Below are positions 1 to 64,000 of a DNA stretch of 64,000 nucleotides, one piece after another. Position numbers and translations under genes: made by a program. The stretch comes from Liolophura sinensis (taxonomy: Eukaryota > Mollusca > Polyplacophora > Chitonida > Chitonidae): NCBI RefSeq assembly GCF_032854445.1, contig NC_088306.1, forward strand, positions 26,137,764 to 26,201,763, in the 5' to 3' direction. The notes under the pieces were generated by a model, which saw nothing but the letters and a program-made list of their open reading frames with translations, had not been told where the DNA came from and made no database searches. Positions within the stretch are counted from its first letter, which is position 1. Each line of letters opens with the position of its first letter.

Positions 1-3000
1 TCATCACCTAGTTTCAGTTTTCTTGAAAGACTTGTGAGAATTTCCAAACGTTCTTCCTGGAAAATTAAAATCAAGGAGACGAACGCATGTAAATCAATAT
101 TTTGAAAAGTCCTCCACCCATAATGCTTTTCTCCAAACAGTCATAAACAACTTGATTTTCATTCCAACTTCTACATGCCCGATGGCTGTAACAACATAAA
201 CAGTTTGAACAGCGTTTCTGTACAACGCCGTGTTTTCAGCACACTGCATATGGAAAACTGAACACCGGTATTTCAAAAAAATAAATAAATAAATAAAAGG
301 CAGAGGACTTTTTTGTCATCATCTACGCGCCATTAACATGATGTAATGTTTTCCAGTATCTGAATGTAGGCCTACATATGAAGAGCTCGGGCATAAAATA
401 GACAAATCCATTTTAAATTTTTTCATTTTGAATCAAATTAAAATTTTGTACTTATCTCCTGTCTTTAGGAATGCAGTCATATGAAGGGAGGTTTAAAAAA
501 GTTATTAGCACCTATCCCAAAGTTGGGAGAGCAAATCCAAATCTATCGAAAAAGTTATAAATTCCATGAATTTAATTTTCTTATCTTGGCATGAATGGTC
601 TTTATCTGCTTTTGCACCTAACCTCTTCATATCCACTTTGTGTCTTACCACAGAGGGCATCTCACAGTGGAGACACTTGTCAAGCCTCCCTGGGCGCAGG
701 AGGGCAGGGTCAATCAGGTCGGGGCGACTCGTGGCACCCAGCACATACACACCTGTGGGTGGACAGGGAGAGATGCAGTTGTGGGAGGGAGCAACAAAAT
801 CTCAGATATTCTTTTTCATGTTTTTCAAGAATATTCAACGAATCTCATTCATTTTTTACACCCTTATTTTTCCCTTATTCTATGGCTGCCAGCGTTATGG
901 TCACAGAAACCTGGGCATAGCCCGAGGAAAACTCACTACCATACAAATCATACTGGCAGACCTTTCCACGTACATGTACAACCTCAGACGAAGCCAGCAT
1001 GTGCTGGGCTTGAACTCACAGCGACTAGATTAGTCACACTAACCACTCAGCCATGCAGAATTGGCCATGAAGAATTCCTACTGAAAAAGCAAAGCATACA
1101 CACATGCAGTTTTGTATCTATCTTATATCTGACTTCCGTGCCATCCTCGTGAGCATACCAGTATTACTTTGACTCTGACAGAAAGATTCTGGGGAAATAT
1201 TTGATTTACGTGCCATCCTCGCGAGCATACCAGTATTACTTTGACTCTGACAGAAAGATTCTGGGGAAATATTTGATTTCTGTGCCATCCTCGCAAGCAT
1301 ACCAGTATTACTTTGACTCTGACAAAGAGATTCTGGGGAAATATTTGATTTCCGTGCCATCCTCGTGAGCATACCAGTATTACTTTGACTCTGACAAAAA
1401 GATTCTGGGGAAATATTTGATTTCCGTGCCATCCTTGACAGCGTACCAGTATTACTTTGACTCTGACAAAAAGATTCTAGGGAAATATTTGATTTCCGTG
1501 CCATCCTCGTGAGCATACCAGTATTACTTTGACTCTGACAGAAAGATTCTGGGGAAATATTTGATTTCCGTGCCATCCTCGTGAGCATACCAGTATTACT
1601 TTGACTCTGACAGAAAGATTCTGGGGAAATATTTGATTTCCGTGCCATCCTTGTGAGCATACCAGTATTACTTTGACTCTGACAGAAAGATTCTGGGGAA
1701 ATATTTGATTTCTGTGCCATCCTTGTGAGCATACCAGTATTACTTTGACTCTGACAGAAAGATTATGGGGAAATATTTGATTTCCGTGCCATCCTTGTGA
1801 GCATACGAGTATTACTTTGACTCTGACAGAAAGATTCTGGGGAAATATTTGATTTCCGTGCCATCCTGGTGAGCATATTACTTTGACTCTGACGGAAAGA
1901 TTCTGGGGAATTTATCACAAGATCTAAAAACTTAAACTCCATTTTTAAACCAAACGCCATCTTGTTTAAACGGCATAAAATTACAACGAATGGATTTACA
2001 TTGTTTTTTGAAAGCGAACCCCAGCGTGAAGGTTTTACTTAAATGCACCATGTATTGAGAAGGCTGGATAAGTACAGAAGGCACAGATGACCACTGATCA
2101 GTTACCTTCTAACCTCTCTACCCCATCCAGCTGCGTGAGTAACTGATTTACCACTCGGTCAGTCACACCGGTACTATCGTGACCACGTCTGTAACATAGA
2201 CACATGTACACTGGAGCACTTTTGCTAAAAACACACGTCATTTTTCATCTTGTAAATCTATGGTTTGCATCACAGGTTACAAAAGGAATATCACTCAAAT
2301 TCTTTTTTTCCTAAATTATATATGTGAAAGTCATTTTCCACAAAAATACTGCAAAATGAGTAAGCAACAGAAATTTTATTTTAGGAGTGAGTCGACACTA
2401 AAATAATCCCAACTGGAACGAAAATAAAAACTAAAAATCCAGCTTTTTATTTCTTTAAGTGATTTTCCTGTTTTTCAAATCTTTCTGATCAGTTTTTTGG
2501 TGGGAAATTCCACATTTCCCACAAATTACAGGTAGATTTTCATTCCACACCCTAACCCAATATTGACAAAAGACTTATTCTGCTCTCAAAACAAAAATCT
2601 GAATTGGTTGGACACTTATACATACATGTAGCTCTGAAGTGTTCAGATAAAATGCTTACCTGGGTGCTATAGAATCAAACTCATCAAAGAACAGGATACA
2701 GGGTCTAGCACTGTGTGCTCTGAAAGCAATATTCCAAAAACTGACATGTACATTTTTTCCATTCAAATTGGCCACCTAAAATAAACATTATCATACGAGG
2801 CATACGACTGAGATTTGGAAATGCCATTTCACTGAAGCCTAATACTTCCCTTTTCGTAATTCCAAATTTGTGCAATTATCTTATTTTCTGGGTGTTTGTT
2901 AATACGTTACAGATGTGTATTTCATACTAAATAAATCAGTAGAACTCAAACATTACCTTTTCTTCATAATTTTTTAAAAAGCTCAATTACGCTAGTGGAG

Positions 3001-6000
3001 TGAAAATAAACCACAATGCTTGAAAATAAAGTGCAAGATGTTTAAAATGTTGCTGTTGGAGATTTCTCACCTTTGACCAGTGAGGTGATATGTCTGTATT
3101 CAGATGCACAAGTATCTAGTTCAGCAGTCATAAAATTTTGCCCCCATATTGCGTCATCTTTCCACATTTAAAAGGGCAACTTTCAGAGCAATTTATGTAC
3201 ATATTTGATTTGACTTTGGTGACAAAACAACACTGGTTGGATGGACCAAATTCTGGACTTCACAAAAAGGTATAATTTTATCAGCCTACACAGGATAATG
3301 CCTCCAAAATATGTTTAAATAAACACGCAAACATGCGGAAAGGTTGAAGAATGACAGTATGTGCATGCAGATAAATAAATATCAGAGAATGACATTTGGT
3401 GTCATCTTGAATGAAGGATGGAGTGACTTACCTGGCAAACGTATCCCGAAGAGCCTCTTCACTTGCTCCTATGTACTTACTTAGCAACTCAGGGCCCTGA
3501 GGACGCAAACCAGAAAGAATCACATTTTTATTAGTGACAGATTTGTTCTCTGTATTTCACCACAGGTTTGGCCTGTAAAATGTGCTGTTACAAGCACATA
3601 AATAGTAAGTGCTCAAGAAGTTAAACTCAGAACAAGAAAGAACTCAAATTGTGGTGGGCAAATACTGTAGTTCTGCAGTGAAATAAATACTTCCTCGTGC
3701 AAAATGTTTCAATAGTACGCTTAGCTATTTGAATTTTTGAATACGCCTTAAGACATTCAATGTACATATATATGGGCCCAGGATAGAATATATATGGGCC
3801 CAGAATAGAATGTATAGAGGCTTTTTTAGTATGAATGGAAACCATTTCCATGAGTTATGAGGTGTCAGAAAAACTGTATGTAGACTGCTACTTTATTTCA
3901 CATGACTGACACTAACATCTCAACCCACCTTAATACTGATGAAGTTAAGTCCGCACTCCTTAGCGACGGCACGTGCCAACAGTGTTTTGCCTGTTCCGGG
4001 TGCACCAAACAGCAGCAACCCAGACCTAAGCCTCAGGGGGCAGTTAGCAAACAGTTGAGGGTACTGAAACAGATCATTGCAGCTGTCTCAATTCCTTAAT
4101 ATAGATCCCAAACTTAATAAAGAACAACCTCCATGAAGATTTACTCCTGTCAATTCTGTTGCTAGGGCTTTACTTATTCATGATCTTTAAATACATTTGA
4201 AATTGCAGTGTAAAAAAGTGTACAGAAGTTTTTTTCATTATTGTTCCCTTTCTTTTATTTAATATTGTTCCTGATATTTATTCATCATTGTTATTTATTT
4301 ATTATTGCTCATGTTTTTTTCTCATTACTGTTTCTCTGTGATTTCATGACACCTTCAGCATGATTTCAGTGGTGTGTGTCCGTAGCGAGACAGTCCTGAT
4401 GTAGTTATACTGGCATACAGTGGTGTGTGTCCGTAGCAAGACAGTCCCGATGTAGTTACACTGTTATACAAGCATACACATTTCAGTGACGTGTGTCTGT
4501 AGCAAGACAGTCCCAATGTAGTAACACTGGTATACAAGTATACACATTTCATTAATGTGTGTCCACAGCAAGAAAGTTCCGATGTAGTTATACTGGCATA
4601 CAAGCATACACATTTCAGTGGTGTGTGTCCGTAGCAAGACAGTCCCGATGTAGTTATACTGGCATACAAGCATACACATTTCAGTGGTGTGTGTCTGTAG
4701 CAAGACAGTCCCGATGTAGTTACACTGGTATACGAGCATACACATTTCAGTGATGTGTGTCCGTAGCAAGACAGTCCCGATGTAGTTATACTGGCATACA
4801 GTGGTGTGTGTCCGTAGCAAGACAGTCCCGATGTAGTTATACTGGCATACAAGCATACAAATACAGAATCTATAGAATGTATACAGAAAAATACATCCAA
4901 GATATCATACTTCAAAGTAAGCAAAATAGTGCAAATTGAGAAAAATGTAAGCCATGTCATCTTTTTAACCAATGCAGCATTTCTATACCCCTGGACGTCA
5001 GCTGTTTCTGCTTACGTCACCAGAACAGTGTTTTGCATGTTTACCATATGAAGGTGGAGTACGAATGACACAGCATCATGTTCCCGGTTTCCCTAGTGTA
5101 GCGTATCCGATGACCTCATCAAAATTCCTGGTTAACCTTGATTTACAGAGTTACTAAGCAAAGTCCAAACAAAATGACTGTGGCCGTTGAGGTCATTTTC
5201 CACACATCTTGAAGACACTAGTGTTGCCCAGTTTTTGATCTCTGTCATTGTTTTGAGCATAGATCAAGGTTGTTGCCATGATTGTCAATTCTTCTGTCTC
5301 AGGCCTGGGACTACGCTATGTTAAGCGCATTTACCATGATGGCGTAACTCTTCAACATGTGTGTTATCATGGAAGCTGCTCCAGGTGCAAATTGTGACAC
5401 AGGTTTGTGATGCTTCGTAACACAGGCCCCAGGCCCAGTCTGCACATTTCCAGATTGGACCCTACGATATCAGAGTGATGTGATGTGATTTGATGTTGCT
5501 TTACGGCAAGGTAAGATCAATCAGCCAATTTTAGCTTCGGTGGTATATGTAATGGAGAAAACTAAGTACTGTTTCAACCACTAAAGCACTTTTTTCAGTG
5601 GAATATATGTATACAATTATCGTGAAAATGATGCTAAAAATGATTGTTTGTGTCACTAAAAATGTAAGATTCACAAAACTGTGCATCTTATTTCTCTACA
5701 ACCCAAAGTTCTCTCAGAGGATGAAAATGCTGAAGAACACAAGTAGGTAAATAGGAATAAATTAATCATCTGAATTAAGAGTTCTTGGATGAGTCTCGGT
5801 GTCAAATATTGCAAAAGTGGTCAGATTCTGACTGTAGCGTTATCTGAACACAAATACTTAAAAACAATATGCATGGAGCTATACCACGCCATAAAGCCGT
5901 GACTTTGGTTGTAATGGAGTAACTAGATAATTGTATATTCTAGCAGTTGTAATTAATAACTTCATGCAGTTCTCAGCATGTCTAGCTCACCAACCTTAGT

Positions 6001-7322
6001 CGGCCACTCCAAAGTTTCCACCAGTGTTTTCTTCACCTCCCCAAGTCCCCCGATATCGGCCCAGCCTACATCTGTCTCCTGATGAAGGGTGACATTTCGT
6101 AACGATACAGGTGTGTATCCCTCCAGGGCTGCCCCAAAGTCCTCACCGGTCAGCCAGATGTCTTGGGCAGAACCTGACCATGACAGAACAAAGCTATTTC
6201 GTTCCCAAAAATTGTTTCAGAAACCTGTTTGCAAATATTTCCAGAGTCCAAAATCAGTTACCCCAAAACAGTTGCAAAATCCATTTCCGAAATTTTTGTG
6301 AAAATATTTGCCAAAAACTGTTTCCAAAATCTGAATCAGCTTTGAAATATGATTTTAAAAAGTTTATGCGAAATCTGATTCAAGAAACTATTTCCATGAT
6401 CCGTCTCCAAATTTCATTTTGGAAAACTCGTTTCATAGATTCACTGATTGACTGGTTGATTGATTTTATTAGCCATGCAATAATAAATACATACATTGGA
6501 TTTTAAGACACCAACAAAATACAGACACAATGTGATAACAATGAAGTCTAGAAAGATATAATACACGGTGGGAATAAAGCTTAGGTTAGGCTTGAGCTTG
6601 TTCTATCATATATATAAATAACAGCAGCATTGGAAGGGTGAGCCTGACATTTTAGTTTGTGTCTAAACAATTTTCTTTCTTCTAAATATATATGAATATA
6701 TTTTATCTCAGCTATGCCTTGTGTAGTGTTAGACTGAAGATTGCAGCTTAGAAAGTAGAAAAGATTTTAATAAAGATTGAAAGTGCGATTTAGAAGAGAC
6801 TGATCTTTGTGTTAATGGAAGGTCATTCCATTTCCTAGAACCGAAAGTGAATAAATAATATGATGGACTTGTTTTATACAATGGTTTGTGGAAGGCTAGA
6901 TGTCTGTCTTGCGTGTGATACGGATTTAAAATTTCTTGTTTGATTAAACAGGACTTTAAACTTACAGGGATAGTGTCTGTGGAATAAAAGTAAATATGAG
7001 TTTGTAACAGAGTAGAAAATAGAGATAGTTCGACAAGGGGTAAGATTTTCAGTTGGCAAAAAAGTGGTATGGCAAAGACATTTCCCCATAATACATAACA
7101 GATATATTATATGGTCTGTTAACTAATTAATCATGAATTCCTACCTGATGGATTAGACATGTGATGTGCATGTATGGCTCTGTTCACAACCGTTTTCAAA
7201 TCCTGAGCCACAAATCCTTCCATCCTGTTGGGTAAATCCTGATGCAAAAGCTCAGGAAGACATTCTGGATCAATAGATGGTTTAGACCGCAAAATGGCTT
7301 CCAGGATTTCTTTTCTTTCACG
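1..7322 (-). CDS. PEX1: PEX1 exons 12-19: second (D2) AAA+ ring, truncated by window edge
   Basis: Exons: 7145-7322, 5995-6173, 3929-4063, 3432-3496, 2660-2719, 2106-2188, 649-752, 1-56 (partial). Exon 13 has [16 protein letters not shown], the D2 entry motif. Exon 14 has Walker [20 protein letters not shown]; exon 15 [20 protein letters not shown]; exons 16-17 [18 protein letters not shown] then [16 protein letters not shown]; exon 18 [20 protein letters not shown] with the GRLD arginine region. Exon 19 starts [18 protein letters not shown] and continues beyond position 1. All D2 catalytic residues visible here are intact, so the gene looks functional. The 72-bp array lies in the intron between exons 18 and 17, the 66-bp array in the one between exons 14 and 13. 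Confidence 0.95.
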
Positions 7323-10300
7323 CTAAAAAAAAAACATAATAAAGACAAAATTAAATGGACAATATGTATCACCCAGACTGAAAAACTGAGTCTCGATCAA
7401 ACAGAGTAAAATGAACAGATTTTTTCAAATATCAACTGTACATTTACATAGTAACAGTTCATAAATATTTACATGTAAACTTACATGTTTTAATACACAT
7501 GTAGTTTATTAATATTTACAATGCATGACACTGGGGAGTTTTCAATGCCATAATTAAGAATAGTTGACTTTTATGTCACCAGTAAGGTTCATTGGTATAA
7601 AAAACAAAAACAAACAAGCTTATCCCAGAAACATCTTTGTTCACCTCCAAATACTTGACAAACCATCTTACTTAAACTGTCCGGTTTTCCATAATGCTGG
7701 CCGCCATTGTAGAAGTGAAATATTCTTGAGTACGGCGTAAATCACCAATCAAATAAATAAATACTCAAACTGTAGTCAAAACAGTTGGCTTATCAATTTA
7801 AACAAATATCTATTGTTGAGTTTGGAACAGGAATACTTCAACAAAACATCCATCCCTGCATAAAGTACATTACTAAGAAAGCCTGGAGAAATACAGATAA
7901 TCTGTAGAAACACTACCACATTGTCCAAACTTTCCACGACATCATAGTCTGAAGAGCACTAAGGGGAGACAGCTCAACCAAAACATCAAATTTTCCATCC
8001 TCTCTAACCATTGCTTGATGTTAGTATTCTGAATCAACGAGCATAAATTCACACTAGCTGTTACCCACAAAGCTCACCTTATCTTACACGCATGCCCCTT
8101 GTTATTATAAACTTAATGGCCTATGTTAAAAGTTTAAAATTTAACCAACCGACGGACAGACCAACCGACCAATCCAACTGACAGTGAGAGCTAAGAATGC
8201 AACTGGGAACATGAGCATCACTGCGTTGTTTACATGGGAAACCAGATACATTTTGTGTGACTCTTGTCATATAAATGACAGTAATAAACTTTTCATGACA
8301 CCTTTGCCTGAAAAAAAAACTATGCAGAAGACATAAACTTGTGCCACTTAGTCTTTGTCCTTATAACTATAGTCAGGAACCCTGTAGAAGGGTTGATGAG
8401 TTCAGAGTAAAAACTTGGCTGTAAAACCTTTCTTGGAAAACTGTGGAGTAGACAATCAACACTTCCCACATGGCCTGTGCAATGGCCTACACCCCAATAA
8501 ACCAGAGACCTTTCCAATAACTCAACTAAATCATGCTCTGTGTAAATTAACAATAAAATGACATTAATAATTATATTAGTTAGAAAATACAACTACCTTT
8601 ATCAAGTTGATCCACTGAACAGCTTAGCATAATAAACATGTAGTATTTCGACTTTAATTAAGCCAGCCTCAGGGGGGACTGTGTTGATTCTCACAAGGAT
8701 AATTAATTAAAGTCAAAATACTGAGATTGTCAAAATGAATTTCTTCAAAGTTAATTTGCTTATTTGTTAAACTACCTTTCCCTGAGGTTGTATCTCCAAG
8801 ACCTCCTGTATAATGTGCAGGCCACGTGAGGCTACGAGGGAGAGATGGACGGACGTACGAGACCTGGTGGTAAATATCACAGCTAGCTGAGGGTTGTTGA
8901 TCAGTTCGCACTTTATTAATGTTCGTATCACTGAAACAGACAGGGTAAATTACCTTGTTTAATTACAGTACTTCCAGTCCTAGGATCCAATTAATCTCCT
9001 TCTCACAAAATTCACAATTTTCACAGTTTTGTTTTTAGACAAAAGTTCACTGAGTAATATTTTTTTATTTATTTGATTGGTGTTTTACGCCGTTCTCAAG
9101 AATATTTCACTTATACAACGGCGGCCAGCATTATGGTGGCAAGAAACTGGGCACAGCTCGGGTTAACCCCATGAGCATCAGCAGGTTGTTGCCAGACCTT
9201 CCCAGACAGCTGGAGAGGAAGACAGCATGAGCTGAACTTTAACACACAGCGACCGCATTGGTGAGAGGCTCCCGAGTCATTACACTGAGCTAGCATGCTA
9301 ACCAACTGAGTCATGCAGCCCCCACCCACCACCCCACCCCCGGCCCACGTTAGTAATATGAAATATGCTTGATTAAAAATATATTTCTTCCCTTTTCCAG
9401 CTAAAATGAGTGCGCACACTGAGTGAGCATATGCACTTAACTTTGAAAATAGATGTTCGATGAAAGACCGTTAAACCCTCCCCATGAAAATAGTTACAAT
9501 CTAGAACAGTAAATTTTTTTCGTATTTTTCCAACCAAAAATTTGGATTCTTCTGAGGCTTGTTCCACCCAGACTGGGACCATCCATGTCACATCAAGGGT
9601 CTGACACTTATTACACAGGCTGCTACATTTCTCCATTCAAAATGTATATAAATGTGCACATAAACACTGTGATTCTGTGAATGCATTCGGCAAATGGACC
9701 TAGAAACAAACTATTTCAAACCATACATATGAATATGATGTCAAGTACACGCCCTGAGTCACTACGGGCCACAGGAGAATCTGATGTTTTATTACCATTT
9801 TACTACTTTAATAAAATTAAAAAAAAAAACAAAAAACAAACCAAATCTATTTTCCCAAACAGTGTATAATTGCCTTTCTATTCTGATATATACTTCATTT
9901 TAATGTTTTCTTAGCAAATTAAGGGATACAGAATTGACACTGATTGGCTGACAGTGGAGATAGGATTTCCTGGGTTAAATCCTGCACTCTGATCTTGCTG
10001 GAATAAATTTGCCATAACTAAAATTCAGGCTAGCCTAACGACAGCCTGGACTTGCCTATCTCTCCCATCAGCCTACCTGAAATGATTCTGTATCCCTTTA
10101 AGTTTTAAGACGTTTGAGAAATATGGGTTGAGCATTTCTGGTCACCTTCAGACATTTTATAAGAGTACTGAGCCTCCGCAGACATCTCGTCTGGGCCGCT
10201 GTTTGACCCCGCTAAAACATCCACATCATCCAGAACCACAATGGATGGCTGTCGCCATGATAACTCATCAAACAACTTTTCAAGAAGTCTCTGAATTGTC

Positions 10301-13300
10301 TCAGGTCTTTTTCCTAAAAAAACAAAAAAAGCAGAGATCAATTAAAATGGCATGAGAACACAAACTTGCTCACAGGGGAGTCAAAAAGGTAAAATCAAAT
10401 CAGAATCCTCAGAATCTAGTCAAACTGCTCAGACTGCCTCAGATCCCGCAACAGTACATATCTGAAGTTCATAGTCTGTAGAAATGTAAGATTTTGACTT
10501 TTTGGGGTATTACAAGTAAATCAATAAAGGAGATAAAAATCAAATATATTAGAATCTGATTTGATTGGAGTTACGCCACACTCAAGAATAATGGTGGGAG
10601 GAAAATGGGCTCCAAACTGTGACCATCGGCAGGTTGCTAGTAGACAACGAAGGGACTACACGTTAGCATAAGCTGGACTAGAACTCAAATCGAATGCATT
10701 AGTGAGAGTCTCCTGTGTTATTGTTCTGTACTGGCAAACTGGAATTTGAAAATGTCACATTTCAAAAGATTCTTGTTTTTTATATATTTTTTCTTAGAAA
10801 ATGGAACAAGTCATACTTTATATCCAAATGACTGGATCTTAGAGAAAGGCTAGAAGGCAGCTGTAGTATTTAACCAAAAATTATGTTAAGATGGAAGGGG
10901 AAAAACTGAAAATTCTGAAAAGCAGATACTTTTAAGCAAAAGTCTATAATATTATAATATAAATTCCACCATTTCTGCAGATATATTCACAAATACAACA
11001 ACCTTTACACTAATTCGTCAGCCTTTTCACATACAAAAGAGCAACTATTAGAGCAATTTATGCACATTTTTAATGTGCTACATTGGTTGGATGGGCCAGT
11101 TTTAGGGCTTTACAAAAAGTATATTTTTTATCAGTCAACAAAGAATAATGCCTTCAGCATATGCTTGAATAAACACCTGGATAACATGTGAAAAGTTTGA
11201 AGAATTACCATAAATGAATGTGTGCATACAAACCCTTCAAGCCTTTACATTCCAGTACACTTGTGTATGCCAGACATGGCAATCCAGCAACTTTCCTGCA
11301 CAGGGCTTTCGCTAATGTGCTTTTCCCAGTGCCTCTAGCCCCTGTGATGAGGAGCACACCCATGTTCAGACCAATCATTGATGGGTACACAATCTGGGTC
11401 AAAGGTCGCTGACCAAAACACATCTCAATATGAGATAAGGCTTTGGGTATTAAGTAACTTATGCCACTGCAATTTAACAGAAAGAAGTCACAATCAAATC
11501 TAAAATATATTTAATCAGTACTGCATTTCACTTAAAGTTTTGTCAATAGAAATGTGCTTTCAGAAGAACATCATGGCCTTGAAATGATGCTACATCGTGC
11601 AATCACTTACATGAAAAGAAATCAATCAAACTTTACAAAAACACCCCAAAGTGGGCCTATAAGGTGGATGAATCAATCAGAATCAAGCAAAATGTGTTAC
11701 ATGAAAAATGCCATGCTTTATGTCATATACATTCATTAGAACTGGATTTGTCTGAGCATTTTAATGAGATCAATGTAAAAGATATCAGGCAAATACAGAG
11801 AATTGATATCCCACACAACAGGTTGAGGAACATAATTTTTGCATGAATGTTTTTTAAACTGATCAGATATTCTACAAAGTGAAGTTGCACACAAAATTTC
11901 ACTACAAGGGAAGAATGTTTGGACGAGTCATTTTATGGGAAACAAAAAAGTGACAGGCAAACAGCTAAATGGGCAGGTTTAAATTCCATGTATTATCCCT
12001 CTCTCTCTTCGAAAAGGCATGGGATAAAAAATTTGGTGATTTACACGTACATGTATGTAGTCCTGTAAGAGTGGATCAATGTTGAGCAGATTTTCATGAA
12101 CACAAATGTCAATTTCACACAATAGTTTTGTAAAAGTTTTAGTTTTGCAATTACTGCTTTGCTATATTAAGCAATTTGTACGATTTGCTTGAAATGCTTC
12201 CTTTTAATAATAATTTGGGTGGGGGGGAGGGGTGCACGGCCGAGCGGTCAGCAGGCCAGCACGCCAGCACGCCAGCACGGTAGGTCTGTCAATAACCTGC
12301 AGATGGTCCTGGGTTCTCCCTGCAATAATGCTTGCTGCTGTCGTATCAATGAAATATTCTTGAGAATAGCAATTAAACACCAATTAAATAAATGAATAAA
12401 AAAATATATTTTATTTTGTGTTCTCCTCTAATTCCCAAAGTAAAAACAAGCAATACCCAAGATTCTCTAATGACACATTGGGAACAGCTGGGTCAAATTC
12501 TGTGACGCTGGAACACGGACGGTGAGATATCTCTGGCCATTTTCTCCGTCCATTCACTCTCTCACGAACAACAATGGTCAAATTCTTGCACATGTCCAAA
12601 TCAATGACGGCATAATCCGCAGAAAGTGATGCACTGGTTTTTCTGGTGTCAAAGGTCAAAAGGGCCTCCAGGTGTAAATCTGAAAATTGAGAAGAAATTT
12701 ACATGAGGTTTTACATTAGGTTTATGGGTGAAGAAAACCGAAAAGTGCCTGGTTAACACTTAAGTTCGCTAGGTACATGTACCTGACAATTCTACCAACA
12801 CAAAGCCTCAGCCAGAATATCAAAAAATTGGATCTGACCACACAAACTGACTGGTAAGGGGCTTCTCAGCAGAAAACTTGTTTCAAATGTGTTTATGGTT
12901 GGGATTTTACATTGTTACTAACAATTTTTCTGTCACACAACAAGGAGTCATTAGGTGTTTGTATATACAATGTGTCCAAAGCACCAAATGATACCCCTCC
13001 CAGTCACATTATACTGACACTGGGCCGACCAGTCCTGTTTTCTTGTTCTAACCTCTCCGTGGTGAGCACCAAGCGATGCAGTAACAAATACCATTTGAAA
13101 GTCTTGGCATGACTCCACCCGGCCAAACATTTGAGCCAGCAACAAACCATGGTTACATATGTATTAATATTTTAATTCCTTTATTTGATAAAAGTTTTAT
13201 CTTTGAGTCACAAAATGCAATCATATTTAGCAGCACCCAGAAGTGATGAGGATCACCTAGGAGTTTTGTTATACTTTCCTGATGATGGAAAGCAAACAGC

Positions 13301-16300
13301 GAAGAAAAGAAAGACATGGATCGTGCGCAAAAATGGGCCCTACACAGCTACAGTACAGCTCAGCTTAAAACCTAAATCAGCGCAATAATTAACGCGATAT
13401 TTCTCCGCTGGTAACGCGATATTCCTCTGCTGGCTAGCGCATTTTTCATCCACACTGGTACTTTGCCAGAAGTGTGAAGTCAGCCATATCACAGGACACT
13501 TCACACACGAGTACAGAACACTAACATAGGGTGAAAATATAGTTCTGCAGCGGGTAAAAGCTCTTGTGAAAAACTGAAGTAAAATGTAGACTTTTTCTCC
13601 TTTATTTAATATTGTTCAGGACAAAGTAAAGTAAATTCACAGAAATATATGGTGTTAACGCACAGGAACAGTGGGATCTGATTTCGTTGTATTCCAGCAT
13701 TGACCTGGCTACATATAATCTGCCTTGACAAGAGTGGAATTTCGATGCGCAACACATTTCAAATCCATAAATGTAATAAATGCTAATGTGTACAAACAAC
13801 TGAGTGTGCCACTGATTTTATCTCAATCTGTATCACGTCTTTCCTCGGCTTGATTTGGGAATTAAGCAGAGCTGTACTGTAGGCCATAGGGACATTGGTA
13901 CAAGTATACTGATTCATTTGTGTTATTTATTTGATTGGTGTTTTATGTCATACTTAAGAACAATTCAAAAGAAGCAATATGGTGGAAGGAATAACACACT
14001 GAAGACAGAGCTATGTATTACCTGGATAAGCACCTTTGCTATAAACAGATGAAACCCAAATCAATACTATCATACCTGGTAAGACTGGAAACCTGATGAG
14101 CATTTGCTGGAAGATGAGAAGGGATGGTTTATCTGTCAGAGCTCTCTGTAACCATGACCTGAAAGCTGCGGTAACCATCTCACTGTTTATGCTGCTGGGC
14201 TGAAAAACAAAAGTACAAAAACACGCAGCTTTTTATTGATCTCAATGATAAAAACACATATATACATTCATGGAACAGCCATGAAATCACTGGAATCTTT
14301 CAACAGTAGTGACTTTTTTCATTCCAAAATTAAAGGATATTGTAGAGTAGTGTTTTAATATTTATTTGTTTGATTCGTGTTTCACATGTACGTGATACTC
14401 AAGAGTATTTCACTTATACAATATCAGCAAGCATTATCAGTGATGGAGAGAAGAAACAAGGCAGAGCCTGGGGGAACACAGTATGGCCTTAATGTTTAAT
14501 ATTCAATACCTGACGATAAGTTTGTTGCTTTATTGAGAAAAGTTGCCATGCTAAGCACACTAAGCATCAGGAAATGGGACAAACGCAGAGCACCATGTGT
14601 CATTTTTTACACATTTCTCATATTAAATTCACCAGTGGCATCATACCTCCTACTTTACCTTGGTTTTGCACAGAACAGACCAAAGTAATGGACAAGTGGA
14701 ATACATGTTCATGGTTTTAGCTTCCACACTTTCCACAACGCTAAAGGGTATGGTCAAAGTATACAAAATACTGTCCAAAATATGCCACTTAAAGACAGTA
14801 ATAAATTTTGGATCCACCCAAAGTAAGGCTAAAAAGAAGAACAGAGGGCATGACTGTTGAACTGGAGAACTCTATTTTGCCCAAAGCTTACCTTTTCTTT
14901 AAGTGACATATTTCGCTCGAATCGGCTTGATCAATCAGTATTTTTGTGAAAATTGATTAATTTCTAATTGGCAAACCTTAAGTGTGAACATCAAAAGTAT
15001 CATTTTACGGCCATTCAGACAGTGAATTTTTACAGGCCAAACTTTGGGGGAAATTCATTAAATTAAAGCCGTGAGCACAACATCTGGAAACCTACTCACC
15101 AAATATGAAATCTGGAACAAGTGGACTGTGTCAATTTCAGCAGGTGGAGAACAAACAGCTTCTAACTGCACACGGCCAGTCACGTCCAGTTTTAGTTGCC
15201 TCCTCAGAAAGTCTGATATCATCATGTGACCTTCTAAAATCGTCTGCTGACGTAAGATATCACGAACAACAGCCTGATAGCTCGAGTTCATGCAGAGACC
15301 CGACGATTCTATGGTGACCACACGAACAACAACGCATAGGTCTTTGGTGGTAGTTGCCTTAGTCAAATTTGATGTAGCGTTTGAAGGAGGTTTTTTGTTG
15401 CCTGCATTAGTTTCTTTTGCTTTCTCAGCTTCTCTCTGTTCAGCTGCTTTTTTTTCTTCCTCCTTTTCAACAGGAGACAGAATTTTTGTAATTTTGGCGA
15501 AAAATACGGAAGGGAGAGGATTAGCTGTCGAGTAATCATTTCCATAGTTCTTGGGGGCCACGTCAGAATATCTCACAAACACATTGGTTGAATATTCAAG
15601 CTCCGCCTCCTCTTCTCCTAGTCTCAAAGCTTGGACGCGCAGGCCACATCTGAAAGTCTTCTCCAAAATAGCAGAGTTGTCTTTCCTTGAATTGACAGTC
15701 GGTTTGGACATATCTTTCACAATCTCAGGCGTCCAGAAAAATGACTTTACATAATCACTCAAACCTTGCAACATTCCTGCAGGCTCTGAAGAATGATGCT
15801 TCTGATTGGAGGAAAGTCTTCTGAGATTTGATTGGTCCATCTGGGAAGTCTGATCACCACTGGCTGATGAAGTCTCAGGAGGAGGAGCTAATCCCTGACC
15901 TTGAGACGTATGTCTGACCTTGGGATCAACAATAACTTCTGTATTATTGACTAGAAGCACACACTGTCCAGCAGGTTGGATGGCACCTGATGAGGATAAG
16001 AGTAAGAAATATTTACACGATGCATGAGATGCATGTTTCAGAGGTATAATACGAGGTGAAATGCAGTAACTGAAACGCTATATGTATAAAGCCATTAATT
16101 TACACTAATCTCAACGTTTTATCTATTTCGTCTCCAGAAATTTGTACTATAATAATAAATCATGTAGGGGGCTAAATGGTTAGGTTTGTTGCTCCAGCGA
16201 CAATAAAATAAAATAGGGAAATTACAGAATGCACTCCTCCCAAAGTTTATGTAGCCTTGAGGGCAATACACTGTCAGTGACATTCACTGAAAACTAACGG

Positions 16301-19300
16301 CCTTCCACCAATATGGTATGATAGTCTGTATTTCAAATGTGGGAAAGTTCATTAGTAACTGGTCAATTGTTTAACCTAGCCCCTATGGCATCACTCTGTA
16401 TATTTATTGATTTATTGATTTATTTATTTATTTATTTATTTGCTGTTTTACATCATAGTCACAGTTCTTTCAATCTTGGGTATGACAGTGAACAGAAGTC
16501 AAATACAGCATCTTCCTTGTGAGAATTTGATTTACTTATTTGATTACTATTCCTGAGTAACCCATAGACTTTGGCTAGGAGCCTGGCAAACCTCCCTTTT
16601 ATTCAAGCAAGCGACCTTATTCGCCAAGGGCCTGTAAGAATTTCAATTACACAATAAATAATGTTTTAATCAGATTAAAAGTGTTGGTTGTTCTGGTTGC
16701 ACAGGCTAGTGAAAGTTGACCTATGAGACACACCTACCTATTTTGAGGAAGACACAGGTAGATGAGCTGACCCAGACAGGTAATACCTGTTAAAACAAGA
16801 GTTCATGTGAACACAACGTATACCCCAACAAATGCGTTTGTTTGAAAAGTATAATGCCAGCAGTATTGTGGTGAGTATACTCCCTGAGGGGAATCTTCGT
16901 GGGTGTCGATCATAGGCATGACAACTACGCAAGCGGACAAATGTGTCCACCAAAAATGAAAACTTTATGCGGAACACAGTTGGAGTCGTAGCCCAGACAC
17001 GAAATCATTTTTATTTATATGGTATATATAAAAAAATGGCTGTCTGGTTACCATGACAACAGTGGAAATAGACTAATGTGAGTCGTGACACATTGTCATC
17101 TGTGTATGTATGTATCCACCAAAAATTATAGCTCTGAGTGGAGTTATAGCCCGGACATGAAATCATATCTATTTATATATTATACATTTGGAAATGGTAA
17201 TCTGGTAACCATGACAACTGCAGAAATGAACAAATGTCATTCCCTACACATTGTCATCTGTGTATGTATGTATCCACCAAAAATTAAAACTCTATGTTGA
17301 CAGTTGGAGTTATAGCCCCGACACAAAATCATATCTATTTATACAGTATATATAAGGAAACTAGCAATGTGGTTACCATGACAACTGCAGAAATGAACAA
17401 ATAAGAGTTATGACACATTGTCATTTGTGTATCTATGCATACACTAAAAAGTACAACTCCCCATGGAAAACACTTGAAGATATAGCCCGGACAGGAAAAC
17501 GGACGGGCAGACAGACAGATGGACAACATCACTATAACATAATACCCTTCACCTAATGGTGGGGGTGTGTAAACATCACGCAATGTTAATGTCTTCGGAA
17601 AACGAAACTGAAGTGGTTATCGTGTCAAAATAGGTCTCTGTTCATTAATGTGAAATTGTCTATGGCGTACTACATTGGATATAGTCAGTGATCACCTTTT
17701 ATCTTATTTACCTATATTTCATACATACTTTATACACAAATAACTTTATGTGTAAATGTGAGCATGTGTGATGGACTCAAGGAAGATTGGTTTTGTAATT
17801 AACTGGTCTCCTTCACGAAACAAAGTATTATTATTATTATTATTGTTATTATTATTACCTGTCCCTGCCACACCACTCTCACTTGATCCAGCAGGTGTGT
17901 CTCCACAAATGACGCATGCAGCTCCTACAACAACAACGGTAAATTGTAATGTCAGATTAAAGATTACCTATTTTGGATCTCTTGCTCGTTTCTACAGCTG
18001 AATTATGGCTTGATCCCGTTTTTCAGTGGTTTTGTCAGCTTAATGTGACATGCCCCAATTCCTCAACCTTTTCGCATAAAAAAGAGCAACTTTTAGTGCA
18101 AAAATTTATGCACATTGGTCAATTTGTGGGTTTCACAAAAAGTATAAGTTTATGAGTTTACACAGAATAATGCCTTTAGAATATGCTTGAATACACACCT
18201 TGCAAACATGCGAAAACACTGAAGAATGGCAGTAAGATAAGCTCAACAACCATGTTAACAAGTCCAGACTGTTTAATTCCATAAAATTTTTTTAAAAAAA
18301 CACAACAGCATAGCATACTATTCAGGGTGGGAAACATGGTAAAGGTATCAGCCAGTACATTACAATATCCCACACACCTGATGTCATATACATGTACATG
18401 TATGTGTATTTGCACACGTACCACATCTGACATCACGGTGACTGACCCTAACACAAACTTGAGCCTGTAGTCAGATGATTCACACCAACTCTGGATCAGT
18501 CAAACACCCATACCGGCCGTATGAGGCTGAGGATTTCATTGTGATCATGATAGACAAGCTATAACTATTTATTCTTTAACATTTGACTGAATTTTTAAAA
18601 AAGTCTAAAAAATCTAATATATAAATTTTGATGACCTATCAAATGACAGTTACATAACTTTCAAGCGTTCTTTGCCTGTCTACAAAAAAAAAATGACCAT
18701 AACAATGAAGACCAGTAACAACTCACCAGTATCTCCCAGTCATCTACAGACACTGGCTCCACAAACACTTGTTTACACTCCAGAAGACCCGATATCTGTT
18801 TGAGGACAACCTGCACAACATACAGCATTTTGAAAATTATTCCAGAATTTCCAATCATATTAATTTCTATGACTTGAACACAGCAGCAGGCCAACTGCTG
18901 CTTCAAAGTTGGGAGGCCTGGGACTACAGCCTGGAGAGGACTATACCAAAGACTTTAAATACGGCTTGGTTGTCCGTGTAATGTGACTGGGTGGGGTGTC
19001 ATGTCTGGTGTTACGTTTCAGTGGCGGCATGGACTCGCCCTGTCAAAAAAAGACACAGTATATGCATACTAATGACTCCCTGTTATCACATGAATGAAAG
19101 ATTAAGTACGAAAAACCTCAGGTACATATAAATATTAATTAATCAAATTTTGTTACAAAGTCTTTAAGGGAGTGAAAATACTAAGAGAGGTACATGCAGC
19201 CTTGGTTTCATTCAAGCTTCTATAAAATGTTTACCACAGAGCCATGATCAATCCCAAGTTTGTTTGCATAAAGTCCATTCAGCAAAACCGTCTTCGATCC

Positions 19301-21595
19301 ATCACTTGATGCCTGAGTTGTCTCCCCTGACCAACTGCAGTATGCGCTGCCTTTACCTTCCACTTGAAGTTCAAAGACAGTAATCTGGAACATAATTTAT
19401 TTCATGAGAGCGGTTAAATTATTTTATTCAATTATTAAACTGTTAAGGGGTGAATAAGAAACAAGAAGCTGCATACATGGCAAGTGCTTCTCATGTGTCA
19501 TCACCAGTAAATCCACACAAGCGTGAAACTTGTGGAAACTATACCACTGCAATGTTTCCCCTCACTGTGAGAAGTGTGCATTCAAACACATCAGTTTCAT
19601 GCTTGTGTGGATTTACTAATGATGCCACATGGGAACATGTACCTGGAATTGATAGCTGAGACAATTATGAGTCTGGACAGACAAATCACTTGTTGGATAG
19701 CAGTAGTGTATTGAGGACAGCATGGGAAGTACAGAGGTGTTCCAGATAAGCCTATGGGACAAGACAGGGCTGTAACAGTACATGTATATGTAATCATAAC
19801 CCTATAGAGCTAGCCTTTTATTTGATTTTTTTTTTCACTCATATATCTTCTAGTTCAATTATATTGAATGTTGAGGTCTATTTTCAACAGTTTCTGATAT
19901 TGGATTTAAACGTGTGTGAGTGTTTCAAAAGGTTGTTTTTTCGTTCAATCCACACAAGGAATCGATATGCGCAGCCATTTTTGAGTGGACTGAAAAGGCC
20001 CAATTTGTTCTTTGCAGAATGGATCGAAATTTTGAAAACAGACCTCAACGTTTAATTTAATTGAACTAATATATTACTTATTTTATTTCATTGGTGTTTT
20101 ACCAATATTTCACTTACACGATGGCGGCCAGTGACCATCCGCAGGCAGCTGGAAGACCTTCCCATGTACATCTGGAAAGCAAGCCAGCATGAGCTGGACT
20201 TGAACTCCAGCATTGGTGGGAGGCTCCTGGGTGATTGCTACATGCTGTTGTTCTAACCATCTCACCGCTGAACTAATATAACCTCTTGACAAAATATCCT
20301 GCTAATTAGTTTACCCCCTTCCAATTTTTGCACACATGGCAAAAAGACTACTCCTGGCTATTGAACATCAACCGTGAAGAAGTAACCTGGCAGTTAAGGG
20401 CCTCCTGATATCAGATACATACAAATTTATTTTCAACCATGCCTTACTTCATACTAAAGATAAAACACCAATAAAGAGCTCAAAATAATCCTCGTTAAAC
20501 AGTGACTAAACATAAAACCATCAGTAATTAGGATTAATCTAATTATGTTCTAAGACAATGGCATGGAGTGAAACATGCATATCTCTTTCTGTTTCTCATA
20601 TAGATGTATAAAATATAATGCAAAACAATCCTCATGTTTCAATGTACAGCACCCTACCTGTTCTTTTTTAAAATATCATATTTTATACCACTACACAGGC
20701 AACAAATGTAATTAACATAAACAGAAATGCAAATGAATAATTTGACACTGCCTTTGTCAGAAATTTGCAAAAATGTGGATAGAGTGCCCTTGAGGGATAT
20801 GCAAGGCATGTTTTGTGTTATAGGCGGGGTCATTGAGTTTAAAATTTAAAACTTCTGCATGTTCTAGTCCATATACCATTCTGTAAGACAAGTCCGAAGT
20901 TGGAGGTCATGTGACAACTATTTCGTTATTACAACAAAATGTCTGCGCAATTATAGCATTGGGGAAAAGGCCACTTTTTGCCACTTCACTAGCGACCAGT
21001 AAGACCTAGTTGTACAAAATAATGTCATGAAAGCTCTGTAGAAATACTCAGACTATCTGCAATGCTGAAAATTATACAAATCCAACCGATATAACATTGC
21101 TTACAGCAATTCAAAAAAGTCATTTTCCTACGCCATAAAGTTGCAAGCACATTTTCTTCACCCACGTTGTTAGTTTCTAAGGAGATCACGTAGTCTCTAG
21201 CTTCAGATCCATCTCGCAGAATTGTCTTACAAGATAATGCCATATAATTAGAAAAGATCTAGGCCTAATTAATGCATACTCTTGATATGATATGTATACT
21301 CTGTGCTCTGAGAATTATATTGATGGGTTGGTTGTTGTGCAGTGGAAAATAGGGACAAAGACACAGTCTAACAAAGATATGCACATTTTCTGACAAATGT
21401 CACAACAGATGATTCTTAAAAGCGAGTCTTGTGACAATGTGTTGTTGTTGTTGTTTTACTAGCAGCTGAAAAACGGTACTAACAAAATGACAGCGTTACC
21501 TGATCCGACACACTTCCAGAAATCAACCCATCTGGGAGCGTGAGAAAACAGTTCTTGTCCGACTTGTATTCGAGAACTGCACAATAACACGTCAT
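1..21595 (-). CDS. PEX1: PEX1, peroxisomal AAA+ ATPase (3' end outside window)
   Basis: Multi-exon gene on the minus strand; 19 exons with GT-AG borders and compatible phases give about 1031 codons (vertebrate PEX1 is about 1280 residues), so the last exons lie left of position 1. PEX1 pairs with PEX6 in a double-ring AAA+ hexamer at the peroxisomal membrane that extracts the ubiquitinated import receptor PEX5. What is seen: a PEX1-type N-terminal region, a divergent first ATPase ring (Walker A GARGTGKS, about residues 602-609) and a strongly conserved second ring (GAPGTGKT, about 884-891; Walker [30 protein letters not shown]). Both motif positions agree with the known family. The start is the ATG at 21593-21595, opening with [10 protein letters not shown]. 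Introns hold SINEs, MITE-like copies and minisatellites. Assignment is by recalled family similarity; exon borders are by eye. Confidence 0.96.
860..1065 (-). mobile_element. tRNA-derived SINE, diverged
   Basis: Contains 'aagccagcatgtgctgggct' and 'tgaactcacagcgac' (reverse of a tRNA-like B box); 3' part eroded. Confidence 0.7.
1134..1911 (-). repeat. 72-bp minisatellite, 11 units, in PEX1 intron 17
   Basis: Unit starts 'ccatcctcgtgagcatacca' at 1141 and recurs every 72 bp through 1861 with few substitutions. 72 is a multiple of three and the minus frame lacks stops, producing a 204-codon artefact ORF ([20 protein letters not shown]). Confidence 0.95.
3151..3353 (+). mobile_element. MITE-like element, copy 1
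   Basis: Member of a roughly 200-bp family with inverted ends (consensus left 'aaccttttcgcat', right 'atgcgaaaaggttgaagaat'). Internal markers 'gagcaatttatg' and 'ggttggatgg' are present. PEX1 intron 15. Confidence 0.8.
4364..4856. repeat. 66-bp minisatellite, about 8 units, in PEX1 intron 13
   Basis: Unit 'cagtggtgtgtgtccgtagc' plus 'aagacagtcccgatgtagtt' and 'catacaagcatacacattt'; some units lack the last part. Open on both strands, hence overlapping spurious ORFs. Confidence 0.93.
7680..7755 (+). mobile_element. SINE 3' fragment
   Basis: 'cataatgctggccgccattg' through 'acggcgtaaatcaccaatca' and an AAATA tail. Confidence 0.85.
8776..14199 (-). CDS. PEX1: PEX1 exons 7-11: first (D1) AAA+ ring
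   Basis: Exons: 14076-14199, 12457-12679, 11234-11466, 10146-10313, 8776-8930, with closing phases 1, 2, 1, 1, 0. Exon 9 carries Walker [15 protein letters not shown]; exon 10 carries the Walker B segment [13 protein letters not shown], where Asp replaces the usual catalytic Glu, as is normal for the weakly active D1 of PEX1. Exon 11 carries [17 protein letters not shown], equivalent to the sensor-1 region. Exon 7 ([11 protein letters not shown]) and exon 8 correspond to the segment just before D1. Introns in this span contain two SINEs (9061, 12225), a SINE fragment and a MITE-like copy (11011-11207). Confidence 0.93.
9061..9335 (-). mobile_element. tRNA-derived SINE, near full length
   Basis: Starts with the reversed AAATA tail and 'gattggtgttttacgccg', then 'ggcggccagcattatggtgg' and the tRNA-like head at the right. 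Strand is given by head-to-tail direction. Confidence 0.9.
10552..10740 (-). mobile_element. SINE, internally deleted
   Basis: 'gatttgattggagttacgcc', 'aataatggtgggaggaaa', and a reversed head ending 'gcattagtgagagtctcctg'. Confidence 0.75.
11011..11207 (+). mobile_element. MITE-like element, copy 2
   Basis: Same family; 'agccttttcacatacaaaag' at the left, 'gtgaaaagtttgaagaatta' at the right, 'acattggttggatgggccag' inside. PEX1 intron 9. Confidence 0.8.
12225..12405 (+). mobile_element. SINE, partial head
   Basis: 'aacctgcagatggtcctggg' then 'gaaatattcttgagaatagc' and an AAATAAATGAATAAA tail. Confidence 0.8.
13919..13995 (-). mobile_element. SINE fragment
   Basis: 'tatttgattggtgttttatg' followed by degraded body. 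Confidence 0.65.
14358..14482 (-). mobile_element. SINE fragment
   Basis: 'tatttgtttgattcgtgttt', 'tatttcacttatacaatat', 'agcattatcagtgatgg'; diverged. Confidence 0.65.
15100..15986 (-). CDS. PEX1: PEX1 exon 6: long linker exon
   Basis: The largest PEX1 exon, 887 bp, phase 1 in and phase 0 out, about 296 codons. It opens (joined to the previous exon) with [20 protein letters not shown] and ends VHLFQISYL before a GTGAGT donor. The middle is polar and low in complexity, with a Lys/Glu-rich run ([19 protein letters not shown]) followed by an Asn/Lys/Ser-rich stretch, as expected for the poorly conserved linker between the N-domain and first ATPase ring. The segment [16 protein letters not shown] resembles the family sequence just before that ring. 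The open frame runs past the donor to 15058 but those residues are intronic. Confidence 0.92.
16738..21595 (-). CDS. PEX1: PEX1 exons 1-5: N-terminal adaptor-like domain
   Basis: Exons on the minus strand: 21500-21595 (32 codons), 19235-19384 (50), 18727-18810 (28), 17859-17924 (22), 16738-16786 (16 plus one base). Recognisable segments are [12 protein letters not shown] (exon 3), [19 protein letters not shown] (exon 4) and VLPVWV (exon 5), matching the order and spacing of the PEX1 N-terminal double-psi-barrel region, which in the family contributes to adaptor and membrane contacts. Exons 1-4 end in phase 0 and exon 5 in phase 1. The exon 4 splice donor sits directly in an ATT/AAT microsatellite. 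Intron 1 (19385-21499) holds two inverted-repeat elements and a SINE; intron 4 (16787-17858) holds a roughly 160-bp tandem repeat. Confidence 0.9.
16985..17500. repeat. roughly 160-bp tandem repeat, about 3 units, in PEX1 intron 4
   Basis: 'atgacaactgcagaaatgaa' and 'cacattgtcatctgtgtatg' type segments recur; 'gacacgaaatca' variants start at about 16994, 17154 and 17319. Units are diverged. Confidence 0.8.
17826..17858. repeat. ATT microsatellite abutting the PEX1 exon 4 donor
   Basis: 'ttattattattattgttatt' type run; on the minus strand it begins directly at the GT of the exon 4 splice donor (GTAATAATAATAAC). Confidence 0.9.
18057..18229 (+). mobile_element. MITE-like element, copy 3
   Basis: Same family with the clearest left end 'attcctcaaccttttcgcat'; right end 'atgcgaaaacactgaagaat'. 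Shortened internally. PEX1 intron 3. Confidence 0.8.
19487..19636. mobile_element. foldback element, about 150 bp
   Basis: Arms of about 45 bp: 'agtaaatccacacaagcgtg' at 19507 and its inverted match 'catgcttgtgtggatttact' at about 19598, with a few mismatches. PEX1 intron 1. Confidence 0.75.
19854..20065. mobile_element. inverted-repeat element, 212 bp
   Basis: Left end 'ttcaattatattgaatgttg' plus 'aggtct', right end 'gacctcaacgtttaatttaa' plus 'ttgaa'; arms of about 30 bp with few mismatches. PEX1 intron 1. Confidence 0.75.
20080..20275 (-). mobile_element. SINE with internal deletion
   Basis: 'atttcattggtgttttacca', 'gatggcggccagtgaccatc' (central block missing), reversed tRNA-like head. 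Confidence 0.8.
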
Positions 21596-21888
21596 CTTAT
21601 CACAAAATCGCTAAGTTACCGATGACCTTTTGGCATACCGACGATATCGTGTTGGAAAATGAAAGTTCAACATGGTCTGTCTAAAATTTTGATATGGATA
21701 ATATTTTTTACGCAAAATCCGGAATTCCATTTCTGAAAAAAAAAAATAATTGAAAGAAGGTAAACCTGAGGTGTGTAACTTGCAATACGGTAACTGGACG
21801 CATAATCTGCAAGATACAATGTGATCTTGTAATATAAAAAAAACCTCTCATTGGAAATTTAACATAATTGTCAGTGTCAGGTCAAGAA
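21596..21888. promoter_or_regulatory. putative bidirectional PEX1/TRAPPC14 promoter
   Basis: Only 293 bp separate the PEX1 start codon (minus) from the first in-frame ATG of TRAPPC14 (plus). The interval must hold both 5' UTRs and transcription starts unless there are unseen upstream noncoding exons. I see no TATA box at a convincing distance; there is an A-rich run near 21737-21747. Divergent pairs this close commonly share a promoter, so the role is an inference from spacing. Confidence 0.6.
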
Positions 21889-24582
21889 ATGTACGAGTCA
21901 GCTCTAAGTTTACGTTTCAACAATATGGAAGACACTTTGGACGTCTCGACCAAAATCAGATTAATTTTCCGTAAAGATGCAGAATTGCAGACGTTAGATG
22001 TCAGCAGCACAGATGCGTTGCTAAGGTTACATGTCGGGCAAACGATTGCACTAGCTGTTGTGGCTGTTTATGCCGGAAAACATGCGCACAATGAGATTGA
22101 AATGGATGGTTGGCGATCTCGGGTTCGTCTGCTGTCAGTCCACGCATGTTTGTCTCCGAGAGAGGCTCAGAAAGATGGGGCATGTCCGACTCGAACTGAC
22201 GACAATTTCGCACAGTCGACAAAACGATGTCCACCGTGTTCAAGCTTTGTAGAAGGACTGGAAAATGAGTGTATCTGTGATTTTAAATTGGTACATATTT
22301 TTAAACTGTTAATTAAAATGGTCATATATTTGTAAATGCATATTAATTTATTAGGTAAGGTCTTTTCTGGTTTTGGCTTGATAAATGAAACCGTGTGGTG
22401 TTAAAGTTGAGAAATCCACCAAGTGATTTATTTGTCTGATCAGTGTTTAACATTTCTAATGAAAAATTTTTCATTCACACAACAGTGTTCGAATTCTGTC
22501 AACATGTCTTAGGCCATAATGTCGTATTGACAATTGATTCCTTTTTTCCCGTCAAAACAGGCGTAGTTGATTATTAGTGTGTACAGCAGAACAGTATTTA
22601 TATTTCATTATCATTATTTCAGCAAATTTTACCTTATGCAACAATATCTGTCAAAAAATGAAATAATGTGTTTATATGTGAAGGTAAACTCTGCTCTTCT
22701 TACGTTAAATGACTTATTTGCTGGTGGGTGCCTGGAAACAAGGAATCATGTATGATAGGCCTCACACATAAATGAAACTGAATTGCCCAAATAAAACTAA
22801 CTCTTCAGCAGGTGCCTGACAAATAATAACCCATTCCCAGTTAAATGTAATTCTTTTTTCCAACTGAGATATTCCGGAACTCAGATATCTGGGCATTTGC
22901 TGTTATACTTGTGCCAAGATGCATACTCAGTCACACACAGCAATGAAAACATTGTCTAAATAACATGGGAGTTAATAGAAATCTCTGCTTCACATCCTCA
23001 TGCTTCAAAAACAGGTTGTGTTGACATTCACAATTTATATGTGCTTTGCATATTGTTCTGTTGTCTTACATACTATAAATTCTGGTTGTTGTCAGCCGTA
23101 CTGCTCTGAATATCGTCCCGTATTGTTCATTTTCCTATACCTTCTTTCACCTTTATCTTTCACCTCGTTGACTGCTTGCGGCTGACTTGTACTAGCGAAG
23201 TACAGTATGTCCACAGTCTCGAATCACTTAAATACATATACTGCTAAAGTGGCATATCTTAAACCACAATCACTAACAACTGACAGAGTTTCAACAGATG
23301 CTACCACTTTAGTTGTTGTAAAGATCTAAGACACATGAACATACAGTCTGCATGTTTAATTTTATGATGTGTAATTTAAATAACGTGCATGTCAACATTT
23401 GTACATTTCGCAGGACACTGAGCCAAAGTTTATTGATGACCTCAGCTGGGTTATTCCATTCTCGCTGACACTGAACTCCTTGCCAGGGCCTTGTGACAGA
23501 GTGGCGCTGAACGTGACCGTGTGGCTGGCAGATAAAGTTCACCCACCAGGAAGTAAGGCACTGGAACAGCTAGATATGATCCTGGAACCTAACGAGGGCA
23601 TCTTATTGGATGACAAGATTGTGTCACGTCTTGGTTGTAAGTCTGATGATGTGTTGTTGTGTCTGCACATTGGAGTTGTCAGCAATTGACAATATTGTTA
23701 ATTGGAATTAATTTTACCACAGACCATTTCTTGTGATTACATTGGCTGAGATTACTGTGGGTTTCAAACCCATGACCTCATAGATGTAGTTAAAAATTGG
23801 TTACATTTACATGTTATAAAGGAAGGTCTTTGCTCTAAAAATTCACCTGAAAAAAAAAAACAAGCATTTTAAAAGGAAGGCAATTGAAGGTCATACAGTA
23901 TTATCTTTGGCACTGACATTTTCCCAGTAGCATATCATTCTACCTTCCAGATAAAACATAAACTATTTTTCTAATGTGAAAAGATCTTGCAGGACTAGGC
24001 AATATGTGTAACTTATTCAAAATCAAGGTGTTTAGGTCAAATTCATTTGTTATTTGCATCGTTCAGACACATTTGGATGCAGCTGCTTATCAGGTGAGGT
24101 TGTCATGCTGTAGCACGAGACAAAAATATTGATTTCATTGAATATTAATCTGCAAATAGAAATTTATATGGTCTTACAATAATAGATGGTTTTTAATGTA
24201 GAATCAAGGGAGACAACTTTGCTTTGCTTGTTGTTTTCTCCCTGAAGTCCGTCTGGTAACTTGTAAACTTGTTAACACCCAAGTTTTGTACTTTTTTTGT
24301 TTCTTTTTTTTTCTGTTTCAAATCTTTAAAATAAACAACAAACCAGAAAAAAGATAAATAAAATTGTTTGTATATCTGTACACTAAAAGTGTAATTTGTC
24401 CTTTTGTATTTTGATAAAATTGAATTATTCCCATGTACTAAGGAGTTACAGGTTTTTCATGGTTTTAAGTGTTTATTTTTAACTATGTGTTTCAGTTTCT
24501 CATCTGATTGATGTCTATGATCCTCCTGTTGTTGATGTTAAGCTCATTGTTGTTGGTGGAAAACACAATCTGCTGCTAAAAG
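21889..24582 (+). CDS. TRAPPC14: TRAPPC14 exons 1-3
   Basis: Exon 1 (21889-22290, 134 codons) starts MYESALSLRF and contains LLRLHVGQTIALAVV, comparable to the hydrophobic strand near the vertebrate N-terminus; the rest is poorly conserved and its GTACAT donor is the least certain junction. Exon 2 (23414-23636) reads IDDLSWVIPFSLTLNSLP, and exon 3 (24496-24582) PPVVDVKLIVVGGKHNLLLK, both aligning well with human segments around VSLDRLPPG and QFTVAGKHLTVLK. Intron 1 (22291-23413) shows only a weak repeat fragment near 22435; I see nothing else in introns 1 and 2. Confidence 0.85.
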
Positions 24583-27500
24583 GTTTGTATTTGTTTGATT
24601 GACTGGTGATTGACAGACTAAAAATATTTAATATGTATGAAAGAAAGGCCATCATTTGTATGGCTAAAGAAACTTACGTACCCGTGGTAATACACTGATC
24701 TTTTGCAAGGGGAATCTATGCCTATGTAAGGATTGAAAAGAATACCTTTATATGCCAGGTGAAAAATACTCGGTCCGGAGAGTAAAAGAAGGCTAAAATA
24801 TGAAGTAATGTTCATCAGACAGACATCTGAAAACTATACGTGTAGATACTTTCATTTATCTTCTTAGATTTTTTGAACAGTGTTAAAGGAACTTAAATAT
24901 TTGAATTCTATCGTGGGCTTTATTGGCCATAATGAGGGTGTTTAGGATACTTATGTCACATGACCTTTTTTCCCCTTATGTTCACCAGAAGGAAGAAATA
25001 TTCGAGAACACTATTTCAGTAATCTTTTACTCAAGGCTGAAGAGAGCTATTCCAACAGTCACTGTCATGTGTGGAGTTGGAAAAACTTCCTGTGAGGTCA
25101 AGAGTTCCTAAACCATGATAGTATAGTTGACCTTTGAATTCAAATGTTTGAATACCGTTAACTCTTCACAAAAATCCATAAAAAATAAATGAAAGTATAT
25201 TTAGACATAGTTTTAAGTGCTTCATGTGGTGTTGCCTACTTTGATTTTGAGTGACCTTTTCCTTTAAAGTTTTGAACCTGGGTTTTGTAGGTAATATTTT
25301 ATGCCTATTTATCTCCCTGTACACATGTATCTGTCTGTTTACTGCACAGTGAAGAACCAGTCCCACATGGCTGTTCCCATGCATCTGTCTGTTTACTGCA
25401 CAGTGAAGAACCAGTCCCACATGCCTGTACATATGTATCTGTCTGTTTACTGCACAGTGAAGAACCAGTCCCACATGGCTGTTCACATGCATCTGTCTGT
25501 TTACTGCAGTGAAGAACCAGTCCCACATGCCTGTACACATGCATCTGTCTGTTTATTGCACAGTGAAGAACCAGTCCCACATGGCTGTTCACATGCATCT
25601 GTCTGTTTACTGCACAGTGAAGAACCAATCCCACATGCCCGTTCACGTGCATCTGTCTGTTTACTGCACAGTGAAGAACCAGTCGCACATGCCTGTACAC
25701 GTGCATCTGTCTGTTTACTGCACAGTAAAGAACCAGTCCCACATGGCTGTTCACATGTATCTGTCTGTTTACTGCACAGTGAAGAACCAATCCCGCATGT
25801 CTGTTCACATGTATCTGTCTGTTTACTGCACAGTGAAGAACCAGTTTCACATGCCTGTACACATGCATCTGTCTGTTTATTGCACAGTGAAGAACCAGTC
25901 CCACATGGCTGTTCACATGCATCTGTCTGTTTACTGCACAGTGAAGAACCAATCCCACATGCCCGTTCACGTGCATCTGTCTGTTTACTGCAGTGTGAAG
26001 AACCAGTCACACATGCCTGTACACGTGCATCTGTCTGTTTACTGCACAGTAAAGAACCAGTCCCACATGGCTGTTCACATGTATCTGTCTGTTTACTGCA
26101 CAGTGAAGAACCAGTCCCGCATGTCTGTTCACATGTATCTGTCTGTTTACTGCACAGTGAAGAACCAGTTTCACATGCCTGTTCACGTGCATCTATCTGT
26201 TTACTGCACAGTGAAGAACCAGTCGCACATGCCTGTACACGTCCATCTGTCTGTTTACTGCACGGAACCAATCCCCCATGCCTGTTCACATGTATCTGTC
26301 TGTTTACTGCACAGTGAAGAACCAGTCCCACATGCCTGTTCACATGTATCTGTCTGTTTACTGCACAGTGAAGAACCAGTCCCACGTGCCTGTACACTTG
26401 TATCTGTTTACTGCACAGTGAAGAACCAGTCCCACATGCCTGTTCACGTGCATCTGTCTGTTTACTGCACAGTGAAGAACCAGTCCCACATGCCTGTTCA
26501 TATATCTGTCTGTTTACTGCACAGTGAAGAACCAGTCCCACATGCCTGTACACATGTATCTGTTTACTGCACAGTGAAGAACCAGTCCCACATGCCTGTT
26601 CATATATCTGTCTGTTTACTGCACAGTGAAGAACCAGTCCCACATGCCTGTTCATATGTATCTGTCTGTTTACTGCACAGTGAAGAACCAGTCCCACATG
26701 CCTGTTCATATGTATCTGTCTGTTTACTGCACAGTGAAGAACCAATCCCCCATGCCTGTTCACATGTATCTGTCTGTTTACTGCAGTGAAGAACCAGTCC
26801 CACATGCCTGTTCACATGTATCTGTTTACTGCACAGTGAAGAACCAGTCCCCCATGCCTGTTCATATGCATCTGTCTGTTTACTGCACAGTGAAGAACCA
26901 GTCCCACATGCCTGTTCACGTGCATCTGTCTGTTTACTGCACAGTGAAGAACCAATCCCCCATGCCTGTTCACATGTATCTGTCTGTTTACTGCACAGTG
27001 AAGAACCAATCCCACATGCCCGTTCACATGTATCTGTTTACTGCACAGTGAAGAACCAGTCCCACATGCCTGTTCATATGCATCTGTCTGTTTACTGCAC
27101 AGTGAAGAACCAATCCCCCATGCCTGTTCACATGTATCTGTCTGTTTACTGCACAGTGAAGAACCAATCCCACATGCCCGTTCACATGTATCTGTTTACT
27201 GCACAGTGAAGAGCCAGTCCCACATGCCTGTTCACGTGCATCTGTCTGTTTACTGCACAGTGAAGAACCAGTCCCACATGGCTGTTCATATGTATCTGTC
27301 TGTTTACTGCACAGTGAAGAACCAGTCCCACATGCCTGTTCACATTTATCTGTCTGTTTACTGCACAGTGAAGAACCAATCCCACATGCCTGTTCACATG
27401 TATCTGTTTACTGCACAGTGAAGAACCAGTCCCACATGCCTGTTCATATGCATCTGTCTGTTTACTGCACAGTGAAGAACCAATCCCACATGCCTGTTCA

Positions 27501-30500
27501 CATGTATCTGTTTACTGCACAGTGAAGAACCAATCCCACATGCCTGTTCACATGTATCTGTTTACTGCACAGTGAAGAACCAGTCCCACATGCCTGTTCA
27601 TATGCATCTGTCTGTTTACTGCACAGTGAAGAACCAATCCCCCATGCCCGTTCACATGTATCTGTTTACTGCACAGTGAAGAACCAATCCCCCATGCCTG
27701 TTTACATGTACAACTGCAAGGTGCTGCCGAGCTCGTGTCACTGGGCCACCCGCACCCCAGAGGATCCAGAATGTCATCATGATACCAAAGATGGGTGAGT
27801 GCCTGACGCCATCGTAAGAGGGGAGAGGGGAGGATTGCAGGATGTGGAAATTGTCAGTCTGTTGAGAACGGTCAATACTTCTGCCATAAATAGCCACTGA
27901 CACAGTTTTGATAATACCACAAGAATATTTTCTGGTGAAAATTCAAGCCAGCAGAATGCATATGTACCTTTTTTTTTTTTTTTTTTGGCTTTAATAGAAA
28001 AGAGAACGAATAATATAACCCGAGCTGATAAGAAAGAGGGGTGAAAATAGATCTAAACGGTTTGTATTAGCTCGCTGTTATGTGGTGATGTATTGCGAGT
28101 GTGGGGGAAAAATGTTGTAGGTGTCGGTGTTGGTGTCTGTGTTGGTGTCCAAGTAAGCTTTTTTGTTTGGGTCAGTTGAGTAAGGTTTTATGTTTGGGTC
28201 AGTTGAGTAAGCTTTTTTGTTTGGGTCAGTTGAGTAAGGTTTTATGTTTGGGTCAGTTGAGTAAGGTTTTATGTTTGGGTCGGTTGAGTAAGGTATTTTG
28301 TTTGGGTCTGCTAGTCTCACAGTCTTCACATCACCTTTATGAAACTTGGTGGGAATAATGAACATGATTTGGACATTTACTGATTTTGATTATAAATTAG
28401 GGATGTTTGCATTATTCAAATTATCAGGTCTTTGACTCAGCGTTTTACCCAGTACTATGGTGGGCCAGGGTAAGGTTTTTTTGTTTGGGTCAGCTTTTGC
28501 CACAGATTTTACCTCATGTTGCTGAAACTTGTTGGGTACGATGGGCATGCTTTGAAGACTGAATGAAATAAATGATTTTAAATAAATAGTTATATTTGTA
28601 TTTTTATTCAGATTATCAGGTTTTTTGACTTTGCTATTTTATCTTAGCCAGTACTATTCAGTTTTGCTGGCCAGGGTAAGGATTTATGTTTAGATCAGAT
28701 ATTCCAACAGTTTTCACATCATTTTTATGAAACTTGGTGGGAATGATGAACAGGATTTGGGAATTTCCTCATTTGAATAAGCAGGGATACTTGTATTCTT
28801 AGCTCACTGTTATGAAGTAAACTTTTTTTGTTTTGGTCAGCTGTTGTCAAAGTTTTCATGATATGTTCATGAAACTTCTTGGGCAAAGATTAACATGCTT
28901 CAGACTACCATTTGAAGTCAAGCCATTATCTGCGAGCTGTCGGGTTACTCTTAACACTTGTTTATTTATGTGATTGGTGTTTTATGCCGTACTGAAGAAT
29001 ATTTCAGGATGAAACCACAACTATCAGCAAGTTGCTGGCAGACCTTCCAGAAACTTAAGATTCAAATTTATGCAAAGAATTATTGTATGATATAAAATAT
29101 CTGTATTTTATGTCTGTATTTAGAGAGACTTCTTACCTACTTTGTGTTGGAATCTGAACAGTCTATTGCTATTTGCAGTAACTATCAATATATATATATG
29201 TAATTCTTTCTCTTGTTTTTCATATCAGTTTTAAATCTTCATTTATAGGACTTCTGAAGAGTCACATGACAACTGTGTAACCATGACAACAAGCATCAAG
29301 AAGAAGGACATGATTCTGTTTCCAAGGGAGGAGTTGTCGCTGTTGTATCAACTCAGATACCAGGGTATTATCAAACAACACCGGCTCTCCGTAAGAATTT
29401 ACCTAAAAATTATGATTTATTGTAAGAATTATTTGTTGTCGGTGATAGATCTATAGTCCAAGATTGCCCTGAGGTTATGTATGGCAAAACTCTGTTCAGC
29501 CATTGATGGCCCTAAACTGACATAAAAGTGCGCTCCGTTTAAAAAGCCTGATGCAGTTGCTATGGCAGTTTGTCACAGTGTTTGAGACAAAAATTACGCA
29601 TTAAAGACATCTCAATGGCCTGAAGTTTGCAGACACTTGTGTTTTTTATCTTTTTTTTTTATCTATCGATTTTTTGCAATCACAGCTTTCTTGCGATTAA
29701 GTCACATAGGCCTGAGTTTCCTTGGTAACGCTCAAAGCGAATGGCTGAACTGACAGCCTCAACATATTTGACAAGGGCAGATAACTGCATCATGCTATTA
29801 AATAGAATGCCCTCTGACCTGGGTTTGGGGTCATCCTTGGCCAAACAAAACTTTTGCATATCCTAGCGTCAAAGCAGTTAATAGATGTAGAGGCTGACAG
29901 CATCTGTGAAAAAACAAAGAGATAATGTATCCAGTGTAATTTTTTGAAAATTTTTTTATAAATCAAGTGAAGATCAAGAAAACTAAAACTTTCCTGGACG
30001 TCTCAATTTCATTGTTTCAAAAAGTAAATAAGAAAAACATAACCACAGATTCTTGGATTTTACTGTTTTTAAACCCTGGGCCCACTTGTTCGAAAGTTTA
30101 TTAGCTAATACTGGTATTAAGTCATATTTTGTACTTAAATTTTTAGCCAAACTCAGCAGCCAATGAGGTTCTCTGAAGTCAGTGTATAACAGCAGCAGTT
30201 TTGGTTCATATTTAAGACAATGTTACTCAGTTTTTTTTAGGCTAAGTACAAAATTGAAGAGTTAGCTTAAACTTAAATCTCATATTAAGTCTTGAACCAG
30301 TTTTGAACAACAGGGCCCAGGTTGTTTGTTATAATGTTGGTATTTCTATTTTTTCCTACGAGTAGAGCAATAGTTACAACGACAGAATGCATCAGTGTTG
30401 CTTCCCATTGAGGCACCACTGTAAATATCTTGACATTAATACACACCTTCTTCAGGGAGACCGTTTCATGATCTGACTGAAATAATGTTGAGAAAATACA

Positions 30501-33500
30501 GTGTTAAACATCAAGTAAACAGCAACTGAGCATAAATAGTTCAGCACTCTTGACTTCATTTTTACATTTTCTGTTTCAGGAGCTTTCATTGGCTGCCCAT
30601 CTGACATGGAGTTTTTCACCTCCAAAACAAGAGAATTGCACAAGAGTCATTACTACATACCTGTGAGTAACCTGTTCAATGCAAAATTTTGGGACAGTTG
30701 TATCAAATTACACATAGGTCTGCAGTAACCTGCAAACTTTTATGGGTTTCCCCCAGACCTTATGTCCTACCGCCATAATGCTGACTACGGCATAATTAGC
30801 GTATAAGTCGAATATTCTTGAGTAAGGTGTAAAGTCCGGTCTGCTAGCAACCTCCATGGCCTGATGGTTTAATGGTGTGTTAGCGTAGCACGAAGACCCA
30901 AGAGTTTAAATCCAGTTCATGCTGGCTTCCTCTCTAGTCATACATGTGAAGGTCTACAGCAACCTTCAGATGATCATGGGTTTCCCCTGAGCTCTGCCCG
31001 GTGTCCAGCCACCATAATGCTGGCCGCTATCATATAGATGAAATATTCTTGAGTACAGCTTAAAACACCAAGCAAATAAATGAAGAAATAATAAATAAAC
31101 AAATATATCCCCAAGTTGACATTGATATAAGACGGAATACAGAATTGAATCAAAGGAATGAGCCTCCTGAGTTTTTTATGTGAAAGTTTTCCCCAGTGAA
31201 AGGTTGTAAAAGATGTTTTCAGGTTTCTTTCTGCCTCAGCACATGTAGAAGACCATCTTTGGCTTAGTCGATTGTAACTGCTGCGGTAACTTCTGCCTTT
31301 ATCACGACAGTTACAATCTATTTAGCCTACAATGCCTATTTATAAATAAATCAATAAACAAATAAATAAATAACAGTTGTTTGTTAGTATCGTTTTTGTT
31401 TTACTTAAGATCGTTATATTGCTCATTTCACTCCTGTGGTACATGGGAAGTTCTGACAGCAACCTGTGGATGGCTATGTGTTTCCCCCGTTAAGCTGTTT
31501 CCTTTTTTTCTTGGAAAGGATTAAAGAGTAAAACACCAATTGATTAGATAAATTAAAATATTTATTTCCATTTCTGTTTAAACACAGTTTGCCAAAGATC
31601 TCCTCCAGGAAGCCACTGTTTGTAGTATCAGCATCATGCCCACATGTGACAGAGAAAATGAACAGGTAAGAACAGATCAGAGGTGTAATTATCTCAAAAC
31701 ATGACACCTGAATGGTGTGTGGTTATCAAAATATTTGACATGTCATATGACATCAGAGTGGTCCTGCTGGAAAGCGGATGACACATGTAGTCCGGCATTT
31801 GGGGATTGAAGATAACACCCTCCTTGGCAGATAATATCGTATGAATCATCTGGTTCTTTAGAGTAAACACAAAAAGCATGATGTACATAAATAATACTTG
31901 GAAATTTGATTGTCTTTAATATGCTCATTGTATATTGATTATTTGGGGGCATTTCTGGTTCATTTCACTATAGCTTTGATCTTGCTGCAACCTTAATGCA
32001 CTTCTTCCATGTCTAACATGTTTAACTCCCATACTCGATAGATGTGTATGTATGCTTGGGGTTTAACGTTGTACTTAACAATTTTTCAGTCACATGACAA
32101 CAAGGAGGCATTAGGTGTGAAATGTCCCAGTGGGCAAGAATTAATAAATGAGCAAGAACAAGATTGATTTATTTATAAATAGGCATTGTAGGCTAATGTG
32201 TCTTAAAATCCCAATCAAATAAATAAATAATCACAGAAAATATACTGTGTTGCGTATTTTTGTAGTTTTGCTGTGACGTACGACATCTGCAACAATCTCC
32301 AAGATTTCCTGGCTCTCAAACTTTACTGGTCGCCAGAGAGGGCTCTCTCAGCCAATCAGGATCCAGGTATTTCTGTCACTTTACTGTTGTGTATTCTGCT
32401 TCCCTCCTTGGCCCATTCGACTAAATTATTGCTGTCATTGGATAATGATAGTTGACACACTCACTTCAGGTCGCAGGCTTGAGCTTAAAGCTTGTTGATT
32501 CGGCTGAAATTTTAATTTCGCAGGTTTAGCAGGGCCTTGTTATTTATCTTGTTCTTGCTCATTTATTAATTCTTGCCCACTGTGGCATTTTCATTTTCTA
32601 CTTTAATTTTAATACCAGGAATGAATTTTATGTTCTATGTTACGTATTGATGAAGCATTTGAATCGTTTGTGTGTTTCAGTGTCTCGCCAGCATGTGGAG
32701 CGTCTCGTGGAGTCTGTGATCTGCCATGATCCCTGTGTCGAGCTAGGGTGAGTCGTTCGTCATTGACGTATTGAAGTTAACTCATTTTTTGTTTAACACA
32801 TTGCAAACTTATACAACAAAGGGTTTTATTGGTGGTGGAAATCAGGATGGCCAGCTACTCATACCCCAGTCCCAAGTCAGCTGATATTAGTTCTATTTGA
32901 ACTCTGTCTTCAGAACTTTTAATATAGGACAGATTAGAAAAAGCGACATCTGAGATAAAAAGGACTCAAAAAGGGTACCCTCTTCCACTTTTGTGAACAC
33001 AACCTTGGGCAATCCAGTGACCTTTTGCAAGTAACTGACAAGCTTCCCCACATTTGACAAATGTACTTACCACCCACCCCCACCCCGCCCCCGTCGAGCT
33101 AGCACAAAGTCTATGCCATATTGGTGGACGGCTGGTGATCTCTAACAACCTTTAGGTAAAACCCGCCTCGTAGGCAGCTTTACTAGCTTTGCCAAGTGTT
33201 TATTGCCACGGGGTCCCTCAACAACTGTGGAAACTGGGTTGTTTCTATTTTCATCTGACCACAATATTGTGCTTGTTTTAGTAACTTTTGTCCATTTAAC
33301 CATCTGTCTGTTCCTTTTGGCAGATGAGATTGGGAAAATGTTTTCTTTGTACTTTCAGACAGGTATGATAACTTCAGTATAACTTGCTGTTCTGGTTGTT
33401 TGACCTGAAGTTATGTTGTTCAGAACTCAGATTCATGGCAGTTTAAACATCAGGACCCTTTGTTTATTTTACTTTTATTTATTTATTTATTTGATTGGTG

Positions 33501-36500
33501 TTTTATGCCGTACTCAAGAATATTTCACTTATACGATGGCGGCCAGCATTATGGTGGGTGGAAACCGGGCAGAAACCCACGACCATCCGCAGTTTGCTGA
33601 CAGACCTTCCCACGGCCGTAAAGGAAGCCAGCATGAGCTGGACTTGAACTCACAGTGACCACATTGGTGAGAGACTCCTGGGTATTTTACTTTTAACAAG
33701 GCTAAATATCAGTCATTGTGATGGATGATGAAGTACATCACAGATATGATTTACCCTGATCACGCAGAAGTGAAACTGTTGTTTTTGGGTTTTTTTTTTT
33801 CTTGTTCCACAGAGATTCTTATACTTCTGCAAAACGTTTGTCTGTTTCCTGGTATAAACATCTAAATAGAAATGTCATAAATTGTGGTAGTAAACCATAG
33901 AAAATTGTAACAAAAAATTTACTCAAAATAAGGATTTGACAGATCTAATGAAAGTGGCTCCTGTTATGTAATTTTGGCTGGCTATACAACACCTTTGTCC
34001 AAATAAAACTACTTATTTATCAGTAATTATTAATTGATTGATTAGTTTTTTTGTTTGGACTAAATATACTGCATGCATACACATATTTATTTTTTGTTTT
34101 TTTTTCTGATTTTTCCTTGTGATCGTTTACAGAACCTGTCCAAAGAATACATCCCTTTCTGTGAAAGTGGGTTTCCAGATTTTACAGCCAGGCCTTTTTG
34201 AGGTAAGCACTGGTTTATTGTACATAGATCTCCGGTAGTAGTAAGCACCATTTCTGTATTTCACCTAATGTTTAGCACCTTTTGTGTGACACATTTTAGC
34301 AGGATTCTGATTGATTCAGCCACCTTATACATGCACACTTAAGAATGTTTAAAGGTTTGGATAATTTCTTTACCAGAAAAACTTAAGTGTTGTCACCACC
34401 GCCATTTTGTAGGTCTGAAAGAATATTTGTACATGCCAAGCCATCTGTAAAAGACAGTATTAATCATGAGAAGCAGAGGTACACTTACCTTAGTGGTAAT
34501 GGGCGGGACTGACATTAGCTAGCACAAGAGTTTGTGTACAGTCCCTGTTCAGGGCTGGAGTTTTTGAGATTTGCCTGTTCTGTTTTTTGGAAGGGAAAAT
34601 TTGCAGTTCATTAGGGTAATGGGGCACTTTTATCATTGTTGAAGACTTCATGTCTCACATCTTACTGTGTGATGTGCAGGTGCATATTTCACATGTTCAT
34701 GAGTAACTTGCCAAAGTTAAGTGGTTTAACACAAGGATTCTTACATTTCTATAATTATGCACCATCAAATAAAGAGAACCCCTCAACCTTCTTGCATTTG
34801 AAAGAGCAGCTTTCAGTGCAGTTTATGCATGTTTTTGATTTGATTTTGAAGACAAAACTACATTGGTTGGATTGGCAAATTTCAGGGTTTCACAGAAAGT
34901 ATAATTTTTATCAGTCTACACAGAATAATGTCTTCAGAAGTTTCACCTTGCAAATGTTCGAAAAGGTTAAAGAATTACATTAGCTCTAGGATCTTTTTTT
35001 CTTTTGTGTTTTGAGTCAGAATGTTTTCTTTCACAGCTTGGAACACATATGAAGTTAAACCTGAGGTACGCCCTGGGTAACCATAGCAACCTGGTGTCAC
35101 CAACCTACAGCCTGCCGTCTCCCTCCATTACCAACAGCGATTCGAATGCGACGATATCAGCAGAGGACCAGCTGGTGTTGGAGTCTGAAAACCTTTGGCG
35201 AGATCGGAGTTGTAGTGTCTCATCATCTCACAGTGCTGAACCAGATAGCATACCAGTCACAGTTAAGCGAAAGTCATTTGCCACCAAGTCATACTCGTTT
35301 GGGGACCTGGGTCCTACGGGTTCTGGTGACTCAACAGAAGATCCTTCTAAAGTCAGGTAGGGAGCAAGTGATGACTCAGTGGTTAAAAATGCATGTCCTT
35401 CAGTTTTAGGACACATGGGATGTGAGTTCAATTCCGGCCTTGGACAGGGAATTTCTAGTTTCCGCCGCTATAATTTTTTAAAGAGCCATGGTGACTGTAA
35501 ACGATCAGCAATGCGTGACACGTGTAAATGTGGGCATTTACACAGTCTGGTCATCGTTGAAACCCATGTGCCTCCACCAATATTTTTTGTGGTTTAATCT
35601 GGGATCTCGTTTCCTCCATCCATAAAGTTTACTCTCATTGTAGAAATGAACAGCTCTTGAATTCAGTGTTAAAGAAACATCCACAGTCAGCTATGTGAGA
35701 TTTCATAGAGCCTTATAGAGCTTCGTAGAGGGAACATTTAACGGGGGTTTCGTCATATTAGATTCAAAACTTCTTGAGTATGGCATTAAACAACAGTCAA
35801 ATAAATAAATAAATAAACAACTAAGGTTGTCAGGAGTGTGAGTTGTGCTCTGAACAAAAGAAGCTTGATTACTAAACAGATTGTCATAAATGGTGTCTCC
35901 GGTGTGATGCTTCAGTGAGGCAGCACTATGGCAGCCTTGGAACTCATTGTCTGGCTAATAGGACAATAATCAATCAACCTATTACAGTGTAAAACACATA
36001 CATCTCATCTTTACTTGACTTGTTTCTGTGTTATACCTCGTCATACTGCTCAAAAATTCACACTTATTTCTTTAAAACAAGGCGCTAGCTCAGCGTATTG
36101 ACCCAGGAGTCTCTCATCAATGCAATCGCTGTGAGTTCAAGTCCAGCTCATGCTGGCTTCCTCTCCAGCAGTACGTGGGAAGGTCTGACATCAACCTGCA
36201 GATGGTCGTGGGTTTCCCCCGGACCTTGCTCGGTTTCCAACCACCATAATGCTGGCCGCCGTCATGTAAGTGAAATATTCTTGAGTACGGCGTAAAACAC
36301 CAATTAAATAAAAATAAATAAATTTAAAGCAAGGCCGTTAGACAAACAAAGTATTTCTTTTTTAGTGGGTATTTGTTTGAGATTTGGCATGTAGACGTAA
36401 TGTTACTTTTTCTTCAAAAAGACATTGTTTGAAACTATTCCTTTTTGTGTTGATGTACATATACATGAGACTGTTTACTTGTAGTAAGGCGGGCAGAGGG

Positions 36501-36894
36501 AAACCCATCTGCAGGTTGCTGACAGACCTTCCAGTCTTTCACCAGCATGAGCTGGATTTGAACTCACAGTGGAGTTTCATTTTATTGATTTCTAGCTTAT
36601 ATTCTTTTAGACATTCAGTTCCATGTATTCTTTTATTTATTGAATACTGTTTTAAACCAGTTTACCAATCATGTTTTAAAATCCAGCCAAAATTTGTGAT
36701 TAGCACTCTGTCTTGTTTTTTTATTTTGTAGATTTAAGAAGATAGAGCGATCCTCGGCTGTCCCTCCTCCTCGACCGGCAGCTCCACGCCTTCTGCTACC
36801 CTCAGTCAGAGTTCCTGACCCCACCCCATCATCTCTGATGGACCCAGGCAACTTCCTGAAGAAAACTTGCCTCATATATGTGCCAGCTGACTGA
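21889..36894 (+). CDS. TRAPPC14: TRAPPC14 (C7orf43/MAP11-like), TRAPPII complex subunit
   Basis: Twelve exons with GT-AG junctions and closing phases give about 617 codons (human protein about 580). Exons: 21889-22290, 23414-23636, 24496-24582, 27677-27794, 29249-29390, 30580-30662, 31588-31665, 32266-32366, 32681-32747, 34133-34202, 35037-35356, 36732-36894. The most diagnostic segment is VTYDICNNLQDFLALKL (exon 8), matching the vertebrate VTYTLLNNLQDFLAVRL region; ELGTHMKLNL and TKSYSF near the end also fit. In mammals TRAPPC14 is a metazoan TRAPPII subunit that links the complex to Rabin8 during cilium formation and was described as microtubule-associated. An in-frame TAA at 21865-21867 precedes the ATG; a second Met at 21925 is an alternative start. 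Assignment rests on recalled similarity and conserved exon order. Confidence 0.93.
25310..27676 (+). repeat. 54-bp minisatellite made of the TRAPPC14 intron 3/exon 4 splice junction
   Basis: I count about 44 units before the true exon 4; the 45th 'gaagaacc' is the exon itself. The unit is 54 bp (18 codons), with common 50-bp variants lacking four bases of 'ctgtctg' and a few shorter variants. Each unit holds the pyrimidine-rich acceptor 'ctgtttactgcacag' followed by 'tgaagaaccagtcccacatg', the same order as the exon 4 border at 27676/27677. The 54-bp units are open in the exon 4 frame (VKNQSHMPVHMYLSVYCT) and largely open on the other strand, which produces long spurious ORFs; 50-bp units introduce a TGA at the junction. 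The array lies wholly in intron 3. Confidence 0.95.
27677..34202 (+). CDS. TRAPPC14: TRAPPC14 exons 4-10
   Basis: Exon 4 (27677-27794) reads VKNQSPMPVYMYNCKVLPSS and begins exactly where the upstream minisatellite ends. Exon 5 has LSLLYQLRYQG, exon 6 LAAHLTWSF, exon 7 (phase 2) LLPKISSRKPLFVVSASCPH, exon 8 the diagnostic NNLQDFLALKLYWSPERA, exon 9 VESVICHDPCVELG and exon 10 SLSVKVGFQILQPGLFE. Each has a vertebrate counterpart in the same order. Cysteine positions in exons 4, 5 and 9 may be lineage-specific. Intron 4 (27795-29248) holds nested 27-bp and roughly 190-bp repeats plus a SINE; introns 6 and 9 hold SINEs. Confidence 0.93.
28060..28900. repeat. nested repeats in TRAPPC14 intron 4: 27-bp units inside roughly 190-bp units
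   Basis: Between about 28150 and 28312 'gagtaaggttttatgtttgg' plus 'gtcagtt' recurs about six times at 27 bp. Larger diverged units are marked by 'gaaacttggtggg' variants at about 28342, 28525, 28731 and 28871. Confidence 0.8.
28963..29062 (-). mobile_element. SINE fragment
   Basis: 'gtgattggtgttttatgccg' to 'caagttgctggcagaccttc', head missing. TRAPPC14 intron 4. Confidence 0.75.
30740..31110 (+). mobile_element. two adjacent SINEs, second near full length
   Basis: Partial copy at 30740-30845, then a copy with a tRNA-like head ('ggcctgatggtttaatggtg', 'agtttaaatccag') and tail 'accaagcaaataaatgaaga'. TRAPPC14 intron 6. Confidence 0.85.
31430..31555 (+). mobile_element. SINE fragment
   Basis: 'agcaacctgtggatggctat', 'gtttcccccg', 'taaaacaccaattgatta'; just upstream of TRAPPC14 exon 7. 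Confidence 0.65.
33473..33690 (-). mobile_element. SINE, well preserved
   Basis: 'gattggtgttttatgccgta', 'ggcggccagcattatggtgg', 'gccagcatgagctggacttg'. TRAPPC14 intron 9. Confidence 0.88.
34778..34978 (+). mobile_element. MITE-like element, copy 4
   Basis: Same family; 'cctcaaccttcttgcatttg' at the left, 'gttcgaaaaggttaaagaat' at the right. TRAPPC14 intron 10. Confidence 0.8.
35037..36894 (+). CDS. TRAPPC14: TRAPPC14 exons 11-12 and stop
   Basis: Exon 11 (35037-35356) starts LGTHMKLNLRYALG and continues through a Ser-rich disordered tail to TKSYSFGDLGPTG, close to the vertebrate Ser/Arg-rich SFSHQ region. Exon 12 (36732-36894) is Pro-rich (SSAVPPPRPAAPRLLLPSV) and ends CLIYVPAD-stop, where the vertebrate protein ends CKVLVVEPVK. 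A tRNA-headed SINE lies a few bases after the exon 11 donor, and a diverged copy of the last about 100 bp of exon 12 follows the stop codon. Confidence 0.88.
35357..35825 (+). mobile_element. tRNA-headed SINE at the TRAPPC14 exon 11 donor
   Basis: 'gatgactcagtggttaaaaa' (A-box-like) and 'gtgagttcaattcc' (B-box-like) begin about 10 bp after the splice donor; a tail 'gagtatggcattaaacaaca' plus AAATA repeats ends near 35818. The middle differs from the main family. Confidence 0.7.
36083..36335 (+). mobile_element. SINE, near full length
   Basis: Head 'gcgctagctcagcgtattga' with 'gagttcaagtccag', centre 'accataatgctggccgccgt', tail 'acggcgtaaaacaccaatta' plus AAATA. The best tRNA-like head in the window. 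Confidence 0.92.
36480..36582 (-). mobile_element. SINE fragment
   Basis: 'aacccatctgcaggttgctg' and 'gagctggatttgaactcaca'; only the head-proximal half. TRAPPC14 intron 11. Confidence 0.75.
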
Positions 36895-37013
36895 GTCCCC
36901 CTCCTCACCCAGCATCCCCACACCTCCGGCTACCCTCAATCAGAGTTGTTGACCCCAGCCCCTCATCTCTGGTGGACCCCGATAACTTCAACTTATGTCC
37001 CGCTGACTGAGAC
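36780..37013 (+). repeat. diverged tandem duplication of the TRAPPC14 terminal coding segment
   Basis: The stretch from 'ttctgctaccctcagtcaga' to 'gctgactgagtc' (ending about 36898) is repeated at about 36923-37013 as 'ggctaccctcaatcagagtt' to 'gctgactgagac'. The copy includes the stop codon, lies in the 3' UTR and has internal deletions, so it is not translated in the model given. Confidence 0.85.
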
Positions 37014-38014
37014 AACTGGCTGTCATTGTCAACAACAGGCATTTACATGTATAATACAGCCTTTAAATTCTAAAAATTGTTATACATTTTTGGGGGATTT
37101 GTCATAATTTGCTTGTTCTCATAAAGAAAGAATTTTGCCAAGTAAACAGGGTGCAGACATTTTTGTTTTGCTCATGACTTAATAAGAATGCCAGAACCTG
37201 TCATTTCATTTTTTGCAAGTCTGTCTTGTTTTAAAAGTCTAACAGACATTCACAAGGTATTAGAGCCTCTAATATATTCATTGGTAAGGTTGAACTCTCG
37301 ACCTCTTGGTTATTTACATGTAACTAATGACTCCGTATCATACATGGAAAGGGAAAGTGCAATATGTTAAATTTGTCTCCTGTCTGTGGAGCTCAAAGAT
37401 CTGAAAGCATTTAATTCTAAAGGTTGGTGAGCTATTTAGTTTTAATTTAGTATATTTATGGATGTATATTTATTTTCGTTATGTTTTGTTTTGTGTTTTT
37501 TGTTTGTACATTTTTGGGGTTTCTTTGTCTATTCTCTCTGAGGTCAGCTCAGATTATTTTCCACTTAGTATTACAAAGGACCAAAAACATTTATCTATAG
37601 CTATGTTATTTAGTATATAGTTTTGGGGGGAAATATATATTTCATTTTGAATATAGTGTGTTAATGATTTATTTACATTTATTTTACAGATAGATGCTTC
37701 TAATGCAAGAATTAATGCATAATGTAAACTCAAAGTGCTGCCCAAAACTCTCTCCATTCCTATTTTAATTTTTTGCTTTTGTCATTTTTTGCTGCACCAC
37801 AAAACAGGATAACATGTATGCATGATGACCGTTGTGGACCACATCTAAGTAATGTGATGTGTTGACAGTAGTTCTTTTCTTTCAAACGTCATGATGAACT
37901 GTAAACTTTTAAAATCATACTTGTGAAATTCTAATGAATGGTTCAAAATAATGTGTGAAATTTTTGTGAACTGTGGTCTCAAAAACAGTTGCCTTTGTGG
38001 CATTTCTTGGCGTG

Positions 38015-38020
38015 AATAAA
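38015..38020 (+). promoter_or_regulatory. candidate poly(A) signal of TRAPPC14
   Basis: AATAAA followed by a T/G-rich stretch, about 1.1 kb after the stop codon. A second AATAAA at 40311-40316 could serve a longer transcript. Choice between them is not possible from sequence alone. Confidence 0.5.
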
Positions 38021-38561
38021 AAGTATTTCTGGACACAGTTCTCTGTTGGCTTTCATTTGAGGCAGACATTATTCTTGACATTATGTACACTGTAAAGATT
38101 TATGTGTAATGAGAATCACAGTGTTATACGCTCACAAACCCAACGCCTCAAATGTAGAGGGATGAGAATTTTCAGCTGATCAGCTAATTTTAGCTCAGTT
38201 TAAGGGAAAACAGGATTTTCAATGTAACTGGGATCTAATATTTGACCAACATGGCCAAAAGTAATTGTTTTACATATGGTGGTCAGTTATTAGAAGAAAT
38301 TTCAGCTTATTTTGATGCGAAGTACTCTCTTCCCTGAACATAGTAGGGGAAATTCTGTGCTGCGCCCTGCTCCATTTCACAGGCAGGTACGTGCACGGAG
38401 CAAATTTATTACCCTGTTGACTTACTTCTCAGATTTCTCTTGATAACAAATATTAGTGTTTTCTGAATATCAGTATTATTTTAATTTTACATGTTTGAGT
38501 AGGTACTATTATTTTCCTGTATTTAATTTCCTGGCTTTTGTATACACAGGTACATCCTGTA

Positions 38562-38779
38562 TTGTTCAACATTTTGGCATGTTTCCAAGGTGTTAACTCA
38601 AGCATAGTCTGAAGGCATTATTCAATGTAGACTTGTTATTATTGTACAAATTATACTTGTTGTGAAACCCTGTAATTGGCCAATCCAACCAGTGTAGTTT
38701 TGTCTCCAAAATCAGATTTAAAATGTGCATGCATTGCCGTGAAAGTTGCTCTCTCCTATGTGAAAAGGTGGATGAAATA
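38562..38779 (-). mobile_element. MITE-like element, copy 5 (inverted)
   Basis: Same family in the opposite orientation: 'ccaatccaaccagtgtagtt' inside and 'tatgtgaaaaggtggatgaa' at the right. Confidence 0.8.
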
Positions 38780-38892
38780 GGGTGTTATATTAGGCCTTTG
38801 GAGCTATGGTTATGCCAGCTGTAGTGTACTTGGTGGAGAGTGTTCTGATGGGTAACTGAGACAAGCAAAATTCCAGTTCTACTCCTGCAAGA

Positions 38893-39370
38893 CTTCATGT
38901 GTGTACCTAAGTGATGTGTGTACATCGGTGATGTGTGCACATGGGTGATGTGTGTACCTTGGTGACGTGTGTACCTTGGTGACGTGTGTACCTTGGTGAC
39001 GTGTGAGTGCTTGGGGTTTAACGTCGTGCTCAACAGTTTTTCAGTCATATGACGACGATGGTGATGTGTGTACCTCAGTGATGTGTGTATGATGGTTATG
39101 TGTGTACCTCAGTGATGTGTCTATCCCAGTAATGTGTGTACCTCAGTGATGTGTGTATGATGGTTATGTTTGTATGTTGGCGATGTGTGTACTTCGGTGA
39201 TGTGTGTATCTTGGTGGTGTGTGTACACAAGTGATGTGTGTATCTTGGGGATGTGTGTACCTTGGGGATGTGTGTACCTTGGTGATGTGTGTACCTCGGT
39301 GATGTGTGTACCTACATGTAAGTGATGTGTGTGCCTCGGTGATGTGTGTACCTTGCTGGTGTACACCTTA
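38893..39370. repeat. 17-bp minisatellite
   Basis: 'gtgatgtgtgtaccttg' and close variants repeated about 20 times, interrupted at 39003-39060 by a fragment of the 'gtgcttggggtttaacg' repeat family. Confidence 0.9.
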
Positions 39371-39794
39371 TTGGTGATGTGATACTGGATTGCACACTGC
39401 AGGCCTATTTCAGTTGCATTACCATCAAACAAGCCAAGTTAATTTAAGGCACATATATGTTGTTATATGTTTTATTTTGTTTTTGGTTCATTTTGTGTTT
39501 CACATTTTGCTTCTTTGGGTTCATGCTGGTTATAAGCATTTTTTTTGTTTTGTTGATTATATTATATTTATTTCGTTTTATTAAGTGTTTTACTTCTGTT
39601 TTCCACCTGAGAACGTTTTACAGTTTGTGATAAGATTCTCCCTCGTCATAATACTAGTATTTATACAGGTTTGTGTGGTAAAACATTGGAGCCCTTGTGA
39701 CTCACTGTTTAATTTGATTTTCACATTTCAAACAAACATATAGGTAGACCCTGCAGGTGTCCGTGGCTCGAGTCTGTACTTTTACTGTTAACCA

Positions 39795-39995
39795 TTATTT
39801 ATGTGATCTGTTTAGTGGATTGCTGTCTCAAAAATATTTCACTTATGGCGGCCAGCATTAGGGTGGAAGGTAAGAGGACAGATCTCGTTAGAGACCAACG
39901 TTGATGGTTGATGCCAAACCTTCCCACGTACGGCCGGAGAGGAAGCCAGCATGAGCTGGACTTGAACTCAGGTGATCACCTCGGCCACATTAGCC
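39795..39995 (-). mobile_element. SINE
   Basis: 'ggcggccagcattagggtgg', 'cccacgtacggccggagagg', 'gagctggacttgaactcagg'. Confidence 0.8.
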
Positions 39996-40395
39996 ATTGT
40001 GTTTGAGCGACAGGGATGCACAGGGTCTATATACACTGTTTTCAGTAACAATGTATTATTAACATCACACTTTGCCATCTTATTTTCCAAATTATTTACA
40101 TGCAAGCTTTTGCTGTATGACTATGAAGCTTATGCCCTTTGTTTTGGGTGTAGATGGTTTTACAGTTTGTCTCGTGACATTAATTAAATGTTTCAAGAGC
40201 CTGTACAATGGCTGACGTACATTTACTAGTGTATGTTTACCAAGGTGTATGTTTGTAATTTAACTAAGTGTTGGTTGTAAAATAGGATCATCTGTCCTTG
40301 TGATAAAGTGAATAAAGGAATCAAATACCCTGTTCGGCTTTTTTTGTTTTGGTTATATTCTACTTAAACTGGCGCATTAGGCGTAATAGGATCAT

Positions 40396-40612
40396 GTATT
40401 TATTTATGTATTTATTTGATTGGTGTTCCACGCTGTAGAGAAGAATATTTCACTTATACGACTGTGGTCAGCATTTTCGTGGGAGGAAACCGGGCAGAGC
40501 CCTGGGTAAACCCACGATCATCCGCAGGTTGGTGGCAGACCTTCCCACGTACGGCCGGAGAGGAAGCCAGCATGAGTTGGACTTGAACTCACAGCAACCG
40601 GATCATGTGTTG
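40396..40612 (-). mobile_element. SINE
   Basis: Reversed AAATA tail, 'gattggtgttccacgctgta', 'acccacgatcatccgcaggt', 'catgagttggacttgaactc'. Confidence 0.85.
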
Positions 40613-41271
40613 AAGATTGGTCCTCAAAACAGTGGCTTCTACCATACGGCCCGTTAGTCTTGAAGCAATGAGGTGGCAGGTTCGAACCCATGCAGCTCCA
40701 GCTAAACCCCAAGCACTCACTCATTCCAACCATTCACTTGACCATCATCAGATACGTGAAACATTTTTCATTGCAGTGTATAAAACTAATCAATTACATA
40801 AATCAATTCATATCTCTGTTTTTCACGCGTTGCGGAGGGTACAATAAGTTTACCCCTTCTTATTTTCACAACTGTTACAGTTCATTATATTGTACTGAAA
40901 GTGTTATCATGTATCAACTTCCCGGTTAAATAAGGAGCTTCGTGCCATACTCTGGCCAGTTTTCCCCCGTTTTGAACTTGTGAAAGTTTTCGGGGCTTCA
41001 AAACGATTAATCATGTTGCATTAAAACGTAGTACATGCCTTCAGCATGGCAGGTCACAGATCACGTTTGAGATGCGTCTGTTTTCGACAGAATTATGGCC
41101 TGTTTTTGTGCTCAGTTTTCGGGACTTTTTTTCAAAACTGTATATCATTGAGTCTTGGTGTACAGATCACGTTTGTTGTTCAACGATAATTATAGTTGCA
41201 AGGAAATTATACCCGTGTTTCCCTGCTGTGAACATATGCATATAGATATTATTCTGACGGCTCAAACCAGT

Positions 41272-41525
41272 TCAGGGGGCCTTCATGACATAATGATTAA
41301 TGTGCTAGTGCAGCATAATGAATCAAGAGCCTCTGTGCGTGCGCTGTGAGCTCAAGTCCAGCTCATACTGGTTTACTCTCCAGTCGCAGGCGGCAAGATC
41401 TGTTAGCATTCTGCGGGGGGTTTTGGGTTTACCCCGGTTTCCTCCCACCATAATACTGATCGCAGTGGTATAGGTGAAATATTCTTGAGTATGGCGTAAA
41501 ACTGCGTAAATCCAATAAATAATAC
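41272..41525 (+). mobile_element. SINE, near full length
   Basis: Head with 'gtgagctcaagtccagctca', centre 'ggtttcctcccaccataata', tail 'cttgagtatggcgtaaaact'. Confidence 0.85.
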
Positions 41526-41674
41526 CAAATAAAAAAGAATGTGTATTTCGCAAAGATGACTTATAAAATGCTTGTTTTCAAGTCTTACATTGATTTGTCT
41601 TCCACCATAGATTTCCAGCCGCATTTTTGCATTTTGTTCATTCTTGATTTTATGGAAACGTTTCATAGGTAATC

Positions 41675-41757
41675 TGGTATCGTAGTATTTATTTATTTGA
41701 TTTATTTATTTGATTGGTGCTTTACGCCGTACTCAAGAATATTGGTATCGTAGTATT
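41675..41757 (-). mobile_element. 5'-truncated SINE with 15-bp target-site duplication
   Basis: SINE 3' end at 41690-41742 ('ttgattggtgctttacgccg') flanked by perfect direct repeats 'tggtatcgtagtatt' at 41675-41689 and 41743-41757. Confidence 0.92.
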
Positions 41758-42137
41758 GGTGTATGACGCGAAAAAATTTGCTAATCCATGCTGTATCCAG
41801 GTCACCATTGCACGGAAAAGATATCGCCGTTCATGATATTAAAGCATTGTTGAGTTAGCGTTACGAACCGGTATCGAAGAGAAGCATACAAAATCTTCCA
41901 TCCATGAAGTTACACTGGTCCCGAGACAATGTTCCTACAAAAAATTTAATTTAACCACGACGATGGCAAGGGATTTTTCTTACTTCAAAAGCCGTTTTTA
42001 CGGCTTCGTCCATAGCACGGTACCAAGAAGGAAGCATACAAATATGGAGTTCACGTTTCACACACAAGGACATGAGTGATCACAAGCAATTGCACACGTT
42101 TAGACTTTGGCAATAGAATCAGGCCCTGGTTTAATAC

Positions 42138-45100
42138 TTAACTAAGCAAGAATTTTACGCAAATTAACGCTACGGTCAGAACAACTGAATAGACATCCTT
42201 GTTCCCATCCGCAGTGATGATCGTGTAAAATCGGGCCAACTCGGCCTCGTCCGCCACATATCCGGCATACACGGAAATACGCGTTCTTCCATCTCGAACC
42301 AGCTTCTTGAGTTGCCCAGGTGGAATAAAACAACGCCCCTAAACATGAACAGAAAAGAAAACACGTGGTCAATGCTGGATTATGCAAAATAGTAGAAGAC
42401 TGCCAGACACTTTTTTCTCCAAAATTTATGACTAAAACAATTGTGTATCAGTTATAATAAGCTTAAGTTTTTAAATTTTTAAATCAGTTTAGTTTATTTA
42501 CATCATTCCTAGAAGAACAATAACAGGGTGTGAATAAACAAAAGCCAGTATGAAATTAAAAACTCATCACCTCCTCAAATGGAAAGGGTGCTCTTTGTTT
42601 GCCATATACCATACATACCCTTTCATGCATGTTGCCCCGGCATTTCCACTGATGCGACGCGCTGTTCGGGTTCTTGGTCTTCGCTGAAAGATAAAGTTCC
42701 ACTTCTCCCATGTGTGTTGCAATCTGCCAAAGAACCAACCGTTGCCAAAAGATTTACAGCATAAGGGTAAAACCAGAGCACTAACGACAGTGGGATACTT
42801 GGCAAATGGTATCACGTAACCGGCCAAACACGACATCACGTCAATCTTCCCCGCTCCACTCCAACCGCTCTTGTTAAAGCCCAAACGATAGCAAAATACA
42901 CGCAACCATACCATGAATGGCCACAGCAACATCAGGTGAAAAAATATGCAGTAATTTCAATTGCAATATATTAGACGTCACTGGTCTAGAATTGTTCAAA
43001 ATGTTGTAGTCAACACATTTAAAATACAAACACATTAACTCATACATATACATGAACGTATGACTATATACCATGGAAATTCAGTGTAGTCACAGTTTCG
43101 CTTTTATTCCTTTTCCTTTAAAATTAGGGTATGAATGTGAAATACTGTATTTTATTGTTTTGGAGCCCTTTTGTTTAATCCCATGTAAGGCGTGGTGCTA
43201 AACAGTCCGACCTGCTCATGTCACAAAAGAGGCTTTGTCCTAGACAGTGAATGTACTGACAATCTCAGCTCGGACCACTAGCATTGAGCGGTTCATGTGC
43301 GTCGTACGATCGACCAGCACTGCCTCATGTTCAAGTGTACAGAGGGAGTCCAGGGTGTGTATATTTGGAGTGCAGGGTGTGTACAGAAGGAGTGTACGGT
43401 GTGTACATTTGGAGTGCATAGTGTGTACATTTGGAGTGCATGGTGTGTACAGTTGGAGTGCAGGGTGTGTACATTTGGAGTGCAGGGTGTGTACATTATT
43501 TTGGAGTGCAGGATGTGTACAAAAGGAGTGTAGGGTGTGTACAGAAGGAGTGCAGGGTGTGTACAGAATGAGTGCAGGGTGTATACAGAGGGAGCGTAGG
43601 GTGTGCACAGAAGGAGTGCATAGTGTGTACAGAAGGAGTGTAGGGTGTGTATAATAGGAATGCAGGGTGTGTACAAAAGGAGTGTAGGGTGTGTACAGAA
43701 GGAGTATAGGGTGTGTATAGAAGGAATGTAGGGTGTGTACAGAAGGAGTGTAGGGTGTGTACGTAAGGAGTGTAGGGTGTGTACAGAAGGAGTGGAGGGT
43801 GTGTACAAAAGGAATGCAGGGTGTGTACAAAAGGAGTGCAGGGTGTATACAGAAGGAGTGTAGGGTGTGTACAGAGGGAGTGTAGGATGTGTACGTAAGG
43901 AGTGCAGGGTGTGTTCAAAAGGAGTGTAGGGTGTGTACAGAAGGAGTGTAGGGTGTGTACAGAAGAAAAGTAGGCATACTACAGGATGTTTGTGTGAGAT
44001 GCGCAGTTGGTGAAGACGAGGTACACAGGGTTTGTACAGACGATGTACAAGAGGTACACACAGGATTTGTACAGATGATGTACAAGCGGTACACAGGGTT
44101 TGTACAGCTGATGAGCACGCGGTACACATGATTTGTACACGTGATATACATGAGGTACACATGATTTGTTCAGGTGGTGTACAAGAGGTACACAAGATGT
44201 GTACAGGTGGTGTTCAGAAGGTATATAAATGTATGAAAAGAAAAGATAAATCAACATAAATGAAGTGAAACCCATAGCATTCATTTAATCATTCAACGTA
44301 AAAGCTCTATCTTTCAGACTCCTCTTACGTGAAATCTCGGGATGCCATGCAAGTATAATCTATTTCCGAATTTCACAGACAAATTTCCTTTAAACTTAAT
44401 TATGACCTTCGACGAAATTCCTGTCATTAACTGCTCCCGCTTTACTCACATCAATTTTTATCCCTTTGTTGACGTCAGCGACAAAAGTCAAGAACATATT
44501 CTGTCCAGCCTGTAAGGTTCTGATGATGTCAGAACCCAACTTAAGCTGCGCAGGCTCTGAAAATGGAGTATCAGGAAAAGATTGTAACTGCTGAGAGAAA
44601 AACTTCTTAAATAATCATCAATGAGGAACTATATGATATTTAACCCGTCTTATGTCGTCATCTTAATTCCTCAACCCATACCGAATGATAAGATCGACAA
44701 GGCAAACCTTGGTAAAGTTACTACACATGAAGATTCAACAAAGAAGTTGTTCATTTGAAAGTGTTTTTGTTTTCCTCAATGTCCCTGTTAGTGCTTGTTT
44801 GAAAGTTTTAGAAATACAAAAGCCCAAACCGAGATAGAACCTTATGGAGAGTCTGGATTCGAAGATCGTCTCAAAAAGCTACACGTACATGACATACTAG
44901 TGTCTTTTTCACCCATTTTAAGGAATTTTGTGAAAGCCCAGAGAAAAAAAAATGCCCCCGATTCATGATGCAGTTTTGATTTCACACAGAACCAACAAAA
45001 CACATAATCTTGCATGCATGGGCTTAACATAAGGTTGGCTACACTTACCTTTACATGCTAATCTTCTAATCTGTTCCACAAAGTCTATAACTTCGTCAAA

Positions 45101-48100
45101 TCCCGCGAGTTCAAACACGTGACTACAATCAGGATCAGAGGCGATGGTGTTGAGTTCGGAAACGTCCACATCCTTCCCTATACCAACAGCAAACAGAGAC
45201 ACCCCGGCGTCTCGGAGTTGTTGTGCCGCATGCGAAGTGTCACCTGGGCTGTTTGACTGTCCATCGGTCAGGATTATAGCTACCAGTATGTAAAAAAAAA
45301 ATAAAAATGGTTAAGAACATGCAGAAAGAAATGAAACGGAACAGGTAGATGGAGTACAGGAACGCAATAACCTAGAACGCACTGGACAGAAGGGGGAACG
45401 TGCCCGAACGATGCAGCATGCTTTCCAGCTGAACTACAACTACAACAGAAAGTGGCGATGTTGACGAAACAATAAGAATCACAAAGAATTGCAAAAAAGG
45501 GGGGAGATTACAATGTAATTAAATCGTTGTGGAGCGAGGACAGTTTTGGACATTTCAGAACTGTTTTAGTGCCTGTACGAATCGACACAATCAGCACGAA
45601 ACACAAGGGAAATTTCGCAGAACAAGAACGAACTAAAAAGAATCAGAAAACCCGAAAACGATCTTCTTCACGAATGCGAGATATTTGTTGTTTGATATTT
45701 ATATTTGATATCTTAGGAGCCACTATCATCAACATTCGTAAATCAAATTAATTTTGTTTTGTATTTTCTTTTTCGTAAATCACGTTATCTAGATTACAGC
45801 GCCACAAAGTGGGCCGGTTTATGGGCAGAGCTATGAAAATTGCATGACTTTCAAAAGTTTTCTGATAATGCATGACGACAGAGCTATAAATATGTCGTCA
45901 TTGATGGCGGTTCTGCCATAAAGAGTCACGGTCAAACGACCTAAACTATAAATAACAAGCCAACATCGGCCATCTACAAAGAGAAGTAAATCTTATAAAT
46001 CGAGTCACAATTATAAGACTTGTCCCTTTGCCAACCAATCAGAGGTTGTGCGGACGAAAAGGAGCTTGAGTCATGGTGCTTGGGGGCATGCAATTTGTTA
46101 CTTTTTAAGAAGTTACAGGAATGTTTAGATTAAAACCCCAGCTGAGGTAAACTGACAAGAGGCCGTACCATGCATTTGGCATTTGTTAACCATCACACTG
46201 TCATCGATGCTCTGGTTTTACCCTCTATGTTCTAATCTTTTTATATTCTATTTTGATGAGTAGGTCATTACTTAGGGCTGAAAGATATGACTAAATCAGT
46301 TGTGAACACGCTAAGATGCCCTGGAAAGGAGTCAACACAAGCTACAAAATACACACCAAAGCTCGACTTTGCCCTACGTACATACATGCATCTCAATATA
46401 TCTAGATACTGTGAATCTATAACAACTTGATATAATGGACGAAGACCTCAGTCCAATAGGCCTATAGCAAGACATTATAGATGCGCAGTACCCTGATGTA
46501 TATGTAGGACTATACGTGGTACGCAAAGAACGCAGATGCGCGAAACTTCCCAGGTTCTGGAGAAAGCCAAGATCATACAAACTCTGAAAACACTGGCCGT
46601 GTAGAAATACTTCTTAGTTCTGTGGTGGATTATATAATTACATTTTCCAGAAGGGATCACTTGGCGGCCATTACTCTTACCGATTTTGGATACTCCAGAG
46701 TTGTCCCCTCTTGCACCTCTGAAAGTGTTGAACATAGTATTTGCCGTCAGTCGCAGAGCCGCAGCTGTATCTGTGGATCCTTTCAAGTAGCGGATGTTAG
46801 TAACCGCGTCCTTGGCCTGAAACGATTAACAGTTAGTATATGTTTCTGTAAATAATCCAGTTTTGCCGCACGCCTAAATCGCGGTTAGACTGAAATCAAC
46901 CTGTTTGAAAAGACAATTTTCAGATTTGGTATTCATTTTGGAACGTCTGAGTAAACGCGCATCTTAAAATACGATGAATCGTACATAATTTTTTCACTCA
47001 TCGATCCCAATAATGAAATGGCCATCTTCTTTTTCAGGAGTGTACACGTGCCACAAAATTTCAAATTTGAATCGCACGACCATGCATAAGATTAGTCAAT
47101 GAAAATGACGCATTGCTTTCTTCTGTCATCGAGGATGTCTTTCACTGTCCACTATGTCAACGTTTATGTAATGGAAACCGACTAATAAAACGAAATATCC
47201 CTGCAAGTGTTTATGGGTTTTAAAGTTCGTATACAGACAAACACACTTGAGAAATCTTATCAAGAATTGTAACGATACTTCTGGTAACGGATGCTAGACA
47301 TATTGGTCACAAATGAGTTTGTATTCCTGCATAAACCAGGATTCTACTGGTTGACTATGTATCCCCGAGGCCTGAAATCGTTTTAATGTTTTTGTATACT
47401 AATGGAAAAAAGTAACTGTGCATCACAGAAAATGGGACAAAACAAAAGATGTTTGAAAAGTTATAAACCTAACCGTCAATAAACATTTAGCCAAGCATTT
47501 TTCATGAAATGTCATGTCACGTATCGCGCGTGGCACGTGCACTTCGTGTAAAATGACATGACTCACATCCTGCATGATGTTTGACACATGAAGTTCACAC
47601 ACCTGATTTCGAAAATTGAAGAACTGTTGATTATTCTTTAGCCTCTAAATGTTGTGGAAAACACGTTAACTTCAACATAAATTGTGCGTACAACATGCCA
47701 CGGCTTACAGAAAATCAGCGTCTCCGCGCCGTGGGTATGCTGGAGACTGGAATGGCCCAGAATGAAGTTGCCAGACATTTTGGTGTCCATCGAAACACGA
47801 TATCCTCTCTATGGCGACGTTTTCAACAGAATGGGAACACGAGAGATTTGCCCCGGTCCGGCCGTCCACGTGTGACGTCACGTCAGCAAGACAACCATAT
47901 TCGGCTGACCCATCTAAGGAATCGATTCCAGAGTTCCAGTTTGACTGCTCGGACCATTCCTGACTTACGCCAAATCAGTTCCAGGACTGTACGGAACCGA
48001 CTGCGGGAGCGCAACATCCGGCCCAGACGTCCTGCCATACGTCCGATTTTGCTCCAACGTCACCGACAGGCACGTCTTGTCTGGTGCAGACAACATCTAC

Positions 48101-51100
48101 GGTACAGGAGACAAGATTGGGATGGTGTTCTGTTCACTGACGAGTCGAGATTTCATCTGGACGGCTCAGATGGCAGGGCAAGGGTGTACAGACGTCCTGG
48201 TGAACAGTATGCTGACGCGTGCGTTGTTCAACGTCGAGCGTTTAGTGGCGGCAGCGTTATGGTATGGGGAGGCATCACATCTCATGGGTGGACCCAACTT
48301 GTCATTGTGAATGGCAATCTGACAGGCCTGCGATACAGGGACGAGATCATTCTGCCTCATGTGCAAGCGTTCATTCAAGGACATGGACGTAACATCACAC
48401 TTCAGCAAGATAATGCCCGTCCACATGTCGCTCGTGTTGTGACGGATTTCTTGAGACAGCACAACATTCCGGTACTCCCTTGGCCAGCAGTTTCTCCTGA
48501 CCTGTCCCCTATCGAGCACGCATGGGACGAAATGGAACGGCGATTACGTCAGGGCCCGAATCAGCCATTGACGTTAGCTGATTTGGGACAAATGTTGCTT
48601 CAGACATGGAACAACATTCCCCAAGCTTTCTTCACTCGCTTAGTGTCGTCTATGCGTCGTCGTTGTCAAGCCTGCATCAGCGCCAGTGGTGGACACACAC
48701 GATATTGAGTTTGTGAACTGACTTTTGACACCACATCTCTTCGAGGGCGTATCATGATGCCTAGTGTCAAATCATAAAGATTTCGAGATTATCCTGTCAA
48801 CAGTTAAACAGTGATTAAACAGAATACCAAATATCATATTCTTATCTTAATTCATTAGAGCATGGCATAACTGCAGATGATGCACAGTTACTTTATTCCA
48901 GTAGTATATATTAAATGTGATTACTGTCTAATATATTGCAGTTAACATCACTGCATATTTCTATACCCAACTCTGCATAAACCAAGGTGCTAGGGCGCGT
49001 GGAACGTGCTATTATTTAAGCCTTTACATGTACAGTTAAAATAAAACCCCTGCTGAGGTAAATTGACAAACGGCCGAATTTCACCGTTTACGTTTCATCT
49101 GTCAGCTATCCACTGTGGTTGCGGCTCCGGTTTTGCTCTGAATGCTGTACTCCCCTATATTAATCTTATTCTTCCTCTTAACCGTTCGGAATATGGAAAT
49201 GTAACGCGTTCATCCACCTAAAACTTTTGCCATTTTCATCAATGGCTACAGTCCATCGGTGTTGATACTTAAATACTAGAATATTACCGCTTCTTTGTCG
49301 TAGAACTCGTTCAGATAAAACTCCACTTGAACGTCGCTGGAATATTGGACCACTGCTACTCGGGTGTAATCGAAACCCAAATCCACGGCGTCCAAGAATC
49401 TCTTGACAAAATTCCGGACTTTGTCGAAACTGTCCGAAGTCACACTTCCGGAACCATCCAAAACGAGGACAACATCCAAAGCCGCTGATCTACAACCTGA
49501 ACCAACAAGAAGAAACTTTAATGATAGAAGCTTGGATCGTGTATATTATCATATATTTTTAGTGAGTGCTTGGGGTTTAACGTCGTACTTAACAATTTTT
49601 CAGTCATATGACGAGTGAGTGTGTGAGTGCTTGGGGTTTAACGTCGTACTGAACCATTTTTCAGTCATATGACGACGACATATGACGACGAAGGAATCCT
49701 TAGAGTGCACCTAATGTGCCTCCTTAATGCAGGAGGGATTTCCACGGCTCTTTTATCTAGTGCTGCTTCACTCAGACGCCTTATCGAAGGCAAGTCAGCC
49801 TGAGCCATTATACTTATAGGAGTCAACCAGTCCATGAACTATCCCCTTCATGCTGAACGCCAAGCGAGGAAGTTACGACTTCCTCTTTTAAGGTCATAGG
49901 TGTGACTCGACCCAGCAGATACTTTTGAGTATGGTTACAAATTCTAATGTATAGCGCCTGTACTATTGGTATTGTAACATATCAGATATCGACAATTTGT
50001 AACATGAAACACTACTAGACAGCCACTCCTTTTCCTTTGATCACTTTCCCTTAATGTATTGATACCTATAGTGAACTTCTTAGTTGTTTGTTTGTTGGTT
50101 GTCAAGCAAACTGGAGGTTTCTGTTGGGATATCTATCATCAAATCCGTTGACAATGATTAGTTTATTTATTTATTTGGATTTTTACGGCGGAATCGAGAA
50201 TATTTCACTTGTGCGACAGCGACTAGAATTTATGGTGGAGGAAAGCTGACAGAACCAGATGGAAACACACAACCATGCGCTTGTTGCTGACAGATCTTCT
50301 CTCGGGGAGGAAACCCACCAACACCTTAATTTGTGCCTAGTTTCGGGCAACGCGGATCTTGTTCTGTTATGGTTGCCATTTCCAATACGTCTGAGAGAGA
50401 CCACCATCGACCATTTTGCCACCGAGGCCATTAGAGTACTGGAAGCTTTGGAATGTGACAAAATAATGTTACTTTCTTGGACAGAGAATCTGTAGGTTTC
50501 CTCCTCACTCTCACCTGTAGCGAGGCCTTGGTGACAATAAGCACTCAACGCCTCGCGTGTATTCGTTTGTGTAAACTTACATTTGTTCAAGACAATTTGT
50601 TTTCCATCAATATGAGGTCACATGTGGGAAAATTGGTCAATAACTTGCCAATGGTCGGTGGTTTATATCTGTCCTCCGGTTTCTTCCAACCACAAAACTG
50701 ACCACCATCGTATGAATGAGAAATTTTCGAGTATATGTCGTTAAAAACAAATCAATTGAACAGATAAATAATTTTTACTTTGATCTTCTCTGCCGTCCAA
50801 GTTCTGCATAAACTCTTCTTCAAGCCCAGGAATTCCAGGTAAAATTTCCTCTGCCACCAACTCTGCTTGACCGGTGATTGTCCTCGGAATACCAGCAGAG
50901 ATTGACTGTAGGAAAAGTTTTGCGGCGAGCGCAGAGAGCAGCGGCTTGGTTAGGCTAGAGTACTCAAGAGAGGACCAATCTATGCCCAGCCTATTCTGAA
51001 CTGCGGTCCTGTAGAACGCCAGTTCCGGTAGGGTTTGAGACTGAGTAAACAACGACTCGGATATCTGAAAACATAAGATATAATGAGGATTAACTGTAAC

Positions 51101-52705
51101 TTAAAACAAATGTATGATGACAAACGATTTTTACAATTCTTCATTGTCCTTACTTTAGGTCTAACATTGAAGCGTGTGGCGTTTAAAAATAAGGGACATG
51201 TCGGATAAGGTGGGCTGTAAGAAATTTTCTGCTGGCGCTCGTTTAAGTTTTTTCCACATTGTAATTGATTAAATGAAAAGCCCATGTTGATGGATGTGAT
51301 CAGAACATGCAGAATCTCGGTTAGTTGTACTCGTGTGTACTTAAATTCGCTCGAAAGAGCCATTACAGCAGCACAGGTACAGAAATTTTCTTTCGGTATA
51401 ATTCTAGAAACTTGAAACCAGGAGGATTTGCATTGTCGATCCAGTCTTAAAACAGTTACAAGAACTTGGAACTAGATAAAACTGTAGTAAAACTAGAACA
51501 CTGCTACACTGACAATGAGAGTATTTATTTATTTATTTCCTTGATTGGTGTTTTACGCCGTACTCAAGACTATTTCATTTATACGACAGCGGCCAGCATT
51601 ATGGTGAGAGAAAAGCTGTGCACAGCCCGGGGAAACCTTCGACCATCCGCATGTTGCTGGCAGATGAGAGTGTTAAGAATGTTACACAGTAAATGTACCA
51701 TGAGATGTAATGAGATGCATGTAGTATGGCAGACAGTTTGGCCTCGACCTCTCTGTAAACTAAAAAAGCATGATATAAAGCCAAGTCTATACGTATAATA
51801 CATGTAACTAAAATTTAGTTATTTGCTTTCAGTGGCGCTAATCTTTCCAATGAATAGAGCTGTCATTACATATCTGTACATGAATGTATGTAGGTTAGAG
51901 TATGTCGAATAAACATCTTCTGAATAGTTATTCAGAAATAGTTATGATAAATATAAAAACAGACGTAAAAGGCAGAATCAAAAAGGACTTTAAATTTGTA
52001 GAAATCTATAACTATCCGTGGTCATATGTGGCCAGGTACTAATTACGACTGAAGTTGCAGGTTTGTAGAGGTCATTGTTTTGTGGTTTACTCTATTCATT
52101 CTATTTCTATCTCTATTCTTATCACCCTCTTGTCTGAAAATGCTGACGTTGTTATAAACTCAGCTAAATTCAATTGCATTTCGTCATGTTGTACATTTTA
52201 ATGGATTATTTCCAAAGTTTGGTGGCAAAATTATTTTCATTTATTATTTTTTTATCGTCTTGACTTTTAAAGATCGTCATGACAGATTACTCTTACTCTA
52301 AACATTTCTTGGACAGAATTAATTGTACATATGGTTTACACGAAGACTTACGTTCCATATGCCACCTTCCGCTCCTCCTAGATAGGTCTCCTCGTCCAGT
52401 CCGTCATTCGTCAGAGCTGCAGCCATCCGCCGCAGTAACAGCTTATCGTCGTCAAATATACATGTTAGGTCGATTGTGTCGAGCGCGGCGTCAACGACGT
52501 CCGCACCAGCGCTGGCGATTTCCAACGTCAAATCGACGTCAACGTAGGTAAGCTCTCCGGTCTCCCATTGCTCTCGAGAACCGCTGCCCGATTTATTTCC
52601 AGACTTTCCTGCTGACTTACTACCGGACTTTTCAGCTGAAGTCGAATGACAAAGACACAGAGTTGCGAATAGAAAAAGCAGGATTCTGATCGAAACACAC
52701 AGCAT
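42138..52705 (-). CDS. VWFA-domain secreted or membrane-anchored protein, copy A
   Basis: Eight exons: 52352-52705, 50779-51064, 49288-49496, 46681-46816, 45049-45279, 44450-44556, 42619-42723, 42138-42338; all phases close, giving about 542 codons. Residues 1-24 (MLCVSIRILLFLFATLCLC...) are a signal peptide, followed by a Ser/Lys/Gly-rich stretch. Exon 2 has an unidentified helical module (SALAAKLFLQSISAGIPRTI). Exons 3-5 form a von Willebrand A domain with a complete metal site: DGSGS (Asp about 227), Thr in GSTDT (about 298), LTDGQS (Asp about 334). Exons 6-8 form a C-terminal module (TKNPNSASHQWKCRG, GRCFIPPGQLKKL) ending in a hydrophobic stretch VVLTVALICVKFLL, either a membrane segment or GPI signal. 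VWFA domains usually bind proteins through a metal ion; the ligand is unknown. A Tc1 element sits in intron 3. Confidence 0.85.
43330..43975. repeat. 22-bp minisatellite in VWFA copy A intron 6
   Basis: 'tgtgtacagaaggagtgtag' plus 'gg' repeated nearly 30 times with variants. Because 22 is not a multiple of three, all frames are read in turn, giving long artefact ORFs on both strands. Confidence 0.92.
44020..44222. repeat. 30-bp tandem repeat next to the 22-bp array
   Basis: About seven units of 'gatgtacaagcggtacacag' plus 'ggtttgtaca' variants, 45 bp after the 22-bp array; both share the 'gtgtaca' word. Confidence 0.85.
47399..47425 (+). repeat. left inverted repeat of the Tc1 element
   Basis: 27 bp beginning 'ctaatgg' and containing 'agtaactgtgcatca'; it pairs with the right end with two mismatches and abuts a TA. 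Confidence 0.9.
47695..48708 (+). CDS. Tc1-family transposase, DD34E
   Basis: 337 codons without a stop or frameshift. N-terminal paired-like helix-turn-helix (NEVARHFGVHRNTISSLWRR), GRPR-type hook (RSGRPRV, about 54-60), then the catalytic core: Asp149 in LFTDESRF, Asp239 in QQDNARPH and Glu274 in SPIEHAWDEM, with 34 residues between the last two, the Tc1 signature. Also WGGI (191-194). Length is normal for the family. It cuts and pastes the element at TA sites; the complete triad suggests the copy is young and may be active. Confidence 0.96.
   Translation: MPRLTENQRLRAVGMLETGMAQNEVARHFGVHRNTISSLWRRFQQNGNTRDLPRSGRPRVTSRQQDNHIRLTHLRNRFQSSSLTARTIPDLRQISSRTVRNRLRERNIRPRRPAIRPILLQRHRQARLVWCRQHLRYRRQDWDGVLFTDESRFHLDGSDGRARVYRRPGEQYADACVVQRRAFSGGSVMVWGGITSHGWTQLVIVNGNLTGLRYRDEIILPHVQAFIQGHGRNITLQQDNARPHVARVVTDFLRQHNIPVLPWPAVSPDLSPIEHAWDEMERRLRQGPNQPLTLADLGQMLLQTWNNIPQAFFTRLVSSMRRRCQACISASGGHTRY
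48878..48904 (-). repeat. right inverted repeat of the Tc1 element
   Basis: Reverse complement begins 'ctactgg' and contains 'agtaactgtgcatca'; followed by TA at 48905-48906. Confidence 0.9.
49558..49920. repeat. dispersed repeat family 'gtgcttggggtttaacgtcg'
   Basis: Two start segments in tandem (49564 and 49627), the second continuing with 'tgtgcctccttaatgcagga', 'ttttatctagtgctgcttca' and 'aacgccaagcgaggaagtta'. Fragments recur at 12893-12985, 32045-32130 and 39003-39060. Not tRNA-headed as far as visible; class unknown. Confidence 0.75.
50160..50330 (-). mobile_element. SINE, diverged
   Basis: 'tatttatttggatttttacg', 'aatatttcacttgtgcgaca', 'cgcttgttgctgacagatct'. VWFA copy A intron 2. 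Confidence 0.7.
50640..50775 (+). mobile_element. SINE 3' part
   Basis: 'ctccggtttcttccaaccac', 'gagaaattttcgagtatatg', tail 'aacaaatcaattgaacagat'; ends against VWFA copy A exon 2. Confidence 0.65.
51518..51670 (-). mobile_element. SINE, head missing
   Basis: 'gattggtgttttacgccgta', 'gcggccagcattatggtgag', 'ccatccgcatgttgctggca'. VWFA copy A intron 1. Confidence 0.85.
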
Positions 52706-54764
52706 TCTGGGTTAAAATATCGCACTCGAAACAGAGCTGAACTGTAATAAACTTTAAGCAACTCTACCAAAGATGAAATACTCCACGTTACAGCTCACGT
52801 TTAGGGGCATTCGATGTTTCCAGCTAGTACAGTGTCTGTTAGGATTCAAACAAATTCATCAACCAATGCAATCATTCTCCAAAGTGTACAGTGTACACAC
52901 CAACAGATGCTCACTTTTATTCGTAGCTGTCATGAGGTGTACGATAACTATGCCTGTAGTGTTCTCAGCAAATGGTTGGAATGTCACTAACATTTTTATG
53001 GTGGTTGTCATGGCTGACAACAAAATGTATAACAACAAAATCCGTTATACACGCCTCGGCTTGAGCTAAATTCTCCTTTCTATAGGTTGTAAATATGAAC
53101 TTGACATATATGTCATCTTAAGTCCATATTTCCATTGGCGTGACCACAATGTACACAAATGGGCTCTAGATAAGACTCCTCTCTACTAAGTCCAGTAACA
53201 ACAAAAATCAAATGTGTAGAGTTCACATAAATACGAATACAGAAAAAAGCAACTGTCAAACCATTTTTCAGCTTATTCTTGTTGGTACATATTTTCGAAG
53301 TAAATACTGACCAGAAAAAATATATACCAATCACATAACCAGGAAAATAGTTCGACAGTTTTTTTTCGTGTAAGTCGACTGGATGCAATTTCAAATTACT
53401 GGAGAGTTGTTTTTAGCCAACTTCAGTCAGAGTTTAAGAGAAATGTAGGCGCTTTCAATCGATAATGGATAACCTTCAAATACGGTTAAATACATGGATT
53501 AGGACGTAAGGTGTTAATAACAGAATTTGCGTGATATCACTCAGCGTTTCTCGCCTACACAAGCGAGTTGCAAGCTGGGTAAATACTGCGATCTATTCCT
53601 TTTCACTTTACGCGGCGAACTATTCCTCTTCGCTTTACGCGCACAACTATACACAGAAACACACACAAAAAAGCACAAAAGAGCATATCCCTTGGATCGA
53701 CTTATTTTAGGCGTATCATATTCAACATTGCAGTTAAACTGACCATTACTGTTGGTAGGTACTTTGTCAACACTATCCTTCTATTGATTCTGTAGTGCAC
53801 AAGACTGGTAAAGGTACGAGTCTACTTTCCACGTTAACGTTTGACGGGATTCTTTCTATTGCATGGGCGATCAATTTTACACTGACATACACAACGGCCT
53901 ACTTTGATAATGTCAGAAAGGCTAAAACAACGTTTAATATCATCTGGAATAAGCGAAGGTCACAAATCAAACCTCGCCTTTGTGGTTATTTGATTGTGTC
54001 GAGTGAGATTTACAACCATTTTATAACTGACATTAAGAATTCCATTTACATAAGCTCCGACGTGTATTAAAATCCACTGTAGTATCATCTGTTGGATATA
54101 ATATATGTACATCGCAGGGGTATTAAATAGCACGGGGAGTAAAATCTTAGTGGCAACTAAAACGCCCACTAATACCATGGTTTAATCACAGTTAGGTAAA
54201 AAAAAAAAAATGCGTAAACGTTAATAGCAATGTATATCACGTCACTTGTCTAGAATTACTCAAATGATGTGTGGCTATCCCATGGAGAACTGACGGTTTG
54301 CAAATATGCATAACTACATGAGAAACTCAAAACAAATAAAAAAATGAACACAGAATGAAAGCAACATCTGTTTTCTTCATGAAATGCCAAAATCATGTCC
54401 AGAAAATATACTTGAAGTCCGGATTTAGTGATTCACGTTCAATGGCAGGAGACATATGTAAACCAAATAGAGATGGCAGAAAACGTTTTATTAGAGTGAC
54501 GCATAGAGAAAAACGTATATAAAGCGTGTGTATCCAAATGTGAACGAATCGTGCAAGTATCAGTATATTTATAAATTCATTTGGTTGTTACTTAACGGTA
54601 AATTCCAACGCCACAAACAAACCAGAATGGCATTTGAAGAATTCTGAAATTAAACCATAACAAACTTGTCGAAATTAACCAAAAGCTGATTATCGTTGTT
54701 ACATTGTGCTAAGTTTCAATTCATCACAGCGTAGCCTTACCACATTTGGCTCAGAAGCAAAATT
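52706..54764. other. intergenic stretch between the VWFA copies
   Basis: Should contain the promoter of copy A (right after 52705) and the 3' UTR of copy B (left of 54931). I see no repeat family copy, RNA gene or convincing ORF in it. Confidence 0.6.
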
Positions 54765-54947
54765 ATGAGCCGGGTGGAGGATGAGGATGAAGAAGATGGT
54801 CCACCTAAGTGTCAATATTATGACCAATTTGAAAATTTCAAAGCAAATATCAATTTTCAGCAAGTATTGGAAAATATACCAGACATTTACAGGTCGTCCC
54901 TAGAGACATTTTTCAGACTCGTCAACAGTATCAAAGACGACTGGTAG
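54765..54947 (+). CDS. small acidic ORF, doubtful
   Basis: 60 codons from an ATG: an acidic start (MSRVEDEDEEDGPPK) then NIPDIYRSSLETFFRLVNSI and a TAG. Its last bases overlap the final codons of VWFA copy B in antisense. Composition is protein-like rather than repetitive, but I do not recognise it, there is no clear splice context, and it is short enough to occur by chance. It could be an exon of an unannotated plus-strand transcript. Confidence 0.25.
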   Translation: MSRVEDEDEEDGPPKCQYYDQFENFKANINFQQVLENIPDIYRSSLETFFRLVNSIKDDW

Positions 54948-57900
54948 CCATTTTGACGATAAGTAAAGTCACGAGAATCAGGGCGAAGTTGCCGTATGGT
55001 CGATTATTCCCAGCCACCAATGTGTAAAACAGCGACCCTTCGGCGGCATCCGTATAAAATGTTGCGTACATCCTGATTGTTTTCTCGCCATTCTTGGTCA
55101 GATTTCTTAGTTGTTCCGGTGAAATGAAACACGTACCCTGAAGATATAAAAAAAAAACATGGCGTCATTTTGTGAAGAGAGATCTTCCATTTAAAACAAT
55201 CCACTTTGAAAAAAATAATCTTTTAAATTTAACAAAAAGTGTGTTAACTGAATTGATGCTAGAATGTAATATGTTATTTCGGACGATTACTCTGTTAAAT
55301 ATAACACACATATTCCAGTAATTCAAGATGCCGATTCCGTTAGACTAACAGGGTACTATGTTGAATATGACACAATAATGTGTTATAATAACACAATACA
55401 GCATTCTAGCATCACTCAGATAACAGACTTTCTAAAAAGTTAGAAGTAATAGACTAATTTTTGGAGAGTAATTAATCACGTGCACATTGTAACTGATCTC
55501 ACTGTTATAGGGGACCTATGGTGACGCTCATGTGTGCGTTGTCGCAGCTCTCGTTGAAGGCTAAGCGTTCTCCACAGACACACCCTTACGGCACACGTGG
55601 GAAAATTTGTCAGTAACTTGCCACAGGTTGATGTATGTTATATACACCAGGTGGGCTGCCACGAATAAACCTGACTGCCATGGTAAAAGTGATACAACTA
55701 TCGAATAAATAAATATATAAATAAATACTATAGTTTACTGAAAATCTTTGACGACATTGTCCTGTTACAAGATGAATAATTAAGACGAGTCGAATAAAAA
55801 TGCTGAATGCATACTTCAACATTTTCCCTTTTATTGTAAATTTATTACAAAGAGAATGCAGTCAGAATACATTTTCTAAATCATAATGTTAGACCCCATA
55901 AACTTACTTTTTCGACACCAAGAACTCATTGGCTCGGGTGATGTCATAATTATTCAAAAGCAAGTAGCATGCTGGATAATAGGCGTGGAGAGTAATTTTG
56001 TTTTTAAATGATTGCATTAAGAAGCGGTTAGAACAAACTCTACGCCGTAACACGGGCATGCTGGACAATGGGCGTGGAGAGTAATGTTTTTTTGCAATAA
56101 CTTCATTAAGAAGCGGTTAGAACAAACTGTACGCTGTAACACAGCCTACACCAAACAGGGTTCACATTAAAACCAATAGCTATTTAGGTAAATGGTGCCG
56201 ACCGGCCTTTCTGAAATAGAAATGTACCCACTGCAACCGTTGAGATCACTTTATTTCGGTACCGTAGCATCACGTAAAAAGGCACGTGATCTCCAATAGT
56301 CGCCCGCCGTTATAACATGCTGAACTCCACCCAATAATTATGACTTCACCCGAGGCAACGAGTTCTTGGTGTCGAAACCGAGCTTACACAGTTTAATATT
56401 ATGAATTACAAAAAGTGCTCCAACTTCATTTTCTTTGCAAGAACATGAATTTTAAACATGTCCATATGTAGAGGTGTTGTGGTGTTATATGTCACTGACT
56501 AAAAGCCAGTTTTGGTAGCGAGTATGACTGACTTTACAGACTAGGGATGTAGGAAGCTGGCTACAATAGGTTTTTAGTCGAGTCCATAGCTGCATCGAAG
56601 AAACCGAATGCTCACTTGATCCTTTTTCAGCGACACACAGGTGACGCATCTTTCTGGCTAAGTTCATATTCGTATATCTAGACGTACCAAAAAAACTGTT
56701 CAAGACAAATTAAAACCTGATTGGATACCAGTGATAAACTGGTTTAACTCAGAGTAATAGTAACGTTACATGGCACTGACTTTAGCACTGAAAATTTGGC
56801 TCCGACCACCTTGGGGTAACGTTAAAGCCATATACATGTATAGTTTGGGACATCAATGAAACAGGCCTTGTGAAATTTTACTTTGGGTATTATTGTCTTA
56901 CCTGTTGACAATCTTACCTGCAGTTTTGGATGCTTCCCTTAATATTCGAACCAGCGACCTCAGGGTCATCGAAACAGATATAAACCTTTGAAGAATAGTC
57001 TGAAAAGAAACACCTACCCGATCATTCATGGCTCCTCGGCATCGCCATTGGTGAGAGGCCATGTTGGGGTTCCTTGTGCGCGTGGACAGGTACGTTTTAA
57101 TAACGCCCGTGGACGTGGACAACTGTGAGTAGAAGACAAATAAAAACGTCAAAGGATTTTGAAGAAAACAAACTTTGGGACCTGTTGTTCAAAAGTGTAT
57201 TAAAAGTTAAGAAAGAATTAAATATCAGTCTGGCTTCAATGCAAAACTAACTACACTCAAGAAATTAATCTGTTGATTTTTTTTTGCAGAAAGTCTATTC
57301 TTTGAGTGATGCTAGAATGTATTCTGTTATTATAACACCATATTCTGTCATATTCAACATACCATCCTGTTAAAATAATAGAATGTTTAGGTTGATTTAT
57401 TAGAATATGTGTGTTATATCCAACAGAACAATCTGCTACAGTAACAGAATACATTCTAGCATCGCCCAGACGACAGACTTTCTGTTAAATTCAACAGAAC
57501 AATCTGCTACAGTAACAGAATACATTCTAGCATCGCCCAGACGACAGACTTTCTGTTATATTCAACAGAACAATCTGCTACAGTAACAGAATACATTCTA
57601 GCATCGCCCAGACGACAGACTTTCTGTTAAATTCAACAGATTAATTTTTAAGCGTATTGTTAATATAGGTCTTATAACTACTAATATGCTCTTGAACAAC
57701 AGGACATTATGTCAAAAGTTTTTAGAAGGAGCAGATGATGGTACCACGATTGTATGCTATTTCACTGTTAACCACACCATGGTTAACCATACTCAAGAAA
57801 TTTCCATCAAATAAGATTGTGGTCATTTTTATGGGTAAATAAAAAGAGACTTTCCGGAATAAAGTAAGCCAAATATCATATAAGAATATGCATGTATTTT

Positions 57901-60900
57901 CAGCGCATGAATAGCAATGTGAACTTTATAGGTCACACTGGCAGTGTTAGATCAAATACCGTTAATTTCCATTGCACGAATAGCAGCGTGGACTTTATGG
58001 GCCATATTGGCGGTGTTAGATTCAATATTGTTAATTTTCATTGCACGAATAGCAGCGTGAACTTTATGGGCCATATTGGCGGTGTTAGATTCAATATTGT
58101 TAATTTTCATTGCACGAATAGCAGCGTTAACTTTATAGGTCATACTGGCAGTGTTAGATTCAATATTGTTCATTTTCATTGCACGAATAGCAGCGTGGAC
58201 TTTATAGGTCATACTGGCAGTGTTAGATCCAATACTGTTAATTTCCACTGCATGAATAACAGCGTGGACTTTATAAGCCATATTGGCGGTGTTAGATCCA
58301 ATATTGTTAATTTTCATTGCACGAATAGCAGCGTGGACTTTATAGGTCATACTGGCAGTGTTAGATCCAATATTGTTAATTTCCATTGCATGAATAGCGG
58401 CGTGGACTTTATGGGCCATTTTGGCAATGTTAGATCAAATATCTTAACAGTGTAGTAGAATATTTTCTTTTCTAATCACCACTGAAGAACGCTAAGTGTT
58501 TTGTAATTAATTAATAATTTTTAAAATTATTATTGAGTTGGTATATTTAATGCTGTGCTCAGGGAAATTTCCCTTACACAAAATGGTCAGGTTTATGGCT
58601 AGAGGAAACCAGAGTTTCCAGAGTAAACCACCAAATTTCCCTAGATGCCTGTCAAACAGTCTGACTGAAACCGAAGCTGAAGCGGAATCTAGCTGGATTC
58701 GAACACACGAAATCATTTGTTAAAGGCCTGATAGCCGCATTGAGCTATGTCGATGTCATCACTTGATCAATCAACCAAGCCCTCTCGCATTAAAGTTTGG
58801 AGCCCTTCCATCACTGAAATTCCATACACGCAAGTCTGTATACTTACATCTATTTTAAATCCAAAATCTACATTCACGTTATAAGAGGCATATGATATTT
58901 GTCCCGCTTCCAACCGGCCAAACAGTGGATGACCCACGTTGAGAAACGCCGGCTCTGTTAAAAGGAGACAAATTCCATATACTTTCCATTTAAGCTATAT
59001 ACATATTCAAAGCCATATTCAAATATATTTTACTTTTCCAATGAAGGGCACCTCTGGGGATGGAGGAAACCAGACATGGCTAGTGGAAGAATATACATGT
59101 GAACGGGATATAGTTGACTATTTCTGTTGGTTTTGGGAACGGATTCTTCTTTTTTTTTATTCGATTAGTGTTTTACGCCGTACTCAAGAATATAACACTT
59201 ATACGACGGCGGCCAGCATTATAGTGGGTGGAAACCGGGCAGAAACTCATGATCATCCGCAGGTTACTGCCAGATCTTCCCACGTACGGCCGGAGAGGAA
59301 GCCAGCATGAGCTGGACATGAACTCACAGCGACCGCATTGGTGGGAGGCTCCTGGGTCATTGACGTGCTATTCCTCTCGGCCACTGAGCCTCCTCTCCCT
59401 CCTCGGGATTCTTAATATTTTATCAGATGACTATCTGTGTCAGTATATTAACTGTGCTGCCTCACTATACGGTAATGTCATACCGAAGACATCCGTTATG
59501 ACACTCTATCCAGACACAATTTAATGTAGATTGTATAACGCGCGAAGCATTCGTAATCTAAGAAAATTGTTATCACCATAGCGACATGTGTTAAAGACAA
59601 AACATGACGTGGTAGTTGAAATCATCTTATATAACCCAAAACTACTTTTGCATCTTGGAACCTCTACCCCTTATACAAAGATGATTGCGAAACGAGGATG
59701 ATCCAAGATTTCTTATCAAATCAATTTCCAGTAAACTACGTCACTTTAAACGACACGACAGGATCAGATGTAGGTGTCGAGTGTGCATGAAATAGGCAGC
59801 CCAGGTGTTCTTACAGATTGGTCTGTTTTCTGATATACTATAATGTCCTTTTATCACCTGCCGTAGTTCTAATGTTGTCTAATGTTGTTCATTTCCCTAC
59901 AACTATACTGTCTGTTCCTTTCTTGTCTGCTTGTTGTTGTCTCCCACGAGTTAAGTACCCGGATATGCCGCCCGGCAAAATTCTGATTGTTGCTAAACGT
60001 GTTTCAAAGTTATCAAAGAACTATAGTAACCCGGCAAAATTCTGATTGTTGCTAAACGTATTTCAAAGTTATCAAAGAACTATAGTAACCTTACGTGAAT
60101 ACTCCTTACAGCGCATGCCTCGCTTTCTACCTTCCGGTTTACATCACTGCCACCAATAGACAAGCTTGACCTTTGGAGTCTGTGAGACGCAGGTAGGCTT
60201 AGTTTAGGTTTAGCCTCATATCTTTAGATAAGGGAATGCATGTGTATAAAATATTATTAGAGACAAAGATTGAGAGATTGTTTATGTTTTCTGACATCAC
60301 TTCTTGCCTCATCATCGTAACCCCAAGTGCCTCGGCGTTGTTTAAGATTTCTGTACAAAATTTACTAGTAATGGCAGAGATGTAAACCGAAAGGTCGAGA
60401 GCGACCCATGTGCTGTAAGGACTATGCCTTACGTGTACAAACGAGCCGCTGAATTTCTGGACAAAGCCCTCAAGCTCCGTGTATACCCTGAGATGTGTCA
60501 CGTGACGGCAGCCTGATCCAATAATACGGAGGTATTCCTCGCTGACACCGCCCCCAATTCCGACAGCGAAGGTAGCCACGCCCATATCTCTGAGTGACTT
60601 CACAGCCTCCGTGGTGCCGGTGATGTCGTTGGAATTAGACTGAGTCAGAACTATGGCTGCAAATAAAATCAAACACTTCCTCTGCACTCGGGATTCTTCC
60701 GGATTTCTACTACATTTTTTTAGAATCTTTAGGGAAAAAAGGAAGATAAAAGCAATTCATCCAATCATGCATTGACCCAGTTTTGCAAATATACACTTCA
60801 CTAAGAATTGATCATAAGGCAATATACAATTATAGACCAATAATTTTAAGTTTAATTCATATGTTCGTTATACTGGGTCCGACTTCCACAAAAGCAACTT

Positions 60901-63484
60901 GTGAATATTAAACCTCAACATAACCCTCACAGCATGACCCCAGAACTTTTAACACAGTTGTCTCAAAATAATACTTCTTACGTTTTCCCAATTTCAACGT
61001 CTATAGACCAAATTACAGCGCAAAATTAATCATAATTCCGGGCCGAGTGTCACACAGCGGCGTGGCACATTTTTTTTTATCGTACATTTGTCGTACGATA
61101 TTTTGCACGTCACTATTAATGTACCATTGTTCTATATGTGCAATTATCGTACATGTACGACATCTTTGTGAAACTGGGCCCAAATTCTGAAAGGAGTCAA
61201 TTGAATTAAAATTTGCTGTGTGGAATCGACCCCTTATCAGAGACCAATGAAACCACAAGCCAGATTCCAATTGATCAATAGCGACTTTAAGCCAGTAGCT
61301 TTGTCAGTCACCAGGTGAACGGAGGTTGTTCATTCAACCTGTGTTAAGATAGACGTCTCTTAATCCCAGGTTCAACCCATAAATCTGAGTGTCGATCGTG
61401 TGTCGTAAAAATAAGTACTGTGTTTAACACCGATCAACTTAAACAGATCAATTCTTCAGGTTTAGCCTGGTTTGGTGTCTTCTCTCACGGTACGGATATC
61501 TAAGTATTGACTTACCAATCCTGCTAACACCACTAGAATTCTGTCGTGCACCATTGTTTTGAGAAAACAGACTAGCTGTCTGCCACAACGCAGGGATAAC
61601 GTCACCGGTGTCATTTTCTGGGCCACCCAAATACTCAATCTTTTCCACTGCAGCAATCATCTTGGGGAAAGCAGAGAAATATATCAGAGATTTACGACGG
61701 CATTTTAAGGTACTCGACATCTCTGTTCACCAAAGCAACCGATAGATCGAAAACTCACAAAACATCATCTTTCTCGCGGAAAGTGTGGTTGTTAAAAATG
61801 CTTCCTGTTAATTTCCAGCTCGAGAACATGCACCCAGTTAGTTGGGGTAATTCCCGTTGCCTCGCCAGTGAACATATGACATCATCTAATAAGAGGTTAT
61901 TGCGTCAGTCAATGGGAACGTTTGTAACGTAAATACACCGAAAGGCTTTGAGGGTAAAGACGTATTGTTGCACAGTACCAGAGTTTAAACTCTGTGTACA
62001 AATTAAAGCATGATCTGTAGCGAAGCCAGGTCTGCGTGGTACTGGACAGTCAATCAGTTCCATATACAGTTCAAAAAATTATCTGGATGCTGCTGGACTG
62101 TACACTCAACAAATTTATCTGTTCATTTTAACAGAAAGCCTTTTGTCTGAGTGATGCTAGAATGTATTCTGTTATTATAACACAATATTATGTCATATTC
62201 CAATATCCTGTTAGTCTAATAGAATCTTTATGTTGAAGTAATAGAACATGAGTGTTATATTTAGAGGAACAATATACTGACCAATTATGTACAAGTAGGG
62301 AAATAAAGTGCTCTGATGTATCAGATTCGCAATGGTGACGTTGTTGTTTGTGCAGTTTGGTGGGGAAACTTGTGGAGTTAGTTGTGTCATATGCCGTTTA
62401 GTTTGTGCTGTTTGGTGGGGAAACTTGTGGAGTTAGTTGTGTCATATGCCGTTTAGTTTGTGCTGTTTGGTGGGGAAACTTGTGGAGTTAGTTGTGTCAT
62501 ATGCCGTTTAGTTTGTGCTGTTTGGTGGGGAAACTTGTGGAGTTAGTTGTGTCACATGCCGTTTACAGATGCTAACATGTTACTTTGATTTGAATGGCAC
62601 AACCGCGAAAATTACAACGTGTAAAGGTCTCAAATGTGTCGTTCTTCTAGAATAGATACATGTCTATTTTGGCCGCACTTCGTTCAGATATTATTCACTA
62701 CCCTTTACATCACTGCCATCACTAGGCAAATTTGACCTTTGGAGCCCGTGCGACACACGTAGGCTAGTTTAGGCTTAGCCTCACCACTTGTGTCCTCGCG
62801 CGGAACTGTTTCATCAGCTTTCATTAATAAAATTGTTTCAAGTGTTGGTTAGAACCCTGTTGTACATACTTTAGATAAAGAGAATCCATGTGTATAAAGT
62901 ATCATTAGAAACAAAGATTGAGACATGGTTTTTGTGTTTTCTGGCATGACTTCCTGCCTCATCAGCGTGATCCCAGTGACCTAGGCGTTGTTCAAGATTT
63001 CTGCATAAAATTTGCTAGTGGTAACAGTGGTGTAAAGAGTATGCATGCAGCATTCAGGAGGCAAGGTACCAGATTGAAAAAAAAAAACTCTTCTACGCAG
63101 TTGCGATACTAAATTATCATAAGAGAAATTTGAAACATTTCGCATTGTAATTTTCGTGGCTGCGACACACAGATTGGAGCTACATATTTCAGTTGCAGTA
63201 TCATACGTTTTGGCACGGTGCATATATGTGGGGAAATTATCTCTTCAAGTGAATTTCTCCAAAATTTGTACCTACCCTGCTGACGTCAGTGAATTTGTTC
63301 AGAGGTATTTCCGTCTGGGTTTCCGTGGAATACTGAACAACACCCAGTCTGGTCTGGGAGTGACCAAGGGGAACAACTCTTGTAAAGTTCTTCACAAATG
63401 TTTTCATCGTGTCGAAATTCTCCCATCCCACACTTGCGGAACCATCCAGAACGACGACGATGTCGGCAAGAGGTGACTGACAGG
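54931..63484 (-). CDS. VWFA-domain protein, copy B (5' exons outside window; possibly decaying)
   Basis: Six exons homologous to copy A exons 3-8: 63276-63484, 61516-61660, 60433-60656, 58848-58954, 57018-57122, 54931-55137. The first (209 bp), fourth (107 bp) and fifth (105 bp) have exactly the lengths of their copy A partners. VWFA motifs: DGSAS, ENDTGD, but LTQSNS where copy A has LTDGQS, so one metal-ligand Asp is replaced by Gln. C-terminal module: TRTRNPNMASHQWRCRG and GTCFISPEQLRNL, ending in hydrophobic FALILVTLLIVKMA before the stop. The canonical GTAAGG donor of the third exon leaves phase 0, while the next exon needs phase 1; a one-base loss, a missed microexon or a sequencing error would explain it. 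N-terminal exons should lie right of 64000. Confidence 0.75.
55231..55440. mobile_element. inverted-repeat element 'gatgctagaatg', copy 1
   Basis: Left arm contains 'aactgaattgatgctagaat', right arm 'cattctagcatcactcagat'; roughly 45-bp arms, AT-rich centre. VWFA copy B intron. Confidence 0.8.
55600..55725 (+). mobile_element. SINE 3' part, diverged
   Basis: 'gtcagtaacttgccacaggt' through 'aaagtgatacaactatcgaa' and an AAATA tail; weak match. Confidence 0.5.
55910..56377. mobile_element. 468-bp inverted-repeat element with internal tandem duplication
   Basis: Ends 'tttcgacaccaagaactc' and 'gagttcttggtgtcgaaa'; arms of about 45 bp extend through 'tcataattatt'. Inside, 'aagaagcggttagaacaaac' occurs twice in roughly 88-bp direct repeats. 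No ORF of note, so non-autonomous. Confidence 0.85.
57261..57649. mobile_element. inverted-repeat element 'gatgctagaatg', copy 2, right arm amplified
   Basis: Left arm 'tgagtgatgctagaatgtat'; the right arm 'cattctagcatcgcccagac' is present as three near-identical 71-bp tandem units (phase markers at 57471, 57542, 57613). VWFA copy B intron. Confidence 0.85.
57892..58455. repeat. 69-bp minisatellite, 8 units, in VWFA copy B intron
   Basis: Unit includes 'cattgcacgaatagcagcgt' and 'catactggcagtgttagatc'; 69 bp is 23 codons (VNFHCTNSSVDFIGHTGSV...). Open on both strands over most of its length. It lies between the 57018 and 58848 exons. Confidence 0.93.
58515..58760 (-). mobile_element. second tRNA-headed SINE type
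   Basis: Read on the minus strand it starts 'catagctcaatgcggctatc' and has 'gtgttcgaatccagc', a good B box; the body differs from the main SINE. VWFA copy B intron. Confidence 0.75.
59153..59395 (-). mobile_element. SINE, near full length
   Basis: 'gattagtgttttacgccgta', 'cgacggcggccagcattata', 'cccacgtacggccggagagg', 'gagctggacatgaactcaca' and a reversed head. VWFA copy B intron. Confidence 0.92.
59971..60089. repeat. 59-bp tandem duplication
   Basis: 'cccggcaaaattctgattgt' at 59971 and again at 60030; the two copies differ at one visible base. Confidence 0.92.
60138..60386. repeat. dispersed duplicate, copy 1
   Basis: 'ttacatcactgccaccaata' to 'gcagagatgtaaa'; matches 62704-63037 along its length. 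Lies about 45 bp downstream of the third copy B exon. Confidence 0.85.
62107..62276. mobile_element. inverted-repeat element 'gatgctagaatg', copy 3, right end lost
   Basis: Left arm 'ctgagtgatgctagaatgta' present, right arm missing; about 70 bp before the 55-bp tandem repeat. VWFA copy B intron. Confidence 0.75.
62345..62565. repeat. 55-bp tandem repeat, 4 near-identical units
   Basis: 'tggggaaacttgtggagtta' recurs at 62361, 62416, 62471 and 62526; units differ at only a few bases, implying recent amplification. Confidence 0.93.
62704..63037. repeat. dispersed duplicate, copy 2
   Basis: Counterpart of 60138-60386 with an extra roughly 85 bp inside (about 62790-62870). Lies about 240 bp downstream of the first in-window copy B exon. 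Confidence 0.85.
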
Positions 63485-63964
63485 CTGAAAATGACCAAAC
63501 ACAATTACTGAAAGTATATTTGAGGGAAATTTGACTATATAGCTGTAAGGTTTGAAAAGTGTAAGTACTTTGAGCGGCACTTTCGGATTTGAATCCGGGT
63601 CTTAACATCCGAAATGCCCATTCTACCAACTTGGATAAAAGGTCATTCCCACTACCTACTGCTAGCAAAAGCATCCGGAAGCCGCCCAGGACGGGGTTAC
63701 CACCAGGCCATAAGACCTTGCACCAGTCAAAGTCAAAGTAAAGTTAAAGAAACCTACTGATTCAAGGATCAGCTTTAAGGCTGTTTAGCTTAGTGGGGAC
63801 CATGATTGCAGGCGAGATTTTGACAAGAGCGAATGTAATTTATACGCCCTGACATGCATTCTTATACCAATCGTGGACAATAATTGACGTTTCAGGCCAG
63901 TAATCACAAAGCCAACTTCCATACCAACTTTCAACCACAACCCACTAAAGAAGTTAGAAAGCAT

Positions 63965-64000
63965 TTATTTATTTATTTATATGTTGGTGTTTTACGTAAT
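63965..64000 (-). mobile_element. SINE cut by the window edge
   Basis: Reversed AAATA tail and 'gttggtgttttacgtaat'. Confidence 0.75.

Follow-up and report, generated by a model that had tools for sequence, protein, structure and literature searches.

A tandemly copied TRAPPC14 intron-exon boundary in a chiton, of the kind known from amphioxus as a mirage

Analysis of the 64,000-nucleotide window from the chiton Liolophura sinensis showed a minisatellite in which the end of an intron and the start of the following exon are copied in tandem. By its sequence, the array lies in TRAPPC14 and is a mirage, the name used in amphioxus for a tandemly copied intron-exon boundary (PMC3087553, PMC3902484). 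It was judged quite probable that the array is a tolerated by-product of minisatellite growth, with the last site used through exon definition, and not a selected switch. The kind itself is known from amphioxus; the analysis adds a mirage in a mollusc, together with further ones at other exon borders. The features in the window were as follows.

23414 to 23636, plus strand: TRAPPC14 exon two before the array exon, with CGCAG acceptor, GTAAGT donor and open frame, ending in phase 1; within the TRAPP14_N match
24496 to 24582, plus strand: TRAPPC14 exon directly upstream of the array, 87 nt, ending in phase 1; TTTCAG acceptor and AAAAG|GTTTGT donor
25316 to 27708, plus strand: minisatellite of 44 upstream units of 48 to 54 bp and a terminal exon copy, from Tandem Repeats Finder (TRF) and unit alignment
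25335 to 27626, plus strand: 44 decoy acceptor copies (43 with AG), from matches to CTGTTTACTGCACAG and frame analysis
27655 to 27676, plus strand: most likely the authentic 3' splice site, in the last unit; sole acceptor with an open frame, the TRAPP14_N match spanning the junction
27677 to 27794, plus strand: TRAPPC14 array exon, 118 nt, joined in phase 1 to 24582 with an open frame
27795 to 27800, plus strand: donor of the array exon, GTGAGT, 6.0 bits
32264 to 32377, plus strand: downstream TRAPPC14 coding piece (TRAPP14_C, PF23652; E 1.1e-05, 25.9 bits, slightly below the cut-off of 28)

Three consecutive TRAPPC14 exons (23414 to 23636, 24496 to 24582 and 27677 to 27794) were resolved. The middle exon, whose donor faces the ladder of acceptors, was traced through a very weak TRAPP14_N match at window positions 24492 to 24665 (E 3.24). 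The joined exons including it scored 29.7 bits against Pfam TRAPP14_N (cut-off 27), with residues 13 to 122 corresponding to profile positions 155 to 265 (110 and 111 positions, respectively). The array junction falls at residue 104, inside this match, which takes in the first 19 residues of the array exon; over the junction, sequence and profile differ in net length by one residue. A gene model joining 23636 directly to 27677, leaving out exon 24496 to 24582, gave no Pfam match and was rejected. The TRAPP14_N match above cut-off and the sub-threshold TRAPP14_C piece downstream identify the gene as TRAPPC14 at the level of profile homology, which bears out the gene call of the sequence-only reading. 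A search of the genome with the PF23652 profile gave 0 matches at E 0.001, the window piece being sub-threshold. A sub-threshold TRAPP14_N match on a different contig (C4:10872629-10872826, E 0.066, 20.7 bits, profile 284 to 347) outscored the match at 24492 to 24665. A search of solved structures gave a single match (E 0.86), which was judged to be chance.

TRF placed the array at 25316 to 27708 with a period of 54, 45.2 copies and 89% matches. Unit alignment showed that the 54-bp unit takes about 20 nt from the end of the intron and 34 nt from the start of the exon, the likeness to exon 27677 to 27794 covering the first 34 nt of the exon (about 36 in the sequence-only reading). At no more than 2 mismatches, the window contained 45 occurrences of CTGTTTACTGCACAG, none of them outside the interval 25335 to 27676; 0.22 occurrences were expected, and 0 of 100 shuffles reached 45. 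The final occurrence, at 27662 to 27676, is the most likely authentic acceptor. The 44 spacings between acceptor copies were of 54 bp (31), 50 bp (8), 52 bp (3), 49 bp (1) and 48 bp (1), and the unit adjoining the array exon is of 50 bp. The earlier count of about 44 copies of a 54-bp unit was right as to the 44 upstream copies, with the unit length now given as 48 to 54 bp. Unit alignment also bore out the earlier description, in which a 3' splice site and an exon start make up the repeated unit and give a ladder of decoy acceptors. The claim that every unit carries the acceptor holds for 43 of the 44 upstream copies. All of these have AG at the junction except the copy at 25981, whose AG lies 2 nt upstream of that point; no AG is present in the copy at 26251. 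A block of units recurs along the array (u05 is identical to u11, u06 to u12 and u08 to u14, with near copies between), a pattern that points to unequal exchange.

A misplaced array or an inflated copy number in the assembly was considered highly improbable, and the TRAPPC14 array was confirmed as real. Long arrays assemble poorly, and the coverage given for the matching genome in the available part of its report is about 14X HiFi (PMC11068029); against this, the same source gives a mean HiFi read of 8.3 kb, and the array is of 2.4 kb. The window contains no N, and 31 distinct sequences were found among the 44 units. The exact 25-mer of acceptor and exon start occurred 36 times in the genome, the authentic copy counted, and all occurrences were within the TRAPPC14 array, no second genomic place being found in this comparison of one haplotype.

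Among the 44 AG-bearing acceptors, only the last yields an open frame. Because the TRAPP14_N match continues across the junction of the last unit, with sequence and profile differing there by one residue net, this unit most likely holds the authentic acceptor, and the true exon is therefore placed where the sequence-only reading had put it. Every one of the 43 AG-bearing decoys leads to a premature stop that lies 117 nt or more upstream of the exon end, so that the stop on decoy use which had been predicted earlier is universal in the sequenced allele. The exons formed from the nearest decoys would be of 168, 222, 272 and 322 nt. On crude, small and partly circular matrices (built on 65 acceptors and 59 donors that had been chosen and filtered through a consensus score), 43 of 43 AG-bearing decoys equalled or exceeded the score of the authentic site, some of them tying with it, which gives the authentic acceptor the lowest score of 44 equivalent sites, again with ties. 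None of the 236 GTs in the array reached the 5th percentile (5.1) of the sampled donors. With decoys at least as strong as the authentic site and no donor-like GT in the array, acceptor strength does not explain the choice of site, whereas donor proximity can.

The array is best explained by tandem duplication of the end of the intron together with 34 nt from the start of the exon that follows. The duplicated stretch carried a pyrimidine-rich tract and AG, and probably also the branch site, and unequal exchange most likely enlarged the array. The last copy is the only one that adjoins a usable 5' splice site, and for this reason it is most likely selected by exon definition, in which splice sites are paired across the 118-nt exon; the other 44 copies would be removed together with the intron. 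If splicing leaked to the nearest decoys, it would yield transcripts with premature stops, suited to nonsense-mediated decay (NMD).

The reading frame also bears on two functional readings of the decoys. In one, they draw a share of splicing into NMD targets, so that copy number sets TRAPPC14 output. The stops from every AG-bearing decoy, the decoy scores on the crude matrix and the ordinary exon sizes from the nearest decoys all agree with such a role. Against it, the decoy AGs were kept no better than other unit positions, comparable arrays were found at donors and at one acceptor of kinesin and myosin genes, and splicing was reportedly undisturbed by amphioxus mirages in the available part of PMC3087553; on balance this regulatory role was regarded as quite unlikely. 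In the other, decoy use adds 18-residue repeats to TRAPPC14, as the sequence-only reading had proposed. The 54-bp units are open in the exon frame, with stop-to-stop frames of up to 442 codons through the array; even so, the proposal is barely credible, and the insertion is refuted for the sequenced allele, since 0 of 43 decoys gave an open in-frame product through the exon. The exon-adjacent unit is of 50 bp, and the TRAPP14_N match runs over the authentic junction without need of an inserted repeat.

For five arrays, the analysis asked how well the core dinucleotide is kept relative to the other dinucleotides within 28 nt spanning the junction. In TRAPPC14 (41 of 44 decoys, the probe having missed 3, and 40 of these with AG in register), AG ranked 15 of 27 and was no better kept than neighbouring dinucleotides. 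The ranks of the arrays at three other loci, L011, L024 and L053, were 14, 7 and 1 of 27, respectively, the last with ties; at L011, AG was present in 8 of 11 decoys (0.73, compared with a mean of 0.85). In the fifth array, L006, none of the 3 decoy donors had GT, so that its rank is uninformative on GT. No consistent signal of selection keeping or killing decoy sites was found across the five arrays, and the probable neutrality of the TRAPPC14 array rests on this absence of evidence for selection. The first 25 nt of the aligned TRAPPC14 unit were less variable than the remainder, which could reflect constraint, and the lack of GT at L006 and the below-mean AG at L011 could reflect selection against decoys at those loci.

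Further boundary-copying arrays were found at 4 of 73 sampled exon loci, namely 3 of 30 kinesin, 1 of 24 myosin and 0 of 19 ABC loci. L011 is copied at the acceptor, while L024, L053 and L006 are copied at the donor. Among 146 boundaries, the automatic scan picked out 5: L011, L024 and L053, which were upheld on reading, and L035 and L072, which were rejected as intronic arrays with misplaced boundaries. L006 was recognised by reading without having been flagged. Locally repeated positions numbered 18 of 146 at 400 bp outside the exons, 5 of 146 at the boundary and 0 of 146 at 60 to 120 nt inside, and local repeats made up 11 to 12% of positions at 200 to 400 bp outside. Individual reading covered arrays within 90 bp of a match edge, and the near-exon arrays L007, L022, L015, L010, L045, L055, L059 and L074 did not copy the border. 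In the window, two intronic arrays of a minus-strand AAA-ATPase gene, at 1125 to 1910 and 4367 to 4851, showed by eye no copying of readable borders.

The earlier statement that no such system had been described does not stand. In the available parts of PMC3087553 and PMC3902484, amphioxus mirages are described in Adh3, the globins BflGb6 and BflGb9, TnC and PGBD5, with a splice signal in many units and not all, and with data on Adh3 and RT-PCR of globins pointing to splicing that is not disturbed (PMC3087553). As in these minisatellite-like boundary copies, which stand at acceptors or donors in amphioxus, the TRAPPC14 array spans a boundary with intron end and exon start, most of its units carry the splice dinucleotide, and a coding gene has, on sequence grounds, its authentic border in one of the copies. 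It differs from them in its mollusc host and in copy number and unit length: 44 copies of about 54 bp stand upstream, against 6 and 3 units of 150 to 160 bp in the two BflGb6 haplotypes and units of 10 to 72 bp in Adh3 (PMC3087553). In lancelet PGBD5, an exon predicted within the mirage repeats was omitted by the authors of the paper (PMC3902484); this exon was counted against the tolerated-by-product reading of the TRAPPC14 array.

Splice sites are also carried by a tandem repeat in human IFI6 (6-16, G1P3), a minisatellite with multiple splice donors (Turri et al. 1995, a title in the references of PMC4526556 and PMC2572611), where, from the portion of PMC4526556 available, two downstream repeat units act as donors and give three mRNA species. 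The IFI6 repeats are donors reported to be used, whereas the TRAPPC14 repeats are putative acceptors with no donor-like GT. Tandem duplication of splice-like sequence likewise gives extra splice sites in the Rogers model of intron gain and in human internal tandem repeats, as outlined in the accessible text of PMC2812944 and PMC3087553; in TRAPPC14 an existing intron was lengthened and no new intron was seen. In open-licence PMC text, no mirages outside amphioxus and no chiton papers on such arrays were found, and the search for mollusc minisatellites gave a Conus paper with the word once, in a reference title, and otherwise lancelet.

It is conceivable, if unlikely, that the chiton genome is pervaded by boundary minisatellites, possibly thousands genome-wide going by the 4 of 73 sampled loci, and arisen apart from those of amphioxus, that the TRAPPC14 acceptor is chosen solely by its nearness to the donor, and that the share of NMD transcripts would consequently vary with array length and leaky choice between individuals, perhaps between cells. 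A mollusc mirage with 44 upstream copies and four more in a small exon sample suggest that arrays of this kind may form generally where minisatellites grow fast. The TRAPPC14 locus is a natural splicing experiment, in which near-identical acceptors differ mainly in their distance to the only good donor, and the pattern of acceptor choice among them would give an in vivo measure of exon definition.

Analysis of the window with TRF placed the minisatellite at 25316-27708, with a period of 54, 45.2 copies and 89% matches. The motif CTGTTTACTGCACAG occurred 45 times in the window at up to 2 mismatches, where 0.22 occurrences were expected and none of 100 shuffles reached 45. The 45th occurrence (27662-27676) was the authentic acceptor of the exon at 27677-27794. 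The 44 spacings between copies were 54 bp (31), 50 bp (8), 52 bp (3), 49 bp (1) and 48 bp (1), with the unit adjoining the exon being 50 bp long. Likeness to the exon, as read from the unit alignment, covered its first 34 nt. A total of 31 of the 44 units were distinct in sequence, and a block recurred among them (u05=u11, u06=u12 and u08=u14, with near copies between), which is the pattern expected from unequal exchange. In the same alignment the unit varied less over its first 25 nt than over the remainder, which may hint at constraint. The AG was kept in 43 of the 44 upstream copies (in the decoy at 25981 it lay 2 nt ahead of its usual place), and this retention was no better than that of other dinucleotides around the junction (rank 15 of 27).

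Exons 23414-23636, 24496-24582 and 27677-27794 were joined in phase and gave a product of 143 residues, which matched Pfam TRAPP14_N at 29.7 bits (cut-off 27, E 5.5e-7); the gene model without exon 24496-24582 gave no TRAPP14_N match. Residues 13-122 aligned with profile positions 155-265, differing by one in net length, and the match spanned the array junction at residue 104, so that the last unit is, judged from sequence, most likely the authentic exon border. A downstream piece reached 25.9 bits with TRAPP14_C (E 1.1e-5), slightly under the cut-off of 28. The assignment to TRAPPC14 was thus upheld, as was the sequence-only reading's choice of the last unit as the true exon border, most likely correct given the profile match and the sole open frame. 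The profile search of the genome also returned a sub-threshold TRAPP14_N match on another contig, C4 (E 0.066).

Frame analysis showed that only the last acceptor left the frame open; all 43 AG-bearing decoys led to a premature stop, each at least 117 nt before the exon end. With a 50-bp unit adjoining the exon, this excludes from the examined allele the in-frame insertion of an 18-residue repeat that had been proposed. With a crude acceptor matrix (65 acceptors of the same genome, selected and filtered by consensus score), the decoys scored between 7.2 and 12.3 and the authentic acceptor 7.2, so that all 43 equalled or exceeded it, with some ties. Against 59 donors selected by consensus score in the same way (5th percentile 5.1), none of the 236 GTs within the array reached the 5th percentile (best 4.0), and the real donor at 27795 scored 6.0. 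Since this donor, 118 nt downstream, sets the last acceptor apart, we infer that it is chosen through exon definition.

Two papers (PMC3087553, PMC3902484) describe mirages, minisatellite-like tandem copies of intron-exon boundaries that received this name in amphioxus Adh3 and are also reported in genes for globin, TnC and PGBD5, on the acceptor as well as the donor side. Haplotypes of the BflGb6 mirage differ in length, the Adh3 mirage is somatically unstable, and Adh3 data and globin RT-PCR suggest that splicing is undisturbed. These accounts contradict the earlier statement that no such system was known, and the TRAPPC14 array is of the same kind, with a mollusc as host. Searches of open-licence literature returned no mirage in a mollusc or chiton. 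Human IFI6 is cited for a minisatellite that is the source of used donors (PMC4526556).

Other exons of the genome were surveyed through the best-scoring matches of three families, selected without regard to repeats: the best 30 of 132 kinesin, the best 24 of 81 myosin and all 19 ABC matches. These 73 loci, some sharing one gene, made up 56 distinct stretches (218,381 bases), in which 55 TRF blocks of period at least 20 covered 29,011 bases (13%). Border-copying arrays were present in four loci, each on a separate contig (kinesin 3/30, myosin 1/24, ABC 0/19), with borders positioned by reading the sequence, not from transcripts.

Border-copying arrays at surveyed loci (coordinates follow the direction of the match)
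L011, 773-1529: kinesin acceptor, 64-bp unit, 11 decoys, AG in 8
L024, 1605-3168: kinesin donor, 73-bp unit, at least 20 decoys, GT in at least 19, array extending to the locus end
L053, 1673-2197: myosin donor, 66-bp unit, 7 decoys, GT in 7
L006, 1825-2318: kinesin donor, 125-bp unit, 3 decoys, GT in 0

At 146 automatically placed boundaries, 40-mers repeated within 500 bp (up to 8 mismatches) numbered 18, 12, 8 and 5 at 400, 60, 40 and 20 bp outside the exon, 5 at the boundary, and inside the exon 1 each at 20, 40, 140 and 160 nt and 0 at 60-120 nt. Two of the five boundary flags (L035 and L072) were rejected as misplaced boundaries, and the L006 array escaped the scan. Arrays were frequent in introns, scarcer at borders and almost absent inside the surveyed conserved exons, the pattern expected from tolerated random growth and selection against damage.

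Further arrays were observed in the window. A 27-bp array of 5.8 copies (28152-28308, TRF) lies in the intron downstream of the TRAPPC14 exon at 27677-27794; its unit contains a donor-like GAGTAAGG not copied from that exon's own donor. Arrays at 1125-1910 (72 bp, 11 copies) and 4367-4851 (51/66 bp) lie inside introns of a minus-strand AAA-ATPase gene and copy none of its exon borders that could be read. A 69-bp array of 7.9 copies (57896-58442), 2-3 kb from exons of a minus-strand VWA-domain gene, has a unit that reads open on the minus strand and gave no Pfam match at E 0.1.

Elsewhere in the assembly, a Pfam COX1 search gave seven cox1 matches spaced about 15.5 kb apart at 8348-102844 of contig C99, which on this evidence reads as tandem mitochondrial genome copies in a single contig, separate from the 15,209-base contig C632, and as either an assembly artefact or a nuclear insertion. 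The mitochondrial contig showed the order nad3, nad2, cox1, cox2 (cox1 by Pfam, the others by eye), which is molluscan, with frames around cox1 open under codes 5, 9 and 13. For Liolophura japonica, the genome report gives HiFi coverage of 14X and a mean read of 8.3 kb (PMC11068029).

The TRAPPC14 array of this mollusc is a long and genuine mirage, most likely neutral, in which exon definition would pick the last copy. The novelty lies in the host phylum and the number of copies, in the premature stop that each AG-bearing decoy gives, in an authentic acceptor lowest or tied in score, and in a sign that border copying by minisatellites may occur often in this genome.
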